Positions 1 through 64,000 of a stretch of 64,000 nt of DNA are shown here, piece by piece. Made by a program: the position numbers and the translations under genes. Numbering within the stretch: the first letter of the stretch is position 1; each line of letters begins with the position of its first letter. The DNA comes from an uncultured Flavobacteriales bacterium (GTDB taxonomy: Bacteria > Bacteroidota > Bacteroidia > Flavobacteriales_D > Crocinitomicaceae): NCBI GenBank assembly GCA_913054135.1, contig CAJXJK010000008.1, positions 62,001 through 126,000 on the forward strand. The letters run 5' to 3'. The notes under the pieces are model-generated. The model ran no database searches. It worked only from the letters and a program-made list of their open reading frames with translations, and had not been told where the DNA came from.

Positions 1-35
1 GCCACCTAATATTATAGTATTGTAATGATTTGGGT

Positions 36-482
36 TCATTGTTCAATAACTGTCTTTACAGTCTTTTTAAAATCGCTTGGCCATTTTTGTTTATCTAAGT
101 TAGCTTTGATTTTCTTTTTGTCGGAAGTCATGTTGTCTTTATATCCTAAAAAACTGGGGCTTCCATTTTGTACTGCGTATCTAATATATCTTAATTCTAA
201 TTCATTTGGATACTTTGCAATTACTTTCTCTAAATCAAATTTACCTTTATTAAAATGACTCAATTTAGATAAAGGCCAAGAGGTGTGATTTGCTTTTGTC
301 ATCTCTGCTGCGGCGTGATATGCAAAAATTACCGGCTTGTAATCCATTGTATATCCACCCGTCAAATCAAACATTTGATTGTTTGCTGCTTCATCTTTTG
401 AAGCTATGGTAAACAATCGTCTTACTTCTGACATATCAACAGCATTCACATGCAGCAATGAAAGAAGTAAGTACATTATCAT
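36..482 (-). CDS. conserved secreted hypothetical protein downstream of crtB
   Basis: This is a 148-residue protein of unknown function. It begins with a hydrophobic segment (about residues 2-15) that looks like a signal peptide, so it is probably exported. The mature part is polar and helical, with a well-ordered central stretch (SKLSHFNKGK, then NELELRYIRYAVQ and SPSFLGYKDN). I recall similar proteins next to phytoene synthase genes in other Bacteroidetes, but could not check this. Its ATG overlaps the crtB stop by 4 bp (ATGA), so it is almost certainly the last visible gene of the crt operon and translationally coupled to crtB. No catalytic motif is visible. A role in carotenoid handling is inference from position only. 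Confidence 0.75.
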   Translation of the reverse strand: MIMYLLLSLLHVNAVDMSEVRRLFTIASKDEAANNQMFDLTGGYTMDYKPVIFAYHAAAEMTKANHTSWPLSKLSHFNKGKFDLEKVIAKYPNELELRYIRYAVQNGSPSFLGYKDNMTSDKKKIKANLDKQKWPSDFKKTVKTVIEQ

Positions 483-1315
483 AGCAAGTTCATTGAGTTA
501 CGCACATATGAGCCAGCAAAGAGTGCAATCTTAGATTTATTTGAAACTCTGATTCGAGCGTTCATTAATTCTTTTGTATCCTTTCGCTTGATTTTTTTCA
601 AGAGCTTAGTGTAATAAACATAGCTTACATACACTCCAAATCTTGATGATTTTGGCAGCATCTTTATTCCAATATATGCCTCATCAAACTCTTTCTGGAT
701 ATCTTCTTCAATTGCTAATTTCTCTTCTAAGGTGATACCATTGTGATCAACATTCGGAAAGTAAATTCTTCCTAAACCTTCAACATCAGCCTTTAAGTCT
801 CTCAAAAAATTGATTTTTTGAAAGGCAGAACCTAGCTTCATTGCATATGGTTTTAACTTTTCGTATTCATCATTATCTCCGTATACAAATATCTTTAGAC
901 ACATCAATCCAACTACCTCGGCAGATCCAAGAATATATTCTTCATATGTTGATTGAGTATACTCTAATGGATTCAAATCCATCTCCATTGAATGCAAAAA
1001 CTGATCAATTAGCTCACGATCAATTCCATACTTATTTACAGACATTTGAAAAGAATGCAAAATTGGATTCAACGAAATTCCGTTTTCAATTGCCTTATAA
1101 GTGTCTTGTCTAAACTCGTCAAGCAAAGTTTGCTTGTCTTGTTCATGAAAAGTGTCAACAATTTCATCTGCCAAACGAACGAAACCATAGATTGCGTGAA
1201 CATCATTTCTGATTTTTTCATCTAGAAATCTTACGCCTGCGTAAAACGAAGTGCTGTATGATTTTGTCACATGCTTAGATGCTTTGAAAGCATATTGGTC
1301 GTACAATTCTCTCAT
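479..1315 (-). CDS. crtB: phytoene synthase
   Basis: CrtB condenses two geranylgeranyl diphosphates head to head to phytoene, the first committed step of C40 carotenoid synthesis. The protein shows both aspartate-rich substrate motifs of the squalene/phytoene synthase family: DEIVD near residue 50 and RDLKAD near residue 175, the latter inside NFLRDLKADVEGLGRIYFP. At about 278 residues it has normal family length. The open frame extends 30 codons further upstream through the end of crtI, but the ATG at 1315 (MRELYDQYAF) gives the expected N-terminus and a 4-bp ATGA overlap with the crtI stop. It is the third gene of a leftward operon (sigma factor, crtI, crtB, hypothetical), so it should be controlled by the operators upstream of the sigma gene. 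Confidence 0.93.
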   Translation of the reverse strand: MRELYDQYAFKASKHVTKSYSTSFYAGVRFLDEKIRNDVHAIYGFVRLADEIVDTFHEQDKQTLLDEFRQDTYKAIENGISLNPILHSFQMSVNKYGIDRELIDQFLHSMEMDLNPLEYTQSTYEEYILGSAEVVGLMCLKIFVYGDNDEYEKLKPYAMKLGSAFQKINFLRDLKADVEGLGRIYFPNVDHNGITLEEKLAIEEDIQKEFDEAYIGIKMLPKSSRFGVYVSYVYYTKLLKKIKRKDTKELMNARIRVSNKSKIALFAGSYVRNSMNLL

Positions 1316-2781
1316 AATTGGGTAGTTATTAAGTGATCTGCAACAATTTGCCCTGAAATCAAAGCCGGAGGTACTCCTGGCCCTGGAACAGTTAATTGTC
1401 CGCAATAGGTTAAATTTTTAAGTTTTGACTTTATTTTCGGTTTTAGATTAGCAGTTTGTCTGAGTGTATTCGCTAATCCATAAGCATTGCCCTTAAAGGC
1501 ATTGTAATCTTCTTTGAAATCTGAAATGCAGTAGTCTCTTTTGTAAACAATATTCTCAGCAAATTGTTCACCGGTATGAATAGAAATTCTGTCTAATACA
1601 ATTTTGAAGTACTTGTCTTTCACTTCTTGACTATCCTCTAAGTCTGGAGCAATTGGTATCAGAATGAATAAATTCTCTGATCCTTTTGGGGCTACATCTT
1701 TATCAGTTTTTGAAGGGGCACACACATAAAAAAGTGGTGCCTCAGGCCAATCAGGATTATCATAAATGGTTTTACCATGCTCAATTAAATCTTTATCAAA
1801 GAATAAATTGTGATGAGTAAGACCTGAAATTTCTTTGTTTACCCCAACGTAATAGATTAAACAACTTGGGGCTAATTTTCTACTATCCCAATATTTTTCA
1901 GAATAAGTTCTATGTTCTTTTGGGATGATGTTTTGCTCAACGTAATTGTAATCCGCGCTTACAATCATTTGAGTAGCATCTAATTCTTTATCTCCAACTT
2001 TAAAAGTTTTCACCTCTGCATTTTCACATTGAATACTTTCAAGTGGTGCATTAAAGTGGAATTTAACACCATTTTGAATGGCAATTTTCTCTAAGGCTTT
2101 TGCCAATGCTCCCATTCCGCCTTCAGGATACCAAGTGCCTAATTTTAAATCGGCATAATTCATCAATGTATAAAGAGATGGTATTCTATTAGGCATTTCT
2201 CCTAAGAAGAGAACAGGAAAATTTAAAATAGCCTGAGCTCGGGCAGATGTAAACCTGTTAGAAACATCTTTGTCAACCGACTTAAAAACATCTAATTTCA
2301 TGGCATTTTTAAATACAGAATAAGACATAATTTCACCCCATTTAAGACCTGGTTGAAATAAAAACTGATCAACCGCAATGTCGTACTTCGTTTTTGCGTC
2401 TTCTAAAAAACGCTCTAGTTTCATTCCACCTTCTTCTTCAAATGTTTCAAATAAATCTTTCAAGTCATTAAAGTCGGCAGGAATGTCTGTAGGCTTCTCT
2501 TCGTCCCAAAACACTTTATAGGCAGGGTCAAGTCTCTTAAGTTTAAAGTAATCTTCTCTGTTTTCACCGAGATCTTCAAACATTTGATCAATCAGTTCAG
2601 GCATCCAATACCATGAAGGCCCCATATCAAATGTGAATCCTTCAGCTTTGAAAACTCTTGATCTTCCTCCAGCACTTTCGTTTTTTTCATAAACGTTTAC
2701 CTCATATCCCTTTTTAGAAAGGTAACATGCTGCATAAAGTCCGGATAGACCTGCACCTATAATGTCTACAGTTTTAGTCAT
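1312..2781 (-). CDS. crtI: phytoene desaturase
   Basis: This FAD-dependent phytoene desaturase converts phytoene stepwise to neurosporene or lycopene. The N-terminus carries the Rossmann dinucleotide-binding signature IIGAGLSGLYAACYL (about residues 7-21), followed by the family motif GGRSRVF. The C-terminus has the conserved CGQLTVPGPGVPPALISGQ segment typical of CrtI-type desaturases. The length of 489 residues is normal. Its start overlaps the upstream sigma-factor stop by 8 bp and its stop overlaps crtB by 4 bp, a tightly coupled operon. How many desaturation steps it performs cannot be read from the sequence. No cyclase or hydroxylase gene is visible, so the end product is unknown. Confidence 0.93.
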   Translation of the reverse strand: MTKTVDIIGAGLSGLYAACYLSKKGYEVNVYEKNESAGGRSRVFKAEGFTFDMGPSWYWMPELIDQMFEDLGENREDYFKLKRLDPAYKVFWDEEKPTDIPADFNDLKDLFETFEEEGGMKLERFLEDAKTKYDIAVDQFLFQPGLKWGEIMSYSVFKNAMKLDVFKSVDKDVSNRFTSARAQAILNFPVLFLGEMPNRIPSLYTLMNYADLKLGTWYPEGGMGALAKALEKIAIQNGVKFHFNAPLESIQCENAEVKTFKVGDKELDATQMIVSADYNYVEQNIIPKEHRTYSEKYWDSRKLAPSCLIYYVGVNKEISGLTHHNLFFDKDLIEHGKTIYDNPDWPEAPLFYVCAPSKTDKDVAPKGSENLFILIPIAPDLEDSQEVKDKYFKIVLDRISIHTGEQFAENIVYKRDYCISDFKEDYNAFKGNAYGLANTLRQTANLKPKIKSKLKNLTYCGQLTVPGPGVPPALISGQIVADHLITTQL

Positions 2782-3265
2782 TTTGCAATTGGCTAGATAA
2801 AATTTTTCTTGTTTGGTGTATTCTACTCTTCACAGTACCTAAAGGTAAATCCATCTCTTCTGCAATTTCGTGGTATTTAAAACCATCAACGTGCATCATA
2901 AAAGGTTTAGAAAGGTCTTTTTCCAAGTTACTGATTAAATCTTGGATATGCTTGGTCATCAACATGTTTTCTGGAGTATATTCATCTGCTTCTCCTGTCA
3001 TCACCTTGTAATCTTCAGAATTGTATGAAATCATTTGATTTGATTTCTTTCTGTAAGCATTGATGAAAGTATTTTTCAATATTACTTTCAACCATCCTTT
3101 AAGGTTTGTGTTGGTTCTAAACTTTTCTCTATTAGATAGAGCTTTTAAAATTGTTTCTTGTGCAAGATCTTCAGCTAAAGTTACATCTCTTGTATACTTT
3201 AAAGCAAATCCTTTAATGAACTCATTGAGATCGATTACGCGGGTATTAAATTCAAATGCTGTCAT
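2774..3265 (-). CDS. ECF-type RNA polymerase sigma factor of the crt operon
   Basis: This is an extracytoplasmic-function sigma-70 factor of about 163 residues. Region 2 is visible (FIKGFALKYTRDVTLAEDLAQETILKAL, then GWLKVILKNTFINAYRKK) and so is the region 4 helix-turn-helix (YHEIAEEMDLPLGTVKSRIHQTRK). I chose the ATG at 3265; an upstream extension to 3298 would need a TTG start. No anti-sigma gene is adjacent. It is the first gene of the crt operon and lies downstream of a MerR-type B12-binding regulator, an arrangement that resembles the LitR/LitS light-induced carotenoid module of Streptomyces. The inference is that derepression of this operon makes a sigma factor that amplifies the response and may act elsewhere. 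An operator-like repeat (3265-3300) reaches its start codon. Confidence 0.88.
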   Translation of the reverse strand: MTAFEFNTRVIDLNEFIKGFALKYTRDVTLAEDLAQETILKALSNREKFRTNTNLKGWLKVILKNTFINAYRKKSNQMISYNSEDYKVMTGEADEYTPENMLMTKHIQDLISNLEKDLSKPFMMHVDGFKYHEIAEEMDLPLGTVKSRIHQTRKILSSQLQND

Positions 3266-3300
3266 TTTGTTTAACGTTTTTTGTTTTTCGTTCAACAAAT
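3265..3300. promoter_or_regulatory. candidate MerR operator overlapping the sigma-factor start (36-bp form)
   Basis: TTTTGTTTAA at 3265-3274 faces TTCAACAAAT at 3291-3300, which matches the reverse arm TTAAACAAAA at 8 of 10 positions. The outer span of 36 bp equals that of the perfect site at 3330-3365. The left arm abuts the chosen ATG of the sigma gene. Binding here could block initiation or elongation. The second arm is imperfect, so confidence is moderate. Confidence 0.45.
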
Positions 3301-3329
3301 ATATGCCACAACAAATAACATTTCCAAAT

Positions 3330-3365
3330 TTTTGTTTAACTTTTTTTAGTTTTAATTAAACAAAA
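3330..3365. promoter_or_regulatory. candidate MerR operator, perfect 10-bp arms, 36-bp form
   Basis: TTTTGTTTAA (3330-3339) and TTAAACAAAA (3356-3365) form a perfect inverted repeat with a 16-bp AT-rich centre. It lies 65-100 bp upstream of the sigma-factor ATG, where the crt promoter is expected. The same arms recur at 3430-3454 and in front of the merR gene, which supports a shared operator. Confidence 0.6.
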
Positions 3366-3373
3366 TAAACTCT

Positions 3374-3407
3374 GAAAAAAGCAAAACCCTTTATTTAAAA
3401 GGGTTTT
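3374..3407 (-). terminator. intrinsic terminator between merR and the crt operon
   Basis: AAAACCCTTT (3383-3392) and AAAGGGTTTT (3398-3407) form a 10-bp stem with a 5-nt loop. Read leftward it is followed by GC and a run of six T, so it terminates leftward transcription. It lies upstream of the sigma gene and downstream of the small ORF at 3484-3570. It could insulate the crt operon from upstream reading or end a short transcript. Confidence 0.65.
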
Positions 3408-3429
3408 AGTCAATATAAAAAAAATGCTA

Positions 3430-3454
3430 TTTTGTTTAACGAGGCTAAACAAAA
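3430..3454. promoter_or_regulatory. candidate MerR operator, 25-bp form
   Basis: TTTTGTTTA (3430-3438) and TAAACAAAA (3446-3454) form a perfect inverted repeat with a 7-bp centre, 25 bp in all. The site in front of the merR gene (4666-4690) has the same outer span and arms. The likely ligand is the MerR-type regulator encoded at 3759-4637. Confidence 0.6.
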
Positions 3455-3483
3455 ATTCGAATTAAGATCAAAAAAAGGATAAA

Positions 3484-3570
3484 TTAAAGGTCCAAAAATT
3501 GAAATATTGGCTCCAGAATGATGAAAATGACGATAATACTGACCCTTAAACGGATAAATTGTGACCACAT
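3484..3570 (-). CDS. possible 28-residue hydrophobic small protein
   Basis: An ATG-to-TAA frame of 29 codons lies in the otherwise gene-free interval between merR and the crt operon. The peptide starts MWSQFIRLR and continues with an Ile/Val/Phe-rich stretch (SIIVIFIILEPIFQFL) that could span a membrane once, preceded by two arginines. An operator half-site (3595-3604) lies upstream and an operator plus terminator (3454-3374) downstream, so it could be a small gene of the same regulon. The frame is short and could be chance. The remaining 3408-3702 sequence shows nothing else. Confidence 0.3.
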   Translation of the reverse strand: MWSQFIRLRVSIIVIFIILEPIFQFLDL

Positions 3571-3594
3571 ATTTGATGAGATAATCAAGTTTGA

Positions 3595-3604
3595 TTAAAC
3601 AAAA
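3595..3604. promoter_or_regulatory. operator half-site TTAAACAAAA
   Basis: This is a full 10-bp copy of the right arm of the operators described here, at 3595-3604. No good left arm is found at the 25-bp or 36-bp spacing. A 10-bp word GAGGCTAAAC found inside the 3430-3454 operator also recurs nearby at 3632-3641. It may be a weak or decayed site. Confidence 0.35.
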
Positions 3605-3702
3605 TTTTGATTTTTCAAATCACTATTCAAAGAGGCTAAACTCGTTCAAGTTTAATGCAGCCGACCAGACAACTATAAATAATGTATAAAAATTGGAGAA
3701 AC

Positions 3703-3728
3703 AAAAAAACCAACCTAAAAGGCTGGCT
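3703..3728 (-). terminator. intrinsic terminator of the merR gene
   Basis: Read leftward, AGCCAGCC (3728-3721), a loop of TTTTA and GGTTGGTT (3715-3708) form an 8-bp stem with two G-U pairs. A run of T follows (3709-3703). It lies 30 bp past the merR stop codon. Confidence 0.7.
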
Positions 3729-3758
3729 CATGCAATAGTGTTTTTGGCTCTGTTTTTT

Positions 3759-4637
3759 CTATGCGTTCACATTTACAGTAATATCATCAATTGATTGAAC
3801 GACATTGACGTTTTCAGGTACGTCTAATCTATGTTTAACCAACTGGTAACCTCCTGCATAAATTTTGTTCGCATCTATCAGTTGAATGAGGTCAGTAAAC
3901 AAGGCTTGGAAATCTTCAGTTGTAATTTCAGCAATCAGACTGGTCATGATAAAGTCTGGCTGCGTCTCATTAACAAATGATCTTAGATCTTTCATAGGAA
4001 CTGATTGCCCCAGATAGAAGCAGTCGTACCCTTTCTTTTTGAGCAGATAGTAATAAAAAAGTAAACTCAGTTCGTGCTTCTCATGTTCTGGTAAAAATAA
4101 AACTGCCTTTCCTCTGGCTGCTCTACTTCCATCCACAGCTGTAATTTGAGAAATTAAAAATTCTCGCAAAATATTAGACATGAAATGCTCATGAGAAACA
4201 GTAATCGCATCAACTTGCCACAATGTTCCAATCTTCTCTAAGAGCGGAATTAGCACCTCAGAATAAAGGCGTTCCATTCCAATCTTTTGATTAATTCGTT
4301 TTAATGATTCTTGAATTGCATTTTCATTAAGATCAAGAATGTTTTCAATAAATGAGTTTATCTCGTCTCTTCCTTCTACATCAGTCTGCAATAATAATTC
4401 TCCCGCTCGCTGAAATATTTCTTTTTCAGTAAGCTTGGCAATTTTTGAAATTTTCAATCCGTTTTGATAAAGCAAATTGATATTCAAAATCTTTTTGAGG
4501 TCTCTATCAGAATAATAACGTATGTTAGTCTCTGTTCTTTGAGGCTGCAATAAGGCATAGCGAGACTCCCAAATTCTTAAGGTGTGAGCCTTAATTTTGG
4601 TGAAATTCTCTAAATCTTTAATAGAATATTGTGCCAT
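3759..4637 (-). CDS. MerR-family, B12-binding (CarH/LitR-like) transcriptional regulator
   Basis: The 292-residue regulator has a MerR winged-helix DNA-binding domain at residues 3-70 (YSIKDLENFTKIKAHTLRIW, then NIRYYSDRDLKKI). A four-helix cap domain (about 90-165) and a cobalamin-binding Rossmann domain (about 175-290) follow. The cap holds W140 and E150-H151, exactly the W-x9-EH arrangement of CarH photoreceptors that sense light through adenosylcobalamin. The lower-ligand histidine is kept as H188 in E-K-H-E-L-S, but the usual glycine of the DxHxxG motif is serine. TSL (232-234) and AGG (261-263) match the other corrinoid-loop motifs. I chose the ATG at 4637; the frame runs further upstream, but that extension covers the operator. 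It probably represses itself and the crt operon in the dark. Confidence 0.88.
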   Translation of the reverse strand: MAQYSIKDLENFTKIKAHTLRIWESRYALLQPQRTETNIRYYSDRDLKKILNINLLYQNGLKISKIAKLTEKEIFQRAGELLLQTDVEGRDEINSFIENILDLNENAIQESLKRINQKIGMERLYSEVLIPLLEKIGTLWQVDAITVSHEHFMSNILREFLISQITAVDGSRAARGKAVLFLPEHEKHELSLLFYYYLLKKKGYDCFYLGQSVPMKDLRSFVNETQPDFIMTSLIAEITTEDFQALFTDLIQLIDANKIYAGGYQLVKHRLDVPENVNVVQSIDDITVNVNA

Positions 4638-4665
4638 ACTTAGGTATATAACAATGCTGTTTACC

Positions 4666-4690
4666 TTTTGTTCGATAAAATTAAACAAAA
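4666..4690. promoter_or_regulatory. candidate autoregulatory operator upstream of merR (25-bp form)
   Basis: TTTTGTT (4666-4672) and AACAAAA (4684-4690) form an inverted repeat, extended to 8 bp per arm by a C at 4665 and a G at 4691. The outer 25-bp span equals the site at 3430-3454. It lies 29-53 bp upstream of the merR ATG, consistent with autoregulation. The rest of 4692-4880 between the divergent merR and gpsA genes shows nothing clear. Confidence 0.6.
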
Positions 4691-4883
4691 GTGATCCAAG
4701 AGTTCAAATAAGGTGCGGGGAGTTGTGAACAAGATGTAAACTTAAATTCGAAAACAAGCTAATACTTGACTCCAACGATACAGATATCATCAATTTGATG
4801 GCTTCTAGCACGACTTTCATCTAAAAAGTTTAGAAATCAGGCCTGTTGGCATTCAATATCTTAGGCTATGTCTGAGAATTTTA

Positions 4884-4891
4884 TATTTTTG
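4884..4891 (+). promoter_or_regulatory. -7 element upstream of gpsA
   Basis: TATTTTTG fits the Bacteroidetes -7 consensus TAnnTTTG and lies 13 bp before the gpsA ATG. No convincing -33 TTTG was found at the normal distance. Confidence 0.35.
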
Positions 4892-4904
4892 TTACCCTTG
4901 AAAT

Positions 4905-5906
4905 ATGGCAGAAAAAGCAAAAAAAATAGCAGTAATTGGAGGAGGATCATGGGCAACAGCCCTGGTGAAAATCCTAACCGCACAAGAAGGCGTCATCAAT
5001 TGGTGGATGCATAATGAGGCTTCTGCTGCCCATATTCTGAAGTACAGACATAATCCAAAGTATTTACAATCAGTTGAATTTGATTTAGACAGAATTAACG
5101 TAAGTACAGACCTCAAAGAAATAATCAAGCCTTCAGACATTGTTATTATTGCAACTCCCTCGGCCTTTTTACATGGTTTATTTGGTGAGTTTCCTAAGGC
5201 ATTATTGAAGGATAAAATTGTTTTCTCTGCCGTTAAAGGAATTGTACCTGAGGTAAATGAGATTCCTGGTCAGTATTATCACAAGTACTTAGATGTGCCT
5301 TATGAAAACATAGGGATCATTTGCGGACCATGTCATGCTGAAGAGGTTGCTCTTGAAAGGTTATCTTATTTGACTATTGCTGCCGAAGACGAAGATATCG
5401 CAGATTACATGGCAGATAGATTAGCCAATAGATATATTAAGACTACAATTTCAGATGATATTTTCGGAACCGAATATTCTGCCGTTCTCAAGAATGTATA
5501 TTCTATTGCAGCAGGGGTTTGTTCTGGATTAGGATACGGAGATAATTTTCAGTCAGTACTTATATCAAATGCGATCCAAGAAATTGAGAATTTCATTGAT
5601 GAAGTTCACCCTATTCACAGGGATGTTAAATCATCAGCCTATTTAGGAGATTTATTGGTGACTGCCTACTCAAAGTTCTCAAGAAACAGAACATTTGGAT
5701 ACATGATTGGTAAAGGCTATTCAGTAAAGATTGCCCAGCTTGAAATGGACATGATTGCTGAGGGTTATTATGCGACAAGATGTATTGTAGAAATCAACAA
5801 AGAGTATGGAGTTGAAATGCCAATTTTAGAGGCAGTAAACAATATCATTTACGAGAAAATATCTCCTTTTATAGAGATTAGAATTCTAAGTGAGAAATTG
5901 ACTTAG
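4905..5906 (+). CDS. gpsA: NAD(P)-dependent glycerol-3-phosphate dehydrogenase
   Basis: GpsA reduces dihydroxyacetone phosphate to sn-glycerol 3-phosphate, the backbone of phospholipids. The 333-residue protein begins with the nucleotide-binding loop IAVIGGGSWATALVKIL (about residues 8-24). It contains the family segments FSAVKGI, ICGPCHAEEVA and VLKNVYSIAAGVCSGLGYGDN; the lysine of LKNVYS is the expected catalytic residue. Length is normal. It is transcribed divergently from merR and overlaps the convergent gene at 5903 by 4 bp, leaving no room for a terminator. Confidence 0.93.
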   Translation: MAEKAKKIAVIGGGSWATALVKILTAQEGVINWWMHNEASAAHILKYRHNPKYLQSVEFDLDRINVSTDLKEIIKPSDIVIIATPSAFLHGLFGEFPKALLKDKIVFSAVKGIVPEVNEIPGQYYHKYLDVPYENIGIICGPCHAEEVALERLSYLTIAAEDEDIADYMADRLANRYIKTTISDDIFGTEYSAVLKNVYSIAAGVCSGLGYGDNFQSVLISNAIQEIENFIDEVHPIHRDVKSSAYLGDLLVTAYSKFSRNRTFGYMIGKGYSVKIAQLEMDMIAEGYYATRCIVEINKEYGVEMPILEAVNNIIYEKISPFIEIRILSEKLT

Positions 5907-6397
5907 TAAGTTTTATTCGAAGGTTCTTCAAATAACCATAGTTGGTTTTCTTCTGAAGGTATTCCTGAATTAATCAAATCAATTATTTTGGCTGCTGCAG
6001 GGTGAGTAGCATTGTGCAAAGTAAATTTCACCATTTTCACTGCAGAGCCCATTGTAATTGTATGAACACCACCGCTCATTACAGAAACGTTAGTTTCATA
6101 AATTGAAGTATCCGACATTCCATTAAAAACGTCCATCAAATCATTCATAATATGATCAGGTAACTCACCTTCCTTTTGAAGTTCAGGAGGCGGCATTTTA
6201 CCACCAAGACACGAATTCACCTCTGTTAATAGTTCGTAATGATTACCTGACAACTTGAATCCGGTAAATGATTGACCCATATTAGAGCCAAGACCTGCAA
6301 ATGAATATTTTAATTCAAAACCTTCTTGCTCCCATGAATTCTGAGAAAAAGAAATTGATGAAAATAATACCGTCGCGATTAGAATGATTGACTTCAT
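5903..6397 (-). CDS. secreted hypothetical protein
   Basis: This is a 164-residue protein with a clear signal peptide (MKSIILIATVLFSSISFSQ). I do not recognise the family. The mature part is predicted to be mostly beta-strand, with a conserved-looking stretch VSVMSGGVHTITMGSAVK and a single cysteine in NSCLGGKMPPPE. It follows the thioredoxin-like gene with a 1-bp stop/start overlap (TAATG), so the two are probably translated together. The thioredoxin partner could act on it, but that is only a guess from position. Confidence 0.7.
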   Translation of the reverse strand: MKSIILIATVLFSSISFSQNSWEQEGFELKYSFAGLGSNMGQSFTGFKLSGNHYELLTEVNSCLGGKMPPPELQKEGELPDHIMNDLMDVFNGMSDTSIYETNVSVMSGGVHTITMGSAVKMVKFTLHNATHPAAAKIIDLINSGIPSEENQLWLFEEPSNKTY

Positions 6398-6924
6398 TAT
6401 TTCTTTTTGCCTTTAGCTAAAACTGCGTTAGCATCAGTGATGAACTTAACTTCTTCTTTTCCAGGAACAGCACCTCTTGGGTAACCTAATTTTCCTAAAG
6501 CGGTCAAATTGAAATGATCTGTCTTAACATCTTTATCGGCATTGAAAATCCAAACTGTTGGATAACCTGATACTTGAAAAGCTTGCTGCAGTTCTCTGTT
6601 TTGTTTTGTCAATTCATCTGACAACTTAGTTTTTCTTGGGAAATCTAATTCTAACAAAACAACTTCGTTATTTGCCCACTCAACAAAAGCTTCTTTGGCA
6701 AACACTTCTCTTTGTAATTTATGACACCATCCGCACCAGTCAGAACCAGTGAAAAAACCGAAAATTGGTTTTCCTGACTTTTCAGACAACTCATGTGCTT
6801 TATCTAAATCAGTATGCCAAGTTAACTTATCGTTCTCTTCTAAAACCGCTTCTTTATTTGAGCTAAATGAGCTCACTACTAATGCCAATAAGGCTACAAA
6901 TACAAATATTCCTGTCTTCTTCAT
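6397..6924 (-). CDS. exported thioredoxin-like protein
   Basis: This 175-residue protein has an N-terminal signal or anchor segment (about residues 4-21) and a thioredoxin fold. The redox motif WCGWCHKL places the cysteine pair at C64 and C67. The context (GKPIFGFFTGSDWCGWC) is typical of periplasmic thioredoxin-7/DUF255-like proteins of Bacteroidetes. The later cis-proline region reads VSGYPTVWIFNADK. It probably acts as a thiol-disulfide reductant or isomerase in the periplasm, and the substrate is unknown. It is the first gene of a pair with the secreted protein at 5903-6397. Confidence 0.85.
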   Translation of the reverse strand: MKKTGIFVFVALLALVVSSFSSNKEAVLEENDKLTWHTDLDKAHELSEKSGKPIFGFFTGSDWCGWCHKLQREVFAKEAFVEWANNEVVLLELDFPRKTKLSDELTKQNRELQQAFQVSGYPTVWIFNADKDVKTDHFNLTALGKLGYPRGAVPGKEEVKFITDANAVLAKGKKK

Positions 6925-7006
6925 GTTTCTAATTTACAAAATCTCTGTTATACTATGACGTAAATAGGGATGGATGGTGTGTTAATGTTTTGTTAAAAAG
7001 CCAAAA

Positions 7007-7615
7007 TTAGTGCTCATCAGGCTTCATAAGCCCTGCTCTCACTGCAATTTTCAATTCATTTTCAGCTGGCGGAATAGGACAAAACCAACCTGTTGTGTAT
7101 GCGCAATATGGGTTGTAAGCCAAATTAAAATTCAACACCAATTTATCTCCTTTAGGAATTTCTAAATCTAAATATCTGCCTCCACCATAAGTTTCGGTAC
7201 CTGAAGTGGCGTCAGTAAAAGGTAAAAACAATGAGTTTTCATATCCTTCCATTTTAATGACTTTCAAGTTTTGATAGGCATAAAGAACACACTTTTCCCC
7301 ATTCAATTCGAAAGATAGTTTGGCGTATTTAGCAAACATTTTCTCTGTACCGGCAGAGGTAGGCATGGTGATCGTGTCAGGACTAGAAATCACTTCAAAA
7401 ATAGCATTCACCCTATATTTTAAATCAACCGGATAAAAATGATGCCCTTTAAACTTTCGTCTTTCTTTCTTTTTTAAAGGCGAAGATTCTTTGTCATTAT
7501 AATGATGGTTTTGATCAACTTGAAAGAGGTCTATTTCATTTAATAATGAATCCTTTTCTTGTCCATATCCAAATAGACAAAAAGCGAAAAGGCTGAGAAA
7601 ACAAAGAGACTTCAT
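7007..7615 (-). CDS. DUF1684 family exported protein
   Basis: The 202-residue protein has a signal peptide (MKSLCFLSLFAFCLFGYGQ). Its C-terminal half matches what I know of the DUF1684 family: YGGGRYLDLEIPKGDKLVLNFN, AYNPYCAYTTGWFCPIPPAENEL, then a C-terminal AGL(M)KP where the family often has AGE. The biochemical function of DUF1684 is not known to me. It starts 1 bp after the stop of the coiled-coil membrane protein gene at 7617, so it is the last gene of the Mla-like operon reading leftward from 10175. Confidence 0.82.
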   Translation of the reverse strand: MKSLCFLSLFAFCLFGYGQEKDSLLNEIDLFQVDQNHHYNDKESSPLKKKERRKFKGHHFYPVDLKYRVNAIFEVISSPDTITMPTSAGTEKMFAKYAKLSFELNGEKCVLYAYQNLKVIKMEGYENSLFLPFTDATSGTETYGGGRYLDLEIPKGDKLVLNFNLAYNPYCAYTTGWFCPIPPAENELKIAVRAGLMKPDEH

Positions 7616-7616
7616 T

Positions 7617-8648
7617 TTACTTTAAGACAAACTTGTCGCTACCGATAAGAGCTGTTTCACAGTAAAGCTCAGCAATGTAGTTACCTTTTGGAGCTTCGCC
7701 CGTGAGTTTGTAGAAAATACACAAATCAGTTGCCTGATTTTGGTAGTTAATCGTCTTCTTATCAGAGTATAACATTTGCGAACCTGAAGCCGAAGTGAAT
7801 GAATTACTTTGGCTTGAGTTTAAGACGGTTCCGGTTGGTGCAATAATCCGCATATAGACCGTTTTATTGCCGGCATTCGCTATTGCATTGTCACCTACAG
7901 TAAAACAAGATCTTATGTGTGTTGCTCTACCTGCCTTATCCGTTTCCTTATATGAACCTGATCCTTTTTCTTTAATACCTGTAGTAACAAACCCGAAAGC
8001 AACAAGCTTAGAACCTTTATCAACTTTATCATTCAAGTCATTTCTTTCTTGAGTAACATCAGATAAATTAGACTGCGTAGTTTCTAAATCTCCCAATGTG
8101 GTAGCTAAGCTTTCAGTTAAAACACCATTAGCATAGTTCAAAGAGTCAATAGTTCTGATATAATCTTTCATGATATCTCTTAGCACATCAGTTTCATCTT
8201 GAAGCTTTCTAACCTTACTTGCATAGTAAGCACGATCTCCTTTAGCATCCTCTAACTCTAACATCATTTGTTGAATCTTGTCTTTTTGAGCTTGGATAGA
8301 GTCGTTCATATCTGTGTTGTCTCCCTCCATCTTATCATACATAGACAGCATGTTTGAAAGATTGTCTTTCAAATCATCTCCCATCTCAAGACCTGTATCA
8401 TAAAGCATTTCATTGAGCGCTTCCATCTCAATTCGCATTTCTTCTTTTTCATTTGAGCAATCATTGATGAGCTCATTTTTTTCTGAAAGTTTCCAGCCTA
8501 AGAATCCACCAGCAATCAATAGCATTAAAATGATAATGATATATGCCCCACCTTTTTTCTTCTCTTTTGAGGGTGGTACTGGAACAGGCGCCGGCTTGGC
8601 CTGTGATGCATCAATAAATGTTCCTCCTCCTTCTTCTTCTTCACTCAT
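7617..8648 (-). CDS. membrane-anchored coiled-coil protein of the Mla-like operon
   Basis: This is a 343-residue protein with a short cytoplasmic proline/lysine-rich N-terminus and one transmembrane helix (about residues 34-50, YIIIILMLLIAGGFLGW). A long heptad-like coiled coil follows (about 55-210), then a beta-rich C-terminal domain (about 215-343) with cysteines in IRSCFTVG, DLCIFYKL and ELYCETAL. It lies 13 bp after the MlaF-like ATPase gene, in the place where an MCE-domain substrate-binding protein (MlaD) often stands, but no MCE motif is visible. It may be an adaptor or a tether across the periplasm. The function is unassigned. Confidence 0.75.
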   Translation of the reverse strand: MSEEEEGGGTFIDASQAKPAPVPVPPSKEKKKGGAYIIIILMLLIAGGFLGWKLSEKNELINDCSNEKEEMRIEMEALNEMLYDTGLEMGDDLKDNLSNMLSMYDKMEGDNTDMNDSIQAQKDKIQQMMLELEDAKGDRAYYASKVRKLQDETDVLRDIMKDYIRTIDSLNYANGVLTESLATTLGDLETTQSNLSDVTQERNDLNDKVDKGSKLVAFGFVTTGIKEKGSGSYKETDKAGRATHIRSCFTVGDNAIANAGNKTVYMRIIAPTGTVLNSSQSNSFTSASGSQMLYSDKKTINYQNQATDLCIFYKLTGEAPKGNYIAELYCETALIGSDKFVLK

Positions 8649-8661
8649 AACATTGGATTTA

Positions 8662-9429
8662 TTAGCTGTTAATTAATTTTTCTCTTAGGTTCTGCATAAA
8701 CTTAGAAGCATATACAAAATCAACTACTTCTTGATTATCGGTTTTAATGATCTCTTTATTGTCTCCTTGCCACCACTTTTTTCCTTCATTAATGAAAATA
8801 ATGTGGTCTCCAATCTCCATAACTGAGTTCATATCGTGAGTAATAACAACCGTAGTCATATTATACTCATACGTGATTTCTTTAATCAAGTTATCAATTA
8901 CGATTGATGTTTTTGGATCTAATCCTGAGTTCGGTTCATCACAGAACAAGTACTTCGGATTCATTGCAATGGCTCTGGCAATCGCGATACGTTTTTGCAT
9001 TCCACCTGAACATTCGGCAGGAAAAAGACTGTTCTTATTGATGATATCAACTCTATCTAAACAGAAGTTTGCTCTTTCACGCATCTCTTCTTGAGTCATA
9101 TCAGTAAACATTTTCAAAGGAAAAATGATATTTTCTTCAACGGTTAAAGAATCAAATAAAGCAGACCCTTGGAAAAGCATTCCAATCTCTTTTCTTACTT
9201 CAATTCTTTCTTTACGATTCATTTTGCTAAAATCTCTGCCGTCATAAAGAATTGCTCCTTGACCTTCATCAATTTCATGTAAGCCAACAATACACTTGGT
9301 TAAGACCGATTTCCCTTGCCCTGAAGCTCCAATAATTAAGTTCACTTGACCTTCGGTGAAAGTTGCCGAAACATCAAATAAAATTTGAGTATCTCCAAAC
9401 GATTTCGATATGTTATCTACCGTAATCAT
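8662..9429 (-). CDS. mlaF: ABC transporter ATP-binding protein, MlaF-like
   Basis: This 255-residue ATPase energises an MlaFE-type phospholipid transporter at the inner membrane. It has the Walker A loop GASGQGKSVLTK (about residues 33-44), a signature ECSGGMQKRIAIARAI, Walker B LFCDEPNSGLD and the switch histidine in VVITHDM. The signature SGGMQKR and the segment GMLFQGSALFDSLTVEENI are typical of the MlaF/MKL subfamily rather than sugar or peptide importers. Its ATG overlaps the last base of the permease stop at 9429. Partner permease: 9429-10175. Confidence 0.9.
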   Translation of the reverse strand: MITVDNISKSFGDTQILFDVSATFTEGQVNLIIGASGQGKSVLTKCIVGLHEIDEGQGAILYDGRDFSKMNRKERIEVRKEIGMLFQGSALFDSLTVEENIIFPLKMFTDMTQEEMRERANFCLDRVDIINKNSLFPAECSGGMQKRIAIARAIAMNPKYLFCDEPNSGLDPKTSIVIDNLIKEITYEYNMTTVVITHDMNSVMEIGDHIIFINEGKKWWQGDNKEIIKTDNQEVVDFVYASKFMQNLREKLINS

Positions 9430-10175
9430 TAAACCAGTAGTAATTGAGTAATTATATAATTTGCTACCAATATGGCAACAGAAGCAGCAACAACTGCTCT
9501 TGTACTAGACCTTCCTACTTCTAAAGAACCACCTTTAGTGTAGTATCCAAAATAACAAGCAATTGATGTTATTAAGAATCCAAAAACCACAGTTTTCAAT
9601 AATGCATAATACACATACCATGCATCTGTATGCCAAAAGGCTCTAATACCAATTAGGTAGGTATGTGTTGAATAAAGTCCTGATTGTACACCTGCAATCC
9701 ACCCACCAAAAATACAGAGTACCATAGAAATGATAACCACAAATGGAAAGAAGAAAGTAGTGGCTAAAATCTTAGGTAACATTAAATATCCAATTGAGTT
9801 TACACCCATTATTTCAAGGGCATCAATTTGTTCTGTCACCCTCATGGTTCCAATCTCTGAAGCAATGTTTGATCCAACTTTACCTGCAATAATCAACGAG
9901 ATAATAGTAGGTGAAAATTCTAAAATCGTAGACGACCTAGTGATGTATCCAATAGTGTACTCAGGCAAAAGGGGAGAGCCCATGTTTGCTGCAGTTTGAA
10001 GTGAGATTACCCCACCCATGAAAACAGATAAAAAAGCTACTAAGGGAATAGAACTTATTACAATAGAATCTACCTCAGAAAAGAACATTTTCCAAAAGAC
10101 CTTAAACTTCTCTGGTCTTGAGAAAACCGACTTCATCATGATGAAAAAGCGACCTATGTGCTCGAATAAATTCAT
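9429..10175 (-). CDS. mlaE: ABC transporter permease, MlaE-like
   Basis: This is a polytopic inner-membrane permease of the MlaE family, about 248 residues with five or six membrane segments. The conserved MlaE segment is visible: FMGGVISLQTA, then SPTIISLIIAGKVGSNIASEIGTMRVTEQIDALEIMGVN, which faces the ATPase. I chose the ATG at 10175 (MNLFEHIGRFFIMMK); the longer frame would start on a TTG at 10217. It heads a leftward operon with mlaF, a coiled-coil membrane protein and DUF1684. The likely role is lipid trafficking between the membranes; direction is not readable from sequence. Confidence 0.88.
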   Translation of the reverse strand: MNLFEHIGRFFIMMKSVFSRPEKFKVFWKMFFSEVDSIVISSIPLVAFLSVFMGGVISLQTAANMGSPLLPEYTIGYITRSSTILEFSPTIISLIIAGKVGSNIASEIGTMRVTEQIDALEIMGVNSIGYLMLPKILATTFFFPFVVIISMVLCIFGGWIAGVQSGLYSTHTYLIGIRAFWHTDAWYVYYALLKTVVFGFLITSIACYFGYYTKGGSLEVGRSSTRAVVAASVAILVANYIITQLLLV

Positions 10176-10327
10176 TGAGCTGCTAAAATAACTAATATTT
10201 TGGGCAGTTGCATTCAATACTGTTCTTATTTATTGTTAATCTATTATTTGATGTTTGAAATTGAAAAAAGTCACCTCATATTAAGCAAATTGAAATCACT
10301 ACCTTTATTCTCAACAACAAATAACAG

Positions 10328-11116
10328 ATGGAAGTTAAACTCAACAAAATGTATACTGCTCTTGACGAAGTGGTTAATTACCAAATAAAATCAGGTGAAG
10401 TAGACATCAATATGAACGAGCTGGTTGGGCAACACATTCAACTTAATTATTTGGGAAAACAACAATGCGGATCATGTCAAAAATTTGTAAAAAAATTGTT
10501 TGCACAAGGGTTTTGCTATGATTGTTTCATGAATGCGCCTGAAGCAGCTCCGTGCATCATTAACCCTGAACTTTGTGAAGGTCACTTAGGCAAAGGAAGA
10601 GATGTTGAGTGGGAAGAAAAACATCACGTACAACCGCATGTGGTCTATTTAGCAGTAGCTTCAGCCGTAAAGGTTGGAGTCACAAGAGACACTCAGGTGC
10701 CTACAAGATGGATAGATCAAGGAGCATCTTTTGCTATTAAACTAGCCGAGGTTCCGTACAGAAAATTGGCAGGAGATATTGAGGTTGCCTTAAAAGGAAC
10801 TTTTACCGATAAAACGAACTGGCGATCTATGTTAAAGAATGACATTGGTGACTTTGAATTGGAGGAAGAAAAATGGCAATGCGAAGAATTATTACCTTCA
10901 GATTTAGCCGAATACATGTCAGAAGATGATGACATCATTGAGATTAAATATCCTGTACTCGAATTTCCTGAAAAAGTAAAAAGCATTGGTTTCGACAAGG
11001 AGCCGAACATAGAAGGGAAACTGATGGGAATAAAAGGTCAGTATCTTCTTTTAGACAACAACAGAGTATTAAACATCAGAAAACACACAGGTTATTATGT
11101 GGATATTCAATCGTAA
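10328..11116 (+). CDS. DUF2797 zinc-ribbon-like protein
   Basis: The 262-residue protein matches the DUF2797 family as I know it. A zinc-ribbon-like cysteine cluster (CGSCQKFVKK, then CYDCFMNAPE, CIINPELCEGHLG) is followed by the GIY-YIG-like segment VVYLAVASAVKVGVTRDTQVPTRWIDQGA. In the GIY-YIG fold, the tyrosine, glycine and arginine of these segments would be the key positions. No signal peptide is present, so it is cytoplasmic. Whether it cuts nucleic acid is unknown. It is divergent from the mla operon (gap 10176-10327, nothing else seen) and overlaps the kelch-like gene by 20 bp. Confidence 0.8.
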   Translation: MEVKLNKMYTALDEVVNYQIKSGEVDINMNELVGQHIQLNYLGKQQCGSCQKFVKKLFAQGFCYDCFMNAPEAAPCIINPELCEGHLGKGRDVEWEEKHHVQPHVVYLAVASAVKVGVTRDTQVPTRWIDQGASFAIKLAEVPYRKLAGDIEVALKGTFTDKTNWRSMLKNDIGDFELEEEKWQCEELLPSDLAEYMSEDDDIIEIKYPVLEFPEKVKSIGFDKEPNIEGKLMGIKGQYLLLDNNRVLNIRKHTGYYVDIQS

Positions 11117-12377
11117 AAACTTTGCATTGCTTTTCGCATTGCTTTCTTTTTCTAGCTTTTCTCAAACCGCTTGGACTTGGACTCAAAAGGCAGATATGCC
11201 TTTTCAAATAGCAAATAACGCCGTGACTCATGGCGAAATGGGGGGAAATCCTTACGTGTTTTCTTTTGGCGGAATTGACACCACAAAAATCTATTCTGGC
11301 ATCAACAAAAGAGCCTTTAGATATGATGTAACGAATGACGTTTGGGATGAAATTGACACTTTACCTGTTGTCTTGCCTCTAATAGCGTCCTCAGCTAATA
11401 CGGTGAAAAATAAGATTTACATTTTAGGAGGATATCATGTACTTTCAAATGGCAATGAGACATCATCAGATGAAGTCATTATTTATGATCCCGAAACAGA
11501 TACATATGAACCGAATGGTACCGCAATTCCGGTTTCAATTGATGACCAATCGCAATGTGTTTGGAGAGATTCTTTGATCTATGTCATTACTGGATGGAGT
11601 AATTTTGGCAATGTACCGGACGTTCAAATCTATGACCCAGCATTAGATAGCTGGTCAGAAGGAACAGACATTTCAACTGATAATACGTTCAGAGCTTTTG
11701 GAAGTTCTGGAATTATAATCGGTGATACCATTTTCTACCATGGCGGAGCCTCAATGGGATTAAATTTTCCGGCTAGAGATGAATTACGAAAAGGTGTCAT
11801 TGATCCTAACGATCCAACACAAATCACATGGACACTTGAAGAAAGTGCAGCTAAAACAAATTATAGATCTGCTTGTGTGTCCCATGGTAACAATATCTTT
11901 TGGATTGGCGGATCAGAAACTTCATACAATTATAATGGAGTGGCTTATAACGGAACTGGCGGGGTAGAACCTGTTTACAGTATTGCTAGATATGACGCTT
12001 TGAACCAGAATTGGTATGAAGGAGACGGTTCACCTTATGGCATAATGGATTTAAGAGGAAACGGTCAAGTATCTTCAACATCATGGATTGTTTGCGGCGG
12101 AATGGAAGATGGTCAAGAGGTTTCAGACCAAACTTACTTGCTAGAATATGACCCAATTGTTGGCGGAATTGCAGACCAACAAATGCCTGGCTTCAAGATT
12201 GTAAACCGAGAGATTATATTTGAATCTTCAGTTCAGGGAGTTCAATTAATTGCATTGCATGGTAAGGTTGTTTGCCACTTATCTGATTTGAAAATCGACC
12301 AAGAATATCAAGGTGTTTTCATTCTGCAATTCACCTCTGGCGGAAAGCTATATAACAAGAAAATCAATCTCGATTAA
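11097..12377 (+). CDS. secreted kelch-repeat-like beta-propeller protein
   Basis: This is a 426-residue exported protein with a signal peptide (about residues 7-22, FALLFALLSFSSFSQ). Kelch-type repeats follow, recognisable from recurring GG plus aromatic spacing: FSFGGIDTTKIYSG, IYILGGYHV, FYHGGASMG, FWIGGSETS, WIVCGGMEDG. The C-terminal about 60 residues (IVNREIIFESSVQGVQLIALHGKVV) resemble a short type IX sorting-type beta domain. It would make a beta-propeller at the cell surface; ligand unknown. The start overlaps DUF2797 by 20 bp, so the two are probably cotranscribed. Confidence 0.8.
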   Translation: MWIFNRKNFALLFALLSFSSFSQTAWTWTQKADMPFQIANNAVTHGEMGGNPYVFSFGGIDTTKIYSGINKRAFRYDVTNDVWDEIDTLPVVLPLIASSANTVKNKIYILGGYHVLSNGNETSSDEVIIYDPETDTYEPNGTAIPVSIDDQSQCVWRDSLIYVITGWSNFGNVPDVQIYDPALDSWSEGTDISTDNTFRAFGSSGIIIGDTIFYHGGASMGLNFPARDELRKGVIDPNDPTQITWTLEESAAKTNYRSACVSHGNNIFWIGGSETSYNYNGVAYNGTGGVEPVYSIARYDALNQNWYEGDGSPYGIMDLRGNGQVSSTSWIVCGGMEDGQEVSDQTYLLEYDPIVGGIADQQMPGFKIVNREIIFESSVQGVQLIALHGKVVCHLSDLKIDQEYQGVFILQFTSGGKLYNKKINLD

Positions 12378-12382
12378 GAGGT

Positions 12383-14848
12383 CTATTCTGGTCTTTTTCT
12401 CTTGAAATGTTTTTGATGAAACTGCCAGTAATCAATATAATAAAGCACCTTCAATGAAAGGCTGTTAGTTGCAGGATCATCTGCAATATCTCTCACGTTT
12501 TGAAAGTAATTATTGTCCACCTCATCAGTAAACGAGAAGATTGAATTTTTCCAAACCAAACTAAGCTCTGAGCCAGGAGCAAAAACCCAACGATAAGCCA
12601 TGTCAATTGTGAAAGCATTGAAACTGTTATTATGGATAGATTGATCGTTCACATCTAGACCCGAATATGAAGTAGCCTCCATCACACCATCCTCATTTAA
12701 AACAAAGAATTCATTATAATCTAACTTAGACCAATAATGACGTAGTCTGAAGGTAATTCCCATTTTATTATTAAAGATATAAGACAAATCAATTGTGTTA
12801 GTAATGGTCGTTCTATCTCTTTTTGCAAAAACAGGATCTTCGCCTATCAATGGGACCTGAAAGTCATTAGTTAAGGCAACTCCTTCTTCATTAAAAGCAT
12901 TGTTTTGAGCATATCTGTACACTAAAAACCACTTGTCGTTAAATCGTATTCTTGGACTAATATTTAAATCAAATCCAACTCTATTATCTTCAAAATATTG
13001 AAACCATCCACCGTTTACATCCAAAGCAAAAGGTTTTGAATAATCAGATGAAATAAAACCTCCAAAAAATACCATTGCATCATCTTCATAAAAACGGCCA
13101 TCAATTCTTGGCTCAAAGTAATCGTGATTTCTAAAAGGTTGTAAGTAAAGATCAAGACCAGCAGCCAAGAAGTTTCTAAAACTTCCTCCCACATTTCCAT
13201 CAATGGCAACTGAAGAAAATGCGTTTGGTTTTACAAGACTTGCATATTGAACTGAAGCAGATGACCAAAACCTGTAGAAATGCCAAAAAGGTTTATAAAT
13301 ATTGTAAGATGCAAAGGCTCTAATTGTTCTGAGGTTTGTTACTGTATTAAACCCCAAGTCATTTGGATTATAAGATTTACCAATCTCAGTGTAGGTAAGT
13401 CCACCCTTCAAATTACCAGCAGATTTTTCAATACCAGCAATGATATTGTGGCCTATGTCATTACTATCTTGAGTTATGATTTGTGAAACATTTCCTATTG
13501 CCCAAAAATTATACTCTTGGTCTTTCGTGTAAATGTCTACGACCCCTGAAGTAACATTAGCGTCATGAGCATAACCTTCTCTCCAAGCGTTAGTATTCGT
13601 TAAAGCAATAGACGAATTGTTTTTTAAGTTCTGATCAATAACGAAAACATTATAATTTGTCAATGGTCCAGTTCTCACGGTTCGAGAAAGGCCGGTGACA
13701 GTGTCATTAATAACAGCATCCATTCTTCCTGTCACAGCATTAAAAACTCCAATCCCAGTTCCTTTTTTAGTTCTACCCGAAAGCTTAGTAGCGTTTAGCA
13801 AGCGAGAAGTTGTAGGATTTGAAGTCACCACTTCGTTCGAATCTAAATCATCATAAGCCGCTCCAGTGTTCGGAGGCCTTCCTCCTATTCTTCTTGAATA
13901 AAAGGTTCCACCAGGTTTATTGAATAGCTCAGTTCCTTCGGTAAAAAATTGTCGTCTTTCGTTAAATCGAACTTCAAATGGTGATGTATTTAAGACCTGA
14001 TTATCAAACTGAACTTGGCCAAAGTCAGGAATCAAAGTCATATCTAAAGTGAAGGCTTCATTAATACCCCACTTCACATCTGCTCCGCCATTATAATTGT
14101 AAGTTGTATTACCGTCATAATTCTCAATATATCCAGACACATAAGGAGAAAGTGCCAGTCTCAAAGGTGAATCAACATCTTTAATTCCTTTCAAAACTCC
14201 TAATTGAGAAATTAAATTTCTTCGGGTGGGATCATAATCGTTCCAATAAGATTGTTCTCTGTTTCGTCTTATATTTCTGGCAAAATTTATGCCCCAGTCG
14301 TTTACATTATCTTTTGAAAACCTCAAAGCTGAAAATGGAATCTTCATTTCAGCCACCCATTTATCATCTGACACTTGAACTGCGCTTTTCCAAACAGCAT
14401 TCCAATTGCCATCAATATTTTCTACATCATGAAGTTCGTCAATTTGGACTCCTGCCGAAGTCACTAAAAAAGCAAATCCAATTGTCCCAGCATTGTAAGG
14501 ATCAATCACAATTCCGAACCAATCAGCATTTCCAAGATCATCTCTTTGAGATAGTGTTAGAGTCATTGAATCACGCTCATCATACATAGTTGCGCCTATA
14601 TAAATGGCATTGTTATCGTAAACTAGCTTAACTTCGGTTTGTCTGATAGAGGGGGCTCCTGCAATTGGAGTATTTTGAATGAAATCTGAAACTGTCTCTG
14701 AAGAACTCCATACATTTTCATCTAGAATTCCATCCACTTTAATTTGGGCATTCATTTTGAATGCATTTATTTCAGAGCGCTCTTCTTCTATTTGGGCAAA
14801 TGCTCCAAAGCTGCTTAGTAATATAATTAGAGTGATGTACCTTTTCAC
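12383..14848 (-). CDS. DUF5916 outer-membrane-associated protein with CBM9-like N-terminus
   Basis: The 821-residue protein has a signal peptide (MKRYITLIILLSSFGAFAQ). Next comes a carbohydrate-binding family-9-like domain (about residues 35-210) with the typical IKVDGILDENVWSSSE and VKLVYDNNAIYIGATMYD. The rest is the DUF5916 region, rich in alternating aromatic strands, probably an outer-membrane beta-barrel (NERRQFFTEGTELFNKPGGTFYSRRIGG). Such proteins are common in Bacteroidetes, and the substrate is unknown. The start codon is GTG; no ATG is near. It is convergent with the kelch gene, 5 bp apart. Confidence 0.82.
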   Translation of the reverse strand: MKRYITLIILLSSFGAFAQIEEERSEINAFKMNAQIKVDGILDENVWSSSETVSDFIQNTPIAGAPSIRQTEVKLVYDNNAIYIGATMYDERDSMTLTLSQRDDLGNADWFGIVIDPYNAGTIGFAFLVTSAGVQIDELHDVENIDGNWNAVWKSAVQVSDDKWVAEMKIPFSALRFSKDNVNDWGINFARNIRRNREQSYWNDYDPTRRNLISQLGVLKGIKDVDSPLRLALSPYVSGYIENYDGNTTYNYNGGADVKWGINEAFTLDMTLIPDFGQVQFDNQVLNTSPFEVRFNERRQFFTEGTELFNKPGGTFYSRRIGGRPPNTGAAYDDLDSNEVVTSNPTTSRLLNATKLSGRTKKGTGIGVFNAVTGRMDAVINDTVTGLSRTVRTGPLTNYNVFVIDQNLKNNSSIALTNTNAWREGYAHDANVTSGVVDIYTKDQEYNFWAIGNVSQIITQDSNDIGHNIIAGIEKSAGNLKGGLTYTEIGKSYNPNDLGFNTVTNLRTIRAFASYNIYKPFWHFYRFWSSASVQYASLVKPNAFSSVAIDGNVGGSFRNFLAAGLDLYLQPFRNHDYFEPRIDGRFYEDDAMVFFGGFISSDYSKPFALDVNGGWFQYFEDNRVGFDLNISPRIRFNDKWFLVYRYAQNNAFNEEGVALTNDFQVPLIGEDPVFAKRDRTTITNTIDLSYIFNNKMGITFRLRHYWSKLDYNEFFVLNEDGVMEATSYSGLDVNDQSIHNNSFNAFTIDMAYRWVFAPGSELSLVWKNSIFSFTDEVDNNYFQNVRDIADDPATNSLSLKVLYYIDYWQFHQKHFKRKRPE

Positions 14849-14914
14849 CTTGCAAATTTCAATAGGTATTCACAATTAATAACGCATTTTGTGTTGAAGG
14901 GTTCTATTTATAGA

Positions 14915-14950
14915 CAAAAAAAAGCCCTGACTTCAAAAAGAAATCAGGGC
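14915..14950 (-). terminator. intrinsic terminator of the glutaryl-CoA dehydrogenase gene
   Basis: Read leftward, GCCCTGA (14950-14944) pairs with TCAGGGC (14930-14924), extended by three more pairs after one mismatch, and is followed by a run of eight T (14923-14916). It lies about 22 bp past the stop at 14973. Confidence 0.85.
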
Positions 14951-14972
14951 CCGAGTATTATCTAATCTCTAA

Positions 14973-16166
14973 TTATTGAGGTATATCTCTTTTAAATGCC
15001 GGAATTCCAGTTACATCCATTCCGGTAATCAATAGGTGAATGTCATGAGTTCCTTCGTAAGTAACAACTGACTCTAAATTGGCCATATGTCTCATTACTG
15101 AGAATTCATTGGTAATCCCCATAGCTCCTAAAATCTGTCTTGCTTCTCTAGCAATATTAAGTGCTATCTCTACATTATTTCTTTTAGCCATTGAAATTTG
15201 AGCCGAAGTTGCTTTACCTTCATTTCTCAATTGACCTAATCTAAATGTTAATAGTTGAGCCTTTGTGATTTCAGTAATCATTTCAGCAAGTTTCTTTTGA
15301 GTCAATTGAAAAGCTCCGATTGGAACATCAAATTGAGTTCTTTCTTTTGAATATCTCAATGCTTGATCATAGCAATCCATTGCAGCACCTAAAGCACCCC
15401 AAGCAATACCGAATCTAGCAGAATCAAGACATCCTAGCGGCGCACCTAAACCTGATTTATTTGGTAAAAGATTTTCTTTAGGAACCTTAACATCCACAAA
15501 AATAAGTTCCCCAGTAATTGAAGCTCTTAATGAATGTTTACCATGCATTTCAGGAGCAGAAAATCCTTCCATTCCTTTCTCAACTACTAAACCGTGAATT
15601 CTTCCTGACTCATCTTTAGCCCAAACTACGGCTACATCAGCTAATGGTGCATTTGAAATCCACATTTTTGCACCATTAAGTAAATAATGGTCACCCTTAT
15701 CTTTAAAGTTAGTGATCATTCCACCAGGGTTAGAACCATGATCAGGCTCAGTTAAACCGAAGCAACCTAGAAATTCTCCAGATGCCAATTTCGGAAGCCA
15801 CTTTTTCTTTTGCTCTTCATTTCCGTATTTCCAAATAGGATACATTACTAAAGAACTTTGTACTGATGATGTAGATCTAAGACCAGAATCACATCTTTCT
15901 AATTCTTGCATGATTAATCCATATGAAATCTGGTCTAATCCAGGTCCGCCGTACTCAGCCGGAATATAAGGTCCGAGAGCTCCTATTTCACCAAGCCCTT
16001 TAACTAAGTGAACAGGGAAATCTGCTCTTTCATAATAATCTTCAATAATTGGAGAAACATTTTCTTTTACCCAAGCTCTTGCTGCATCTCTAACGAGCTT
16101 GTGCTCTTCTGAAAGCAAGTCATCCATGTTATAATAATCAGGATGTGTATATTGGTCAGTTGCCAT
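14973..16166 (-). CDS. gcdH: glutaryl-CoA dehydrogenase (acyl-CoA dehydrogenase family)
   Basis: This is a flavin acyl-CoA dehydrogenase of 397 residues that should oxidise and decarboxylate glutaryl-CoA to crotonyl-CoA in lysine/tryptophan degradation. The catalytic glutamate is in VVTYEGTHDIHLL (about residue 370), and the C-terminal TGMDVTGIPAFK is characteristic of the glutaryl-CoA branch. The SGLRSTSSVQSSLVMYPI segment (about 93-110) carries the arginine that binds the substrate carboxylate in GcdH. Flavin contacts are in LTEPDHGSNPGGM and AKMWISNAP. It is monocistronic with its own terminator. Assignment within the family is fairly sure. Confidence 0.87.
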   Translation of the reverse strand: MATDQYTHPDYYNMDDLLSEEHKLVRDAARAWVKENVSPIIEDYYERADFPVHLVKGLGEIGALGPYIPAEYGGPGLDQISYGLIMQELERCDSGLRSTSSVQSSLVMYPIWKYGNEEQKKKWLPKLASGEFLGCFGLTEPDHGSNPGGMITNFKDKGDHYLLNGAKMWISNAPLADVAVVWAKDESGRIHGLVVEKGMEGFSAPEMHGKHSLRASITGELIFVDVKVPKENLLPNKSGLGAPLGCLDSARFGIAWGALGAAMDCYDQALRYSKERTQFDVPIGAFQLTQKKLAEMITEITKAQLLTFRLGQLRNEGKATSAQISMAKRNNVEIALNIAREARQILGAMGITNEFSVMRHMANLESVVTYEGTHDIHLLITGMDVTGIPAFKRDIPQ

Positions 16167-16321
16167 AGTGTTTTCTTTTATTTTAGCTGGACAAATGTAA
16201 GCTTTTTAACACGAATTCAAACTTGCGTTATAAATATGTTTTCAACCATATTTGTAATTCTATTTGAAAATTGAATTAATTTTGAGAGAACACTTATCTA
16301 ATTCATCCGTATTATTATTTC

Positions 16322-16981
16322 GTGAACGAAGGTCTACCCATATCTAACAACTTTGACATTCTCTTTTGGGTACTGATGCTTTCGAACCTAGTATTCTTTG
16401 CGATTCTAAAAACGACTCAGCCAAACTACTTGCGATCTTTATTCACTACTGTCATTTTAAACAGACAATTAATGCAAAATGTTCAAGAAGATTTGAAGAT
16501 TCAGACGATTCCAAGCTTCTTATTGACCTTTAGCTACTTTAACTGTTTAGCGATCATTCTTGGATTTATAGCGAACGAACCTCATAATGATTTCACGCTT
16601 TTTTTCCTTCTGATTCTCTGGTCGGCAATGGTATTAAAATGGCTAGTGATGATTGGCATATCATTCGTTAGCCAAACCAAATCTGGGATTCAAGAACATC
16701 TTTATAATCACGCTCTCTTTTTTCAGTTCGGAGGTTTAATTTTGACTCCAATTTTAATATTCACTCACTTCTTTCCTGAAAGCTGGCAATATCCTATCTC
16801 AATCGGTTTGGCAGCAATAGTTGTTTGTCTAATATTTTTACGGGAAATACAGTCTTTAATTAGATCTCTCAAGGCACGTGTTAATCCTTTATATATTATT
16901 TTGTACCTTTGCACGCTTGAATTATTGCCCTTGCTGTTGATTATACATGCATTAGCCAGTAATTACGAGAGAATAAATTAA
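16322..16981 (+). CDS. DUF4271 integral membrane protein
   Basis: This 219-residue protein has five or six hydrophobic segments (for example FDILFWVLMLSNLVFFAIL and ILYLCTLELLPLLLIIHAL). It resembles DUF4271 proteins, which in Bacteroidetes commonly sit directly before hemD. The function is unknown. The start is a GTG at 16322, and no earlier ATG is in frame nearby. It runs directly into the hemD frame. Gap 16167-16321 between the divergent gcdH and this gene shows no clear motif. Confidence 0.72.
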   Translation: MNEGLPISNNFDILFWVLMLSNLVFFAILKTTQPNYLRSLFTTVILNRQLMQNVQEDLKIQTIPSFLLTFSYFNCLAIILGFIANEPHNDFTLFFLLILWSAMVLKWLVMIGISFVSQTKSGIQEHLYNHALFFQFGGLILTPILIFTHFFPESWQYPISIGLAAIVVCLIFLREIQSLIRSLKARVNPLYIILYLCTLELLPLLLIIHALASNYERIN

Positions 16982-16996
16982 TTGTCGAAGGATTTT

Positions 16997-17743
16997 ATGA
17001 GTGTAAAAACAATCTTAGTTTCTCAACCGAAACCAGAAAGCGAAAAATCACCTTATTTTGACTTAGCTGATAAGTACAAATTAAAGATTGATTTCAGACC
17101 TTTTATTAATATCGTTGGAGTAACATCAAGAGAATTTAGAGATCAAAAGATTGAATTAGGGATGCATACAGCAGTGATACTTACTAGTAAAACAGCTGTA
17201 GATCACTTTTTCAGAATTGCAGAAGAAACTAGATTTAAAGTGCCTGATGCAATGAAGTACTTTTGCATGTCTGAAGCGGTTGCTTATTATTTACAGAAGT
17301 ATGTTGTTTACAGAAAAAGAAAAATCTTCTTTGGAAAGCAAAACATCAATGACTTAATGGATGTGTTGAAAAAACACAAAGATGAGCGCTACCTTTTACC
17401 TTGTTCTGATATTCTAAGAAAAAGAATTCCAGATGCATTGGATGAAAATGAAATCAACTTCTCAAAACTAGTTCTTTATAGAACAGTTGCAGCTGATTTA
17501 TCTGACTTAGAGAATGTGTACTATGATTTATTAGTATTCTTTTCTCCTTCAGGAATTGAGTCATTATTGAAAAACTTTCCTGAGTTCAAACAAAACAAAA
17601 CTAAAATTGCAGCATTTGGACCGACTACGGCAAATGCGGTAAAAAAATATAATTTACGATTAGACATTCATGCTCCATTACCTGCGGCACCTAGTATGTC
17701 AATGGCAATTGAGCAATTTATTAAGACTGCTAAGAAAAAGTAG
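16997..17743 (+). CDS. hemD: uroporphyrinogen-III synthase
   Basis: HemD closes and isomerises hydroxymethylbilane to uroporphyrinogen III, the branch point to haem and cobalamin. The 248-residue protein starts MSVKTILVSQPKPESEKSPY at the ATG at 16997. The frame is open 15 bp further to a TTG, which I consider unlikely. The family segments AVILTSKTAVDHFF, YDLLVFFSPSGIESLL and IAAFGPTTANAVK match HemD, with the FSPSG and GPTTA loops as the most typical. It follows the DUF4271 gene directly and ends in an intrinsic terminator. Confidence 0.88.
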   Translation: MSVKTILVSQPKPESEKSPYFDLADKYKLKIDFRPFINIVGVTSREFRDQKIELGMHTAVILTSKTAVDHFFRIAEETRFKVPDAMKYFCMSEAVAYYLQKYVVYRKRKIFFGKQNINDLMDVLKKHKDERYLLPCSDILRKRIPDALDENEINFSKLVLYRTVAADLSDLENVYYDLLVFFSPSGIESLLKNFPEFKQNKTKIAAFGPTTANAVKKYNLRLDIHAPLPAAPSMSMAIEQFIKTAKKK

Positions 17744-17759
17744 CCTTACTCTACAAATG

Positions 17760-17796
17760 AAAAAAGCCCTTTGACCTCAAGTTAAAGGGCTTTTTT
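17760..17796 (+). terminator. intrinsic terminator after hemD
   Basis: AAAAAAGCCCTTT (17760-17772) pairs with AAAGGGCTTTTTT (17784-17796), a 13-bp perfect stem around an 11-nt loop. The T-run serves rightward transcription, 17 bp after the hemD stop. The matching A-run would also let it work leftward. Confidence 0.85.
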
Positions 17797-17924
17797 CAAA
17801 TAATAGCCCAACACATCTAAATCATTGTTAGAAACAAGACGTTAATAAGTTTTTGCTCGCTAACTATCAGATTTTACTCTCATTGATAGAGAAATTTCTA
17901 AATTTACAGTTCATCAATAAAGAG

Positions 17925-20414
17925 ATGGAAAAAGAAACCGAAAGTAAAGCAGGATTTTTTAGTCGATTATTTAAAAAGTCTGAGGCTAAAGATGACTCCA
18001 ATAAACTTGGCAAGAAAACACGCCGAATGATTATAATAATTGTTTGGATAGGAGCATTTATGCCTCTTTTTGCAATCTTATTTGGATTGTACTCAGCCAG
18101 TGGATCAATACCATCTCACGAAGAATTGGCGAACCCACCAGACAAACAAGCTTCAATTATTTACTCCTCTGATGGACAAGAGATGGGTAGATTTTGGAGT
18201 GTCAACAGAAAAAGTATTGATTACAAGAGAATTTCACCTTACGTAGTGAACGCACTTATTGCAACTGAGGATGAAAGATACTACGAGCATGCTGGAGTTG
18301 ACTTCAAAGGATTGAGTAGAGCAATCGGAAAAGGAATCATGGGTCAAGATGGTGGCGGAGCATCAACCATTACCCAACAATTAGCTAAGCTTCTTTACAC
18401 AGTTACTGACACAGTAAATGGCGGAGTATCTAAAGATAAATGGGATAGACTTCAACAAAAATTTGGAGAGAATATTTTAGCCGTTCGATTAGAGAAAGCA
18501 TATACGAAAGAAGAAATCATTACCATGTATTTGAACAATTTTGACTTCTTGTTCAATGCAGTTGGAATTTCATCAGCATCTCAAGTTTACTTTAATACAA
18601 CACCTGATAGCCTGAAAATTGAAGAAGCTGCAATGCTTGTCGGGATGTGCAAGAATCCAGGACTTTACAACCCTCTTAAATTTCAACTTGAAACAAAGTA
18701 TGATGATGATGAGGCTGGCCGAGAAAAAAGATCAAAAGATAGCACCAACGCCTACAACCGAAGAAACACTGTTTTACAGCAATGGCTTAAAAATAGTGAA
18801 GCAGGTAATGAGGCACTAACGGTCAAAATCACTCAGGCTCAATATGATTCAATCAGTAAATTACCAATAGTTGTTGATTACCAAAAGGTTGATCACAAAG
18901 AAGGATTAGCACCTCACTTCAGAGAAGTACTAAGAGGTGAACTGACCAAACGCTTTAACGAAACTGATGAAGACGGGAATTATGTTCTCAGCAAACCTGA
19001 TGGCACTCCCTATAACATCTACAAAGATGGTTTAAGAATTTATACTACCATTGATTCTCGTATGCAAGCACATGCTGAATGGTCTGTACAAGAATATATG
19101 TCTAACACATTGCAAGAGGCTTTTGACGACAATAATTCTAAAATGAGACGTCCACCATTTGGGAACAACAGAGAAGTGACGGATGAAAGAATTGCAAACA
19201 TTATGAATAGAGCAGTTCACGATTGCGCCCGTTATAAGAATATGGAAGCTAGAGGAGTTGCAGAAGATGAAATCATTGAGAGTTTTGAGAAGCCAACTAA
19301 CATGAAAATCTTTTCTTATTGGGGAGATATTGACACGGTTATGACTCCTTATGATTCTATCAAATACTACAAAAGTATTTTGCAATGTGGTTTGATGTCA
19401 ATGGACCCTCAAACTGGATTTGTTAAAGCCTGGGTGGGTGGACCTGACTTTACACACTTTGCATATGACCACGTAAAACAATCTAAACGTCAGGTAGGAT
19501 CTACCATTAAACCTTTCGTTTATGCCGCGGCTATTTATCTGGGAATCATTGATCCATGTACACCATTTGCTGATATTGATTATTGCGTAGACATCCCCAA
19601 AGGAGAACGAAGAATGGAATCATGGTGTCCGAAAACTGGAACTAAAAACACTGGAGAACTAATTGCCGCCAAGTGTGGGTTAGCGGGATCTTTGAACAAT
19701 ATTACTGTTGCTGTAATGAAAGCCATGGGTCCAAGTGCAGGTCCTGCAACTATGAATAAACTATTGAGAAATGTAGGAATCAACATTCAAGAAATGGAAG
19801 CTGTGCCTGCTATGTGTTTAGGACCAATGGATGTGTCACTTTATGACATGGTCGGAGCTCAAAGCACATTTGCCAACAAAGGTCTTCACATCAAACCAAT
19901 TTATGTAATGCGTGTTGAAGATAGAAACGGGAATGTATTGATTGATTTAGAATATGAATTGAAAGAAGCAATGCCTGAAGACTTAGCCTACACTATGCTA
20001 AATATGATGAAAGGTGCCGTAACTGGAGCAGGAAACGTTCACCAAGGCGGACGAGTGTATGCGACTTCATCAAGATTAAGATCACCTTCGTATGATTATG
20101 GTGGACTAAAATATCCGATAGCAGGAAAAACAGGAACTACAAATGGAGCCTCTGATGGATGGTTCATGGGCCTAACTCCTGAACTAGTTACTGGTGTATG
20201 GGTTGGAGCAGATGACAGAGATATTCACTTCAAAAACTTTACTTGGGGACAAGGTGCACGAATGGCTTTACCAATTTGGGGTTACTATATGAACAAAGTT
20301 TATGATGACCCTAACCTCAAGATTTCTACAAAAGATTTCGAAGCACCTGCTCAATATGATAATTCTATCTTCAATTGTAGCAAAACAGATGGAGGATCTG
20401 ATCCCTTTTTATAA
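17925..20414 (+). CDS. penicillin-binding protein 1A, bifunctional transglycosylase/transpeptidase
   Basis: This class A penicillin-binding protein of 829 residues polymerises and cross-links peptidoglycan. It has a short cytoplasmic tail, one membrane helix (about residues 36-58), then a GT51 glycosyltransferase domain with EDERYYEHAGVDFKG and GGASTITQQLAKLLY. The transpeptidase domain has all three active-site motifs: the STIK serine motif (GSTIKPFVYA), the SLNN motif and KTGTTNGASDG. I chose the ATG at 17925 (MEKETESKAGFF); the frame upstream to 17853 looks non-coding. No terminator is seen after the stop, and the CoA-transferase genes follow after 57 bp. Confidence 0.92.
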   Translation: MEKETESKAGFFSRLFKKSEAKDDSNKLGKKTRRMIIIIVWIGAFMPLFAILFGLYSASGSIPSHEELANPPDKQASIIYSSDGQEMGRFWSVNRKSIDYKRISPYVVNALIATEDERYYEHAGVDFKGLSRAIGKGIMGQDGGGASTITQQLAKLLYTVTDTVNGGVSKDKWDRLQQKFGENILAVRLEKAYTKEEIITMYLNNFDFLFNAVGISSASQVYFNTTPDSLKIEEAAMLVGMCKNPGLYNPLKFQLETKYDDDEAGREKRSKDSTNAYNRRNTVLQQWLKNSEAGNEALTVKITQAQYDSISKLPIVVDYQKVDHKEGLAPHFREVLRGELTKRFNETDEDGNYVLSKPDGTPYNIYKDGLRIYTTIDSRMQAHAEWSVQEYMSNTLQEAFDDNNSKMRRPPFGNNREVTDERIANIMNRAVHDCARYKNMEARGVAEDEIIESFEKPTNMKIFSYWGDIDTVMTPYDSIKYYKSILQCGLMSMDPQTGFVKAWVGGPDFTHFAYDHVKQSKRQVGSTIKPFVYAAAIYLGIIDPCTPFADIDYCVDIPKGERRMESWCPKTGTKNTGELIAAKCGLAGSLNNITVAVMKAMGPSAGPATMNKLLRNVGINIQEMEAVPAMCLGPMDVSLYDMVGAQSTFANKGLHIKPIYVMRVEDRNGNVLIDLEYELKEAMPEDLAYTMLNMMKGAVTGAGNVHQGGRVYATSSRLRSPSYDYGGLKYPIAGKTGTTNGASDGWFMGLTPELVTGVWVGADDRDIHFKNFTWGQGARMALPIWGYYMNKVYDDPNLKISTKDFEAPAQYDNSIFNCSKTDGGSDPFL

Positions 20415-20471
20415 TTTTTTAGTCTAAATTTCATTGCTTTGAAGTATCTTCAAGGTCTTAAGTAATTTCAG

Positions 20472-21170
20472 ATGAATAAAGTTGTAAATAACGTTGAAGA
20501 AGCACTTGAAGGAATTCAAGATAGCATGACACTCATGCTTGGCGGATTTGGATTGTGCGGAATTCCAGAAAATAGTATCGCCCAACTAGTAAAATTAGGC
20601 ATCAAAGATTTGACTTGTATCTCAAACAATGCAGGTGTAGATGACTTTGGCTTAGGGTTATTGCTTCAAAAAAAGCAAATCAGAAAAATGATTTCCTCTT
20701 ATGTTGGTGAGAATGACGAATTCGAACGCCAAATGTTAAGTGGAGAACTTGAAGTTGACCTGATACCTCAAGGTTCATTAGCAGAAAGATGCAGAGCAGG
20801 TGGAGCGGGGATTCCTGCATTTTATACGCCAGCTGGTTATGGAACTGAAGTTGCTGAAGGAAAAGAAATCAAAGACTTTAATGGCAAACCACATATTTTA
20901 GAAAGTGCTTTAACGGCAGACTTTGCTTTTGTAAAAGCTTGGAAAGGTGACACAGAAGGGAATTTAATTTTCAAAGCAACCGCTAGAAACTTTAATCCAA
21001 TGATGGCAATGGCAGGTAAAATTACTGTTGCAGAGGTTGAAGAACTAGTTCCAGCTGGTGAATTAGACCCTAATTTTGTGCATACTCCTGGAATTTTCGT
21101 TCAAAGAATTTTTCAAGGTGAACGCTACGAGAAGAGAATCGAACAAAGAACAGTAAGGCAAAAATCATAA
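20472..21170 (+). CDS. scoA: 3-oxoacid CoA-transferase subunit A
   Basis: This is the alpha subunit (232 residues) of a succinyl-CoA:3-ketoacid CoA-transferase, which activates acetoacetate with CoA from succinyl-CoA. The N-terminal [13 protein letters not shown] and the later [15 protein letters not shown] are typical of subunit A. It lies 3 bp before the gene for subunit B. The 20415-20471 interval holds only a short 6-bp inverted repeat (TTGAAG/CTTCAA, 20439-20453), of uncertain meaning. Confidence 0.9.
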
Positions 21171-21173
21171 GCA

Positions 21174-21830
21174 ATGGGACTAGATAAAACAGGTATTGCG
21201 AAAAGAATTGCGCAAGAATTAAAAGACGGATGGTATGTCAACCTTGGAATCGGTATTCCTACTTTGGTTGCAAATTTCATCCCTGAAGGAATTGAAGTAG
21301 AGTTTCAATCTGAAAACGGAATTTTAGGAATGGGACCTTTTCCTTTTGAAGGAGAAGAAGATGCAGATTTGATAAATGCCGGTAAGCAAACAGTAACTCT
21401 AAATAAAGGAGCTGTGATATTTGACTCAGCCACTTCATTTGCAATGATCAGAGGACAGCACGTCCAACTAACAGTTTTGGGAGCAATGGAAGTTGCTCAA
21501 AACGGAGATATTGCAAACTGGAAAATACCAGGCAGAATGGTTAAAGGAATGGGAGGAGCAATGGATTTAGTTGCTTCGGCTCAAAATATAATTGTAGCCA
21601 TGATGCACACCAACAAAAAAGGTGAATCTAAACTACTCAAACAGTGTAGCTTGCCGCTCACAGGAGTTGGCTGTGTGACGAGAGTGGTAACAAATTTGGC
21701 CGTTCTTGAAATAAAAGGAGGAAAATTTCATTTAATAGAAAGAGCTCCTGGAGTTAGTGTTGACGAAATTATCGCAGCAACAGAAGGTGAAATGATTGTA
21801 CCGTCTGAGGTGCCAGAAATGACAATATAA
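21174..21830 (+). CDS. scoB: 3-oxoacid CoA-transferase subunit B
   Basis: This is the beta subunit (218 residues) of the same CoA-transferase. It contains the catalytic glutamate in SENGILGMGPFPF, the residue that carries CoA as a thioester, preceded by NLGIGIPTLVANFIPEG. INAGKQTVTLNKGAVIFDSATSF also matches the family. It is separated by 3 bp from scoA and by 3 bp from the FAD enzyme that follows, so all three are likely on one transcript, although the third gene has no obvious metabolic link. Confidence 0.9.
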   Translation: MGLDKTGIAKRIAQELKDGWYVNLGIGIPTLVANFIPEGIEVEFQSENGILGMGPFPFEGEEDADLINAGKQTVTLNKGAVIFDSATSFAMIRGQHVQLTVLGAMEVAQNGDIANWKIPGRMVKGMGGAMDLVASAQNIIVAMMHTNKKGESKLLKQCSLPLTGVGCVTRVVTNLAVLEIKGGKFHLIERAPGVSVDEIIAATEGEMIVPSEVPEMTI

Positions 21831-21833
21831 GGT

Positions 21834-23264
21834 TTGGAGAATAAGAAAGTTGCAATAATAGGGGCAGGACCCGCAGGCATAACAGCTGCATACGAATTAG
21901 CAAAAAAAGGAATCGAAGTTGAGGTCTTTGAGGCTGGAGCTGAAGTTGGCGGACTGTCTAAAACAATAGATCTTTGGGATCAAAGGGTTGACCTTGGTCC
22001 GCACAGATTTTTTAGCAATGACACTAAGGTCAATAATGTTTGGCTTGAAGTAGTTGGAAAAGACTACAAAATGGTGGATCGATTGACTAGAATCTATTAC
22101 AAAAAGAAGTTTTACTACTATCCCCTGAAACCATTTGACGCGCTCAAAAAACTCGGAATAGGCACTGCGTTTATGTGTGTTATGAGTTATATGAAAGAAC
22201 GCATCTTTCCTACTAAAAAAGACGGTTCATTTGAAACTTGGGTTATCGGTCGTTTTGGATGGAGATTGTACTCAATATTTTTTAAAACATACTCTGAAAA
22301 GCTTTGGGGAATCTCATGTAAAGAACTTGATGAAGATTTTGCGGCTCAAAGAATTAAGAAATTATCGCTCTTTAGTGCCGTTTGGAACGCAATGTTTCCT
22401 GGCAAAAAGAACAAACACAAAACTTTAGTTGACCAATTCGCTTATCCACTTGATGGAACAGGAATGGTTTACGAAAGGATGAAAGAGAAGATTGAAGAAA
22501 AGGGTGGGAAAGTTCATTTGAAAACTGCGGTGAAGAAAGTGAATTGCAAAGGTGCCAAAGTTGACTCACTTGAATTAGTGAATGGGGAAACGAAAACATA
22601 CGATCACATTATTTCGTCTATGCCAATAACGCACCTCATCAACAATATGGATGAAGTACCTGAAGAGGTAATTGACGCCAACTCTCAATTGAAATTTAGA
22701 AATACCATTCTGGTCTATTTAAAAATTGAAGGTGAAGAGGTTTTCCCAGACAACTGGTTATATGTTCACGCTAATGATCTTGAAATGGGAAGAATTACCA
22801 ACTTTTGTAATTGGGTTCCTGAAATTAATAACGGTCAAAAATCTACCATTGTTGTTGCCGAATATTGGGCATATGACACAGATGAATTGTGGAACAAAAC
22901 AGATGCTGAATTAATTGAATTAGGCAAAAAAGAATTGAGACAAACAGGATTAATTAAAGATCTTGATATCTCAGAAGGTCACGTTATTAAAATTCCAAAA
23001 TGTTACCCAGTTTATAGTACAGGATACAAAGTTCCTTTAAAATTGGTTGAATCTCACTTAGGCTCAATTGATGGATTATCAGTGATAGGAAGATATGGTG
23101 CTTTCAAATACAACAATCAAGATCATTCTATTTTAATGGGGATTTTGGCTGCCGAGAACATTGCTGAAGGAGCTTCAAATAATCTTTGGGAAATAAATAC
23201 GGATTACGAAGATTATCAAGAAAAATCTACGATTACAGAATCTGGTTTAAGCCATGACGAATGA
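21834..23264 (+). CDS. FAD-dependent oxidoreductase, UDP-galactopyranose mutase/protoporphyrinogen oxidase-like
   Basis: This 476-residue flavoprotein has the Rossmann motif AIIGAGPAGITAAYELAKKG (about residues 8-27) and GGLSKTI. The segment VDLGPHRFFSNDTKV is typical of a flavin amine-oxidase-like group that often stands in glycan gene clusters. The C-terminus keeps a second flavin contact, VIGRYGAFKYNNQDHSILMG. The start is a TTG at 21834; no ATG, GTG or better codon is nearby, and the TTG leaves the glycine-rich motif at the right distance. It overlaps the polytopic membrane protein at 23261 by 4 bp, so the two probably act together, perhaps in surface polysaccharide or lipid-linked sugar metabolism. 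Confidence 0.8.
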   Translation: MENKKVAIIGAGPAGITAAYELAKKGIEVEVFEAGAEVGGLSKTIDLWDQRVDLGPHRFFSNDTKVNNVWLEVVGKDYKMVDRLTRIYYKKKFYYYPLKPFDALKKLGIGTAFMCVMSYMKERIFPTKKDGSFETWVIGRFGWRLYSIFFKTYSEKLWGISCKELDEDFAAQRIKKLSLFSAVWNAMFPGKKNKHKTLVDQFAYPLDGTGMVYERMKEKIEEKGGKVHLKTAVKKVNCKGAKVDSLELVNGETKTYDHIISSMPITHLINNMDEVPEEVIDANSQLKFRNTILVYLKIEGEEVFPDNWLYVHANDLEMGRITNFCNWVPEINNGQKSTIVVAEYWAYDTDELWNKTDAELIELGKKELRQTGLIKDLDISEGHVIKIPKCYPVYSTGYKVPLKLVESHLGSIDGLSVIGRYGAFKYNNQDHSILMGILAAENIAEGASNNLWEINTDYEDYQEKSTITESGLSHDE

Positions 23265-24880
23265 AAAAACTGTTAGCAGATAATAAATTTCACCTGCTTG
23301 CAATTGCTATCATTTTTACGCTTTTCATTTGTAGCATTTTTGTTCGTGTTAAAGAACTTAATGCTGACCTTTCAGCCGAACAGGAATGGATCACATCTCA
23401 TATTCTTATAACTAATCATGTTTGGGAAGAAGGTGGTGGACCCTCTAATTATCATTTCAGTCCAGTTTACACATTTGATGGCGCAGGAAACAAAGGTATT
23501 CATTGTTTAGGTGGAGTTCAAGATGAGGATGGCGACCAATACTACGTTTCATACCCTCCCTTCGCATTTTTATTCGCCTACTACTCTACCAAAGTTCTTG
23601 GCGGATCAAACATTTATTCAATCAGAGCAGTGGGCCTGATTGTACATTTCTTCTGCTGCCTCCTACTCTATTTAACATTTAAGAAACTGCATAATAAAAA
23701 AGGTGATTTCATAGCCATATCTGGTATAACTGTGGTTCTTCTTTATCTTTTTAGCGCCGGCACATTATGGATGCACAGCATACTCTACTTTTCAGACATG
23801 CTAGTTCAGCTCTTCGTCATCTGGACACTCTATTTGGCGGTTAAAATATTCAAATCAGAGAAAGAGAAGAATAGGACCTTACTTCTATCTATTGGGATTA
23901 TTGTTTTTCTGGGATGTTATACAGAATGGCTAGCTGTATTTCTTGCCTTCACATTAGGTTTAACTTTTTTGATTTTCTTTTTTAAGAGTAAAAAAAGAAT
24001 GTATTTACATGCATTTCTCATTGTTGGATTTTCAGCTGCACTTTCGATCTCAACGACGGTAGTACAGTACAGTTCAATTGCAGGATTTGACGCTCTGAAA
24101 GAGGTCTCAATGAACAAATATGATGAGCGATCAGGACATGAGAATGCTGAAATTTCAGCAGCCGGATTTAACACAGACAACCCTGAGGCGTTTGAATTCT
24201 TAATCAACAATCTGACACGTAATTTCTGGATGGTAGAAGGAATTTTTGTGATCGTAGCGATTGCATTTGTCCTCTTTCTTCTTTGGGCAAAAACTCGAAG
24301 AAAAATTAAATCTGTGAAGATTAAACTTGTCTTATTGGCAGTTCTGTTCACCTCAATATTGATGCATTATTATTTCTTCTTCAACTTTAATGCTCTGCAT
24401 AATTTTTCAAACCTCAAAACGGGTTATCTCATAATAATGATAATCGGAACCTTAGTTCTTTTCATGGAAGAAGGAATTACTTTGATTTGGAAAGCAGCAT
24501 TGACATTGTTTGTAGTGATTATCATTGGAATCAAACTACCAAATGCCTTTGAGCGTTTTCATACTTTTTGCGAAGAAGCACCTCATGCCCAATATTATAA
24601 ATTCTCAGCTGACTATGTTCGTGAACATTCGTATGACGAGGCTTACGTTTTTAACAACCTACCTTACAATTTAGCTGAATACATGTACAGGGCAAAACGT
24701 ATTCCGTTCAGGGTGAGTGACACATCTCAAGTTAAACCGTTTATGGATTATTTTGAGACAGACTATTGTCAATATTACCATCATGACGTTTTAGAGCTCA
24801 AGTATGTGCTAGAATATGAAAGAATTGACGACTCAATAAGGGTCGTTAAAAAAACCGAAGTTCAAGCTACCACGCCTTAA
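23261..24880 (+). CDS. polytopic membrane protein, GT-C glycosyltransferase-like
   Basis: This 539-residue protein has about ten to eleven predicted membrane helices. The first luminal loop carries EQEWITSHILITNHVWEEGG, with an acidic pair such as GT-C enzymes use near their catalytic site. The layout (TM1, large loop, many TMs, then a soluble C-terminal segment after FEDCQYY-like positions) resembles PMT/ArnT-type membrane glycosyltransferases, but no decisive signature is present. It is translationally coupled (ATGA) to the preceding flavoenzyme. The transferase assignment is inference from topology. Confidence 0.6.
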   Translation: MKKLLADNKFHLLAIAIIFTLFICSIFVRVKELNADLSAEQEWITSHILITNHVWEEGGGPSNYHFSPVYTFDGAGNKGIHCLGGVQDEDGDQYYVSYPPFAFLFAYYSTKVLGGSNIYSIRAVGLIVHFFCCLLLYLTFKKLHNKKGDFIAISGITVVLLYLFSAGTLWMHSILYFSDMLVQLFVIWTLYLAVKIFKSEKEKNRTLLLSIGIIVFLGCYTEWLAVFLAFTLGLTFLIFFFKSKKRMYLHAFLIVGFSAALSISTTVVQYSSIAGFDALKEVSMNKYDERSGHENAEISAAGFNTDNPEAFEFLINNLTRNFWMVEGIFVIVAIAFVLFLLWAKTRRKIKSVKIKLVLLAVLFTSILMHYYFFFNFNALHNFSNLKTGYLIIMIIGTLVLFMEEGITLIWKAALTLFVVIIIGIKLPNAFERFHTFCEEAPHAQYYKFSADYVREHSYDEAYVFNNLPYNLAEYMYRAKRIPFRVSDTSQVKPFMDYFETDYCQYYHHDVLELKYVLEYERIDDSIRVVKKTEVQATTP

Positions 24881-25040
24881 TTTGATCTAACGAAGCTTTC
24901 TTTTCGCCTTCCCTCAAACTAACTTCCTTGACTCCTATCGTCACCGAGTGCTGCAATGCAGAATCTGAATAGTATTCACTGTATAAATCAGCAGTAAGCA
25001 TCTTATCACTCACATCAACTACGAAAACAACTTGACTCAT
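24867..25040 (-). CDS. possible 57-residue small protein
   Basis: An ATG-initiated frame of 58 codons fills most of the gap between the membrane protein (ending 24880) and the WD40-caspase gene (starting 25141), on the opposite strand. It begins MSQVVFVVDVSDKMLT and ends with a Trp codon and TAG. The composition is like a soluble small protein (beta-strand, then charged helix), and codon use looks like its neighbours. It overlaps the preceding gene's tail by 14 bp. No family is recognised. The 16-bp palindrome at its start could be its operator. Confidence 0.4.
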   Translation of the reverse strand: MSQVVFVVDVSDKMLTADLYSEYYSDSALQHSVTIGVKEVSLREGEKKASLDQIKAW

Positions 25041-25055
25041 ATCTCAAGTGAGATA
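25040..25055. promoter_or_regulatory. 16-bp palindrome upstream of the small ORF
   Basis: TATCTCA (25040-25046) and TGAGATA (25049-25055) are perfect inverted arms around AG. A further TGAGATA occurs at 25105-25111, in front of the WD40-caspase gene. It may be an operator shared by divergent transcripts, and could be chance in AT-rich DNA. Confidence 0.35.
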
Positions 25056-25109
25056 ATTTTCAACTAACAATGGAATAAAAATTGCAAACTTAATCACCTA
25101 TATATGAGA

Positions 25110-25117
25110 TACATTTC
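25110..25117 (+). promoter_or_regulatory. -7-like element upstream of the WD40-caspase gene
   Basis: TACATTTC differs from the Bacteroidetes consensus TAnnTTTG at its last base. It lies 23 bp before the ATG at 25141. It is weak evidence, given for completeness. Confidence 0.25.
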
Positions 25118-25140
25118 ATAGATTTATAGTAAGGAAAAAC

Positions 25141-28100
25141 ATGATGAAAAAATTAAGCACGCTACTACTTGCACTGATTTCAACGGTTTCGTTTTCACAA
25201 GAAATTGATGTGATTACCCAAGAAAAAATTGGTGGAATCATTACGATTTTAGCTTATAGCCCTGACGGTAGTATTTTAGCCTCAGGTTCGGCCAAAGAAA
25301 ACTCTATCAAAGTTTGGGACATAAACTCTGGGAAAATTATTGGTAAACTTGAAGGGCACGACGGGGCTACCACTTCACTTAATTTCTCGCCAGACGGCAC
25401 AAAGCTTATTTCATCTGCAGCAGATAATTACCTTATTTTATGGGATGTCGTGAATTGGAACTTGATTGATTCAGTAAAAACGGAAGAACCATATTTATGG
25501 ATGGTAAATGACAAGAAGAATGATGAAACCTTTTACGCAGCTTGTAAAAACGGAACTGTTATCAAGCATTCAATCAGTTCTCTTGAAAGACCTCAAACAT
25601 TGTTCACTAATAAACATCCTTTTGTCAAAATTGATGCAAGCCAAACGCACTTGGCTGCCGGAACGAACGTAGGAGAAATAACAATATATAATCTCGCTCA
25701 AAAAGCAGTAATTAAATCCAAAAAAGTTCATCAGTCAGCCATCAAGGGACTGCGGTTTTATGATGGAGGAAATGCTCTAATCACCACCGGTGGAGGCGGA
25801 TTGGTTCACCTATGGAACATCAATGACTTGATGGATAGTAAACACATTAAAGCTTCAAACAGCTTTATCACTGCCTTTGATGCAAATGAAGCAAAGAACA
25901 GATTTGTTGTTGCCACCAATACTCGAAAAATTCGTGTCTATGATTTTGACGGAAATCAAATTTTTGAGTTCAAAGACAAGCTAGAAGATCAAAAGAACTC
26001 AGCAACAATTAGAGCTTTACAAATAAGCCCTGATGGTTCAATGGTTGCAAGTTCAGGATTTAACCGAGCGAAAAGTTTCAAAGTTGGTAAAGGAGATAAT
26101 GTGATTCGAATTTGGGACATGAATAGAGGTACTCTTTATAAATTGTTAGAAGGGCAAGTGAACCCAATATTCACTTTTGACTTTCATCCGACAGAAAATG
26201 AATTGGTCACTTTGGGAGAAGAGAGAGTTCTGACTTTCTGGGATTTTAATTCGGCCGAAAAGTATGGAGAATTCAAATTGAGAGAACCCAAAAGAGAGAT
26301 TCCACCGAGAAGAAAATTTTGGTCAAAAGACAACTTAAACAAACGAAAAGACCGCGTATTAGGTAATATAACAGGAGGGCGTTTAGGTAATCTTGGAGGA
26401 AACATTGGAGGAAGAATGAACCCAAGAGATGGCGGAAAAAACATTGCCTCCGGTTTAGTGAAAAGAACTTTCAAAGAAAGACCAATCATTAAATTCTCGG
26501 CCAAAGGAAAATATCTGATCACAAAGCTTCCAAAAGACGAGATTAGATATTACGAAATCAAAAACAGAAAACCTGAATACATTGGTCCGCTTTGGTCATA
26601 CCAATTAAATGTGAATCAAATGATTACCTCTCCTGACGAAAAAACGCTTGCAGTTCTTGGTTCTGGTGATAGCGCCGTGACCATTCTTGATATAGAATCA
26701 GGCGATTATATCACAAAGCTTCTGACACCAGGCCCAAAAGGTAAATTGAACTTCGTTTACGAAGCTAATTCTGGCGCATACTCACCTGACAGTTCACTTT
26801 TTGCCGTTTGCTTCAACACCTCTAAAACCTTTGTTTACGATACGAAATATTGGAATCTTGTTTTTGAAAATGATTTGCCTGGTGGACTCGGTCTCGCTCA
26901 TGGTGCTTTTGTAAACTTCACAGAAAACGGTTCAATCATGGTGGTGAGTTCATCTCTTGGAATCAAGCGTTATAACACCAAAGACTTCTCAATGGAAAAC
27001 TCCGATAATTTAGCAATCGGAGGTAAATCTGCTCCTCTTGATAAACCTTCAGATTACGCCATAACTCACAATGAGAATCACTTTTATTTTCAAAATGTGA
27101 ATACCAAAGAGTATAAGAAAGCTTTTAGAGCAATGCCAAGAGACATTACCCACATCTCTGTTAGCCCTGAAGGTAAATTCGGAATCACAACCAAAAGTGG
27201 CCAATTCATGATCATGGATCCTGCAACTGCTGAGCAAGAAATCTTGTTAGTGGCAAATGGCGACAACTTCATTATTAAGACATCAGAAAATTTCTATAAG
27301 GTGAGCAAAGAAGGATATGACTTGGTGACCTTTAGAATTGGAAATCATGCGTACCCATTTGAACAATTTGATGCTGTTTTTAACCGACCAGATTTAGTTT
27401 TAAAGAAGTTAGGGTCTGATGATGAAGACCTGATGAATCTGTACAAAAAGGCCTACGAAAAGAGGATCAGTAAGCTTGGTTTAAAACAATCAACTTCAGT
27501 CTCTCTCGCAGATATTCCTAAACTGTCCATTACAAATTCAACTGAGATTCCTGCCTTTACTGATAAAACCGAACTTGGTATTAATGTTGAAATGTCTGAT
27601 AATTCGAGCCTTCGAAGTTATAATGTATATATCAACAATGTTCCTCTGTACGGTAAAAGAGGAAAAGACTTAGAGGGTAAGAAAAGTGCAAGCATCAAAG
27701 AAAACCTTTCTTTGGTTCACGGCATCAACAAGATTCAAGTAAGTTGCAGAAGCTCAAACGGATATGAGAGTTTGATGCAAACCTTTTATGTTGAAAAAAC
27801 AGGTGATAAACCTGAGCGTGATCTTTACTTAGTGTCTATAGGAACTTCAGAATATCAAGACGATCAATACAACTTAACGTACGCAGCAAAAGATGGTCAA
27901 GATCTTTCTACTCTGATGAATGAAAACACAAAGGACATCTATAAAAACATTCATTCTAAATCGCTTTATAACGAGCAAGTGACTGCTAAAAACGTAATAG
28001 CAATGGGCGACTTTTTAGGAGAATCAAAACCTGATGATATCGTAATGGTATTTGTTGCTGGACATGGCGTTTTAGATGAAAACTTTGACTACTACTTCGG

Positions 28101-28638
28101 AACCTACGATATGGACTTTCAAAACCCTTTAGAAAAAGGTTTACCATATGAGAAACTTGAAGGAATATTGGACGGAATAAAAGCCAACAAAAAAATCCTG
28201 ATTATGGATACTTGCCACTCAGGTGAAGTAGATAAAGATGATGTTTTTGTTGTAGATGACGAGCAAGACGAAAAAGAGGATGAAGATTTAATGTTCAGAT
28301 CAGTAGGACCGAAGTTTGACGAAAACTCAAGTGCTACACCATCAAAAGTTTCATCAGTATTATTTAATGATTTGAGAAGAGGAACCGGCTCTACAGTTAT
28401 TTCATCTGCTGGCGGAACAGAATATGCAATGGAAAGTGACGAATGGAAGAATGGCTTATTTACCTATTGCATGCTTTTAGGTTTGAAAGATGGAAATGCA
28501 GACATTGATAAGGATGGAGAAATCATGTTACTTGAATTACAAGAGTATGTAGTTGACCTAGTTTCTGAACTGTCAAAAGGGAAACAAGTACCAAATACTA
28601 GAATTCAGAACATGGAGCTTGACTTCAGAGTTTGGTAA
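25141..28638 (+). CDS. exported WD40-repeat protein with C-terminal caspase-like (C14) domain
   Basis: This 1165-residue protein has a signal peptide (MMKKLSTLLLALISTVSFSQ), then WD40 repeats filling about residues 25-780 (for example ILAYSPDGSILASGSAKENS, IKVWDINSGK, IRIWDMNRG). A glycine/arginine-rich insertion occurs at about 400-450. A linker with an Ig-like stretch precedes the C-terminal peptidase domain (about 890-1165). The caspase-fold dyad is visible: H975 in FVAGHGVLD and C1025 in LIMDTCHSGE, each after a hydrophobic strand, as in metacaspases and C14 peptidases. An acidic run (DEQDEKEDED) follows the cysteine, at the place of the processing loop. It heads a four-gene operon of exported proteins. 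Likely role: an envelope-located, possibly self-processing protease scaffold; targets unknown. Confidence 0.85.
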   Translation: MMKKLSTLLLALISTVSFSQEIDVITQEKIGGIITILAYSPDGSILASGSAKENSIKVWDINSGKIIGKLEGHDGATTSLNFSPDGTKLISSAADNYLILWDVVNWNLIDSVKTEEPYLWMVNDKKNDETFYAACKNGTVIKHSISSLERPQTLFTNKHPFVKIDASQTHLAAGTNVGEITIYNLAQKAVIKSKKVHQSAIKGLRFYDGGNALITTGGGGLVHLWNINDLMDSKHIKASNSFITAFDANEAKNRFVVATNTRKIRVYDFDGNQIFEFKDKLEDQKNSATIRALQISPDGSMVASSGFNRAKSFKVGKGDNVIRIWDMNRGTLYKLLEGQVNPIFTFDFHPTENELVTLGEERVLTFWDFNSAEKYGEFKLREPKREIPPRRKFWSKDNLNKRKDRVLGNITGGRLGNLGGNIGGRMNPRDGGKNIASGLVKRTFKERPIIKFSAKGKYLITKLPKDEIRYYEIKNRKPEYIGPLWSYQLNVNQMITSPDEKTLAVLGSGDSAVTILDIESGDYITKLLTPGPKGKLNFVYEANSGAYSPDSSLFAVCFNTSKTFVYDTKYWNLVFENDLPGGLGLAHGAFVNFTENGSIMVVSSSLGIKRYNTKDFSMENSDNLAIGGKSAPLDKPSDYAITHNENHFYFQNVNTKEYKKAFRAMPRDITHISVSPEGKFGITTKSGQFMIMDPATAEQEILLVANGDNFIIKTSENFYKVSKEGYDLVTFRIGNHAYPFEQFDAVFNRPDLVLKKLGSDDEDLMNLYKKAYEKRISKLGLKQSTSVSLADIPKLSITNSTEIPAFTDKTELGINVEMSDNSSLRSYNVYINNVPLYGKRGKDLEGKKSASIKENLSLVHGINKIQVSCRSSNGYESLMQTFYVEKTGDKPERDLYLVSIGTSEYQDDQYNLTYAAKDGQDLSTLMNENTKDIYKNIHSKSLYNEQVTAKNVIAMGDFLGESKPDDIVMVFVAGHGVLDENFDYYFGTYDMDFQNPLEKGLPYEKLEGILDGIKANKKILIMDTCHSGEVDKDDVFVVDDEQDEKEDEDLMFRSVGPKFDENSSATPSKVSSVLFNDLRRGTGSTVISSAGGTEYAMESDEWKNGLFTYCMLLGLKDGNADIDKDGEIMLLELQEYVVDLVSELSKGKQVPNTRIQNMELDFRVW

Positions 28639-28684
28639 ATATTGAAGACAAGAAATCAAAAAAGATATTCCTAAATTTTAATAA

Positions 28685-29833
28685 ATGAAAAACATCATCA
28701 CGCTTATTGCATTAATTGGATTATCCGCAACAAGTTTTTCTCAAAAAAAATTGAGTAAGATTATTGAGAAGGATGATGTAGCTAAGCTTGAAAAATACAT
28801 TGAAAAGAATGATGGTCAGTTAGATCAACTCATTTTAATTGCAAGCGAAGATGGATTAGAAGAATCGTTCTCACCTTTAATGATTGCTTTACTTGATAGC
28901 AGCCAATCTATCATTCAATATTTCTTAAACCATCTAGACCTTTTTGAAAATAAGTCACATGTAATAAGTGAGGTCTTCATTCATAGCTTGAGCGAAAAAG
29001 AAAATCCGTTATCACAACAATTATTTGACTTAGGGGCCAACCCAAATGATAGCTGCGGCGCTTGTTGGAATAATAATGCGCTCATGGTTGCCGCAGTATA
29101 TGGTAATGAAGAATGGTTTTTTAAGCTAAAAGATAGTGCCGATTTTGCGTATACGAATATCAATGGGAGAAATTTGGCACATATTGCGGCATCAAGTCCT
29201 TCTTCACGAATTGGAAGATGGGTTTTTTCAAATAAGAATGTTGACATTAATTTAAAAGATGACAATGGCGAAACACCTTTAGATGCGGCAGTTTGGAATG
29301 AAGAAAACCCAAAAATGGTCACCTATTTATTGAAAGAAGGAGCCATGATTTCAGAAGCCAAAAACCTATTACAAGCATGGCCTTTCAACCCTTCAGAAGA
29401 AATATTTTACGACAACCTTATCTTTAACCGCAGGGCTGATGTTTGGAAAGAAGATGAAGACGGTTCAATCCCACTACTATGGACTCTAGTTCCGGAAGAG
29501 GCAGGAGATTACAAAATACAACAGTTAGGACTTTTTAAGCGAATACTTGATATGATGATGGGACCAGAACAAGCTGCTGAATTGAAGAAATTTCAAAACG
29601 AAAATATATTCATTTTCAATAGTATGAAAGACTTTTTAAGCATTTGTGAGCTGCGTGGAGACTACTCATACTCTGTCAAAATCTATGCTGATTTCGTTAA
29701 ACTTTGCGCCATCTCTGAAGTGAATTCAGAATTCAGAGTGCTTACTAAAAAGAATTATAAAAAAGCTGTTGAGTTGTTTGGTGAAGAAGCAGTACAAGAA
29801 ATTTACAGTGATAACGAACTTTGGTACCCCTAA
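28685..29833 (+). CDS. exported ankyrin-repeat-like protein
   Basis: The 382-residue protein starts with a signal peptide (MKNIITLIALIGLSATSFSQ). Ankyrin-type repeats follow in the middle (about residues 60-250), for example ENPLSQQLFDLGANPND, NNALMVAAVYGNEEWFFKL, GRNLAHIAASS, NGETPLDAAVWNEENPKMVTYLLKEGA. The C-terminal third shows no known domain. It lies 46 bp after the WD40-caspase gene and directly abuts the next gene at 29834. An ankyrin protein in the periplasm would be a protein-binding partner; its link to the protease is inferred from the operon only. Confidence 0.78.
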   Translation: MKNIITLIALIGLSATSFSQKKLSKIIEKDDVAKLEKYIEKNDGQLDQLILIASEDGLEESFSPLMIALLDSSQSIIQYFLNHLDLFENKSHVISEVFIHSLSEKENPLSQQLFDLGANPNDSCGACWNNNALMVAAVYGNEEWFFKLKDSADFAYTNINGRNLAHIAASSPSSRIGRWVFSNKNVDINLKDDNGETPLDAAVWNEENPKMVTYLLKEGAMISEAKNLLQAWPFNPSEEIFYDNLIFNRRADVWKEDEDGSIPLLWTLVPEEAGDYKIQQLGLFKRILDMMMGPEQAAELKKFQNENIFIFNSMKDFLSICELRGDYSYSVKIYADFVKLCAISEVNSEFRVLTKKNYKKAVELFGEEAVQEIYSDNELWYP

Positions 29834-31222
29834 ATGAAAAAAATAATATTCATAGCATTCCTTTTATTTTCAGTCTCCTCTTTCTCTCAAAAAGAAAGAT
29901 CTTGGGATGTGAGAATCTCTGCAATTGATTCAACCACATTCTCTGCAGTGCCGAACGTCAATCTATACTTTTCAATTAAAGACAAAGGAGATTGGGAGAT
30001 TAACACAGGTATTCATAGCAGAGCGATTATGAGTGATTTCTTTCCTGAAGAATTTATCACATTTCCTTGCGAGATCTATCTTGGTTTTGAACCACCAAAG
30101 AGCTCCTCAACATTTTTGAAAGTAGAATCACCAAAAAAAGGAATGGTTCCGATAGAAATTTCAATTTCAGAGGAAGAAGTAACTGTGGCATATGACCAAT
30201 CTGTTTCATTTGAAAAAGACGGATTACTTTTTACGAATACAGAAGACGTCATGGACATTTCTTATCATCTAAGAAAAGATTCTGGAAATTTCGTTATTCT
30301 GAGCTTCACTCAAAATGAAATCGCACAAAAAAATAGTGCCGAATTAGGACAAAGACGAATTTCTGCTTTAAAAAAGGAGATTGAAAAATTATCACCAAAT
30401 CAATCTGAAAGAATAAGAGTGAAGATTAATGAGACCAAAGAAGGTTATCACATAAGAGATAAAGTAGGTGTGCAATTAGCCACAGCCAATAGAGACCCAT
30501 ACCTGCCATCAATTCACAGTGTTGAGTACTACTATAAACCTCAATTTAGATTTCAGCCCAATTCTGATCAGTTAGAAAATGAGGCCAAAATTTCTCTGGC
30601 AGGTTTACCAGAATTCCTTATTGCGAATCCAAAGCTTGCAATTGAATTTAAATTGTATCACAGTGAAGTTGTCAGTAAAGAATTAGCTAAGAAAAGGTAT
30701 AGAGCTATTCAAAGACATTTTATCAACAGAGGAATTGATCATTTCAGATTAATCTCTAAAATGCAACCCTTTTTCACGAAAGAAGAACTTGACTCATTAG
30801 AAACAAAAAATGGATTTAGGAACAATGAGAATGATGCCTACTTCCATATATTGGAAGACGACATTTCTCCTTGTACTCCTCCTGGCCAGCCAAAAATGCA
30901 TTTCAAGAAATTCAGTCAAGACATTTTTGAAACCCAATGTGATTCGATTGGACACTTAGTGAGATTAATAGAATCGTATGATGAAGACAAATTTGTGTTA
31001 ATCGGTATTGCTACAGATAAAAGTCAAGAAGAGATCTTTAATGCTAAATCTAGAGCAGAAGTTGTAAAGAAAAAGCTAATTGAAAAAGGTATTGACGCAA
31101 GCCGACTCTCAGTGATGTATAATGTATTCAAGCCACAAGCTGAGGGAAAATATGAGGTTTGGCCTTTTTACCCTGAATGGTTTGAATATGAAATTGGAGT
31201 TTATATTGAAATTGATAATTAG
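29834..31222 (+). CDS. exported protein with two OmpA-like halves
   Basis: This 462-residue protein has a signal peptide (MKKIIFIAFLLFSVSSFSQ). Two regions resemble the OmpA-like peptidoglycan-binding fold: about residues 233-310 (PQFRFQPNSDQLENEAKISL, later AKKRYRAIQRHFINRGIDHFRL), and about 385-440 (GIATDKSQEEIFNAKSRAEV, then KKLIEKGIDASRL). The first lacks some of the usual Asp/Arg residues, so peptidoglycan binding is uncertain. The ATG directly follows the stop of the ankyrin gene. It could anchor the operon's products to the cell wall; this is inference. Confidence 0.65.
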   Translation: MKKIIFIAFLLFSVSSFSQKERSWDVRISAIDSTTFSAVPNVNLYFSIKDKGDWEINTGIHSRAIMSDFFPEEFITFPCEIYLGFEPPKSSSTFLKVESPKKGMVPIEISISEEEVTVAYDQSVSFEKDGLLFTNTEDVMDISYHLRKDSGNFVILSFTQNEIAQKNSAELGQRRISALKKEIEKLSPNQSERIRVKINETKEGYHIRDKVGVQLATANRDPYLPSIHSVEYYYKPQFRFQPNSDQLENEAKISLAGLPEFLIANPKLAIEFKLYHSEVVSKELAKKRYRAIQRHFINRGIDHFRLISKMQPFFTKEELDSLETKNGFRNNENDAYFHILEDDISPCTPPGQPKMHFKKFSQDIFETQCDSIGHLVRLIESYDEDKFVLIGIATDKSQEEIFNAKSRAEVVKKKLIEKGIDASRLSVMYNVFKPQAEGKYEVWPFYPEWFEYEIGVYIEIDN

Positions 31223-31227
31223 AACTT

Positions 31228-31785
31228 ATGAAATTAATAGCCTCTTCCATTCTCTTTGTTTTTCTATTTTCTTGCTCATCTACTGAATCAAGTGAGGAGA
31301 AAAATGAAGATCCAAATGTTTCGACGGATACAACAGACCTCTTGATGGAAGATGAGGAATCTCCCCTTCCTGAAACTCGTTCTTTTTCCCTCAAAGAATT
31401 TCCCTCAGTTTGGTGGATGATTACTGTAGAAGGCGAAGAGATGAAACTCATGAACTATTGGGACTCACAACTTCAAGGGTTTGAAATATCAGCTGAAACT
31501 GAAAGCACGGGCTTTATTGACTTAACTTATGGTCAAGATGGTGATGCAGGACCTCTATTTGATTTTAATGCAGAAATAACTGAGGGTGATGGCTTAACGT
31601 TAATAGACGGCAGCTTTTCTTTCATAGGTACTATGGAACAAGATACCACAGACGTCACTTTTCAATATAACCGATTGAGTCAATGTGCCGAATTCAAAGG
31701 TATGTATTACAGCTCTGAAACCTTCGTTGAAGATTCTTTAAAAGATGTATTTCCTTATATAGAAACTGTAAGGGAAGAGGATTAA
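31228..31785 (+). CDS. lipoprotein of the WD40-caspase operon
   Basis: This is a 185-residue predicted lipoprotein: the signal sequence ends in a lipobox-like FLFSC with the modified cysteine at residue 16, followed by a Ser/Glu-rich spacer as seen in surface lipoproteins of Bacteroidetes. The globular part (about 45-185) is beta-rich and not recognised. It lies 5 bp after the OmpA-like gene, so it is the fourth gene of the exported-protein operon. Its stop overlaps the convergent glyS gene by 4 bp, with no terminator between. Confidence 0.7.
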   Translation: MKLIASSILFVFLFSCSSTESSEEKNEDPNVSTDTTDLLMEDEESPLPETRSFSLKEFPSVWWMITVEGEEMKLMNYWDSQLQGFEISAETESTGFIDLTYGQDGDAGPLFDFNAEITEGDGLTLIDGSFSFIGTMEQDTTDVTFQYNRLSQCAEFKGMYYSSETFVEDSLKDVFPYIETVREED

Positions 31786-33329
31786 GCTTGTCCCGCCTTT
31801 AGTAGCTTTCTCATACTAACTTTAGCATCAATGATTGAATGAAGATCTGCTATCGCAACTCTATCTTGTGCCATAGTGTCTCTATCTCTAATCGTGACCG
31901 TATTATCCTCTAAAGTTTGATGATCAACAGTTACACAGAATGGAGTTCCAATCGCATCAGCTTTTCTATAACGTTTTCCGATCGTGTCTTTTTCATTGTA
32001 TTGACAGTTAAAGTCAACTTTCAAATCATCCATTATTTTTCTAGCCACATCTGGTAATCCATCCTTCTTAGTTAATGGAAGAATACCCACTTTATAAGGT
32101 GCCAATGCCGGTGGAATAGACATCACTACTCTTTCAGAACCATCTTCTAACTTTTCGTTTTTCAATGATTTTGACATCACTGCTAAAAACATTCTATCTA
32201 AGCCTATTGAAGTTTCAACTACATAAGGCACATAAGAATCATTGATTTCAGGATCAAAGTACTTTAGCTTTTTTCCTGAATGCTGTTCGTGTTGTTTTAA
32301 ATCAAAATCAGTTCTTGAATGAATTCCTTCTAGCTCTTTAAAGCCCATTGGAAAATCAAACTCAATATCGGCAGCCGCATTTGCGTAGTGCGCCATTTTC
32401 AAGTGGTCGTGAAAACGATATGCATCATCTCCTAACCCCAAAGCTTTGTGCCATCTGATTCTAAAATCTTTCCAATGCTCATACCACTTCATTTCTTCAC
32501 CAGGACGAACAAAAAACTGCATTTCCATTTGTTCAAATTCACGCATTCTAAAAATAAATTGTCTTGCAACAATCTCGTTTCTGAAAGCCTTCCCAATTTG
32601 AGCAATCCCAAAAGGAATTTTCATTCCGCCTGATTTTTGAACGTTTAGGTAATTCACAAAAATTCCTTGAGCCGTTTCAGGTCTTAAATATATTTTAGCC
32701 GATTCACCAGACACAGAACCTAATTCTGTTGAGAACATCAAGTTGAATTGCTTAACATCTGTCCAGTTTTTTGAACCTGATAGTGGGCAAGCAATTTCTA
32801 AATCTTCAATCAGCTTTTTTAAATCATCTAATTTTTCATTTACCAATGCGTCTTGCATTCTATCCTCAATCTTCTTAATCTCTCCTGCTCTTCTTAATAC
32901 ATTTGGATTGGTATTTCTGAATTCTTCTTCGTTAAAATCATCACCAAAACGTTTCAATCCTTTAGCAACATCTTTGTTGATTTTACCTCTAATTTTTTCA
33001 ATATGTTCTTCAATCAAAACATCAGCACGATATCTCTTTTTAGAATCTTTGTTATCAATCAATGGATCATTAAAAGCATCTACGTGACCTGAAGCTTTCC
33101 AAGTTTCAGGATGCATAAAGATTGCAGCATCTAAGCCAACAATGTTTTCGTGCATATGCACCATTGCTTTCCACCAATAATTTTTGATGTTATTTTTCAG
33201 CTCAGCACCTAACTGTCCATAATCATATGTCGCACTTAATCCGTCATATATTTCTGATGAAGGAAATACAAAACCGTACTCTTTTGCGTGTCCGATTACG
33301 TCTTTTAACTTGTCTTCTTGTGCTGCCAT
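31782..33329 (-). CDS. glyS: glycine--tRNA ligase, homodimeric type
   Basis: This is a class II aminoacyl-tRNA synthetase of the alpha2 type (515 residues), which charges tRNA-Gly. Motif 1 and 2 regions are visible: FNLMFSTELG, LRPETAQGIFVNYLNVQKSGGMKIPFGIAQIGKAFRNEI and the class II motif 3 region with SIGLDRMFLAVM. The C-terminal anticodon-binding domain begins near PPALAPYKVGILPL. The ATG at 33329 is at the expected N-terminus. It is divergent from the phenylalanine hydroxylase leader. Confidence 0.95.
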   Translation of the reverse strand: MAAQEDKLKDVIGHAKEYGFVFPSSEIYDGLSATYDYGQLGAELKNNIKNYWWKAMVHMHENIVGLDAAIFMHPETWKASGHVDAFNDPLIDNKDSKKRYRADVLIEEHIEKIRGKINKDVAKGLKRFGDDFNEEEFRNTNPNVLRRAGEIKKIEDRMQDALVNEKLDDLKKLIEDLEIACPLSGSKNWTDVKQFNLMFSTELGSVSGESAKIYLRPETAQGIFVNYLNVQKSGGMKIPFGIAQIGKAFRNEIVARQFIFRMREFEQMEMQFFVRPGEEMKWYEHWKDFRIRWHKALGLGDDAYRFHDHLKMAHYANAAADIEFDFPMGFKELEGIHSRTDFDLKQHEQHSGKKLKYFDPEINDSYVPYVVETSIGLDRMFLAVMSKSLKNEKLEDGSERVVMSIPPALAPYKVGILPLTKKDGLPDVARKIMDDLKVDFNCQYNEKDTIGKRYRKADAIGTPFCVTVDHQTLEDNTVTIRDRDTMAQDRVAIADLHSIIDAKVSMRKLLKAGQA

Positions 33330-33397
33330 TATTGATTGATTTTCTGCAAATATAATCTAGAAGTGATGAGTGGGCTTTTTTTTGGCATAGATTTTTC

Positions 33398-33405
33398 TAT
33401 ATTTG
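33398..33405 (+). promoter_or_regulatory. -7 element of the phenylalanine hydroxylase transcript
   Basis: TATATTTG is an exact match to the Bacteroidetes -7 consensus TAnnTTTG and lies 14 bp before the leader-peptide ATG. A TTTG occurs at 33381-33384, but at a shorter distance than the usual -33 spacing, so the upstream element is not settled. Confidence 0.5.
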
Positions 33406-33419
33406 AAGCAGAAAAACAA

Positions 33420-33482
33420 ATGAATTCAATTTCATTACATAGCACTTATTATTACTGGACACTTCCTGACGGGACTGTGTAG
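33420..33482 (+). CDS. attenuator leader peptide with Tyr-Tyr-Tyr-Trp codons
   Basis: This is a 20-codon leader frame, MNSISLHSTYYYWTLPDGTV, ending in TAG at 33480-33482. Codons 10-12 are TAT TAT TAC (33447-33455) and codon 13 is TGG. Its only sensible role is to sense charged tRNA-Tyr (and perhaps tRNA-Trp) by ribosome stalling. It lies directly after a -7 box and before the antiterminator and terminator of the phenylalanine hydroxylase gene. No other function is suggested. Confidence 0.75.
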   Translation: MNSISLHSTYYYWTLPDGTV

Positions 33483-33522
33483 TAATCGTTTGTACTTACA
33501 AATATTAATTACAAAACCCGTC
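33451..33522 (+). promoter_or_regulatory. transcription attenuator: pause and antiterminator hairpins
   Basis: Two alternative folds are visible. The pause hairpin pairs ATTACT and ACAC (33451-33462, covering the Tyr/Trp codons) with GTGT and AGTAAT (33477-33486). The antiterminator pairs GACGGG (33468-33473) with CCCGTC (33517-33522), GTAAT (33482-33486) with ATTAC (33508-33512), and TTTGTA (33489-33494) with TACAAA (33497-33502). It uses CCCGTC, which is also the 5' arm of the terminator. Stalling at the Tyr codons leaves the antiterminator free; reaching the stop codon disrupts it. Confidence 0.7.
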
Positions 33523-33548
33523 TCGGTTCTACCAAGATGGGTTTTTTT
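33513..33548 (+). terminator. attenuator terminator before phenylalanine hydroxylase
   Basis: A 15-position stem (33513-33527 with 33531-33545) has 13 Watson-Crick pairs, one G-T pair and one mismatch, a TCT loop and a run of seven T (33542-33548). It ends 41 bp before the ATG of the hydroxylase, so it controls readthrough into that gene. Confidence 0.8.
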
Positions 33549-33589
33549 ATGGACTCAATTTGGCTGAAAGAGGCAACAACAAAAAACAA

Positions 33590-34312
33590 ATGAATACTTT
33601 ATTGAAACAAGAAATGAGCAACTATACTTCAACCGATCTTGAAGTGTGGGAAATATTGTTCAATCGTCAAATCGGGAATCTTCAAAGCAAAGGGAGTGTT
33701 CATTACTTGGATGCTCTAAATAAAATGTCTGATGTTTTGAATGCTTCAGAGGTTCCTGACTTTAGCAAGTTGAATGATTTTTTTAGTCAAAATACAGGAT
33801 GGGAAATTGCGGTAGTTCCGGGTCTGATTCCTGTAGAAGATTTCTTTGATTTGTTAGCAAACAAAAAGTTCTGTTCTTCTACTTGGTTGCGAACTAAAGA
33901 AAATCTTGATTACCTAGAAGAACCTGATATGTTTCATGACATTTTTGGACACATTCCTTTATTGGGGAATCCAATTTTCTCAGCCTTTGCACACGAGTTT
34001 GGCAAAATAGGAAAGAGCATGAAGCACAATGAATTGGCACTTGTTCAACTTCAAAGACTGTACTGGTTTACCATTGAATTTGGTGTAATTAGAGAATGTG
34101 ATATTAAATCATATGGCGCCGGCATCATGTCTTCTTTTGGAGAGACGAATCGCATTGCAAATAAAGAATGTGAATTTCTACCTTTTGATATTGAGATGAT
34201 CCTAAACAAAGAGTTTTGGACTGATCGGTTACAAGAAGAATATGTTGTTATTGAATCTTTAGATGACCTGTTTAATTGTCTCCCTAAAGCTGCAAAACTG
34301 ATTGGTGTTTGA
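33590..34312 (+). CDS. phhA: phenylalanine 4-monooxygenase (aromatic amino acid hydroxylase)
   Basis: This pterin- and iron-dependent hydroxylase converts phenylalanine to tyrosine. In the 240-residue protein the iron ligands are visible: H116 and H121 in PDMFHDIFGHIPLL, and E163 in YWFTIEFG. SYGAGIMSSFGE follows, as in the bacterial single-domain enzymes. The start chosen is the ATG at 33590; the frame is open back to a TTG at 33560, which would overlap no known sequence feature. Expression is likely controlled by the attenuator at 33420-33548. Pterin recycling is supplied by the dehydratase gene at 36632. A tryptophan hydroxylase activity cannot be excluded from sequence. Confidence 0.9.
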   Translation: MNTLLKQEMSNYTSTDLEVWEILFNRQIGNLQSKGSVHYLDALNKMSDVLNASEVPDFSKLNDFFSQNTGWEIAVVPGLIPVEDFFDLLANKKFCSSTWLRTKENLDYLEEPDMFHDIFGHIPLLGNPIFSAFAHEFGKIGKSMKHNELALVQLQRLYWFTIEFGVIRECDIKSYGAGIMSSFGETNRIANKECEFLPFDIEMILNKEFWTDRLQEEYVVIESLDDLFNCLPKAAKLIGV

Positions 34313-35119
34313 TTATAAATCTCTGCGCTTTAATGAGAGATACCCTACAAAAACCATGGCTAGTACATACATGCTTGCTACGGCTAATCTGAGGTATTCG
34401 TTCATTTCATATACCTCAGGTTGATTTGGATTCATTTGCTTGCCATAACTAATCATTTCTTGAAAGAAAGGGAAAGGTGTTAAGTGTGAAATTGTGAGTG
34501 TAGGAATGAATTGCGAAAGCATCTCTCCGTAATAATCACCCATAAACAAACCGAAAATTGGACTGAGGAAAATGTCGAAAACAATGATGACTGAGAACAA
34601 GACTATTGTCAAGGCTGACTTTCTAATTAAGACTGCAAAAAAGAAGGCCAAGGCAAAATATCCGATAGTTTGAATAAGGTAAAAACCAACATATTCAATT
34701 CCGGATGCCGCATCTGAGAAACCAGAATTTATACCTCCTATTATTAAGCCCATCAAAAAAGTATATAGGGTCACGATAATGGCAAAGACCACAAAGAAAT
34801 AGAATTTACCTAGAATATATTGTTTTCTAGATTGACCGTCAATGATGCTTTGGCGTTGAGTTTTAAAACTAATGTCATTACAAATTGACATCACAATTAA
34901 AACTCCGAGCAGTACGTTCCACAAACTTGCCGTCCAGGTCAAGAATCCCCAAATCGTGGGAAAACTGAATAATTCGTCAGCAGTTGGGTAAAATGGTAAA
35001 TGAAGTTGGCTACTTCCCAAGTAAGTTAGGGGAACAAGAACAGCATATATAGCAAGGATTACCCAAAATGTGGAGTAGTTTTTAACCTTAGCGTATTCAA
35101 TTTTTAGTAAATCTATCAT
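34313..35119 (-). CDS. ABC-2 type transporter permease
   Basis: This is a 268-residue membrane protein with about six helices, of the ABC-2 permease kind (for example TFWVILAIYAVLVPLTYL, then the segment VLLGVLIVMSICNDISFKTQRQSIIDGQSRKQ). The motif NDISFKTQRQ with an arginine-rich loop facing the ATPase is common in such permeases. It overlaps the ATPase gene by 1 bp and ends directly against the convergent phenylalanine hydroxylase. The substrate is unknown. Confidence 0.82.
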   Translation of the reverse strand: MIDLLKIEYAKVKNYSTFWVILAIYAVLVPLTYLGSSQLHLPFYPTADELFSFPTIWGFLTWTASLWNVLLGVLIVMSICNDISFKTQRQSIIDGQSRKQYILGKFYFFVVFAIIVTLYTFLMGLIIGGINSGFSDAASGIEYVGFYLIQTIGYFALAFFFAVLIRKSALTIVLFSVIIVFDIFLSPIFGLFMGDYYGEMLSQFIPTLTISHLTPFPFFQEMISYGKQMNPNQPEVYEMNEYLRLAVASMYVLAMVFVGYLSLKRRDL

Positions 35120-36018
35120 TATCCAATAATTTCTAAAAATTGATCTTCTAAGCTCTTTTTGCTTAATCTCAATTCGGTTAATACTAAGCCTGCTTCAAAA
35201 AACATTTTATTGATAGCTGCTGCATTTACTTCTTCATTCACTTCAAGAAAAGCTAAATTTTCTTTGATACGACAAGCTGTGATTAAGGAAGATGATTCGG
35301 CTATTGATTGCAATTTAATCATGTCATCTGCGCTCACAGCAACCTCTTTTTTAACAACCATTAATTCATCAATCTTTGACTGACGAATGGGTACGCCTTC
35401 TTTCAAGATAAGAACATCTGTACACACTTTTTCAATTTCATCTAACTGATGTGAAGCGATAATAATTGTTTTTCCTTTGGCGGCAATGTCCTTTATCAAC
35501 CTTCTTATCTCAGCAATTCCTTGAGGGTCTAAACCATTTGTTGGCTCATCTAAAACAAGAACCTCGGGATCATTCAATAATGCCGAGCCAATAGCCAACC
35601 TTTGTTTCATCCCAAGAGAGAATGCTTTAAATTTATTGTCTTTACGACTCCAGAGGTTTACTATTTTGAGAACTTCTTCAATTCTTGCTTCAACCTTAGT
35701 TTTGTCCATCCCTTTCACTTGAGCAACAATTCTCAAATTCTTGACAGCATCTAAATAAGGGAAGAAATTTGGTGTTTCAAGCAGTGCGCCAATACGCTTG
35801 CGATTTTCATCTTTTTGTCCGTTCTCAAACCAACTGTACGAACCTGCTGTAGGATTTAATATCCCCAAAACAATTCCTAAAGTCGTGGTTTTTCCACTAC
35901 CATTTGGTCCAAGAATTCCGAAAACGGTTCCTGATTCAACCTTGACATTCAAATCTTTCAAAGCCTTTACGGTTTTGTAGTTTTTCTTCAGTCCTTTAAT
36001 TTCTAATACTGTGCTCAA
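35119..36018 (-). CDS. ABC transporter ATP-binding protein
   Basis: This is a 299-residue ATPase with Walker A (GPNGSGKTT, about residues 38-46), signature FSLGMKQRLAIGSALL, Walker B VLVLDEPTNGLDPQG and the switch histidine in IIASHQLDE. The C-terminal about 90 residues form the extension usual in drug- or lipid-type ABC-2 exporters. The annotated start is a TTG at 36018 (MSTVLEIKGL); no better codon is in frame nearby. It is cotranscribed with the permease and probably exports an unknown compound. Confidence 0.87.
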   Translation of the reverse strand: MSTVLEIKGLKKNYKTVKALKDLNVKVESGTVFGILGPNGSGKTTTLGIVLGILNPTAGSYSWFENGQKDENRKRIGALLETPNFFPYLDAVKNLRIVAQVKGMDKTKVEARIEEVLKIVNLWSRKDNKFKAFSLGMKQRLAIGSALLNDPEVLVLDEPTNGLDPQGIAEIRRLIKDIAAKGKTIIIASHQLDEIEKVCTDVLILKEGVPIRQSKIDELMVVKKEVAVSADDMIKLQSIAESSSLITACRIKENLAFLEVNEEVNAAAINKMFFEAGLVLTELRLSKKSLEDQFLEIIG

Positions 36019-36049
36019 AGTAGATCAATTTGTCGTTGAAGATACTCAA

Positions 36050-36544
36050 CTATTTCTTTCTTAAATATTTTATTTGCCAGGCCAATTTCCAGGTTTTTCC
36101 TCCATCTTTTGAAACCTCCCAATCCCAATCAAAAGAACTAGGTTGGATATTATAAAACATCATTCTTCTCACGATAACATCATCTCCCTTTTGCAAAGGA
36201 TCTGTTTGAAAAATACGAACGCCTTCATCAACAATGCCTTTGAAATTTATGTAACCGCCAGAATTATCGGCCCATGCTTGATGCCAACTACTATCGGCAG
36301 GACTATAAACTGAAATACTAGTTCCTAAAAAACCAGTTGAAGGATCTGTGAATGTTTCTCTTATGACTTTTCCATCCAATTCTTTGGTAATCAAATTACT
36401 ACCAATAATCATATTCCCTTTGGCGTCAATCCAATTTGCTTCCCAATCACCAACCCAAAAATCAAACGCTTGGTAGATAGTTGAATCTTGTGAAGAGCCA
36501 TTAAATCCGATAAAAAGAACAGATAAAAGTAAAAGCTGTTTCAT
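36050..36544 (-). CDS. exported DUF1579-like protein
   Basis: This is a 164-residue protein with a signal peptide (MKQLLLLSVLFIGFNGSSQ). It resembles DUF1579-type proteins: FDFWVGDWEANWID, ITKELDGKVIRETF and HQAWADNSGGYINFKG are the typical segments. No enzyme function is known to me. The frame also opens two codons earlier at a GTG (36550), and I prefer the ATG at 36544. It lies 31 bp from the ABC ATPase gene on the same strand, so cotranscription is possible. Confidence 0.68.
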   Translation of the reverse strand: MKQLLLLSVLFIGFNGSSQDSTIYQAFDFWVGDWEANWIDAKGNMIIGSNLITKELDGKVIRETFTDPSTGFLGTSISVYSPADSSWHQAWADNSGGYINFKGIVDEGVRIFQTDPLQKGDDVIVRRMMFYNIQPSSFDWDWEVSKDGGKTWKLAWQIKYLRKK

Positions 36545-36631
36545 ATTCACTTATTTTTATCCAAGATATAAAATCAAAGGCCTTTCATCAAGAATAATGG
36601 TATGAACGGGCCCAAACAAGATTAAAAAGGA

Positions 36632-36868
36632 ATGAACTGGACAGAGGTAGATAACAAGCTAACTAAGAAATTTGAAACGAAAGATTTTTCAGAGCTCACA
36701 GCCAAGCTAAATGTAATAGCAGTAATTGCTGATGAAATGGATCATCACCCTGATTTCAAAGTTTGGGGTTATAACAAAATTGAATTCTCTTTGTCAACAC
36801 ACACCTCTAATTCTGTTACAGAGATGGATTATCAATTAGCTGAGCACATTAATGAAGTGTTTGGCTAG
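36632..36868 (+). CDS. phhB: pterin-4a-carbinolamine dehydratase
   Basis: This small enzyme (78 residues) dehydrates 4a-hydroxytetrahydrobiopterin, the product of phenylalanine hydroxylase, so the pterin cofactor can be reduced again. The signature DHHPDFKVWGYNKIEFSLST (residues 37-56) contains the catalytic histidines H38 and H39, with a third at H57. D66 and the terminal helix AEHINEVF also match the family. It is a single gene, about 2.3 kb from phhA with three leftward genes between. Functional linkage is established family knowledge; co-regulation is not shown here. Confidence 0.9.
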   Translation: MNWTEVDNKLTKKFETKDFSELTAKLNVIAVIADEMDHHPDFKVWGYNKIEFSLSTHTSNSVTEMDYQLAEHINEVFG

Positions 36869-38853
36869 ATTTTTAACCCAATTAGACATACGTCATCCAA
36901 CTGCTCCAAAGAACCTTTCCAGTTTTCAAAGCTTGTGTCTAACTCAGTTTCCTGATTTTTTAGTGACTCACTCTCTAAAGACAAGAGCTTTTCTTTAAAT
37001 CTTTTGTAGCCCATTTTCTTGCCTTTCTCTCCTCCAAATTGATCTGCAAACCCATCTGAAAATAGATACACCAAATCACCTTTTTCTATTTCTACTTCGA
37101 AATTATCAAAAGGAAGAATTTCACTACTAGCGCCATCCTTTCCAATCGCATGCTTGTTTCCTTTGTAAACCTTTAGTTCTCCATTTCGAACTAGATAAAT
37201 TGGGTTCTTAGCGCATGCGTAAGTCATCAACATTTTTTGTCGATTGATTGCGACAATGGCCATATCCATCCCATCTCTAATCTCACCCTCTGATGAACTA
37301 AAGGTGGTGTGAATTCCACCATTTAAAAAATCTAGAGCTTCGGCAGGACTCTTAAGTTGGTTAGCGCTTAAGCCAATATTCAAATAATTAATCCCCAAAA
37401 TACTCAAGAGCGCACCTGGCACTCCATGCCCTGTGCAATCACCTAAGGCAATTAATTGTAAATCTTGAGAAGCAGAATTTTTGACATTCCCTCTCCAATA
37501 AAAGTCTCCACTCAATTTATCTTTCGCCTTATAAATAATGAATGAATCTTTAAAATCAGCCTTCAAATCTTCCAGTTGAGGCAAGGCGGCATTTTGAATT
37601 CGCATGGCATAGTTTATTGAATCACCTAGTTCTCTAGACTTTTCCTCTACAATTTCTTTCTGAAGTTGGAGATCTAACTTTTGGCTTTGAATGAGCTTAT
37701 TTTGCTTTCTAATCATTCTTAATCTTGTCGCTAAGAATACAGCCAAGACAAGCACTAAACCAAGACCAATTAAAACGACAGTAAAAATCTGAGATTGTTT
37801 CTTTTTCTCTAATTCACCGAGCTCTTTGTCTTTGGACAGAAGTGCTATTTCTTGTTCTTTTTTCTGATTTTCGTACTTGGCTTCCATATCAGCCATTTGG
37901 GCATTATTATCTTCACTATTTGCCACATCCCTCAGTTCAATGTGCTTTTTGTAATAATATGAAGACAAGGAAGGATCTATTGATGTATTGGCTTCAGCCA
38001 AGTTTAGATACAAATCTTGCAAGTAAAAATTCTTTTGCAATGGTTCCCATATATTCAGAGCCTTATTGAAATAGGATAAAGCTTCATTTTGATTTCCTTT
38101 AGCCAACTCAATTTTCCCTGCATTTTGATAAACGAACGCAACATTCTCTGCTTCTCCAAAAGGTTCGATTATACTTAAAGCAGTATCTAAATAAATTGAG
38201 GCCTTTTCTAGACTATCTTGTTCAATTAAAATATCACTGTAGTCAGAGATAGACATTGCATGGTAGATAGGGGTTTCGGTCAAAAAAGGCATTGCCAATA
38301 AAAGATCTATTTTGGCACTTTCAAGGTCTCCGTTTTCTTGTTTGACCCCCGACATTTCCATTAAAGACAGACCAAATGCCGTGTAAAACTCAATTTCTTT
38401 AGCCGCATTTTGGCATTTTACATAATATGTAATGGCTGTAGAATCTTGTTCTTGACTTTCAAAAACTGAAGCGATCTCAAAATATGCCACTACCAACTCT
38501 CTGTTTACCTCACCATAAGTCTCAAGTATTTGAACTCTATTCAAGTGACTTTCTAGGCATTGCGGTCTGTCATTCATATCCCCATAACAAAAAGCTTTAA
38601 GCTTGTAAACTGATTCAGCAAGAAAGGGATCTTTTATTTTCTTAGCAAACGATTCAGCTCTTTGAGCAAAGACCAGTGCTGAATCAGGGCTTTGTTGACT
38701 GAGTAGCTGCCAACCAATTTGAACATTCAAGACTAATTCTGTAGAGTCATCATCTGCGTGGGACAACAATGTTTTAAGACTATCAACGGACCCCCAAGAA
38801 CTCAGTGAGATCATGAAAGTTATAGAGAAGATTATGAACTTAATTCTTTTCAT
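36865..38853 (-). CDS. TPR protein with C-terminal SpoIIE-type PP2C phosphatase
   Basis: This 662-residue protein has a signal peptide (MKRIKFIIFSITFMISLSSWG), about six TPR repeats (residues 35-330, for example NQNEALSYFNKALNIWEPL), one membrane helix (about 355-375), a coiled coil, and a cytoplasmic PP2C phosphatase domain (about 430-662). The domain carries the metal-binding motifs SGDFYWRG and GDCTGHGVPGALLS and the later RDGMDMAIV and FSDGFADQFGG. Periplasmic sensing with cytoplasmic dephosphorylation is the usual design. A SiaC-like (DUF1987) gene exists at 61578; it could be a substrate, inference only. Start: ATG at 38853; the frame opens earlier at 38874. Confidence 0.85.
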   Translation of the reverse strand: MKRIKFIIFSITFMISLSSWGSVDSLKTLLSHADDDSTELVLNVQIGWQLLSQQSPDSALVFAQRAESFAKKIKDPFLAESVYKLKAFCYGDMNDRPQCLESHLNRVQILETYGEVNRELVVAYFEIASVFESQEQDSTAITYYVKCQNAAKEIEFYTAFGLSLMEMSGVKQENGDLESAKIDLLLAMPFLTETPIYHAMSISDYSDILIEQDSLEKASIYLDTALSIIEPFGEAENVAFVYQNAGKIELAKGNQNEALSYFNKALNIWEPLQKNFYLQDLYLNLAEANTSIDPSLSSYYYKKHIELRDVANSEDNNAQMADMEAKYENQKKEQEIALLSKDKELGELEKKKQSQIFTVVLIGLGLVLVLAVFLATRLRMIRKQNKLIQSQKLDLQLQKEIVEEKSRELGDSINYAMRIQNAALPQLEDLKADFKDSFIIYKAKDKLSGDFYWRGNVKNSASQDLQLIALGDCTGHGVPGALLSILGINYLNIGLSANQLKSPAEALDFLNGGIHTTFSSSEGEIRDGMDMAIVAINRQKMLMTYACAKNPIYLVRNGELKVYKGNKHAIGKDGASSEILPFDNFEVEIEKGDLVYLFSDGFADQFGGEKGKKMGYKRFKEKLLSLESESLKNQETELDTSFENWKGSLEQLDDVCLIGLKI

Positions 38854-38941
38854 TTGGGCAAACAAAAATATCAATTATATTTTTAGTTCAAACTCCATAA
38901 ATCAACGAATGCCTGTTCACACTATTTTAGTTGGCTCTTAG

Positions 38942-38963
38942 TAATGAGACTTAAGTCTCATTA
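38942..38963. promoter_or_regulatory. 22-bp perfect palindrome between divergent genes
   Basis: TAATGAGACTT and AAGTCTCATTA are exact reverse complements joined without a spacer. The palindrome lies 12 bp before the amidohydrolase ATG at 38975 and about 90 bp upstream of the phosphatase start. A site of this perfection is probably an operator for the amidohydrolase, bound by a dimeric regulator not found in this window. Confidence 0.5.
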
Positions 38964-38974
38964 ACTTTGAGTAG

Positions 38975-40411
38975 ATGTCAGATTCAAGAAGGGACTTTTT
39001 AAAAAAATCAGCCATTTTAGCGGCGGCCACGGCTGCGGCAAACTCTGGTTTGTCTCAAATGATTGAAGACGAACCAGAAGAACTCATCTATGATTATGTT
39101 ATTGAAAATGGTGACGTTTTTATAAATCGAAAGTTTCAGAAAGCGTTTGTTGGAATTGACTCCTACGGAAAGTTGAAAATTAGCCAAACCCCTTTGAAGG
39201 CTCAACAATTCATTGATGCAACAGGTAAAATTGTATCACCAGGCTTTGTTGATATTTTGGCAGATAATTCATCAAGCCCAGAATCTACTTATAAAACATT
39301 TGAATCATACAAGGTTTCAGACGGGGTTACCTCAGCACTTCAACTGCATGGTGGCCATCACAAAGCAGGTCCCTACTACAGAGCATTTTCGAAAAAAAGC
39401 CACTACATAAATTGGGGAGTATCGACCAAGGTGATGAATATTAGAAGGAATCAAAAATCGATTTCATCTAGACTCAAAATAATTGAGAAGAATTTGGCTT
39501 TTGGTGCATTGGCAATTTCACATAGTATTGAATATCAACCCACCCCTTTTTCAGAGCTCTTAGAGTATGGTAAGCTTGCTTACAAATATCAAAGACCTCT
39601 GTTTTTGCACCTTCGTTATTCTTCAAAAGAGAAAGAATTATCTGGTGTAAAAGAAGCAATTAAGATTGCAAAAATGACTGGCTGCCCGATTCACATTGAT
39701 CACCTGAATTCAACTGGAGGAACTTTCAATATGGACGGCGCTTTAAAACTTATAAAAGAGGCTCGAAAGAGCGGATTAAAAATTACAACTTGTGTTTACC
39801 CTTACTCTTATTGGGCAACATATTTGAGCTCAAAAAGATTCGGAGACGGCTGGAGAGAACGTTATGGTATCACCTACTCTGATTTAACTGTCGTGGGAAC
39901 TGGCGAGAGGTTGAGCGAGAGCAGATTTTATGAATTGAGAAAGAAATCAGGGATATTAGTCGCAGTTCCAAAAGGAACACAACCACTTTCAAAAACTGCA
40001 GATCTAGCTATTAAAGAAGACTTTTGTTTAATAGGCTCAGATGGCGGAATTGAAAGAGAAGTAAGAGCAAATAATCACCCAAGAGGAGCTGGATGTTTCG
40101 GAACAGCCATCAGGCATTTTCAAGATATTGGCGTGCCATTAGAAGATATTCTTTACAAAATTACCGAAGCGCCAGGGAGACTTTTACGTCCGGCCTTAAT
40201 GAGACGAGGAAAGTTAAAAGATGGATATTGGGCAGACATTGTAATCTTTGATAAAGACAAGATTAGCGGCGCGGCCACAATGGCTAATCCCAATCAATTC
40301 ACTAATGGTATTGACTATGTCTTTGTAAATGGTGAAATCGCTTGTAAAGACAAAAAACTGAAATTCATGAGTGGTCGTCCTATCAAAATTCAAGCGGCCA
40401 GAGTTGTTTAA
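38975..40411 (+). CDS. Tat-exported N-acyl-D-amino acid deacylase-like amidohydrolase
   Basis: This is a 478-residue protein with a Tat-type signal (SRRDFLKKSAILAAATAAA). The rest is a D-aminoacylase-type amidohydrolase: GKIVSPGFVD, LFLHLRYSS, CPIHIDHLNSTGG, IGSDGG, and the C-terminal RRGKLKDGYWADIVIFD. The metal-ligand pair HxH expected right after PGFVD is absent (PGFVDILADN), while the later histidines and the SDGG aspartate are kept. Hence it may bind one metal only, or be inactive or altered in substrate. It sits alone behind a perfect palindrome. Confidence 0.75.
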   Translation: MSDSRRDFLKKSAILAAATAAANSGLSQMIEDEPEELIYDYVIENGDVFINRKFQKAFVGIDSYGKLKISQTPLKAQQFIDATGKIVSPGFVDILADNSSSPESTYKTFESYKVSDGVTSALQLHGGHHKAGPYYRAFSKKSHYINWGVSTKVMNIRRNQKSISSRLKIIEKNLAFGALAISHSIEYQPTPFSELLEYGKLAYKYQRPLFLHLRYSSKEKELSGVKEAIKIAKMTGCPIHIDHLNSTGGTFNMDGALKLIKEARKSGLKITTCVYPYSYWATYLSSKRFGDGWRERYGITYSDLTVVGTGERLSESRFYELRKKSGILVAVPKGTQPLSKTADLAIKEDFCLIGSDGGIEREVRANNHPRGAGCFGTAIRHFQDIGVPLEDILYKITEAPGRLLRPALMRRGKLKDGYWADIVIFDKDKISGAATMANPNQFTNGIDYVFVNGEIACKDKKLKFMSGRPIKIQAARVV

Positions 40412-40431
40412 AACGTCAAAGTCTTTTTCCT

Positions 40432-41472
40432 TTATAATGAAGGAAAGCTAGGATTTGAATTTGAATAAGGATTTGGTGTCACAAATTTTAAAGATAATTC
40501 TAATCCTCCTCGGAATTTAGTGGCTCCTGACAAACTAGAAATATTTACATCATAGCCTAAGCCAAATCCCCAATTTGCGTAGTTCAAGTACAATGTTGGA
40601 ATGATGGCGTCCGATCTAAATCTATAATAAGCACCCAAAGCAAAATCAAACTGAGCCTTAAAACCAGTCACATGACTTTTTTCTGTAATTAGGTACTTAA
40701 ACATTGTACCTAGCACTAGCTCCTGTTCTTTTCCTTTTCTTTGATAAACAAATGCGGGTTGAACCGCCCATGAAGTATTGTTTAAACCAATTGTTGAATT
40801 TCCATGAAATACATATCTGTGATAATATTTCTCTGTTGCTAGATTCATAAAACTCAGTTTAGGTTTATTCAAGTGGTGTGCAGCAAAACCAATCTGAATT
40901 ACTTTTCCATTATTAGATGAAAGGGTTCCGCTTTTTGATGAATATGTCCAAAGGATTCCTGCACTTGCATCAAAAGAAGTGAAAGGCTGAAACGCAAGTG
41001 ACTCTCCACTAGAATATGAACTATTATAGCCTGTGCCATCATATTGATTATCCCATTGAGCAAGGGATTGATCAATTGAATGTTGCACAAAACCTGCTTG
41101 TAAGCCCCCTGATAAATAGTTGTTACTATTTAATTTTTGATGGTATGCAAATTGTAGGTTCCCATTCAATGTTTTAAGCGCAAGATCACCTGCTCGATCT
41201 GTAAATAACACACCACCAATTCCAAAATGTTTATCTCTCCAAGATTTTTTCTTTAGTTTGCCATCCAAGGCCATGGCATAAGTCGTAAAAGGACTTCCCA
41301 TGTTCGCCCATTGATTTCTATAATGTAAAGAAGCTCTAAAATCCGCTGGACTTGCGCCTGCTGATGCTGGAGATAAAAACAAAGGAGTATTGCTTAACTG
41401 ACTAAAATGAATGTCTTGTCCAAATGTCAATGAAGCTCCTAATACTGTAATAATCGTAAATAACTTTTTCAT
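40432..41472 (-). CDS. PorP/SprF family type IX secretion outer-membrane protein
   Basis: This 346-residue protein has a signal peptide (MKKLFTIITVLGASLTFGQ), followed by the PorP/SprF hallmark DIHFSQLSNTPLFLSPASAG and RASLHYRNQWANMG, then a beta-barrel. SprF proteins help secrete or attach partner adhesins. It follows the large T9SS-sorted repeat protein by 6 bp, so its probable partner is that protein. Established: adjacent SprF-adhesin gene pairs are common in Bacteroidetes. Confidence 0.88.
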   Translation of the reverse strand: MKKLFTIITVLGASLTFGQDIHFSQLSNTPLFLSPASAGASPADFRASLHYRNQWANMGSPFTTYAMALDGKLKKKSWRDKHFGIGGVLFTDRAGDLALKTLNGNLQFAYHQKLNSNNYLSGGLQAGFVQHSIDQSLAQWDNQYDGTGYNSSYSSGESLAFQPFTSFDASAGILWTYSSKSGTLSSNNGKVIQIGFAAHHLNKPKLSFMNLATEKYYHRYVFHGNSTIGLNNTSWAVQPAFVYQRKGKEQELVLGTMFKYLITEKSHVTGFKAQFDFALGAYYRFRSDAIIPTLYLNYANWGFGLGYDVNISSLSGATKFRGGLELSLKFVTPNPYSNSNPSFPSL

Positions 41473-41478
41473 GATATC

Positions 41479-44400
41479 TTATTTAACAAGTGTTACGTTT
41501 CCTTTTTGATCAATCTCTTCACCATTTGCAAATTCTCCTTTGAGAACATAAACAAATACGCCTGCATTTACTGGCTTACCGCCGTATTGCCCATCCCATC
41601 CGACATCTAGGCTAGAAGATTGAAAGATCATTTGCCCCCACCTATTGAATACAGAGAAAGTAAAGAAATCTATTCCCTTGCCTCTAACAAACAGCACATC
41701 ATTTTCACCATTCGCATCTGGGGAGAAAACATTCGGAATATAAATGTGTTGATCACAATCTGCTCCATCAGAAGTGATAACTAAATCAGCAGAACTAGAG
41801 CCACATGAGTTAATCACTGTATAAGTATACTCAGTAAAGGCATCAACATTAGGGTCAAAAGAATTAGACCCTGAAATCAATATCGGAGACCAAACCCCAC
41901 CTGACTCAGGAGAGCCGTTCATAATTGTTAAGAGGTCTACAGCATCACCTGATTCACAAGTCACAAAGGTATTTCCTGATCCCGCATTTGGAGAAGCGAG
42001 ATAGGTCACTGTAACTTCAGCAGATGCAGTACCACAAGAATTCGTAACGGTATAAGTGTAAACACCTTCGGCATCAATGGCAGGATTGAACACTTCTGTT
42101 CCTGAAGCCAATATAGGCGACCATGTTCCACCAGCATCAGGACTTCCTGACAAGGAATCTAATAAACTGAATGGGCTCTCAGAGTCACAAATCGTAATTG
42201 AACTGTTATCTCCCCCATTCACTTCATTTGTGATCATAACTTCTATAGTTGATGAAGATGAACCACAGCTATTGGTAACCGTATAAGTGTATATACCTAC
42301 TGCATCTTGGGAAGGGTCAAAATCTCCTGTACCTGAAGTTAAAGTTGGTAACCAAATTCCTCCTGCCTCCGGCGTTCCTCCTAAATAAGTTATCAAATCA
42401 TTAGTTGGGTCGGTTGGGCAAAATGTTGCATTCGAATTGATACCAACATCAGGCAAAGAATTTACAATCACATTCACCTCAGCACTCGCCGTACCACAAG
42501 AAGTTACAATGGTATAAGTGTAGGTACCATCAGAATCTTGAGAAGGATTAAAAACGCCTGTTCCAGAGTTTAAAGAAGGAGTCCAAGTTCCACCGCCGTC
42601 TGGTAAACCAGTCAAATAGCTGAATAAATCATCAGATGCGTCATTTTCACAAAATGTTGCTGTTCCATTTGTACCGGCATCAGGCGAAGTAACTACACTC
42701 ACCGAAACTTCTGAAGAAGACGTTCCACACGCATTTGATATTGAATAAGTATAAGTATTTGCAGCATCAACTCCTGGATCAAACACTCCAGTACCTGATG
42801 TCATAGCAGGTGACCATAGTCCGCCTGCATCTGGTGTCCCTGTCAACTGATTAAAAAGATCTGTTGCTGGATCTCCCACGCACAGTGTAATAGAACCATC
42901 TACACCAGTATTCGCTAATCCATCATCAACTGTCACAACCACATTTGCTGAAACATTACCACAAGCATTACTTAAAGAATAAGTATAAATAACAGCTGGG
43001 TCAGTTCCAGGCGTAAAAACTCCTGTTCCTGAATTCATTGCAGGTGACCATGTTCCACCAGCATCAGGTGTGCCGACTAATGAGTTTATTAGATCAACTG
43101 GGCTATCAGTATTACAAAAAGTTACAGCTCCATTTGATCCAGCATCTCCAGTTCCATTATCTACGGTTACCAAAACGTCAGCCGAAGCGGTTCCGCAAGC
43201 ATTGGTTATTGAATAAGTGTAAGTCACGGCTGGATCTGTGCCTGGTGTGAAAACTCCTGTTCCTGAATTCATTGCCGGAGACCATGTGCCACCAGCATCA
43301 GGTGTACCTACTAATGAATTAATTAAATCTGCAGCCGCGTCTGAATTGCAAAACGCCACTAAACCATTTGTTCCAGCATCTCCAGTTCCATTATCTACTG
43401 TTACCACGACATCTGCAGATGCAGATCCGCAACCTCCAGTAACGGTATACGTATATGTAACCGCAGCATCTGTTCCAGGAGTAAAAACACCTGTTCCAGA
43501 ATTCATTGCCGGCGACCATGTTCCACCCGCATCTGGTGTCCCAACTAACGAGTTTATTAGATCAACTGGGCTATCAGTATTACAAAAAGTGATTGAACCG
43601 TTTGAACCGGCATCAACAGAGCCAGTATTTACAGTTACCACAACAGTATCCGTCTGGTTTTCACAAACTCCTCCACCGGTAACTTCTACGACGTAAGTAG
43701 TCGTGACAAGTGGGCTAAAAGTTTGATTTGCTCCAGTAGCTCCGGTCACTAATCCATCTAAAGAATGCCATGTATAGACCGCACTTCCGGGACCTGTGGC
43801 GGTTAAATTTACGTTACCTCCACATATGGTTTGATCGACACCAGCATCAACAACTGCAATGCCAACACCGCCTGTCACATTAATCAGATAATCACAATTG
43901 GCTCCCATATTTCCATCCATCATTAAATAGTATGTTTCGCCGATAGTCAAACCAGAACCAACTAAGGTGAAAGATCCATTGTTACCACCATCAGTTGTTG
44001 CACAATCAGAAAATCTAACCCAATTGGTCCCATCAAATTGAAGAATACCCACTTGAATACCATCAGCACATCCTGACACATTAAAATCTAAACTTACAGA
44101 AGTCGTTGTTGCTTCAAACCTTACCCAAGAGTTATTCTGAACTGTTCCCAAAAAAGCTTGCGTGGAAGGACAATTCCCACCAGTACCGATCATATTATTT
44201 GGTAAATCTTCATGATAGTATGAACTCGTGTTTCCACAATAACCATCAAGATTACAAATGTAAGGTGCCTGCAAAGCGATATCAGCTGCAATTTGATTAT
44301 CATTACAAGAAGCAGGGGGAGCAGGACAAGAAATATTTGCAGCCCATCCATCATTATTACCAGCACCATCAGACACAAAATGAAAAGTCACACACGTAGA

Positions 44401-44772
44401 AAAAGTACTCAACATGAATTCACTGAATGCTGGATCATCTGTATTATCAATTTTCATAATTAGGTCTCCGGCTGTTGATGTTCCATCATACATGTACAAA
44501 GTATCACCAGCTCCAAGCGGATCAAAAAATCCTGAAACATCAAAATCAAAAGTTAAAAAGTCACCTGAACCCGAACAAAAAGTTACCGTATAGTCTTCAT
44601 TATCGGCATAATTTCCTGTTGTACTCGGATTTGAATCTGTAAAAGTTCCTGAGCAGGTTGTAATTGTGTTTCCATCTTCAGCATCCATTTCATAGGTTTG
44701 AGCAAATGAATTTGTACCTACACAAAATACGGCCGCCGAAAAAAGCAATTTTTTTAATCTCATTTTATTCAT
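41479..44772 (-). CDS. large T9SS-secreted repeat protein with CUB domain and gliding C-terminal domain
   Basis: This 1097-residue surface protein has a signal peptide, a CUB domain (about residues 35-145; FTDSNPSTTGNYADNEDYT, DFDVSGFFDPL, LYMYDGTSTAGDLI), a domain with GNTSSYYHEDLPNNMIGTGG, then eight repeats of about 75-80 residues. Their shared pattern is FC..D...DL...L.GTPDAGGTWSP...SGTGVF.P...YTY....CG..SA.V. The C-terminal domain (HIYIPNVFSPDANGENDV, VFNRWGQMIF) is the gliding/type B sorting signal. It probably mediates adhesion or forms extracellular filaments. The SprF gene follows, and a direct-repeat array likely bound by the neighbouring LytTR regulator lies upstream. A start three codons later is also possible. 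Confidence 0.88.
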   Translation of the reverse strand: MNKMRLKKLLFSAAVFCVGTNSFAQTYEMDAEDGNTITTCSGTFTDSNPSTTGNYADNEDYTVTFCSGSGDFLTFDFDVSGFFDPLGAGDTLYMYDGTSTAGDLIMKIDNTDDPAFSEFMLSTFSTCVTFHFVSDGAGNNDGWAANISCPAPPASCNDNQIAADIALQAPYICNLDGYCGNTSSYYHEDLPNNMIGTGGNCPSTQAFLGTVQNNSWVRFEATTTSVSLDFNVSGCADGIQVGILQFDGTNWVRFSDCATTDGGNNGSFTLVGSGLTIGETYYLMMDGNMGANCDYLINVTGGVGIAVVDAGVDQTICGGNVNLTATGPGSAVYTWHSLDGLVTGATGANQTFSPLVTTTYVVEVTGGGVCENQTDTVVVTVNTGSVDAGSNGSITFCNTDSPVDLINSLVGTPDAGGTWSPAMNSGTGVFTPGTDAAVTYTYTVTGGCGSASADVVVTVDNGTGDAGTNGLVAFCNSDAAADLINSLVGTPDAGGTWSPAMNSGTGVFTPGTDPAVTYTYSITNACGTASADVLVTVDNGTGDAGSNGAVTFCNTDSPVDLINSLVGTPDAGGTWSPAMNSGTGVFTPGTDPAVIYTYSLSNACGNVSANVVVTVDDGLANTGVDGSITLCVGDPATDLFNQLTGTPDAGGLWSPAMTSGTGVFDPGVDAANTYTYSISNACGTSSSEVSVSVVTSPDAGTNGTATFCENDASDDLFSYLTGLPDGGGTWTPSLNSGTGVFNPSQDSDGTYTYTIVTSCGTASAEVNVIVNSLPDVGINSNATFCPTDPTNDLITYLGGTPEAGGIWLPTLTSGTGDFDPSQDAVGIYTYTVTNSCGSSSSTIEVMITNEVNGGDNSSITICDSESPFSLLDSLSGSPDAGGTWSPILASGTEVFNPAIDAEGVYTYTVTNSCGTASAEVTVTYLASPNAGSGNTFVTCESGDAVDLLTIMNGSPESGGVWSPILISGSNSFDPNVDAFTEYTYTVINSCGSSSADLVITSDGADCDQHIYIPNVFSPDANGENDVLFVRGKGIDFFTFSVFNRWGQMIFQSSSLDVGWDGQYGGKPVNAGVFVYVLKGEFANGEEIDQKGNVTLVK
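41772..43617 (-). repeat. array of eight intragenic repeats
   Basis: Eight tandem units of about 225-240 bp lie in the adhesin gene; boundaries are approximate. The three units nearest the 5' end (about 42920-43617) share long, nearly identical DNA stretches such as GTTCCACCAGCATCAGGTGT, whereas the units nearest the 3' end are diverged. This suggests recent duplication or recombination, so the repeat number may vary between strains. It is not a CRISPR array. Confidence 0.8.
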
Positions 44773-44849
44773 CTCACATTTTTTTTGAGGTAGACTCTGA
44801 CTAGAATCTGCTGCAAATTATGAGCTGAAATCCAATTAATTTTTATTTA

Positions 44850-44921
44850 GTGGTGAGTACCGTTAATTTGTGGTGAAATTGGCCTTGATGTGGCGAATTG
44901 ACAATGATTTGTGGCGAATGG
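44850..44921 (-). promoter_or_regulatory. four direct repeats at 20-21 bp pitch, candidate LytTR binding array
   Basis: On the given strand the units are GTGGTGAGTAC (44850), GTGGTGAAATT (44870), GTGGCGAATTG (44890) and GTGGCGAATGG (44911). Read leftward (toward the adhesin) the core is TTCRCCAC. The steps of 20, 20 and 21 bp are two helical turns, like the spacing LytTR-type regulators use. The array is 78-149 bp upstream of the adhesin ATG and directly beyond the end of the LytTR gene. Confidence 0.6.
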
Positions 44922-44939
44922 CTAATCATCCATGAAGCT

Positions 44940-45674
44940 CTAAATTGGTTTTTCAACTCTGATATTCCTTGAAACTGGGAAGGTTAAGTCCCCGTATTTC
45001 ATTTTGACCTTTCTAGATTGAGAATTGCCAAGCAAATCTTCAATGAGTTCTGTATTTATAATCACAGAACGGTGAATTTTCAAAAAATTTGACTTTTCAG
45101 AAAGTTGCTGAGAAATAGATTTGAGTGTCGTTCTAAATACTTTCTTTTGATGTTTATTTTCTTCATCTAGAAATGAAATATTTACATAATTATCGTTTGC
45201 CTCAAAAGCGATTAACTTATTAGCTTCTAATTCGAATTCTTCGTTTTGATTCGTTCCCGTTATTTTGATCAAATCCACCCTCATTTCGTCTGGAACAATT
45301 TCTTGAAGGGTTAATAGGGTTGAAGGACTCTGGCTAAAGATAATTGAAAGGAAAACTGGCACAATAGATGCACCCAGGGCCATCAATAAGAGGTCAAAAT
45401 AAGCTTCACCATAAAAGATCACAACCAAGGCTATAAAGTAAATAACGGGAATAAGGACACTTGACAAAATCGACTTTTGAATCTTTTGAGACATCCAACC
45501 TAAGATCCAAATCATGAAAAATATTCCCGTACAAATACCAATTACAAGAAATGTCTCTTCTTGTGAAACGGAATGGTACACTTTGAATGGATTGATAAAA
45601 AATATAAAGACAGCAAAATACAGAGCAACTAAAATGGCATGTAATAAGGATCGATATTTTGAATTTGAAATCAC
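44940..45674 (-). CDS. membrane-anchored LytTR-family DNA-binding protein
   Basis: This 244-residue protein has four predicted membrane helices in its N-terminal half (about residues 10-120), then a LytTR DNA-binding domain (about 130-244; IAFEANDNYVNISFLD, RTTLKSISQQLSEKSNFLKIHRSVIINTE, KMKYGDLTFPVSR). It has no receiver domain, so it may read a membrane signal. The start is a GTG whose first bases overlap the stop of the TPR gene (GTGA). It is followed by the direct-repeat array and the adhesin, which it probably controls. Confidence 0.82.
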   Translation of the reverse strand: MISNSKYRSLLHAILVALYFAVFIFFINPFKVYHSVSQEETFLVIGICTGIFFMIWILGWMSQKIQKSILSSVLIPVIYFIALVVIFYGEAYFDLLLMALGASIVPVFLSIIFSQSPSTLLTLQEIVPDEMRVDLIKITGTNQNEEFELEANKLIAFEANDNYVNISFLDEENKHQKKVFRTTLKSISQQLSEKSNFLKIHRSVIINTELIEDLLGNSQSRKVKMKYGDLTFPVSRNIRVEKPI

Positions 45675-46789
45675 CTTTTAGATTGCCTCACTTTAATGAA
45701 TATTGAAAGAATCACAATTAAGATACTGGAAATAATGAAAACAATAATATCTTTATTTAGTTCACCTCTCACTGCCGCCTCATTTTGTTGAAATTGCAGT
45801 AAATCGATTTGACGTTGCTTTTGTTCTAAATCATACAAGTATCCTAACTCCTCGATTTTTTGATTCGATATTGATTTCGTGATTGACGCATTCAGTGAAT
45901 CATGTATGGCACAATATTCATATGCTAATTCGTAATCACCCCGCTTGCCATAAACCTCCGACAAGTTTTTTGAAGAGGACATCCAAAGATCTTTAAACTC
46001 GTCTTTCTTGTCATCTCGGCATATGAGATTAAAGAAGAATATTGCCGAATCTAGATTACCCTCTTCTTTATGAAGTTCACCCAGACCGTTGGCAAGATTA
46101 AAACCAACCTCCTGATCTAATGTTCCAGAGCCATACCTTAGCGCTTTCCAATATTTTTGTTTGGCTGTTTCTAAATTCCCATTTCGAAAATCTACCTGAC
46201 CCAAACCGAAATAACCAAACTGAATTCCCTCTTTATTGTTATTGCGTTCTTCAATTATTAAAGAGTTTGTAAAATATAATTCTGCCAAACTTAAACTATC
46301 GATTTCTAAGTACGCCTCTCCTATGTTATAATGGCGAATAGAAAGCTGCAATTCATTATCTAAAAACTTTTCAATTTCTAATGAGCTTTCAAAATAAAGG
46401 AGAGCCTGCTCATAGTTTTCTTGTACTTTATAAATAACCCCAATGTTATTGAGGCAAACCGAAACTCTTCCGAAATCATTTGAATTGATTGCTTTGTTAA
46501 GAGCTTCAATGTATGCTTTAGAGGCTAGATCATAAAAGCCTTTATTCTTATAGACAATGCCTTTAATAGTAAGTGCATTAATATGGTTAACATTACTCTC
46601 AGAAACGCCTTGAATTTTCAAGACTTCATCAGCATAATGCAAAGCCGAATCAGGTTCAACTTCTAAGTACGAGTAGGCTTGACCAAGGAAATTTACAGAT
46701 CTTAGAGAATCTGATTCTTCTTTAGAAATCCCGATTTTCGACACCGAACAAACTAAGATTACTGCTATTAAATATTTCAATTTGTTCAT
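45671..46789 (-). CDS. TPR-repeat protein with C-terminal membrane helix, paired with LytTR
   Basis: This 372-residue protein has a signal segment (about residues 4-20), six or seven TPR repeats (for example AYIEALNKAINSNDFG, ALLYFESSLEIEKFL, AKQKYWKALRYG), a coiled-coil stretch and one C-terminal membrane helix (DIIVFIISSILIVILSIFI). In many Bacteroidetes the TPR and LytTR parts form one protein; here they are two overlapping genes. It likely works as a sensor with the LytTR protein. Start chosen: ATG at 46789 rather than a GTG at 46795. It lies 27 bp downstream of ilvA. Confidence 0.78.
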   Translation of the reverse strand: MNKLKYLIAVILVCSVSKIGISKEESDSLRSVNFLGQAYSYLEVEPDSALHYADEVLKIQGVSESNVNHINALTIKGIVYKNKGFYDLASKAYIEALNKAINSNDFGRVSVCLNNIGVIYKVQENYEQALLYFESSLEIEKFLDNELQLSIRHYNIGEAYLEIDSLSLAELYFTNSLIIEERNNNKEGIQFGYFGLGQVDFRNGNLETAKQKYWKALRYGSGTLDQEVGFNLANGLGELHKEEGNLDSAIFFFNLICRDDKKDEFKDLWMSSSKNLSEVYGKRGDYELAYEYCAIHDSLNASITKSISNQKIEELGYLYDLEQKQRQIDLLQFQQNEAAVRGELNKDIIVFIISSILIVILSIFIKVRQSKR

Positions 46790-46816
46790 TGACACAAAGA
46801 TAAACAGATGACTTTA

Positions 46817-48076
46817 CTAGACAAGAACATCCATTAATGCCTTATTGTTGTTCAAATATTCCTTGTAAAAACCTTTTTCTTTCATTCTAATAGTCAAGGC
46901 TGTATATTCCTCTTTAGAAGGAACATCAATCCCTACCACGGCGGAACCATAGGTTCGAGCATGTTTTTTTAAATACTGGAAATGAAAAATGTCATCAGCT
47001 TCGCCTAACACATCTAAAACAAATTCTTTCAAGGCTCCCGATCTTTGAGGAAAATCTACCAAAAAATAGTGCTTTTCTCCCTTGTACATTGCTGCTCTTT
47101 CCTTTATATCTTCCATTCTAGATATATCGTTATTTCCTCCGCTTAAAATGCAAACGACATTTTTTCCTTTTATTTGATCTTTGATTTGATTAAGACTAGC
47201 AATTGATAGAGCGCCTGCTGGCTCAGCCACAATCGCTTCATGATTATAGAGTTCAATGATAGTCTCACAAATCTTTCCAGTCTCCACTTTTAAAATATCA
47301 GCCAAACTGTTTTGGCAAATAGAAAAAGTTAAAGCACCTACCTTTTTAACGGCCGCCCCATCTACAAACTTCTCAATTGAACTAAGCTCTGCATTTGTCT
47401 TACAATTTAAAGCATGAGACATGGAAGCAGCACCTCCAGGTTCTACCCCAATGAGTTGAGTTAAGGGTGAGATTTCACTGAAAACAGTAATTAATCCTGC
47501 TGCCAATCCTCCCCCCCCAATAGGAAATAGAAGGTAATCAATTGGCTGTTCACTTTGTGCCAAAACCTCTAGGCCAACCGTACCTTGACCTTCAATGATT
47601 TTTAAATCATCAAAGGGATGGATAAAGGTTTTATCGAATTTAATAGCAACCGCCATAGCTTCGCTATAGGCATCATCAAAAGTGTCACCCTTTAATTGAA
47701 TCTGCACATATTTTCCTCCAAACCTTTTAACCGCTTCAACCTTTTGTTTTGGGGTTGTAGTGGGCATAAAAATAAGTCCTGAAACTTTCAATTTCATACA
47801 AGCATATGCCACTCCTTGAGCATGATTCCCCGCACTTGCGCATACCACACCCTTTTCTTTTTCAGTTCTACTCAAGGAACTCATTTTGTTAAAAGCACCT
47901 CTTAATTTATAAGACCGTACCAGTTGTAAGTCCTCTCTTTTTAACTGAACATTGCATTCAAATTTATCAGATAAACTGTCAAATAATTGAAGGGGCGTAA
48001 AGGTAGAAACACCCTCGAGTGTTTCTACCGCTTCATTCACGCCTTTCAAAGTTGGTGATAATGATAATGTTTTCAT
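46817..48076 (-). CDS. ilvA: threonine deaminase (biosynthetic)
   Basis: This pyridoxal-phosphate enzyme (419 residues) converts threonine to 2-oxobutanoate for isoleucine. The PLP lysine is in VRSYKLRGAFNKM; the phosphate-binding glycine loop GGGGLAAG and CASAGNHAQG are visible. A C-terminal ACT-like regulatory domain (about 335-419) is present, shorter than in enterobacterial IlvA. Start at ATG 48076, 1 bp after the ilvC stop; an ATG at 48085 overlapping ilvC is the alternative. It is the last gene of the ilv operon. Confidence 0.88.
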   Translation of the reverse strand: MKTLSLSPTLKGVNEAVETLEGVSTFTPLQLFDSLSDKFECNVQLKREDLQLVRSYKLRGAFNKMSSLSRTEKEKGVVCASAGNHAQGVAYACMKLKVSGLIFMPTTTPKQKVEAVKRFGGKYVQIQLKGDTFDDAYSEAMAVAIKFDKTFIHPFDDLKIIEGQGTVGLEVLAQSEQPIDYLLFPIGGGGLAAGLITVFSEISPLTQLIGVEPGGAASMSHALNCKTNAELSSIEKFVDGAAVKKVGALTFSICQNSLADILKVETGKICETIIELYNHEAIVAEPAGALSIASLNQIKDQIKGKNVVCILSGGNNDISRMEDIKERAAMYKGEKHYFLVDFPQRSGALKEFVLDVLGEADDIFHFQYLKKHARTYGSAVVGIDVPSKEEYTALTIRMKEKGFYKEYLNNNKALMDVLV

Positions 48077-48077
48077 G

Positions 48078-49124
48078 CTACGCATTTTCTGGTCTCAATT
48101 TTCTCACTTGAGCACCTGTTAACCACATTTCTGATTGATTGATTTCAGCCAGTTCTTCATTCAACTTGGAACGGTAATCTGCTTTGTGATTGGCTTCGAT
48201 AACTACCTCAGCTTCTTTGCCAGACTTCACACTCTCGTACAATTCTTCAAACACAGGTTGAGCCGCAGATTTAAATTTATGTCTCCAATCTAAGGCTCCC
48301 CTTTGAGCAGTTGTAGAAGTATTTGCATACATCCAATCCATACCGTTTTCGGCAACCAAAGGCATTAAGCTTTGTGTCAATTCTTCAACGGTTTCATTGA
48401 ATGCTTCTGAAGGCGAGTGACCGTTCTTTCTAAGCACTTCATATTGTGCTTCAAACATACCTGCTAAGGCCCCCATCAAGATCCCTCTTTCTCCTGTCAA
48501 ATCAGAGTAAACTTCTTTCTCGAAGTCAGTTTCAAAAAGGTAACCAGAACCGACTCCGATACCCAAAGAAACTACTCGATCTTTAGCTTTACCAGTTGCA
48601 TCTTGATAGATAGCATAACTTGAATTCAATCCTTTTCCTTCGAGAAACAATCTTCTTAATGAAGTTCCAGACCCTTTGGGAGCCACCAAGATTACATCTA
48701 CATCTTTTGGTGGAACGATTCCTGTTTTTTCAGAAAACGTTACTCCAAATCCATGAGAAAAATAGAGTGCATTTCCTGGTTCCAAATTTCTTTTAACTAA
48801 CTCCCATTGATCCATTTGACCGGCATCAGACAGGAGATACTGAAGAATTGTCCCTTTTTTTGCTGCCTCTTCTAGTTCAAATAAGGTCTCACCTGGAACC
48901 CAGCCATCATTTACCGCCTTGTCCCAAGAAGCTGAACCTTTTCGTTGCCCAACTATTACATTGAATCCGTTATCTCTCAAGTTCAATGATTGTCCTGGAC
49001 CTTGAACGCCATAACCCAAAATTGCAACCGTTTCATTTTTTAATGTTTCTACCGCTTTTGTTAAAGTGAACTCTTCGCGAGTCACTACATTCTCTTCGAC
49101 TCCTCCAAAATTTAATTTTGCCAT
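48078..49124 (-). CDS. ilvC: ketol-acid reductoisomerase
   Basis: IlvC isomerises and reduces acetolactate or acetohydroxybutyrate in the valine/isoleucine pathway, using NADPH and Mg2+. The 348-residue protein shows the nucleotide loop VAILGYGVQGPGQSLNLRDNG and the metal-binding EVYSDLTGERGILMGAL segment. It is the short class I-like length (about 350), not the long class II form of about 490. It lies 11 bp after ilvN. Confidence 0.93.
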   Translation of the reverse strand: MAKLNFGGVEENVVTREEFTLTKAVETLKNETVAILGYGVQGPGQSLNLRDNGFNVIVGQRKGSASWDKAVNDGWVPGETLFELEEAAKKGTILQYLLSDAGQMDQWELVKRNLEPGNALYFSHGFGVTFSEKTGIVPPKDVDVILVAPKGSGTSLRRLFLEGKGLNSSYAIYQDATGKAKDRVVSLGIGVGSGYLFETDFEKEVYSDLTGERGILMGALAGMFEAQYEVLRKNGHSPSEAFNETVEELTQSLMPLVAENGMDWMYANTSTTAQRGALDWRHKFKSAAQPVFEELYESVKSGKEAEVVIEANHKADYRSKLNEELAEINQSEMWLTGAQVRKLRPENA

Positions 49125-49135
49125 AATTGTTGTTT

Positions 49136-49669
49136 TTAATGCGCCGAAGCGACTTCTATTTCTGATAAATACTCTTTAAATTCTTTCATTGGTTTAGAGA
49201 TTGCAACTCTGCCAGAGCGCACAAACTCAAGGATCCCATAGGGCTCCAGTACTTCAAATAACTGCTGTGTTTCTTCTTTGTGTCCTGTCTTTTCAATGAT
49301 GGTATATTCAGGCGCAACAGATAAGACTCTTGCATTATGATTTCGCACCACAGTTTCCGCTTCTCCGCCTTCAGCCAATACATGTGTTGGAACCTTGTAA
49401 AGAGCTAATTCTTGATATACTACCTCGTCATTTACATGCAGAAAGGATCGTAAAATTTCAACTTGTTTATTTAATTGCTTCACTACTTTCTCTACCAAGT
49501 CTTGGTGCTCACAAATAACAATGGTGTACCTGTGCACATTTGGTACTTCGCTTTCAGAAGCTGTTATGCTCTCAATGTTAATGTGTCTTCTTGTGAAGAT
49601 GATACTGACCCTGTTCAGTAAACCTATTCTGTCTTCGGTGAAAACCGATATTGTAAATTCTCTTTTCAT
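49136..49669 (-). CDS. ilvN: acetolactate synthase small (regulatory) subunit
   Basis: This is a 177-residue ACT-domain protein (EFTISVFTEDRIGLLNRVSIIFTRRHINIESI, about residues 3-34) that binds branched-chain amino acids and confers feedback control on IlvB. A second C-terminal region (about 90-177) corresponds to the small-subunit C-terminal domain. It starts 1 bp after the end of ilvB, in the same operon. Confidence 0.92.
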   Translation of the reverse strand: MKREFTISVFTEDRIGLLNRVSIIFTRRHINIESITASESEVPNVHRYTIVICEHQDLVEKVVKQLNKQVEILRSFLHVNDEVVYQELALYKVPTHVLAEGGEAETVVRNHNARVLSVAPEYTIIEKTGHKEETQQLFEVLEPYGILEFVRSGRVAISKPMKEFKEYLSEIEVASAH

Positions 49670-49670
49670 T

Positions 49671-51401
49671 TTATTTAAGTCTTATATCTGATACTGATGC
49701 ACCTGTTGGAATCATTGGGAAGACATTGTTTTCTTTGCCAACCATTACTTCAAGTAAATAACTTCCGTCATGCGCTACAAAATCCTTCATGGCTTGTTTT
49801 AAATCTTCTCGTTTATTGACCTTTTTCGTTTCCAGATGATAGCCTTTTGCAATGGTTTGGAAATCAGGATTGACCATTTCAGTTGAGGCATATCTCTTGT
49901 CAAAAAACAAATCTTGCCATTGTCTAACCATCCCCAAAAACTCATTATTTAAGACCAATATTTTAATCTTAGCTTGAGTTTGAAAGAGTGTTCCTAATTC
50001 TTGAATCGTCATTTGAAATCCACCATCTCCTATTACCGCGACAACTTCTCTATGAGGCATACCCATCTTTGCTCCCAATGCTGCTGGTAAAGCGAACCCC
50101 ATAGTTCCTAATCCTCCAGAGGTGATATTGGAGCGGTATTTTTTGAATTGGTAGTAACGTTGAGCCACCATTTGATGTTGACCTACATCCGTCACCAAAA
50201 TGGCTTCACCTTTTGTAGCTTCAGACATCAAATTAACCACTTCACCCATGGACATGGGTTCGTCCTCAGATGGAAATAGTTCTTCATTAATCACTTGATT
50301 GAACTCTTCAATTTTTAACTTTTCAAATTCTTTTTTCCATTGAGAGTGTTCATTAGAATTGATAGCATCTGTCAACAACTTCAAACTCAGCTTGCAATCC
50401 CCAATTATTGCAACGTCTGTTTTCACATTTTTATCTACTTCGGCAGGATCTAATTCAAGATGGATCACCTTTGCTTGCTTTGCATAGCGACTCAAATCTC
50501 CAGTTACCCGATCATCAAATCTCATACCCACAGCTATTAAAACATCACATTCATTCGTCAACTTATTGGGCGCATAATTACCATGCATTCCTAACATACC
50601 CACATTCAGTTCGTGCTCAGTTTCTAACGCAGATAAGCCCATAATTGTCCAAGCTGCTGGTAGGTCACCTTTCTCTATGAAACTTTTAAATTGTTCTTTC
50701 GCATCTGCTAATAAAACACCCTGCCCGAATAAAACCAATGGCTTTCTCGCTCGATTAATGAGTTCGGCCGCCTCTAAGACTCTATGCGGATTAACTTTTG
50801 GCTGCGCTACATAACTTCTTATGGACTCACATTTCTTGTAGTTAAATTCAAGTTCACCGAATTGCGCGTCTTTAGTAATATCTACCAAAACTGGACCCGG
50901 CCGTCCCGACTTGGCTACATAAAAAGCACGGGCTATAGCCCAAGGAATATCTGCTGCTTTTGTCACTTGGATATTCCACTTTGTAACTGGCATTGATATA
51001 CCTACGACATCCGTTTCTTGAAATGCATCTGTGCCTAAAAGGTGACTGTGAACCTGTCCTGTTATGCAGACCAATGGTGTAGAGTCTATTTGAGCATCTG
51101 CTATTCCTGTTAACAAATTAGTTGCTCCAGGACCGGAAGTTGCCAAACATACACCCACTTTGCCCGTAGCTCTTGCATAACCTTGTGCGGCATGAATTGC
51201 TCCCTGCTCATGTCGTGTTAAGACATGTCTCAACTCCTCTTCAAAATCATAGAGTGCATCATAAACAGGCATAATTGCACCACCTGGATATCCGAACATT
51301 AAATCGACATCTTCTACTAATAAAGATTTAACGACCGCTTCTGCTCCACTTAGGGTTTTTGTTCCTTTTTCTTTCAGTAATTGTTCTTCTACTTCTTTCA
51401 T
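49671..51401 (-). CDS. ilvB: acetolactate synthase large (catalytic) subunit
   Basis: This is the thiamine-diphosphate catalytic subunit (576 residues from the chosen start). The catalytic glutamate is in VLTRHEQGAIHAAQGYARATG, and the cofactor motif GDGGFQMTIQELGTLFQ ends near NNEFLGMVRQWQ. The ATG at 51401 (MKEVEEQLLKEKG) starts 1 bp after the ilvD stop. The open frame continues to 51470 across the ilvD end, which I consider a random extension. It makes acetolactate and acetohydroxybutyrate. Confidence 0.92.
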   Translation of the reverse strand: MKEVEEQLLKEKGTKTLSGAEAVVKSLLVEDVDLMFGYPGGAIMPVYDALYDFEEELRHVLTRHEQGAIHAAQGYARATGKVGVCLATSGPGATNLLTGIADAQIDSTPLVCITGQVHSHLLGTDAFQETDVVGISMPVTKWNIQVTKAADIPWAIARAFYVAKSGRPGPVLVDITKDAQFGELEFNYKKCESIRSYVAQPKVNPHRVLEAAELINRARKPLVLFGQGVLLADAKEQFKSFIEKGDLPAAWTIMGLSALETEHELNVGMLGMHGNYAPNKLTNECDVLIAVGMRFDDRVTGDLSRYAKQAKVIHLELDPAEVDKNVKTDVAIIGDCKLSLKLLTDAINSNEHSQWKKEFEKLKIEEFNQVINEELFPSEDEPMSMGEVVNLMSEATKGEAILVTDVGQHQMVAQRYYQFKKYRSNITSGGLGTMGFALPAALGAKMGMPHREVVAVIGDGGFQMTIQELGTLFQTQAKIKILVLNNEFLGMVRQWQDLFFDKRYASTEMVNPDFQTIAKGYHLETKKVNKREDLKQAMKDFVAHDGSYLLEVMVGKENNVFPMIPTGASVSDIRLK

Positions 51402-51402
51402 T

Positions 51403-53076
51403 TTACCTATCTGTTGTGCATCCTTGGGATGCTGATGATACATTTTTTGCGAACTTGAAAAGAGATCCATTTTTAACTCTCAATTTTGGTGCAGACCATT
51501 TGCTTTTTCTGTATTCCAAGGTTTTTTGATCTACCAGTACTTTAATAGATTTGGTAACCGAATCAATTTCAATTTCATCCCCATTTTCAACCAAAGCAAT
51601 TGGGCCTCCTAATTGAGCTTCAGGAGCGATATGCCCAACAACAAATCCGTGGGTTCCACCTGAAAACCTACCATCAGTGATAAGCGCAACATCTTTTCCA
51701 AGGCCTGCTCCCATTATTGCTGATGTAGGTTTTAACATTTCTGGCATTCCAGGTCCACCTGTCGGCCCTTCATAGCGGATGACCACCACATCTCCTTTTT
51801 CTATCTCTCCCCTTGAAATGGCATCATTTGCTAGAAATTCTCCATCATACACTTTCGCTTTCCCTTTGAATTTCAGACCTTCTTTCCCGGTTATTTTGGC
51901 CACTGAACCTTCAGGTGCCAAGTTGCCTTTGAGTATGCTTAAGTGACCCGATTCCTTTATTGGCTTTTCGACAGGTAGAATTACATCTTGACCTTCAGCC
52001 AGCTCTTTCAGCGCACCTAAATTCTCAGCTAATGTTTTTCCGGTTACCGTTAAACAGTCATCATGCAAGAGACCTTTCTTCAGCAAGTATTTAAGAACGG
52101 CTGGAACACCACCCACTCTATGCACATCTTCCATCAAATATTTACCTGAAGGTTTGAGATCTGCCAAGAATGGAGTTTGATCATTTATTCTCTGAAAATC
52201 ATCTAAAGTGAAGTCAATTTCTGCCGTTTTTGCTATTGCCAAAAAGTGTAATACTGCGTTTGTTGATCCGCCCAATGCCACAACTAATGTCACGGCATTT
52301 TCAAGTGATTTTTTAGTGATGATATCAGATGGTTTGAGATCCATCTTCAATAGTTCATTGACCTGTTGACCTGCTCTTACACATTCTATTTTTTTGGTAT
52401 CACTCAATGCTGGATTAGATGAATTATAGGGTAAAGACATGCCTAAAGCTTCAATTGCGGCAGCCATGGTATTTGCCGTGTACATTCCACCACAGGCACC
52501 AGCTCCTGGACATGCTTTTTCAACTACCGCCTCAAATTCATCATCCGTTATTTTACCGGCCACTTTTTGACCATGAGCTTCAAAAGCAGAAACAATATCT
52601 AATTTTTGTCCCTGGTGACAACCGGAATTTATGGTGCCTCCATAAACTAAGATTGAAGGCCTGTTCAATCTTATCATTGCCATTAAAGCACCTGGCATAT
52701 TTTTATCACACCCCACCACAGTCACTAATCCATCATATGACATCCCCTCAACAACAGTTTGCATAGAATCGGCGATTACTTCTCGTGATGGTAGTGAATG
52801 CCTCATCCCAAATGTTCCCATAGAGATACCATCACTCACACCAATTGTATTGAATATTAAACCGTTTTCTCCTGAATCTTGCACCCCTTTTTTTACTTCT
52901 TTGGCCAAATCATTCAAGTGCATATTACAAGGGTTTCCTTCATAACCTGTACTTCCGATACCGACAAAGGCTTTTTTCAAATCTTCTTTATCTAAGCCTA
53001 TTGCATGCAACATTGCTCTTGCAGCAGGATTTGTAAGATCTTCTGTTAATTGCTTGCTATACTTATTCTTCACCAT
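51403..53076 (-). CDS. ilvD: dihydroxy-acid dehydratase
   Basis: This iron-sulfur enzyme (557 residues) dehydrates dihydroxy-acids to the keto acids of valine and isoleucine. Cluster cysteines are visible in [10 protein letters not shown] and in [15 protein letters not shown], with [14 protein letters not shown] and the C-terminal [16 protein letters not shown] also typical. ATG at 53076 is chosen; a GTG at 53079 overlaps the ilvE stop. It lies in the middle of the operon. Confidence 0.94.
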
Positions 53077-53078
53077 CA

Positions 53079-53969
53079 CTAAACCAATTCAAAATGTTTG
53101 TATTCTCTTTTCGAAACTCTTTGCTTGTACATGTGTAATAAATCGTATCCAAGCGAATTTTCCCAAGCCATAGGAAACTCATACTCATCCAATGACTTTA
53201 ATCCTACAACTTCAGCTGCCGTGCCAACAAAGAACGCACTGTCAGCTGCTTTTAAGTCGATCACTTTAAAGTGCTTTTGAACTACATGTAACTCTAATTC
53301 TTTTGCTAGTTCTAATATTGTTTGGCGAGTAATTCCCGGTAAGATGTGTCCAAGCGCTGGAGTGTATAAAACACCATCTTTTTCAAAAAAGAGATTTGCA
53401 CCCGGAGCTTCTGCCAAGTATCCATTTACATCTAGCAGCAATGCTTCATCAAAACCTCTTTGTTTAGCCTCAGTTGATGCCAATATTGAATTGGTGTAGT
53501 GCCCAACCGTTTTCGCATCTATGTGACATGATCTTGGGTGAGGCCTGGTATAAGGAGAAACAGTTGTTCTCAATAATTTTGTACCCAAATAGTTTCCCCA
53601 TTCCCAGGCACACATGAAAAACCCAACTTCTTTTACAGGTTCTAATGTCATGTTATCACCGAGATAAAATAATGGTCTGAGGTAGGCATCCTGAAGATTA
53701 TTTTTTTCTAAGAGTTGATTGGCAAGAATAATTAACTCATCCACTGTGTAATCTACATGGATGTGCATCTTTTTGGCCGATAAGAGCAGGCGTTGAAAAT
53801 GCTCTTTCGCTTTAAAAATTTTAACTCCATCTTCAGTTTTGTACGCTCTTATACCTTCGAACACACCATTACCATAATGCATGGTTTGATTGTATAAACT
53901 GGCCGAGGCATCTTTGGCCAGTTCCCATTTTTTGTTGTGATAAACAACTGTTTCGTTTTTGTAATACAT
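53079..53969 (-). CDS. ilvE: branched-chain amino acid aminotransferase
   Basis: This fold-type IV PLP transaminase (296 residues) makes the last step of valine, leucine and isoleucine synthesis. [14 protein letters not shown] and the PLP lysine in [14 protein letters not shown] are the family motifs, followed by EAPGANLFF and [11 protein letters not shown]. The ATG at 53969 is chosen; the frame further up to 53999 lies inside the attenuator terminator and cannot be coding. It is the first structural gene after the two attenuators. Confidence 0.92.
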
Positions 53970-53979
53970 GCTTCTATTC

Positions 53980-54014
53980 AAAAAAAAAGCCCTTCTCATT
54001 TTGTGAGAAGGGCT
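53980..54014 (-). terminator. second ilv attenuator terminator
   Basis: Read leftward, AGCCCTTCTCA (54014-54004) pairs with TGAGAAGGGCT (53998-53988), an 11-bp perfect stem with a short AT-rich loop, then a run of T. It ends 11 bp before the ilvE ATG. Its 5' arm can instead pair with the region at the leader-peptide stop (54040-54047). Confidence 0.85.
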
Positions 54015-54043
54015 CGGTTTATATTAATTTTAAGTTATACCTC

Positions 54044-54109
54044 TCACTGTTGCTCATCTGGAATGATGACAATAATTGAAATGATAATAATGTTTAATCC
54101 TACGTTCAT
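54044..54109 (-). CDS. second ilv leader peptide
   Basis: This is a 21-codon frame, MNVGLN followed by IIIISIIVIIPDEQQ. It has eight Ile and two Val codons, mostly in one run, and a TGA stop at 54046-54044. Its ATG lies 9 bp past the T-run of the first attenuator terminator. The Ile/Val run lets a ribosome stall when charged tRNA-Ile or tRNA-Val is short. It is the second of two tandem leaders before ilvE. Confidence 0.75.
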   Translation of the reverse strand: MNVGLNIIIISIIVIIPDEQQ

Positions 54110-54117
54110 ATTTGTCC

Positions 54118-54150
54118 AAAAAAAAACCATCCGACTTGGTCGGATGGTTT
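54118..54150 (-). terminator. first ilv attenuator terminator
   Basis: Read leftward, AAACCATCCGAC (54150-54139) pairs with GTCGGATGGTTT (54135-54124), a 12-bp perfect stem with a 3-nt loop and a 9-T run. The alternative partner is CGGATGG next to the first leader stop codon (54187-54181), which can pair with CCATCCG of the stem's 5' arm (54147-54141). Confidence 0.87.
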
Positions 54151-54187
54151 AGTACTTTATATTTTTAATTACAAGCTATCCCATCCG

Positions 54188-54244
54188 TTACATCATAATA
54201 ATGATGACAGAAATTGAAATAGTTATAATTGATAGTGCTTTCAT
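54188..54244 (-). CDS. first ilv leader peptide
   Basis: This is an 18-codon frame, MKALSIITISISVIIIMM, ending in TAA at 54190-54188. It has seven Ile and one Val codon. The final codons form a hairpin (CATCAT 54191-54196 with ATGATG 54201-54206), the likely pause structure. The stop codon sits directly against the antiterminator arm CGGATGG, so a terminating ribosome would block the antiterminator. The 54245-54453 stretch upstream should hold the promoter, but no exact TAnnTTTG was found. Confidence 0.75.
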   Translation of the reverse strand: MKALSIITISISVIIIMM

Positions 54245-54453
54245 TGCGGCGCCAAAGTTGGCTATTTTTTTTGTTTAGTTCCAAATAAAACTTAAACTAA
54301 TTTCAATTTTGACAGTTTAAAACGGTTTAGAAGACTTAAATTATTGTGCGACAAATTTAATTTTGGTGGATATTTAAGATTCAGGTACAAAAGGATCATC
54401 AAGTTTTAATCTCAACATAGCGATCGGAGAAAACTAAGAATCAACATTTCTAA

Positions 54454-55752
54454 TTATAACGTCCAAATCATCCCGATTGTTCCGCCCAACCAATTGTTCT
54501 TTTGAACCAGTAAATTCTCTGAATTCACATTCTGAATCAAGTACCTGCGGTAAGTTGGCGAAAGCGTTAAGTACATTCCTTTTTGCAAGCGAATTTGACT
54601 TTGAATGCTGAAATCAGTAGATGCAGAATACCCTTTGGTAAATCCATTTGAGCTTTCAGGAGGACCAATAAAGTAGATTGAATTTTGATTTTCATAAAGT
54701 GAAAACTCATTGTCTATGGCGGCAGTCAACCTCAACTTATATCTCTTTCTTTTGAATAAATCATAACCAAAACCAATTGGCAGGGCAAAAGAGGAGATGT
54801 TCGTCTTGGCACTCATTTTTTCAAACGATTGATAGTCTGTTTGATAAGTTGATCTTGTAAAATTGATTCCTGATTGAATCGTGAAACGTGGAGAAATATA
54901 CTTACCTAAGGTAAAGTCAATATTGATATTTTTACTGGCAGAACCAGTGATTGATGTTGGTGAAGTGTTGTTAATTGATTCGGCAATCCCAATTTCTGAA
55001 CCTTCGATAATTTCAGGTGGGCCATTTTGATCATCTAATGTATTGAAAGAATTCGGAGTATACTCTGCCTGTACTTGAGGATTCAAGTCGGCATAATAAC
55101 CCACTCTGAAACCTATTTCCCAAGGTTTGTCAAAGAACCCGCCTGGATCACCACAACTTATTAAGTTAGGATGATTCAATTTTGGATTGATGCCGAACAT
55201 TGAAGTCAAAGGAATTTTATTCATTAAAGAAACTTTTGATCTCGGGGAGAATGGAATCAAATGAGCAAATTCGTCATTATTAGTGACCACAGTTTTTTGG
55301 GCGTCCTTTGTATCTATTGGTTTTAGTTGATCAACTTTCTCATTATTATTTTTCTGTTGAGCTAGATCACTATTTTGATTGGTTGCTTGAGGAGCATTTT
55401 CTAAGTTGTTCTCAACATCTTCAGAAATGTTTTCATCATTAGAACCAAAGCTTGCCAATTTGTTTGTCTGAATGTTGTTATGTGATATAGTTCTAAAGTC
55501 ATAATTAGTCGGTCCGTCAATTTCTGTAGAATCAATTGCTGTTTGGTTCTCAATTGGATTTGATGAATTATAAATCACTGCCGTCACTAAAAGAACTGCC
55601 GCTAATCCGCTCCCAATCCACCACCAAATGAACCCTTTCTTAGATTTTTTCTCATCTAAGGCACCTGCAATATTTCCCCACAAAGCCTCAGATGGCGTAG
55701 CACCAAAGCCCTCAAACTTTTCTCCTAATCCTCCCGGTTTACTATTTTGCAT
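54454..55752 (-). CDS. membrane protein with periplasmic beta-barrel-like C-terminus, sigma-factor partner
   Basis: This 432-residue protein has a short cytoplasmic N-terminus (about 40 residues, SEALWGNIAGALDEKKSKKG), one membrane helix (about 43-63), a polar asparagine-rich linker (about 65-160) and a C-terminal domain of alternating strands (about 195-432) that looks like an outer-membrane-type beta-barrel. The cytoplasmic part could hold the sigma factor, as in anti-sigma regulators. The start overlaps the sigma-factor stop by 11 bp. Family unrecognised; role inferred from the gene pair. Confidence 0.65.
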   Translation of the reverse strand: MQNSKPGGLGEKFEGFGATPSEALWGNIAGALDEKKSKKGFIWWWIGSGLAAVLLVTAVIYNSSNPIENQTAIDSTEIDGPTNYDFRTISHNNIQTNKLASFGSNDENISEDVENNLENAPQATNQNSDLAQQKNNNEKVDQLKPIDTKDAQKTVVTNNDEFAHLIPFSPRSKVSLMNKIPLTSMFGINPKLNHPNLISCGDPGGFFDKPWEIGFRVGYYADLNPQVQAEYTPNSFNTLDDQNGPPEIIEGSEIGIAESINNTSPTSITGSASKNINIDFTLGKYISPRFTIQSGINFTRSTYQTDYQSFEKMSAKTNISSFALPIGFGYDLFKRKRYKLRLTAAIDNEFSLYENQNSIYFIGPPESSNGFTKGYSASTDFSIQSQIRLQKGMYLTLSPTYRRYLIQNVNSENLLVQKNNWLGGTIGMIWTL

Positions 55753-56275
55753 AGTTCAAATTTTTATGTTCTTCAGCCAATTCATTTTGAATCATTTGGC
55801 GTAATATGATTCTAGCTCGGCTGTATTGAGATTTTGAGGTTCCGGCTGAAATCCCCAACAATTCTCCAATCTCTTTATGCGTGTAGCCTTCAACCGCATA
55901 TAGGTTGAAAACTGTTCTAAACCCTTTTGGCAATCTTTGAATCTTAGTAAGTAAATCTTCTAATTCAAGATTTTCAATTGCACTGTCATTGATTTCAATT
56001 TGAGCTTCGCTCACATCCACCAAAACAGTTAAGTTCTTTAATGATTTGTTCTTCCTGTATTGCTCTAAGGCTGTGTTGACAGTTATTTTTCTTAACCATC
56101 CACCTAAAGCACCTTGACCTGAATATTTATCTAAATTCTTGAAAGCCTTTATAAAAGAGTCTTGTAAAATATCTTCGGCTTCAGCTTGATTCGCGGCATA
56201 TCTTAAGCAAACTCCATTCATCATGAACGAAAACCTGAGATATAATTCGTGCTGTGCTTGTCGATTATTCTTCAA
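55742..56275 (-). CDS. ECF-type sigma factor with unclear start
   Basis: This sigma-70 family protein has region 2 (ADNQAEAEDILQDSFIKAFKNLDKY-like at residues 24-49) and a region 4 helix-turn-helix (GYTHKEIGELLGISAGTSKSQYSRARI). The annotated start is a TTG at 56275 (MKNNRQAQHELY). Conserved sigma-factor sequence, however, continues upstream in the same frame (YSDQQLVAECLKNNRQ), up to a stop at 56344-56342, with no ATG, GTG or TTG. The true start may be a rare codon such as ATA at 56323. Partner: the membrane protein at 54454-55752. Confidence 0.75.
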   Translation of the reverse strand: MKNNRQAQHELYLRFSFMMNGVCLRYAANQAEAEDILQDSFIKAFKNLDKYSGQGALGGWLRKITVNTALEQYRKNKSLKNLTVLVDVSEAQIEINDSAIENLELEDLLTKIQRLPKGFRTVFNLYAVEGYTHKEIGELLGISAGTSKSQYSRARIILRQMIQNELAEEHKNLNYAK

Positions 56276-56413
56276 ACATTCAGCAACTAATTGCTGGTCA
56301 GAATATGCTTTGTAATCTCCTATTTTAGGACGTTTTAGTTTTTATTCAAAGGTAAAGTACAACTTATAATCATCAATTTAAATTCATAATTAATTGAATT
56401 GCGGCAACTAGCT

Positions 56414-57073
56414 TTACTTAAAGCTAATTGCAAAACGCAAATCAAATCTATTTATTTGGCGGATGGTTGTAAAATCATCCCACCATCCATTATTCTCAAC
56501 TAGGTATCCGTATCGATAACCAAGACTAGTAGACAAACCAATTCTGTTACTTACAAATCTTGTAAAACCAATTGAAGCGCCTCCCGTGAATCCGCCCTTG
56601 TCATTATCCCAATTTTGTAAAGGCATTTGATATCCCGCAGAGACATCCACAAAAGGAGTGTTTGGTCGTTTCAAAATATTGAATCTACCATTTGCCATCA
56701 CTGGCACATACCATTGCCAAGCAATTTTCTCAGCACCTAGCACAAGTCCTAAATCCCAGTTCTCATTAAATGAATAACCATTAGCCAATTGGAATGAAGG
56801 GGAGAATTGTTCTCCCCCAAGCATTCCAAGACTTGCTCGTGTATAGACGCCCTTACCGCTGACCTTAAGCAAGGACTCTTCTATACCAGCAATTTCTTCA
56901 CTTTTGAAAACGAAAACCGAACCGTCTTTGGTTTCAATTTTAGTATCGGTTTCATTAGTACTAATGATTTGACCTCTTATTTCAGATCCGTTTTTGAGTG
57001 TCACCACACTTTTCTTTTGGGCATGAACTGCCACAGAAAAACATAACGCACTTAGTATTAATAGCTTTTTCAT
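56414..57073 (-). CDS. exported protein with beta-barrel-like C-terminus
   Basis: This 219-residue protein has a signal peptide (MKKLLILSALCFSVAVHAQ), an N-terminal SH3-like module (SVVTLKNGSEIRGQIISTNETDTK, about residues 21-65) and a strand-rich C-terminal part ending NRFDLRFAISFK, with the terminal aromatic residue typical of outer-membrane barrels. The function is unknown. It overlaps the lipoprotein gene at 57070 by 4 bp, so they are coupled. Between this gene and the sigma-factor gene (56345-56413) nothing else is seen. Confidence 0.68.
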   Translation of the reverse strand: MKKLLILSALCFSVAVHAQKKSVVTLKNGSEIRGQIISTNETDTKIETKDGSVFVFKSEEIAGIEESLLKVSGKGVYTRASLGMLGGEQFSPSFQLANGYSFNENWDLGLVLGAEKIAWQWYVPVMANGRFNILKRPNTPFVDVSAGYQMPLQNWDNDKGGFTGGASIGFTRFVSNRIGLSTSLGYRYGYLVENNGWWDDFTTIRQINRFDLRFAISFK

Positions 57074-57417
57074 AATTTGTTGATTAGAAATTTTGCGGTT
57101 CTTTTACTCTTATGATTATCTGCCGTTGGATAAGGCAGCATTTCTGTCAAAGTCACCTCATAATTAAAAACAGTGTCCTTCACGCCAAGGTCCAACCAAA
57201 AGAAATCTGAAGTCTCTCCATCATGTTCAGCCTTCACATATGCTTCAGCTTCAGCTTGCCAAACACAGACGGCGTCTTGAGGACATCTTGAATCATTGAA
57301 GTCTTGAAAAGTGACTTTAAGTCCATCTTCTGAATAAACATTTCCCATTTTCACCTCTTCTTTATTACAAGAAATCAAGGCTAAAAATGAAATCGATAGC
57401 ATGAATAATCTTTTCAT
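57070..57417 (-). CDS. small lipoprotein
   Basis: This is a 115-residue protein with signal peptide and lipobox ISC at residues 15-17. Two further cysteines are in DSRCPQDAVCVWQAEAEA, a motif seen in many small Bacteroidetes lipoproteins, where it probably forms a disulfide. No enzyme function is suggested. It follows the propeller lipoprotein by 5 bp and overlaps the downstream barrel-like gene. Confidence 0.72.
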   Translation of the reverse strand: MKRLFMLSISFLALISCNKEEVKMGNVYSEDGLKVTFQDFNDSRCPQDAVCVWQAEAEAYVKAEHDGETSDFFWLDLGVKDTVFNYEVTLTEMLPYPTADNHKSKRTAKFLINKL

Positions 57418-57422
57418 TGTTC

Positions 57423-58697
57423 TTAAAATTTAATTTCACTCAATAATTGCAGATCAGTGGGATCAGAGTAATCGTATTGATATAATCCGTCATCACCAAT
57501 AACCATAGCCACACCATTGATTGGAATAATATCTACAGCAAAAATATTTCCGAATTTCTTAAGCAAATGATCTCCTACTTCGTCAGGATTTTCTGCATCA
57601 AACACTTTCAAACCGGCGTCTCCATCACATAAAAAGAAAGTGTCGCCATCAATTCCAACTCCTCTTGGATCATTCATTTCAAATGATTCTACTAAGTAGG
57701 GATTGTATTTATCAGTAATATCCACAACATCTAATTGATTGATGTCTCCACCACACCACCCAGCTGATCTAACTGTCACATAAGCATAGTTTCCTTGAAC
57801 CGTCACTGGGTCACATGCTCTTGCGTGAGAAATTGAACCTGTTTTTGTTGGGTTTTCAGGATTTGACGTTTCGTAAATCATCATTCCGGTAGTTGTTCCC
57901 ATATACAGGTGCTCACCATTCGGAAAGATCGTTTCAACATTCCAACTCAAGTAAACATAAGATTCGCTCTCAGCTGGCACTGCAGGATTTGAAAGACTAA
58001 AAGGTCTTAATCTCCAGTTGTCTACCACATATAGATAATCTCCCATTATGGTCATCAAAGCGTACGAACCTGAAGTTCCCGTTCCTGTTGACGATCCATT
58101 TGAAATACTTTCAGCAGAGATTCCTCCGCCTACACCAGAATCAAAAGTTGTGACGAATTCACAGCCTGGGCATCCGTTCCATTGCGGAAAGTCATTCACA
58201 TCTTCAGTCGTTTCTACTACATTCCAATCGGTAACAATACCTTTTGATTTATCAATAGTTTTTGTCGGATAATTCCTATCCATAAGTGGAAGCGCAGAAG
58301 GAAAACATTCTTGAATTCTGTTCACCTCAACTGGGTTTGAGAAAGAAGAAACGTCAATGGTCACCAAATCAACCATAGCGTTCACGTAGAGAAAATTATC
58401 TTTGATTGATAAACCAGATGCACCCATTACATTCAAGAATCCTGTGTTAATTGGGTTAGAAGGATTATTGTTATCAATAAAGTGAATTCCTTTATTAGGC
58501 TCAACTATAAACAAGTAATTGTCTTTGAAGTAAATCGCGCCATCTTTTGTGATAGATTTTGCACTTTCAAAAGTTGCGGGCGCTCTAAATGTCGTGCTAT
58601 CTGTGTATACCGGTTCGTAACACATATACTTGTTTGTGGTTTTGTCACAACTAGATAATGCTACGAGAGCGATTAAAATGATTCCTAATTTTTTCAT
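57423..58697 (-). CDS. LVIVD-repeat beta-propeller lipoprotein
   Basis: The 424-residue predicted lipoprotein has a signal and lipobox (ALSSC at residues 12-16). The body has LVIVD-type propeller repeats, each with a D(Y/V) strand after a turn: NKGIHFIDNNNPSNP, DLVTIDVSSFSNPVEV, YLYVVDNWRLRPFSLSNP, NQLDVVDITDKYNPYLV, AGLKVFDAENPDEV. Ligand unknown. It is the first gene of a leftward lipoprotein operon (57423, 57070, 56414). An inverted repeat flanks its start. Confidence 0.78.
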   Translation of the reverse strand: MKKLGIILIALVALSSCDKTTNKYMCYEPVYTDSTTFRAPATFESAKSITKDGAIYFKDNYLFIVEPNKGIHFIDNNNPSNPINTGFLNVMGASGLSIKDNFLYVNAMVDLVTIDVSSFSNPVEVNRIQECFPSALPLMDRNYPTKTIDKSKGIVTDWNVVETTEDVNDFPQWNGCPGCEFVTTFDSGVGGGISAESISNGSSTGTGTSGSYALMTIMGDYLYVVDNWRLRPFSLSNPAVPAESESYVYLSWNVETIFPNGEHLYMGTTTGMMIYETSNPENPTKTGSISHARACDPVTVQGNYAYVTVRSAGWCGGDINQLDVVDITDKYNPYLVESFEMNDPRGVGIDGDTFFLCDGDAGLKVFDAENPDEVGDHLLKKFGNIFAVDIIPINGVAMVIGDDGLYQYDYSDPTDLQLLSEIKF

Positions 58698-58748
58698 TAT
58701 TCGATTTTAAATTGAGTCAGCAATTTCTTTACTGATGCAATCGAATAA
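58697..58748. promoter_or_regulatory. 10-bp inverted repeat around the propeller-lipoprotein promoter region
   Basis: TTATTCGATT (58697-58706) and AATCGAATAA (58739-58748) are perfect inverted arms 32 bp apart. The left arm begins at the gene's first base. It may be an operator or a leader hairpin and may be chance. Confidence 0.3.
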
Positions 58749-58800
58749 GAAAGGGTTGCATTTGGAAATTATTCAGGAAGAGGCAGAGAGATTGACTGTA

Positions 58801-59337
58801 TTAATCAACCACATCAAAATCAGCATCCATCAAGACTTGAAGGTCTGCTTCTTCTTCACCCATTTTGTAGTGAACTTGAACTCCGTAACCAGATACATTA
58901 GCGAAAGTTGATCTTCTCAAGTGCATGTATAATCTGTTTGAATTTTGAAACTGAGTTTTTTTGGCTTTCAATTGCTCCATTTTGAGGTTGTATTGTGATA
59001 ATACCAATTCATCTTGTGCCATTTTAATCTCAATGCTTTCAGGATAAAGACTATTTCTTTTTTCAAGATTAGCATACGCCTTCTCGTCAATCATTGAATT
59101 CAAGGTGTCAATATCAAGTTGAACCAGTCTCAAATTTTCTTCAACCGTTTCTAGAATAACATCTAATTCTTTTGACGAAATAGTATCAATAACAGTGCAT
59201 TCTACATCAACCGAATCTCCCATAAAAAAGTAATTTCTTACTGAGATGTCAATTTTTTCAGAATCTGTTTGAATAGTTTCAGTTTCTCCTTTGCAAGAAA
59301 GCAAAAGAAGTGCAATGATTGGGAAAATATAATTCAT
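58801..59337 (-). CDS. lipoprotein of unknown function
   Basis: This 178-residue predicted lipoprotein has a lipobox-like LLLLSC with the cysteine near residue 15. A short beta-rich part (DISVRNYFFMGDSVDVECTVID) precedes a helical coiled-coil stretch (about 60-130) and an acidic C-terminus. It was not recognised. It sits 16 bp downstream of dxs on the same strand, so cotranscription is likely, but no functional link is known. Confidence 0.68.
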   Translation of the reverse strand: MNYIFPIIALLLLSCKGETETIQTDSEKIDISVRNYFFMGDSVDVECTVIDTISSKELDVILETVEENLRLVQLDIDTLNSMIDEKAYANLEKRNSLYPESIEIKMAQDELVLSQYNLKMEQLKAKKTQFQNSNRLYMHLRRSTFANVSGYGVQVHYKMGEEEADLQVLMDADFDVVD

Positions 59338-59353
59338 GGGGTAAAAGTAGTTT

Positions 59354-61300
59354 TTATCCTACTAAAGAAGATGCTTTAAGGATAATTCCTTCCATTAATT
59401 TTTGAGCCGACTTGACTTGGGCTGCTACATCATAAAAGCAATCATGATGTAATTCTTCTTGTTTTCCGTGATCGATAAATTTATCTGGAATACCTAATCT
59501 TACAACCTTGGCTTGGTATGAATTGTCGGCCATAAACTCAAGAACAGCAGTTCCCATTCCGCCCATGATACATCCATCTTCAACTGTGATGACTTTATCA
59601 AATTTACCAAAGACTTCATGAAGTAATAACTCATCAATTGGCTTCACGAATCTCATATCATAATGGGCAGCAGAAATTCCATCTTCCTTTAACGCTTCAA
59701 TGGCTTTAGCTGTGTAATTACCAATTGAACCAATGGTAATAAAAGCAATATCGCTTCCGTTTTGAAGCCTTCTACCTTCACCTACTTTGATTTCTTTGAA
59801 TGGGGTTTTCCAATTAACCATTTCTCCACTTCCTCTTGGATATCTAATTGAGAAAGGACCTTTGTTTTCAAGCTGAGCTGTGTACATCATGTCACGCAAC
59901 TCTTCTTCATTCATTGGCGCAGCAACAGTCATATTTGGAATCGAACGCATATATGCTAAATCATACGCTCCGTGATGTGTTGCTCCGTCTGCTCCAACTA
60001 AACCCGCTCTATCTAAGCAAAAAACTACATTCAAATTTTGTAACGCAACATCATGAATAACTTGATCATACGCTCTTTGCATAAATGAAGAGTAAATGTT
60101 ACAAAAAGGAATCATTCCTTGAGTAGCTAATCCGGCAGAAAAAGTAACTGCATGTTGCTCTGCTATACCAACATCAAAAGCCCTGTCAGGCATAGCCTTC
60201 ATCATTATATTTAATGAAGAGCCTGTTGGCATTGCTGGGGTAATCCCCATAATTTTTTTATTCTTTTCAGCCAATTCAACAATTGATTGACCAAATACTT
60301 CTTGATATTTTGGAGGCTCTGGTGATTCAGGAATTATTCTCACAATTTCACCTGTATCTTTATTGAAGATTCCTGGCGCATGCCATTGAGTAGAGTCTCC
60401 TTTTTCGGCTGGCCCGTAACCGTGACCTTTATTCGTTAATACATGTAATATTTTAGGCCCAGGAATATCTCTCAAATCCTCCATGATCTTCACCATTGCA
60501 ATGGTATCATGACCATCAACAGGACCGAAATATCTAAAATTCAAAGACTCAAAATAATTTGAATGCTTAAGTAAAGTTCCTTTCAGAGCGTTTGAAATTT
60601 TTGAAGCAATTGTTTGCGCATTAGGTCCAAATTTTGAAACAGCACCTAATAATTTCCAAACATCATCTTTCACCTTGTTATAGGTATGAGAGGTTGTAAT
60701 ATCTGTCAAATAATCTCTTAGCGCACCAACATTAGGGTCAATAGACATGCAATTGTCGTTCAATACAACAAGCAGATTCATGTCTTCTACACTTCCTGCA
60801 TGATTTAAACCTTCAAAGGCCAAGCCCGCAGTCATAGAACCATCACCAATTACAGCAATATGGTGTCTATCATCATTCTGATATTGATTGGCAACAGCCA
60901 TTCCGAGTGCAGCAGAAATAGAGGTTGAAGAGTGACCAACACCAAAAGCATCAAACTCACTTTCACTCATTTTTGGAAATCCGGAGATTCCATCTTTTTG
61001 TCTGTTCGTATGAAAGACATTTCTTCGTCCGGTTAGAATTTTGTGCCCATATGCTTGATGACCTACATCCCATACCAATTGGTCTCTAGGAGTATCAAAA
61101 ACGTAATGTAATGCGACAGAAAGTTCAACCACACCAAGACTGGCTCCGAAGTGAGAATTCCCAATTTCAGATATAACATCAACAATGTATTGCCTAAGTT
61201 CATCAGAAACTTGCGGCAATTGCTCAATGTCCATTTTGGCTCTTAAATCTTCAGGTAAATTGATTTGACTTAAGAGCGGTCCTGCTTTATAATTAGCCAT
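59354..61300 (-). CDS. dxs: 1-deoxy-D-xylulose-5-phosphate synthase
   Basis: This is the first enzyme of the MEP isoprenoid pathway, and it would feed the carotenoid genes at the left edge of the window. The 648-residue transketolase-like protein has the thiamine motif GDGSMTAGLAFEGLNHAG and the later NDNCMSIDPNVGAL. The DRAGLVGADGATHHGAYDLAYMR segment is characteristic of DXS. The ATG at 61300 (MANYKAGPLL) is chosen over one at 61312. It is monocistronic or cotranscribed with the small lipoprotein. No operator of the crt type was seen upstream; 61301-61577 is the divergent gap and shows nothing clear. Confidence 0.93.
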   Translation of the reverse strand: MANYKAGPLLSQINLPEDLRAKMDIEQLPQVSDELRQYIVDVISEIGNSHFGASLGVVELSVALHYVFDTPRDQLVWDVGHQAYGHKILTGRRNVFHTNRQKDGISGFPKMSESEFDAFGVGHSSTSISAALGMAVANQYQNDDRHHIAVIGDGSMTAGLAFEGLNHAGSVEDMNLLVVLNDNCMSIDPNVGALRDYLTDITTSHTYNKVKDDVWKLLGAVSKFGPNAQTIASKISNALKGTLLKHSNYFESLNFRYFGPVDGHDTIAMVKIMEDLRDIPGPKILHVLTNKGHGYGPAEKGDSTQWHAPGIFNKDTGEIVRIIPESPEPPKYQEVFGQSIVELAEKNKKIMGITPAMPTGSSLNIMMKAMPDRAFDVGIAEQHAVTFSAGLATQGMIPFCNIYSSFMQRAYDQVIHDVALQNLNVVFCLDRAGLVGADGATHHGAYDLAYMRSIPNMTVAAPMNEEELRDMMYTAQLENKGPFSIRYPRGSGEMVNWKTPFKEIKVGEGRRLQNGSDIAFITIGSIGNYTAKAIEALKEDGISAAHYDMRFVKPIDELLLHEVFGKFDKVITVEDGCIMGGMGTAVLEFMADNSYQAKVVRLGIPDKFIDHGKQEELHHDCFYDVAAQVKSAQKLMEGIILKASSLVG

Positions 61301-61577
61301 GTCTTGTAGCAAATGTACAAAAGGTGTACAACTAGATAACGTAAAATTGTTGAAATAGTTTGAATTATTGAAAACCTAGTTGCGATATTGCCTTTGCTCA
61401 TAAAAGAGATTCATATCACTGAAATTGAGACCAAGAAATTCAACTTTTTGAAACGATATTCTCACTGTCACGTAGGTTAAAGAAGCTGGATACTTTGCAG
61501 AAAGCACGTTTTTTTACTAATTTAATAGTTGAAAAGCAGAGCTCGCTCTTAAAAAGCACTACTTAAAGCTCAAGAAT

Positions 61578-61961
61578 ATGAATGAATTTAAGACAGACGG
61601 AACTCCCAAAACACCTTCAATTTCGGGAGAAGTAGAGAATGGTCAAATCTCAATCAAGGGAATTTGTATTCCTGAAGATGCAAGAAATTTCTTTTTGCCT
61701 TTCAGAGATTGGTTACTAGAATTTACTGAATACACATCTAATAAAATCAATGTTGAAGTTGATTTGGAATATTTCAACACTTCAACTTCTAATATCCTAC
61801 TTGATGTTTTCAAGCATTTGCACAGAACTGCACAATCAAAAGAAGTCAGTATCACTTGGGTTTACGAAGAAGATGATGTTGATATGAAAGAGGTTGGTGA
61901 AGACTATCAAATAATGGTAGGTGACATCATTGAATTAAAATCGAAATCGATTTTAAACTAA
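61578..61961 (+). CDS. SiaC-like (DUF1987) regulatory phosphoprotein
   Basis: This 127-residue protein matches DUF1987. The region with YFNTSTSNILLDVFKHL contains the Thr/Ser cluster T68-S69-T70 around which SiaC of Pseudomonas is phosphorylated, and which a SpoIIE-type phosphatase (SiaA) dephosphorylates. A TPR-SpoIIE phosphatase occurs at 36865, but the kinase SiaB is not in this window. It would act in the cytoplasm as a switch protein; downstream target not visible. Stands alone on the + strand, ending 2 bp from the next gene. Confidence 0.8.
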   Translation: MNEFKTDGTPKTPSISGEVENGQISIKGICIPEDARNFFLPFRDWLLEFTEYTSNKINVEVDLEYFNTSTSNILLDVFKHLHRTAQSKEVSITWVYEEDDVDMKEVGEDYQIMVGDIIELKSKSILN

Positions 61962-61962
61962 T

Positions 61963-62895
61963 CTACCATCCGGTATCAAACATATTTCTTGCTGCCTGTT
62001 GACCGCAGTCTTTTACTTCATGATAGGCATCTCCTGCAGCATTTTTAATTTCCTCTTCTGATTGCATTCTTGCCCATTTATCTATTATTCCGTTTAATAT
62101 AAAGGCACCCGGATATAACAAAGAAGTCGTAGTTACGAGAGGATAAGAATTCGTTTTCATAAAATGCGGAATGAAGTAAGATTTACTTGCACATGCAATC
62201 ACCACAGCATCTTTTCTTTTAAAGAATCTTTCTTCAGGATTTCTCAATATTGGATCAATTTCGACATCCATCAAACCATTGTGACCATTAAAAACAACCA
62301 TGTCAACATCTTTATTTAAGTCTACTGTAGTATTTGCATAGGTAATTGAATCTTCAGAAAGACCAGCTAATGAGCTGAGATAATCTTTCAGACATGGTTC
62401 CATCATATCACCACGGTAGGCGTCACAAATTAATATCACCTTGCAATCTTCAAAGTGTCTTTCAAAAACCACTCTTTCAAGAACAGTATCATTCGCAACA
62501 AAATCATTTTCTGAAATATGGTACCATGGTCTCTTTTGAAAATATTTCTTCATGCCATTTGAAGTGGCCCAATATAAGTTTGATCGTAATGAAAAGCCAT
62601 TGCCTAATGATTCGGTTGTAGGAACGATACCTTGATGTTCGTTATCACAAAGAGGAACAAAGGCATGTACAACTAGAGGCTTCTTCTCTTCTTTTTTGTT
62701 TAGCAATTTCGAAGTGATATCTTGTCTTACGGTTACAGAATCAGCAAAGGCAAGAGGTTTGATAGTGACAAACTTAAAAGCTGGAATATTGCTCTTTGCA
62801 GGCAACTCAAGTTTAGAAACATTTTTGGTTGTTGAAATTGACTCACTTCCGCAAGCAAATAAGCCAATACATATTATACTGAATAAAACTCTCAT
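61963..62895 (-). CDS. lipoprotein with caspase-clan (clan CD)-like motifs
   Basis: This 310-residue predicted lipoprotein has a signal and lipobox ending FAC (C15). Two motifs with the spacing of clan CD peptidases are visible: a hydrophobic strand then histidine in DMVVFNGHNG (H205), and a hydrophobic strand then Ala-Cys in DAVVIACASKSYF (C235). The histidine is followed by Asn-Gly rather than Gly, and the interval is shorter than in most caspases, so catalysis is not assured. I have the impression of a wider bacterial family with this motif pair but cannot name it. It is the second caspase-like protein in the window. Confidence 0.55.
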   Translation of the reverse strand: MRVLFSIICIGLFACGSESISTTKNVSKLELPAKSNIPAFKFVTIKPLAFADSVTVRQDITSKLLNKKEEKKPLVVHAFVPLCDNEHQGIVPTTESLGNGFSLRSNLYWATSNGMKKYFQKRPWYHISENDFVANDTVLERVVFERHFEDCKVILICDAYRGDMMEPCLKDYLSSLAGLSEDSITYANTTVDLNKDVDMVVFNGHNGLMDVEIDPILRNPEERFFKRKDAVVIACASKSYFIPHFMKTNSYPLVTTTSLLYPGAFILNGIIDKWARMQSEEEIKNAAGDAYHEVKDCGQQAARNMFDTGW

Positions 62896-62935
62896 GTTTT
62901 ATTAATGTTGCATTTATTGAAAAGTAACGAAATAA

Positions 62936-64000
62936 TTAAACGTTCATTAATTCTAACAAGACTTCATAAAACTTTCTTGATTGCATTTTTGACTTAAGCC
63001 AAGCATAATAACTCATCTCTTGCAAATCCTCAAACTCTGCTCCAACCCAATCAAATGAGCCTTCAACCTTTTCAAAAAACGACTCCGTTTTTACGATTAA
63101 TGGTTCGTTCAAATATTGCTTAATCAAGCTCAAAAATACTGCCACCTTATTGTACTTTCTGGTTTTAAGCAAAGCTGTAAATCCCCTTTCAATTGAAATG
63201 ATTCTATCAAAAGCCAAATCAGGATTTCCCAATTCAAATTGAAATATGGCCTCAATAATATGCTTTTTTAATCGCCATTCTTTTCCCATGTTCTTTTCAA
63301 GCCACAAATCAGTTTTTCCAATATTTATCAAGGTTTGATTGGCTGCCTTGTACTCTTCCTTTTCAAAATAATATACCGCCAAATTGAGTGAGCCATTCAA
63401 ATAATCAGATTTTTCTAGATATGATATTTGAACAGTTTCAGACAGCAATTCAATTGAAAAATCAAGATTTCCTTTCATATTTTCACAGGCAGAATAGAGT
63501 AGAAGATACTTAGGGTAAAACCTTTTATAAGTTCCTTTTGTGGCTGTATCCAAGTCAGCTAAAATCTTCTCGAGGTACTCAATTGCTATATCAAACTTCT
63601 TATTTCTATAAAGTGTATGAGCCACCACATAAAGGATTTTTATGTGGTCAGCATTGTTTTTTGTGAAAAAATCTGAGCGTGAAAGTCTCTTATAGCTATT
63701 AAGTAAAAACCCTTCAAATGATGAATAGTCTTTTCGACCTAACATTATGGTTCTTGTCAAGAAAACAAAATTGAATAGTAGTTTCGGGCGTTTAAAAAGA
63801 GCATTTTCTAATTCAAACTGTTTTATTAATGCATCAGTGATAGATTGTAGGTCAATGTCGTCACCTTTGAGAATAATCTGATCTAATTCTTGCTTAACTA
63901 AACTACCTATAATTTTTAAGCTCTCATCCTCTTGAAACCTCGCGTTTGCAGCCAATCTCAAAGCTACAATTTCGTTTAAAGAATTTTCAGAATATGATGC
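62936..64000 (-). CDS. partial TPR-like helical protein, cut by the window edge
   Basis: The reading frame is open from the right edge of the window down to a stop at 62936, with at least 354 codons visible. The N-terminus is missing. A start inside the frame at 63961 would be a TTG and is not needed, because the residues above it (NSLNEIVALRLAANARFQED) read as real coding sequence. The visible part is entirely helical, in paired-helix repeats resembling TPR (FDIAIEYLEKILADLDTATK, GNLDFSIELLSETVQ). No signal peptide can be judged. Function unknown. Confidence 0.7.
   Translation of the reverse strand, partial: ASYSENSLNEIVALRLAANARFQEDESLKIIGSLVKQELDQIILKGDDIDLQSITDALIKQFELENALFKRPKLLFNFVFLTRTIMLGRKDYSSFEGFLLNSYKRLSRSDFFTKNNADHIKILYVVAHTLYRNKKFDIAIEYLEKILADLDTATKGTYKRFYPKYLLLYSACENMKGNLDFSIELLSETVQISYLEKSDYLNGSLNLAVYYFEKEEYKAANQTLINIGKTDLWLEKNMGKEWRLKKHIIEAIFQFELGNPDLAFDRIISIERGFTALLKTRKYNKVAVFLSLIKQYLNEPLIVKTESFFEKVEGSFDWVGAEFEDLQEMSYYAWLKSKMQSRKFYEVLLELMNV

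Follow-up and report, generated by a model that had tools for sequence, protein, structure and literature searches.

The window, by which we mean the whole stretch of 64,000 nucleotides analysed, carries on its plus strand a gene for a biopterin-dependent aromatic amino acid hydroxylase, and ahead of this gene lie a short leader ORF containing a run of Tyr codons and a set of overlapping hairpins ending in an intrinsic terminator (Table 1). The Biopterin_H domain (PF00351) of the hydroxylase is matched at E 8.6e-40 (137.2 bits, cut-off 22.7), and phenylalanine 4-monooxygenase models score best among the function models; the best NCBIfam model, TIGR01267, gives 237 bits, under its equivalog cut-off of 264.75, so that we infer phenylalanine to be the substrate. 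The gene upstream of the leader, for a glycine-tRNA ligase, is divergent, and the terminator is therefore not part of an upstream gene on the plus strand. At a distance of 2.3 kb downstream of the hydroxylase, with opposite-strand genes between, lies a pterin-4a-carbinolamine dehydratase-like gene, the product of which would be predicted to recycle the hydroxylase cofactor.

Table 1. Positions of the hydroxylase leader, its neighbouring genes and the other leaders of the same genome (window coordinates unless stated otherwise)
Feature	Position	Strand	Remarks and basis
Putative -7 promoter motif, TATATTTG, a match to TAnnTTTG	33398..33405	+	sequence; motif recurs in relatives
Leader peptide ORF, MNSISLHSTYYYWTLPDGTV	33420..33482	+	20 codons, ATG 33420, stop TAG 33480-33482; sequence, relatives
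Tyr codons TAT TAT TAC (putatively regulatory)	33447..33455	+	codons 10-12; sequence
Trp codon directly 3' of the Tyr run	33456-33458	+	sequence
Protector hairpin (1:2), Tyr codons with bases at and after the stop codon	33451..33486	+	MFE fold
Antiterminator, GACGGG 33468-33473 with CCCGTC 33517-33522, two further stems inside	33468..33522	+	stalled-ribosome fold
Intrinsic terminator	33513..33548	+	T-tract 33542-33548; sequence, fold, covariation
Biopterin-dependent aromatic amino acid hydroxylase, probable phenylalanine 4-monooxygenase	33590..34312	+	ATG preferred over TTG 33560
Glycine-tRNA ligase gene, divergent, upstream of the leader	31782-33329	-	gene order
Pterin-4a-carbinolamine dehydratase-like gene	36632..36868	+	PF01329, E 1.8e-18
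Tandem leaders MKALSIITISISVIIIMM then MNVGLNIIIISIIVIIPDEQQ, ahead of the ilv operon	54244-53982	-	terminator after each
His leader MNINQLHHHHLHNCSQAKWK	L207 1501-1563; own genome C4:16315-16442		covariance model match

An earlier note on this DNA had described a 20-codon leader with the codons Tyr-Tyr-Tyr-Trp, a three-part antiterminator and an overlapping terminator, and all of these, with their coordinates, hold in the sequence. When both states were folded, a ribosome at the first Tyr codon, with the RNA taken only up to the terminator 3' arm, left the three-part antiterminator, and a ribosome at the stop codon left the terminator only. The leader RNA (33420-33560, 141 nt) folds at -36.5 kcal/mol, with a z-score of -4.46 relative to dinucleotide shuffles, none of which (0 of 200) folded as well. 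The 5' arm of the terminator can pair instead with the last leader codons; taken alone, the window locus gives p 0.045 for this antiterminator match against dinucleotide shuffles, and its Tyr-codon helix is not significant (p 0.21). The terminator was absent from the plus-strand output of a simple terminator scan, and is supported by the folds and by the relatives of the locus.

In order to compare relatives, we took the best 80 of 581 loci from a scan of genome contigs, with hydroxylases of 49-73% identity, 78 of which had enough upstream DNA (L029 and L042, with short upstreams, were left out of the count); the controls came from the same loci and were the 242 upstreams of other ORFs, called mechanically and 150 aa or longer. 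A short ORF with an ATG start and at least three Tyr in six codons, no more than 260 nt upstream of the gene, was found at 55 of the 78 loci and three of the 242 controls, and with at least four Tyr in six codons at 33 of the 78 and none of the 242, although, as the loci are related, these counts are not independent. All 20 amino acids were tested on the same 78 upstreams, and the next after Tyr, with its 55, was Leu (21); Phe scored 6, and His and Trp none. Some loci missed by the strict rule, for example L065 and L074, have looser Tyr leaders by eye. The tyrosine codons to which the earlier note had drawn attention are thus conserved in relatives, and a Phe-sensing leader was rejected, Phe-rich leaders being so much the rarer in these upstreams.

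The structural comparison drew on 110 upstreams, namely those of the window, of the 80 loci and of 39 order-level stretches after removal of ten duplicates; 69 leaders were called. A terminator lies 3' of the leader stop codon in 66 of the 69, and we give the figure in this form because two of the three leaders then dropped (L069 and L102) were without a terminator, which makes the statement that every kept leader has one circular; the third, L024, had a hairpin of -3.4 kcal/mol and a chance-like ORF. One leader with only two Tyr (L004, FYY) was kept by explicit exception. From the 66, a greedy pick at 70% alignment score gave 38 non-redundant leaders, in which the median distance from the first Tyr codon to the stop is 11 codons. 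Irrespective of any leader call, terminator-like hairpins, defined as those below -11 kcal/mol with a T-tract, were found within 120 nt before the gene at 61 of the 78 loci, compared with ten of the 242 controls.

The best complement of the terminator 5' arm falls at the leader stop codon (-22 to +18) in 61 of the 66 loci, where 39.8 (sd 3.9) would be expected from a shuffled region. Locus by locus, the strength of the antiterminator beats dinucleotide shuffles at p<0.05 in 35 of the 66 and does not in the other 31, and the Tyr-codon helix is individually significant at that level in 27 of the 66. Arm-swap permutations, in which the pairing of each of the 38 non-redundant loci with its own arm was compared with pairing swapped between loci, gave p 5e-5, the floor of the procedure, for every helix: own against swapped values were -9.5 and -7.2 kcal/mol for the antiterminator, -17.5 and -10.1 kcal/mol for the terminator, and -9.5 and -7.3 kcal/mol for the helix that joins the Tyr codons to the nucleotides following the stop. 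Pairs were counted for the terminator only, and the antiterminator was judged by arm swap, because the MAFFT alignment (A1) loses the antiterminator register. In the 38 leaders, nine of nine terminator pairs have changed on both sides, and the covariation score is 0.539, as against 0.232 after shuffling and no more than 0.203 after sliding. The alternative stems that the earlier note had proposed therefore covary in relatives, each of the three helices being weakened by swapping, and the Tyr codons, the terminator, the antiterminator arm at the stop codon and the covariation of all three helices are each established by comparison of sequences. Both the Tyr codons and the competing arm are conserved in a leader that otherwise varies, and inspection of the alignment by eye shows conservation nowhere but in the Tyr codons, the helices and the T-tract. 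In the same alignment an Asn-Thr stretch (AACACATATTAT) often precedes the Tyr run and, since in loci inspected by eye part of it pairs just 3' of the stop codon, RNA structure may be what keeps it.

Close to the leader start lies TAnnTTTG, which we take to be the Bacteroidota -7 promoter motif. In 24 of the 38 non-redundant loci it is found in the 25 nt before the leader start, and it is absent from the 3693 nt examined further upstream at the same loci. The spacing to the ATG that is most often seen is 4 nt (nine of 51 occurrences among the 66 leaders). Transcription of the hydroxylase leader probably starts some 8-11 nt 5' of the leader ATG and, because the motif adjoins that ATG, the mRNA is probably leaderless or nearly so.

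The effect of ribosome position was followed in an occupancy model that treats the ribosome as a hard block on the leader RNA. Where the ribosome occupies the first Tyr codon, and before the terminator 3' arm has been made, pairing of the antiterminator exceeds 0.5 in 37 of the 38 leaders (0.56 in the window); where it occupies the stop codon, this pairing is below 0.2 in 36 of the 38, largely because the model hides that arm. The partial transcript of the window locus gives 0.55 for the antiterminator with no ribosome and 0.43 when a ribosome occupies the last Tyr codon. At equilibrium with a stalled ribosome it is the terminator that dominates (0.88 in the window, mean 0.92 over the 38) and, as it wins in nearly all states, the switch must act during transcription. 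Timing during transcription matters in any attenuator.

We propose, with a probability of roughly 0.9, that the locus is a ribosome-mediated transcription attenuator in which the Tyr codons read the supply of tyrosyl-tRNA and which controls phenylalanine hydroxylase, a reading that draws on sequence comparison and folding. Transcription would start just 5' of the leader ATG and a ribosome would load at once. When charged tRNA-Tyr is scarce, this ribosome would stall at codons 10-12 (33447-33455) and open the Tyr-codon hairpin, leaving the final codons of the leader, together with the nucleotides that follow its stop, to pair with the terminator 5' arm and the bases 5' of that arm; with the antiterminator so formed, polymerase would continue into the hydroxylase gene. 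With ample tyrosine, the ribosome would instead reach the stop codon and cover the antiterminator arm, so that the terminator would form and transcription would end. It seems most likely that the gene is switched on only at tyrosine shortage, the tyrosine response being predicted in both its direction and its size and, because the enzyme makes tyrosine from phenylalanine, the loop would amount to product repression.

The presence or absence of the leader follows the hydroxylase tree, which has 102 rows, 64 of them with a leader (L018, its frame broken after 92 residues, L029, L042, L076 and 14 duplicate or broken rows were left out): 11 changes are required, compared with 30.9 when the labels are shuffled, and none of 500 shuffles was as low. 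One group of the tree has the leader in 52 of its 59 rows, the leader recurs in neighbouring groups, and the close hydroxylases L046 and L118 have none; a history read from this tree would need several losses or gains. In the order-level sample, PF00351 was found in 43 of 150 genomes, and a Tyr-rich ORF in 17 of 39 upstreams, L102, without a terminator, among them (G053 and G057 were left out, and G000 was already in the set). In the phylum sample, at least 133 of 392 genomes have PF00351; 80 stretches were taken from these and 79 upstreams scanned, of which five (L173, L175, L178, L181 and L182) have a Tyr leader with terminator. All five belong to families of the same class (f14, f16 and f18), two of them (L173 and L178) repeating the peptides of L015 and L007, and a Tyr leader with terminator was absent before every scanned upstream from genomes marked as sharing only the phylum. 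The leader was also absent before a hydroxylase type of about 590 aa in two pieces (13 upstreams), where the lone Tyr-rich ORF, L194, has no terminator. Two stretches, L121 and L185, were too short to be included in the scans.

Four genomes of family f18 (L172, L177, L184 and L180) have a terminator preceded by a mixed leader of Tyr and His, for example MNPTPRTYIHHSHYYLQ, which the strict Tyr rule missed. Tyr and His codons are both read by queuosine-type tRNAs. In three genomes of family f19 (L168, L169 and L190) a terminator is present with, by eye, a matching arm upstream, and the leader-like ORFs there are without a Tyr cluster, for example MMLQQSVKCFDLTINRPAGNGVGLHCRYRN.

A covariance model built only from Tyr leaders was run on the genome to which the window belongs, with 150 of the 2447 first-look candidates scored, so that further leaders may exist there. 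Its top match, at 66.9 bits, was the window site itself; the second, at 51.2 bits, was a leader with five His codons before hisG-hisD; and the third, at 46.7 bits, was an Ile-rich leader before ilvE, at position 54109 of the window on the minus strand. The next match scored 39.2 bits and 27 matches reached E 1; three lower-scoring matches were checked, and no leader ORF was found there. The ilvE leader is the second of two in tandem, and the operon behind them includes ilvE, ilvD and ilvA, so that the pair is probably a double Ile/Val attenuator. In each case (Tyr, His and Ile) the identity of the codons is that of the pathway product, and the hydroxylase is in this respect wired like a tyrosine biosynthetic gene.

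The genome that contains the window has no match to prephenate dehydrogenase (PF02153) or to prephenate dehydratase (PF00800), for each of which 14 of 14 control genomes were positive, and it does have chorismate synthase; it is a draft in 24 contigs, 98.47% complete, and the absence of prephenate dehydrogenase is therefore not proof. Neither enzyme was detected in G136, a single-contig genome of the same genus that has the leader. Among the 36 leader-positive genomes scanned, nine, seven of them Psychroflexus, have a prephenate dehydrogenase above 100 bits together with the dehydratase, eight have the dehydratase only (in L002 with a 21.6-bit sub-cut-off dehydrogenase match) and 19 have neither (L080 with a 24.0-bit sub-cut-off match), and thus 27 of the 36 are without a strong dehydrogenase match. 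Many of the leader-positive genomes are draft metagenome bins; L059 is listed as a complete genome, and L007, L022 and L045 as strains. Cultured carriers of the leader include a Psychroflexus isolate and Fluviicola chungangensis, in the latter of which neither the dehydrogenase nor the dehydratase was detected. A match to PF02153 counted as prephenate dehydrogenase only from 50 bits upwards; the weaker ones of Balneolaceae, at 42-45 bits, lie above the Pfam cut-off and could be genuine, and the loci concerned are without a leader. The idea that all carriers are without prephenate dehydrogenase was rejected on account of the nine genomes above 100 bits. In the carriers that do lack it, tyrosine is probably made from phenylalanine, to judge from gene content.

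4-Hydroxyphenylpyruvate dioxygenase (HPPD) is over its cut-off in 37 of 38 genomes, that of the window included and that of L033 being the exception; the notion that carriers are without aromatic catabolism was rejected on this evidence, which counts against a purely anabolic role and points to catabolic use as well. The argument of the earlier note that the logic closes because the enzyme makes tyrosine has thus gained from the apparent lack of prephenate dehydrogenase and dehydratase in its own genome, but is less simple than was supposed, since, with HPPD present, the enzyme may head a catabolic route too.

Two further loci show a different arrangement. In L062 the hydroxylase is without a leader and lies downstream of trpB-trpA-DAHP synthase (families tested), and the translations give the order trpB-trpA-DAHP synthase-hydroxylase in L063 too; no Tyr- or Phe-rich ATG leader was found in the stretch examined at either. 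Across the 150 genomes of the order-level sample, all at least 90% complete, prephenate dehydratase was found in only 14, and prephenate dehydrogenase in 14 at E 0.001, seven over the cut-off and four above 100 bits; the controls of this dehydrogenase search were positive in 13 of 14, so that its absence counts are slightly less safe than those of the search of the window's own genome (14 of 14). This scarcity would point either to a wide loss of Phe/Tyr synthesis in the order or to unusual enzymes.

The Tyr-Tyr-Tyr-Trp run seen in the genus might imply a broader aromatic sensing, with Trp shortage opening the gene too. YYYW occurs in the window and in its three nearest hydroxylase relatives (L002, L003 and L110), Trp also comes after the Tyr run in L023 (YYYYW) and L049 (YYIYW), and GACGGG begins 12 nt past the first base of the Trp codon, placing a Trp-stalled ribosome at its edge; we nevertheless consider Trp sensing unlikely, because the 38 non-redundant leaders have eight Trp to 141 Tyr and because the hydroxylase does not produce Trp. 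Another rival is a T-box, or a riboswitch that responds to tyrosine or phenylalanine as a metabolite. The tyrosine T-box senses the charging of tRNA-Tyr and controls termination, its RNA binding the tRNA directly, without a leader peptide. Such control is stated for tyrosine genes of other bacteria in a passage that lists tyrosine as T-box controlled and phenylalanine as under attenuators (PMC1262725), but either device is scarcely credible at the hydroxylase, where an Rfam scan of the window gave no family, T-box included, at the gathering threshold, and where, by eye, the conserved positions are those of the Tyr codons, the helices and the T-tract. That the terminator is unregulated, merely setting a low level of expression or yielding a short RNA or leader peptide that acts in trans with no sensing of tyrosine, would fit its dominance at equilibrium in nearly all modelled states, and a trans-acting attenuator peptide, peTrpL, is reported (PMC7298713); the joint conservation of Tyr codons and competing arm in an otherwise variable leader makes this very improbable.

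The mechanism could also be as proposed and the physiology different, with a mainly catabolic hydroxylase and an attenuator that limits the drain of phenylalanine to homogentisate while tyrosine is plentiful. The nearly general occurrence of HPPD speaks for such a role, which we nonetheless find doubtful: a catabolic gene is expected to be on with excess substrate, whereas the hydroxylase is predicted to be off when tyrosine is plentiful, most of the carriers scanned are without a strong prephenate dehydrogenase match, and the leaderless hydroxylase of L062 stands in a biosynthetic operon. Taking the proposed tyrosine-sensing attenuator together with the gene content, we lean, with some reserve, towards a free-living Bacteroidota lineage with an animal-type tyrosine metabolism. 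The prephenate dehydrogenase branch would have been lost, phenylalanine would come from food or be made with prephenate dehydratase alone, and tyrosine would be made only by hydroxylating phenylalanine, which the first tyrosine-specific leader-peptide attenuator would divide between protein synthesis and the homogentisate route.

The hydroxylase leader has in common with the trp, his and pheA attenuators of E. coli, and with that of pheST, a leader ORF with regulatory codons, the protector, antiterminator and terminator, a stop codon at the antiterminator arm and a terminator before the gene; it differs from them in its Tyr codons, in a gene that converts one amino acid into another, in its Bacteroidota host, and in an mRNA that is probably near-leaderless, with the promoter motif near the ATG. 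The AroR leader of the aroF operon in Corynebacterium glutamicum is likewise an aromatic leader peptide (Phe-Tyr-Phe) on an aromatic gene but, according to a review, responds to Phe and not to Tyr (PMC11802643). The earlier note had called attenuators of this kind familiar in proteobacteria, which is right as to the class and too narrow as to its range, given the His and Ile leaders of the same genome and the putative leader-peptide attenuators on amino acid operons of Flavobacterium psychrophilum, of the same phylum and mechanism class, in a statement that names no tyrosine leader or hydroxylase (PMC9723704). A passage from 2010 has it that no leader-peptide system was known outside Proteobacteria and Actinobacteria before that paper's own Firmicutes case (PMC2965389), and the part of another paper that places putative attenuators ahead of tyrA operons, one of them in Bacteroides thetaiotaomicron, mentions none on phhA (PMC1173090). 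As to the enzyme, phenylalanine hydroxylases of Dyella, Legionella and the Bacteroidota member Echinicola belong to the same family and have the same proposed role, tyrosine being made through them according to the GapMind text, which in the portion concerned gives fitness data and no regulation (PMC7311316). Among the matches listed from open-licence papers, none describes a tyrosine-codon attenuator on phenylalanine hydroxylase, and it appears that the mechanism class is old and that the specificity for Tyr, the gene and the lineage are new.

If the proposed attenuator is real, leader-peptide attenuation would gain tyrosine as a sensed amino acid and phenylalanine hydroxylase as a target, in a phylum for which such attenuation is barely described in the portions of the literature drawn on here. 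It would also bring evidence from regulation to bear on the question of an anabolic or catabolic role for bacterial phenylalanine hydroxylase, as a gene predicted to be off when tyrosine is plentiful would be run as a tyrosine-making gene. For the reading of genomes, a simple rule would follow, namely that an organism with a Tyr-leader hydroxylase and no prephenate dehydrogenase should not be called a tyrosine auxotroph.
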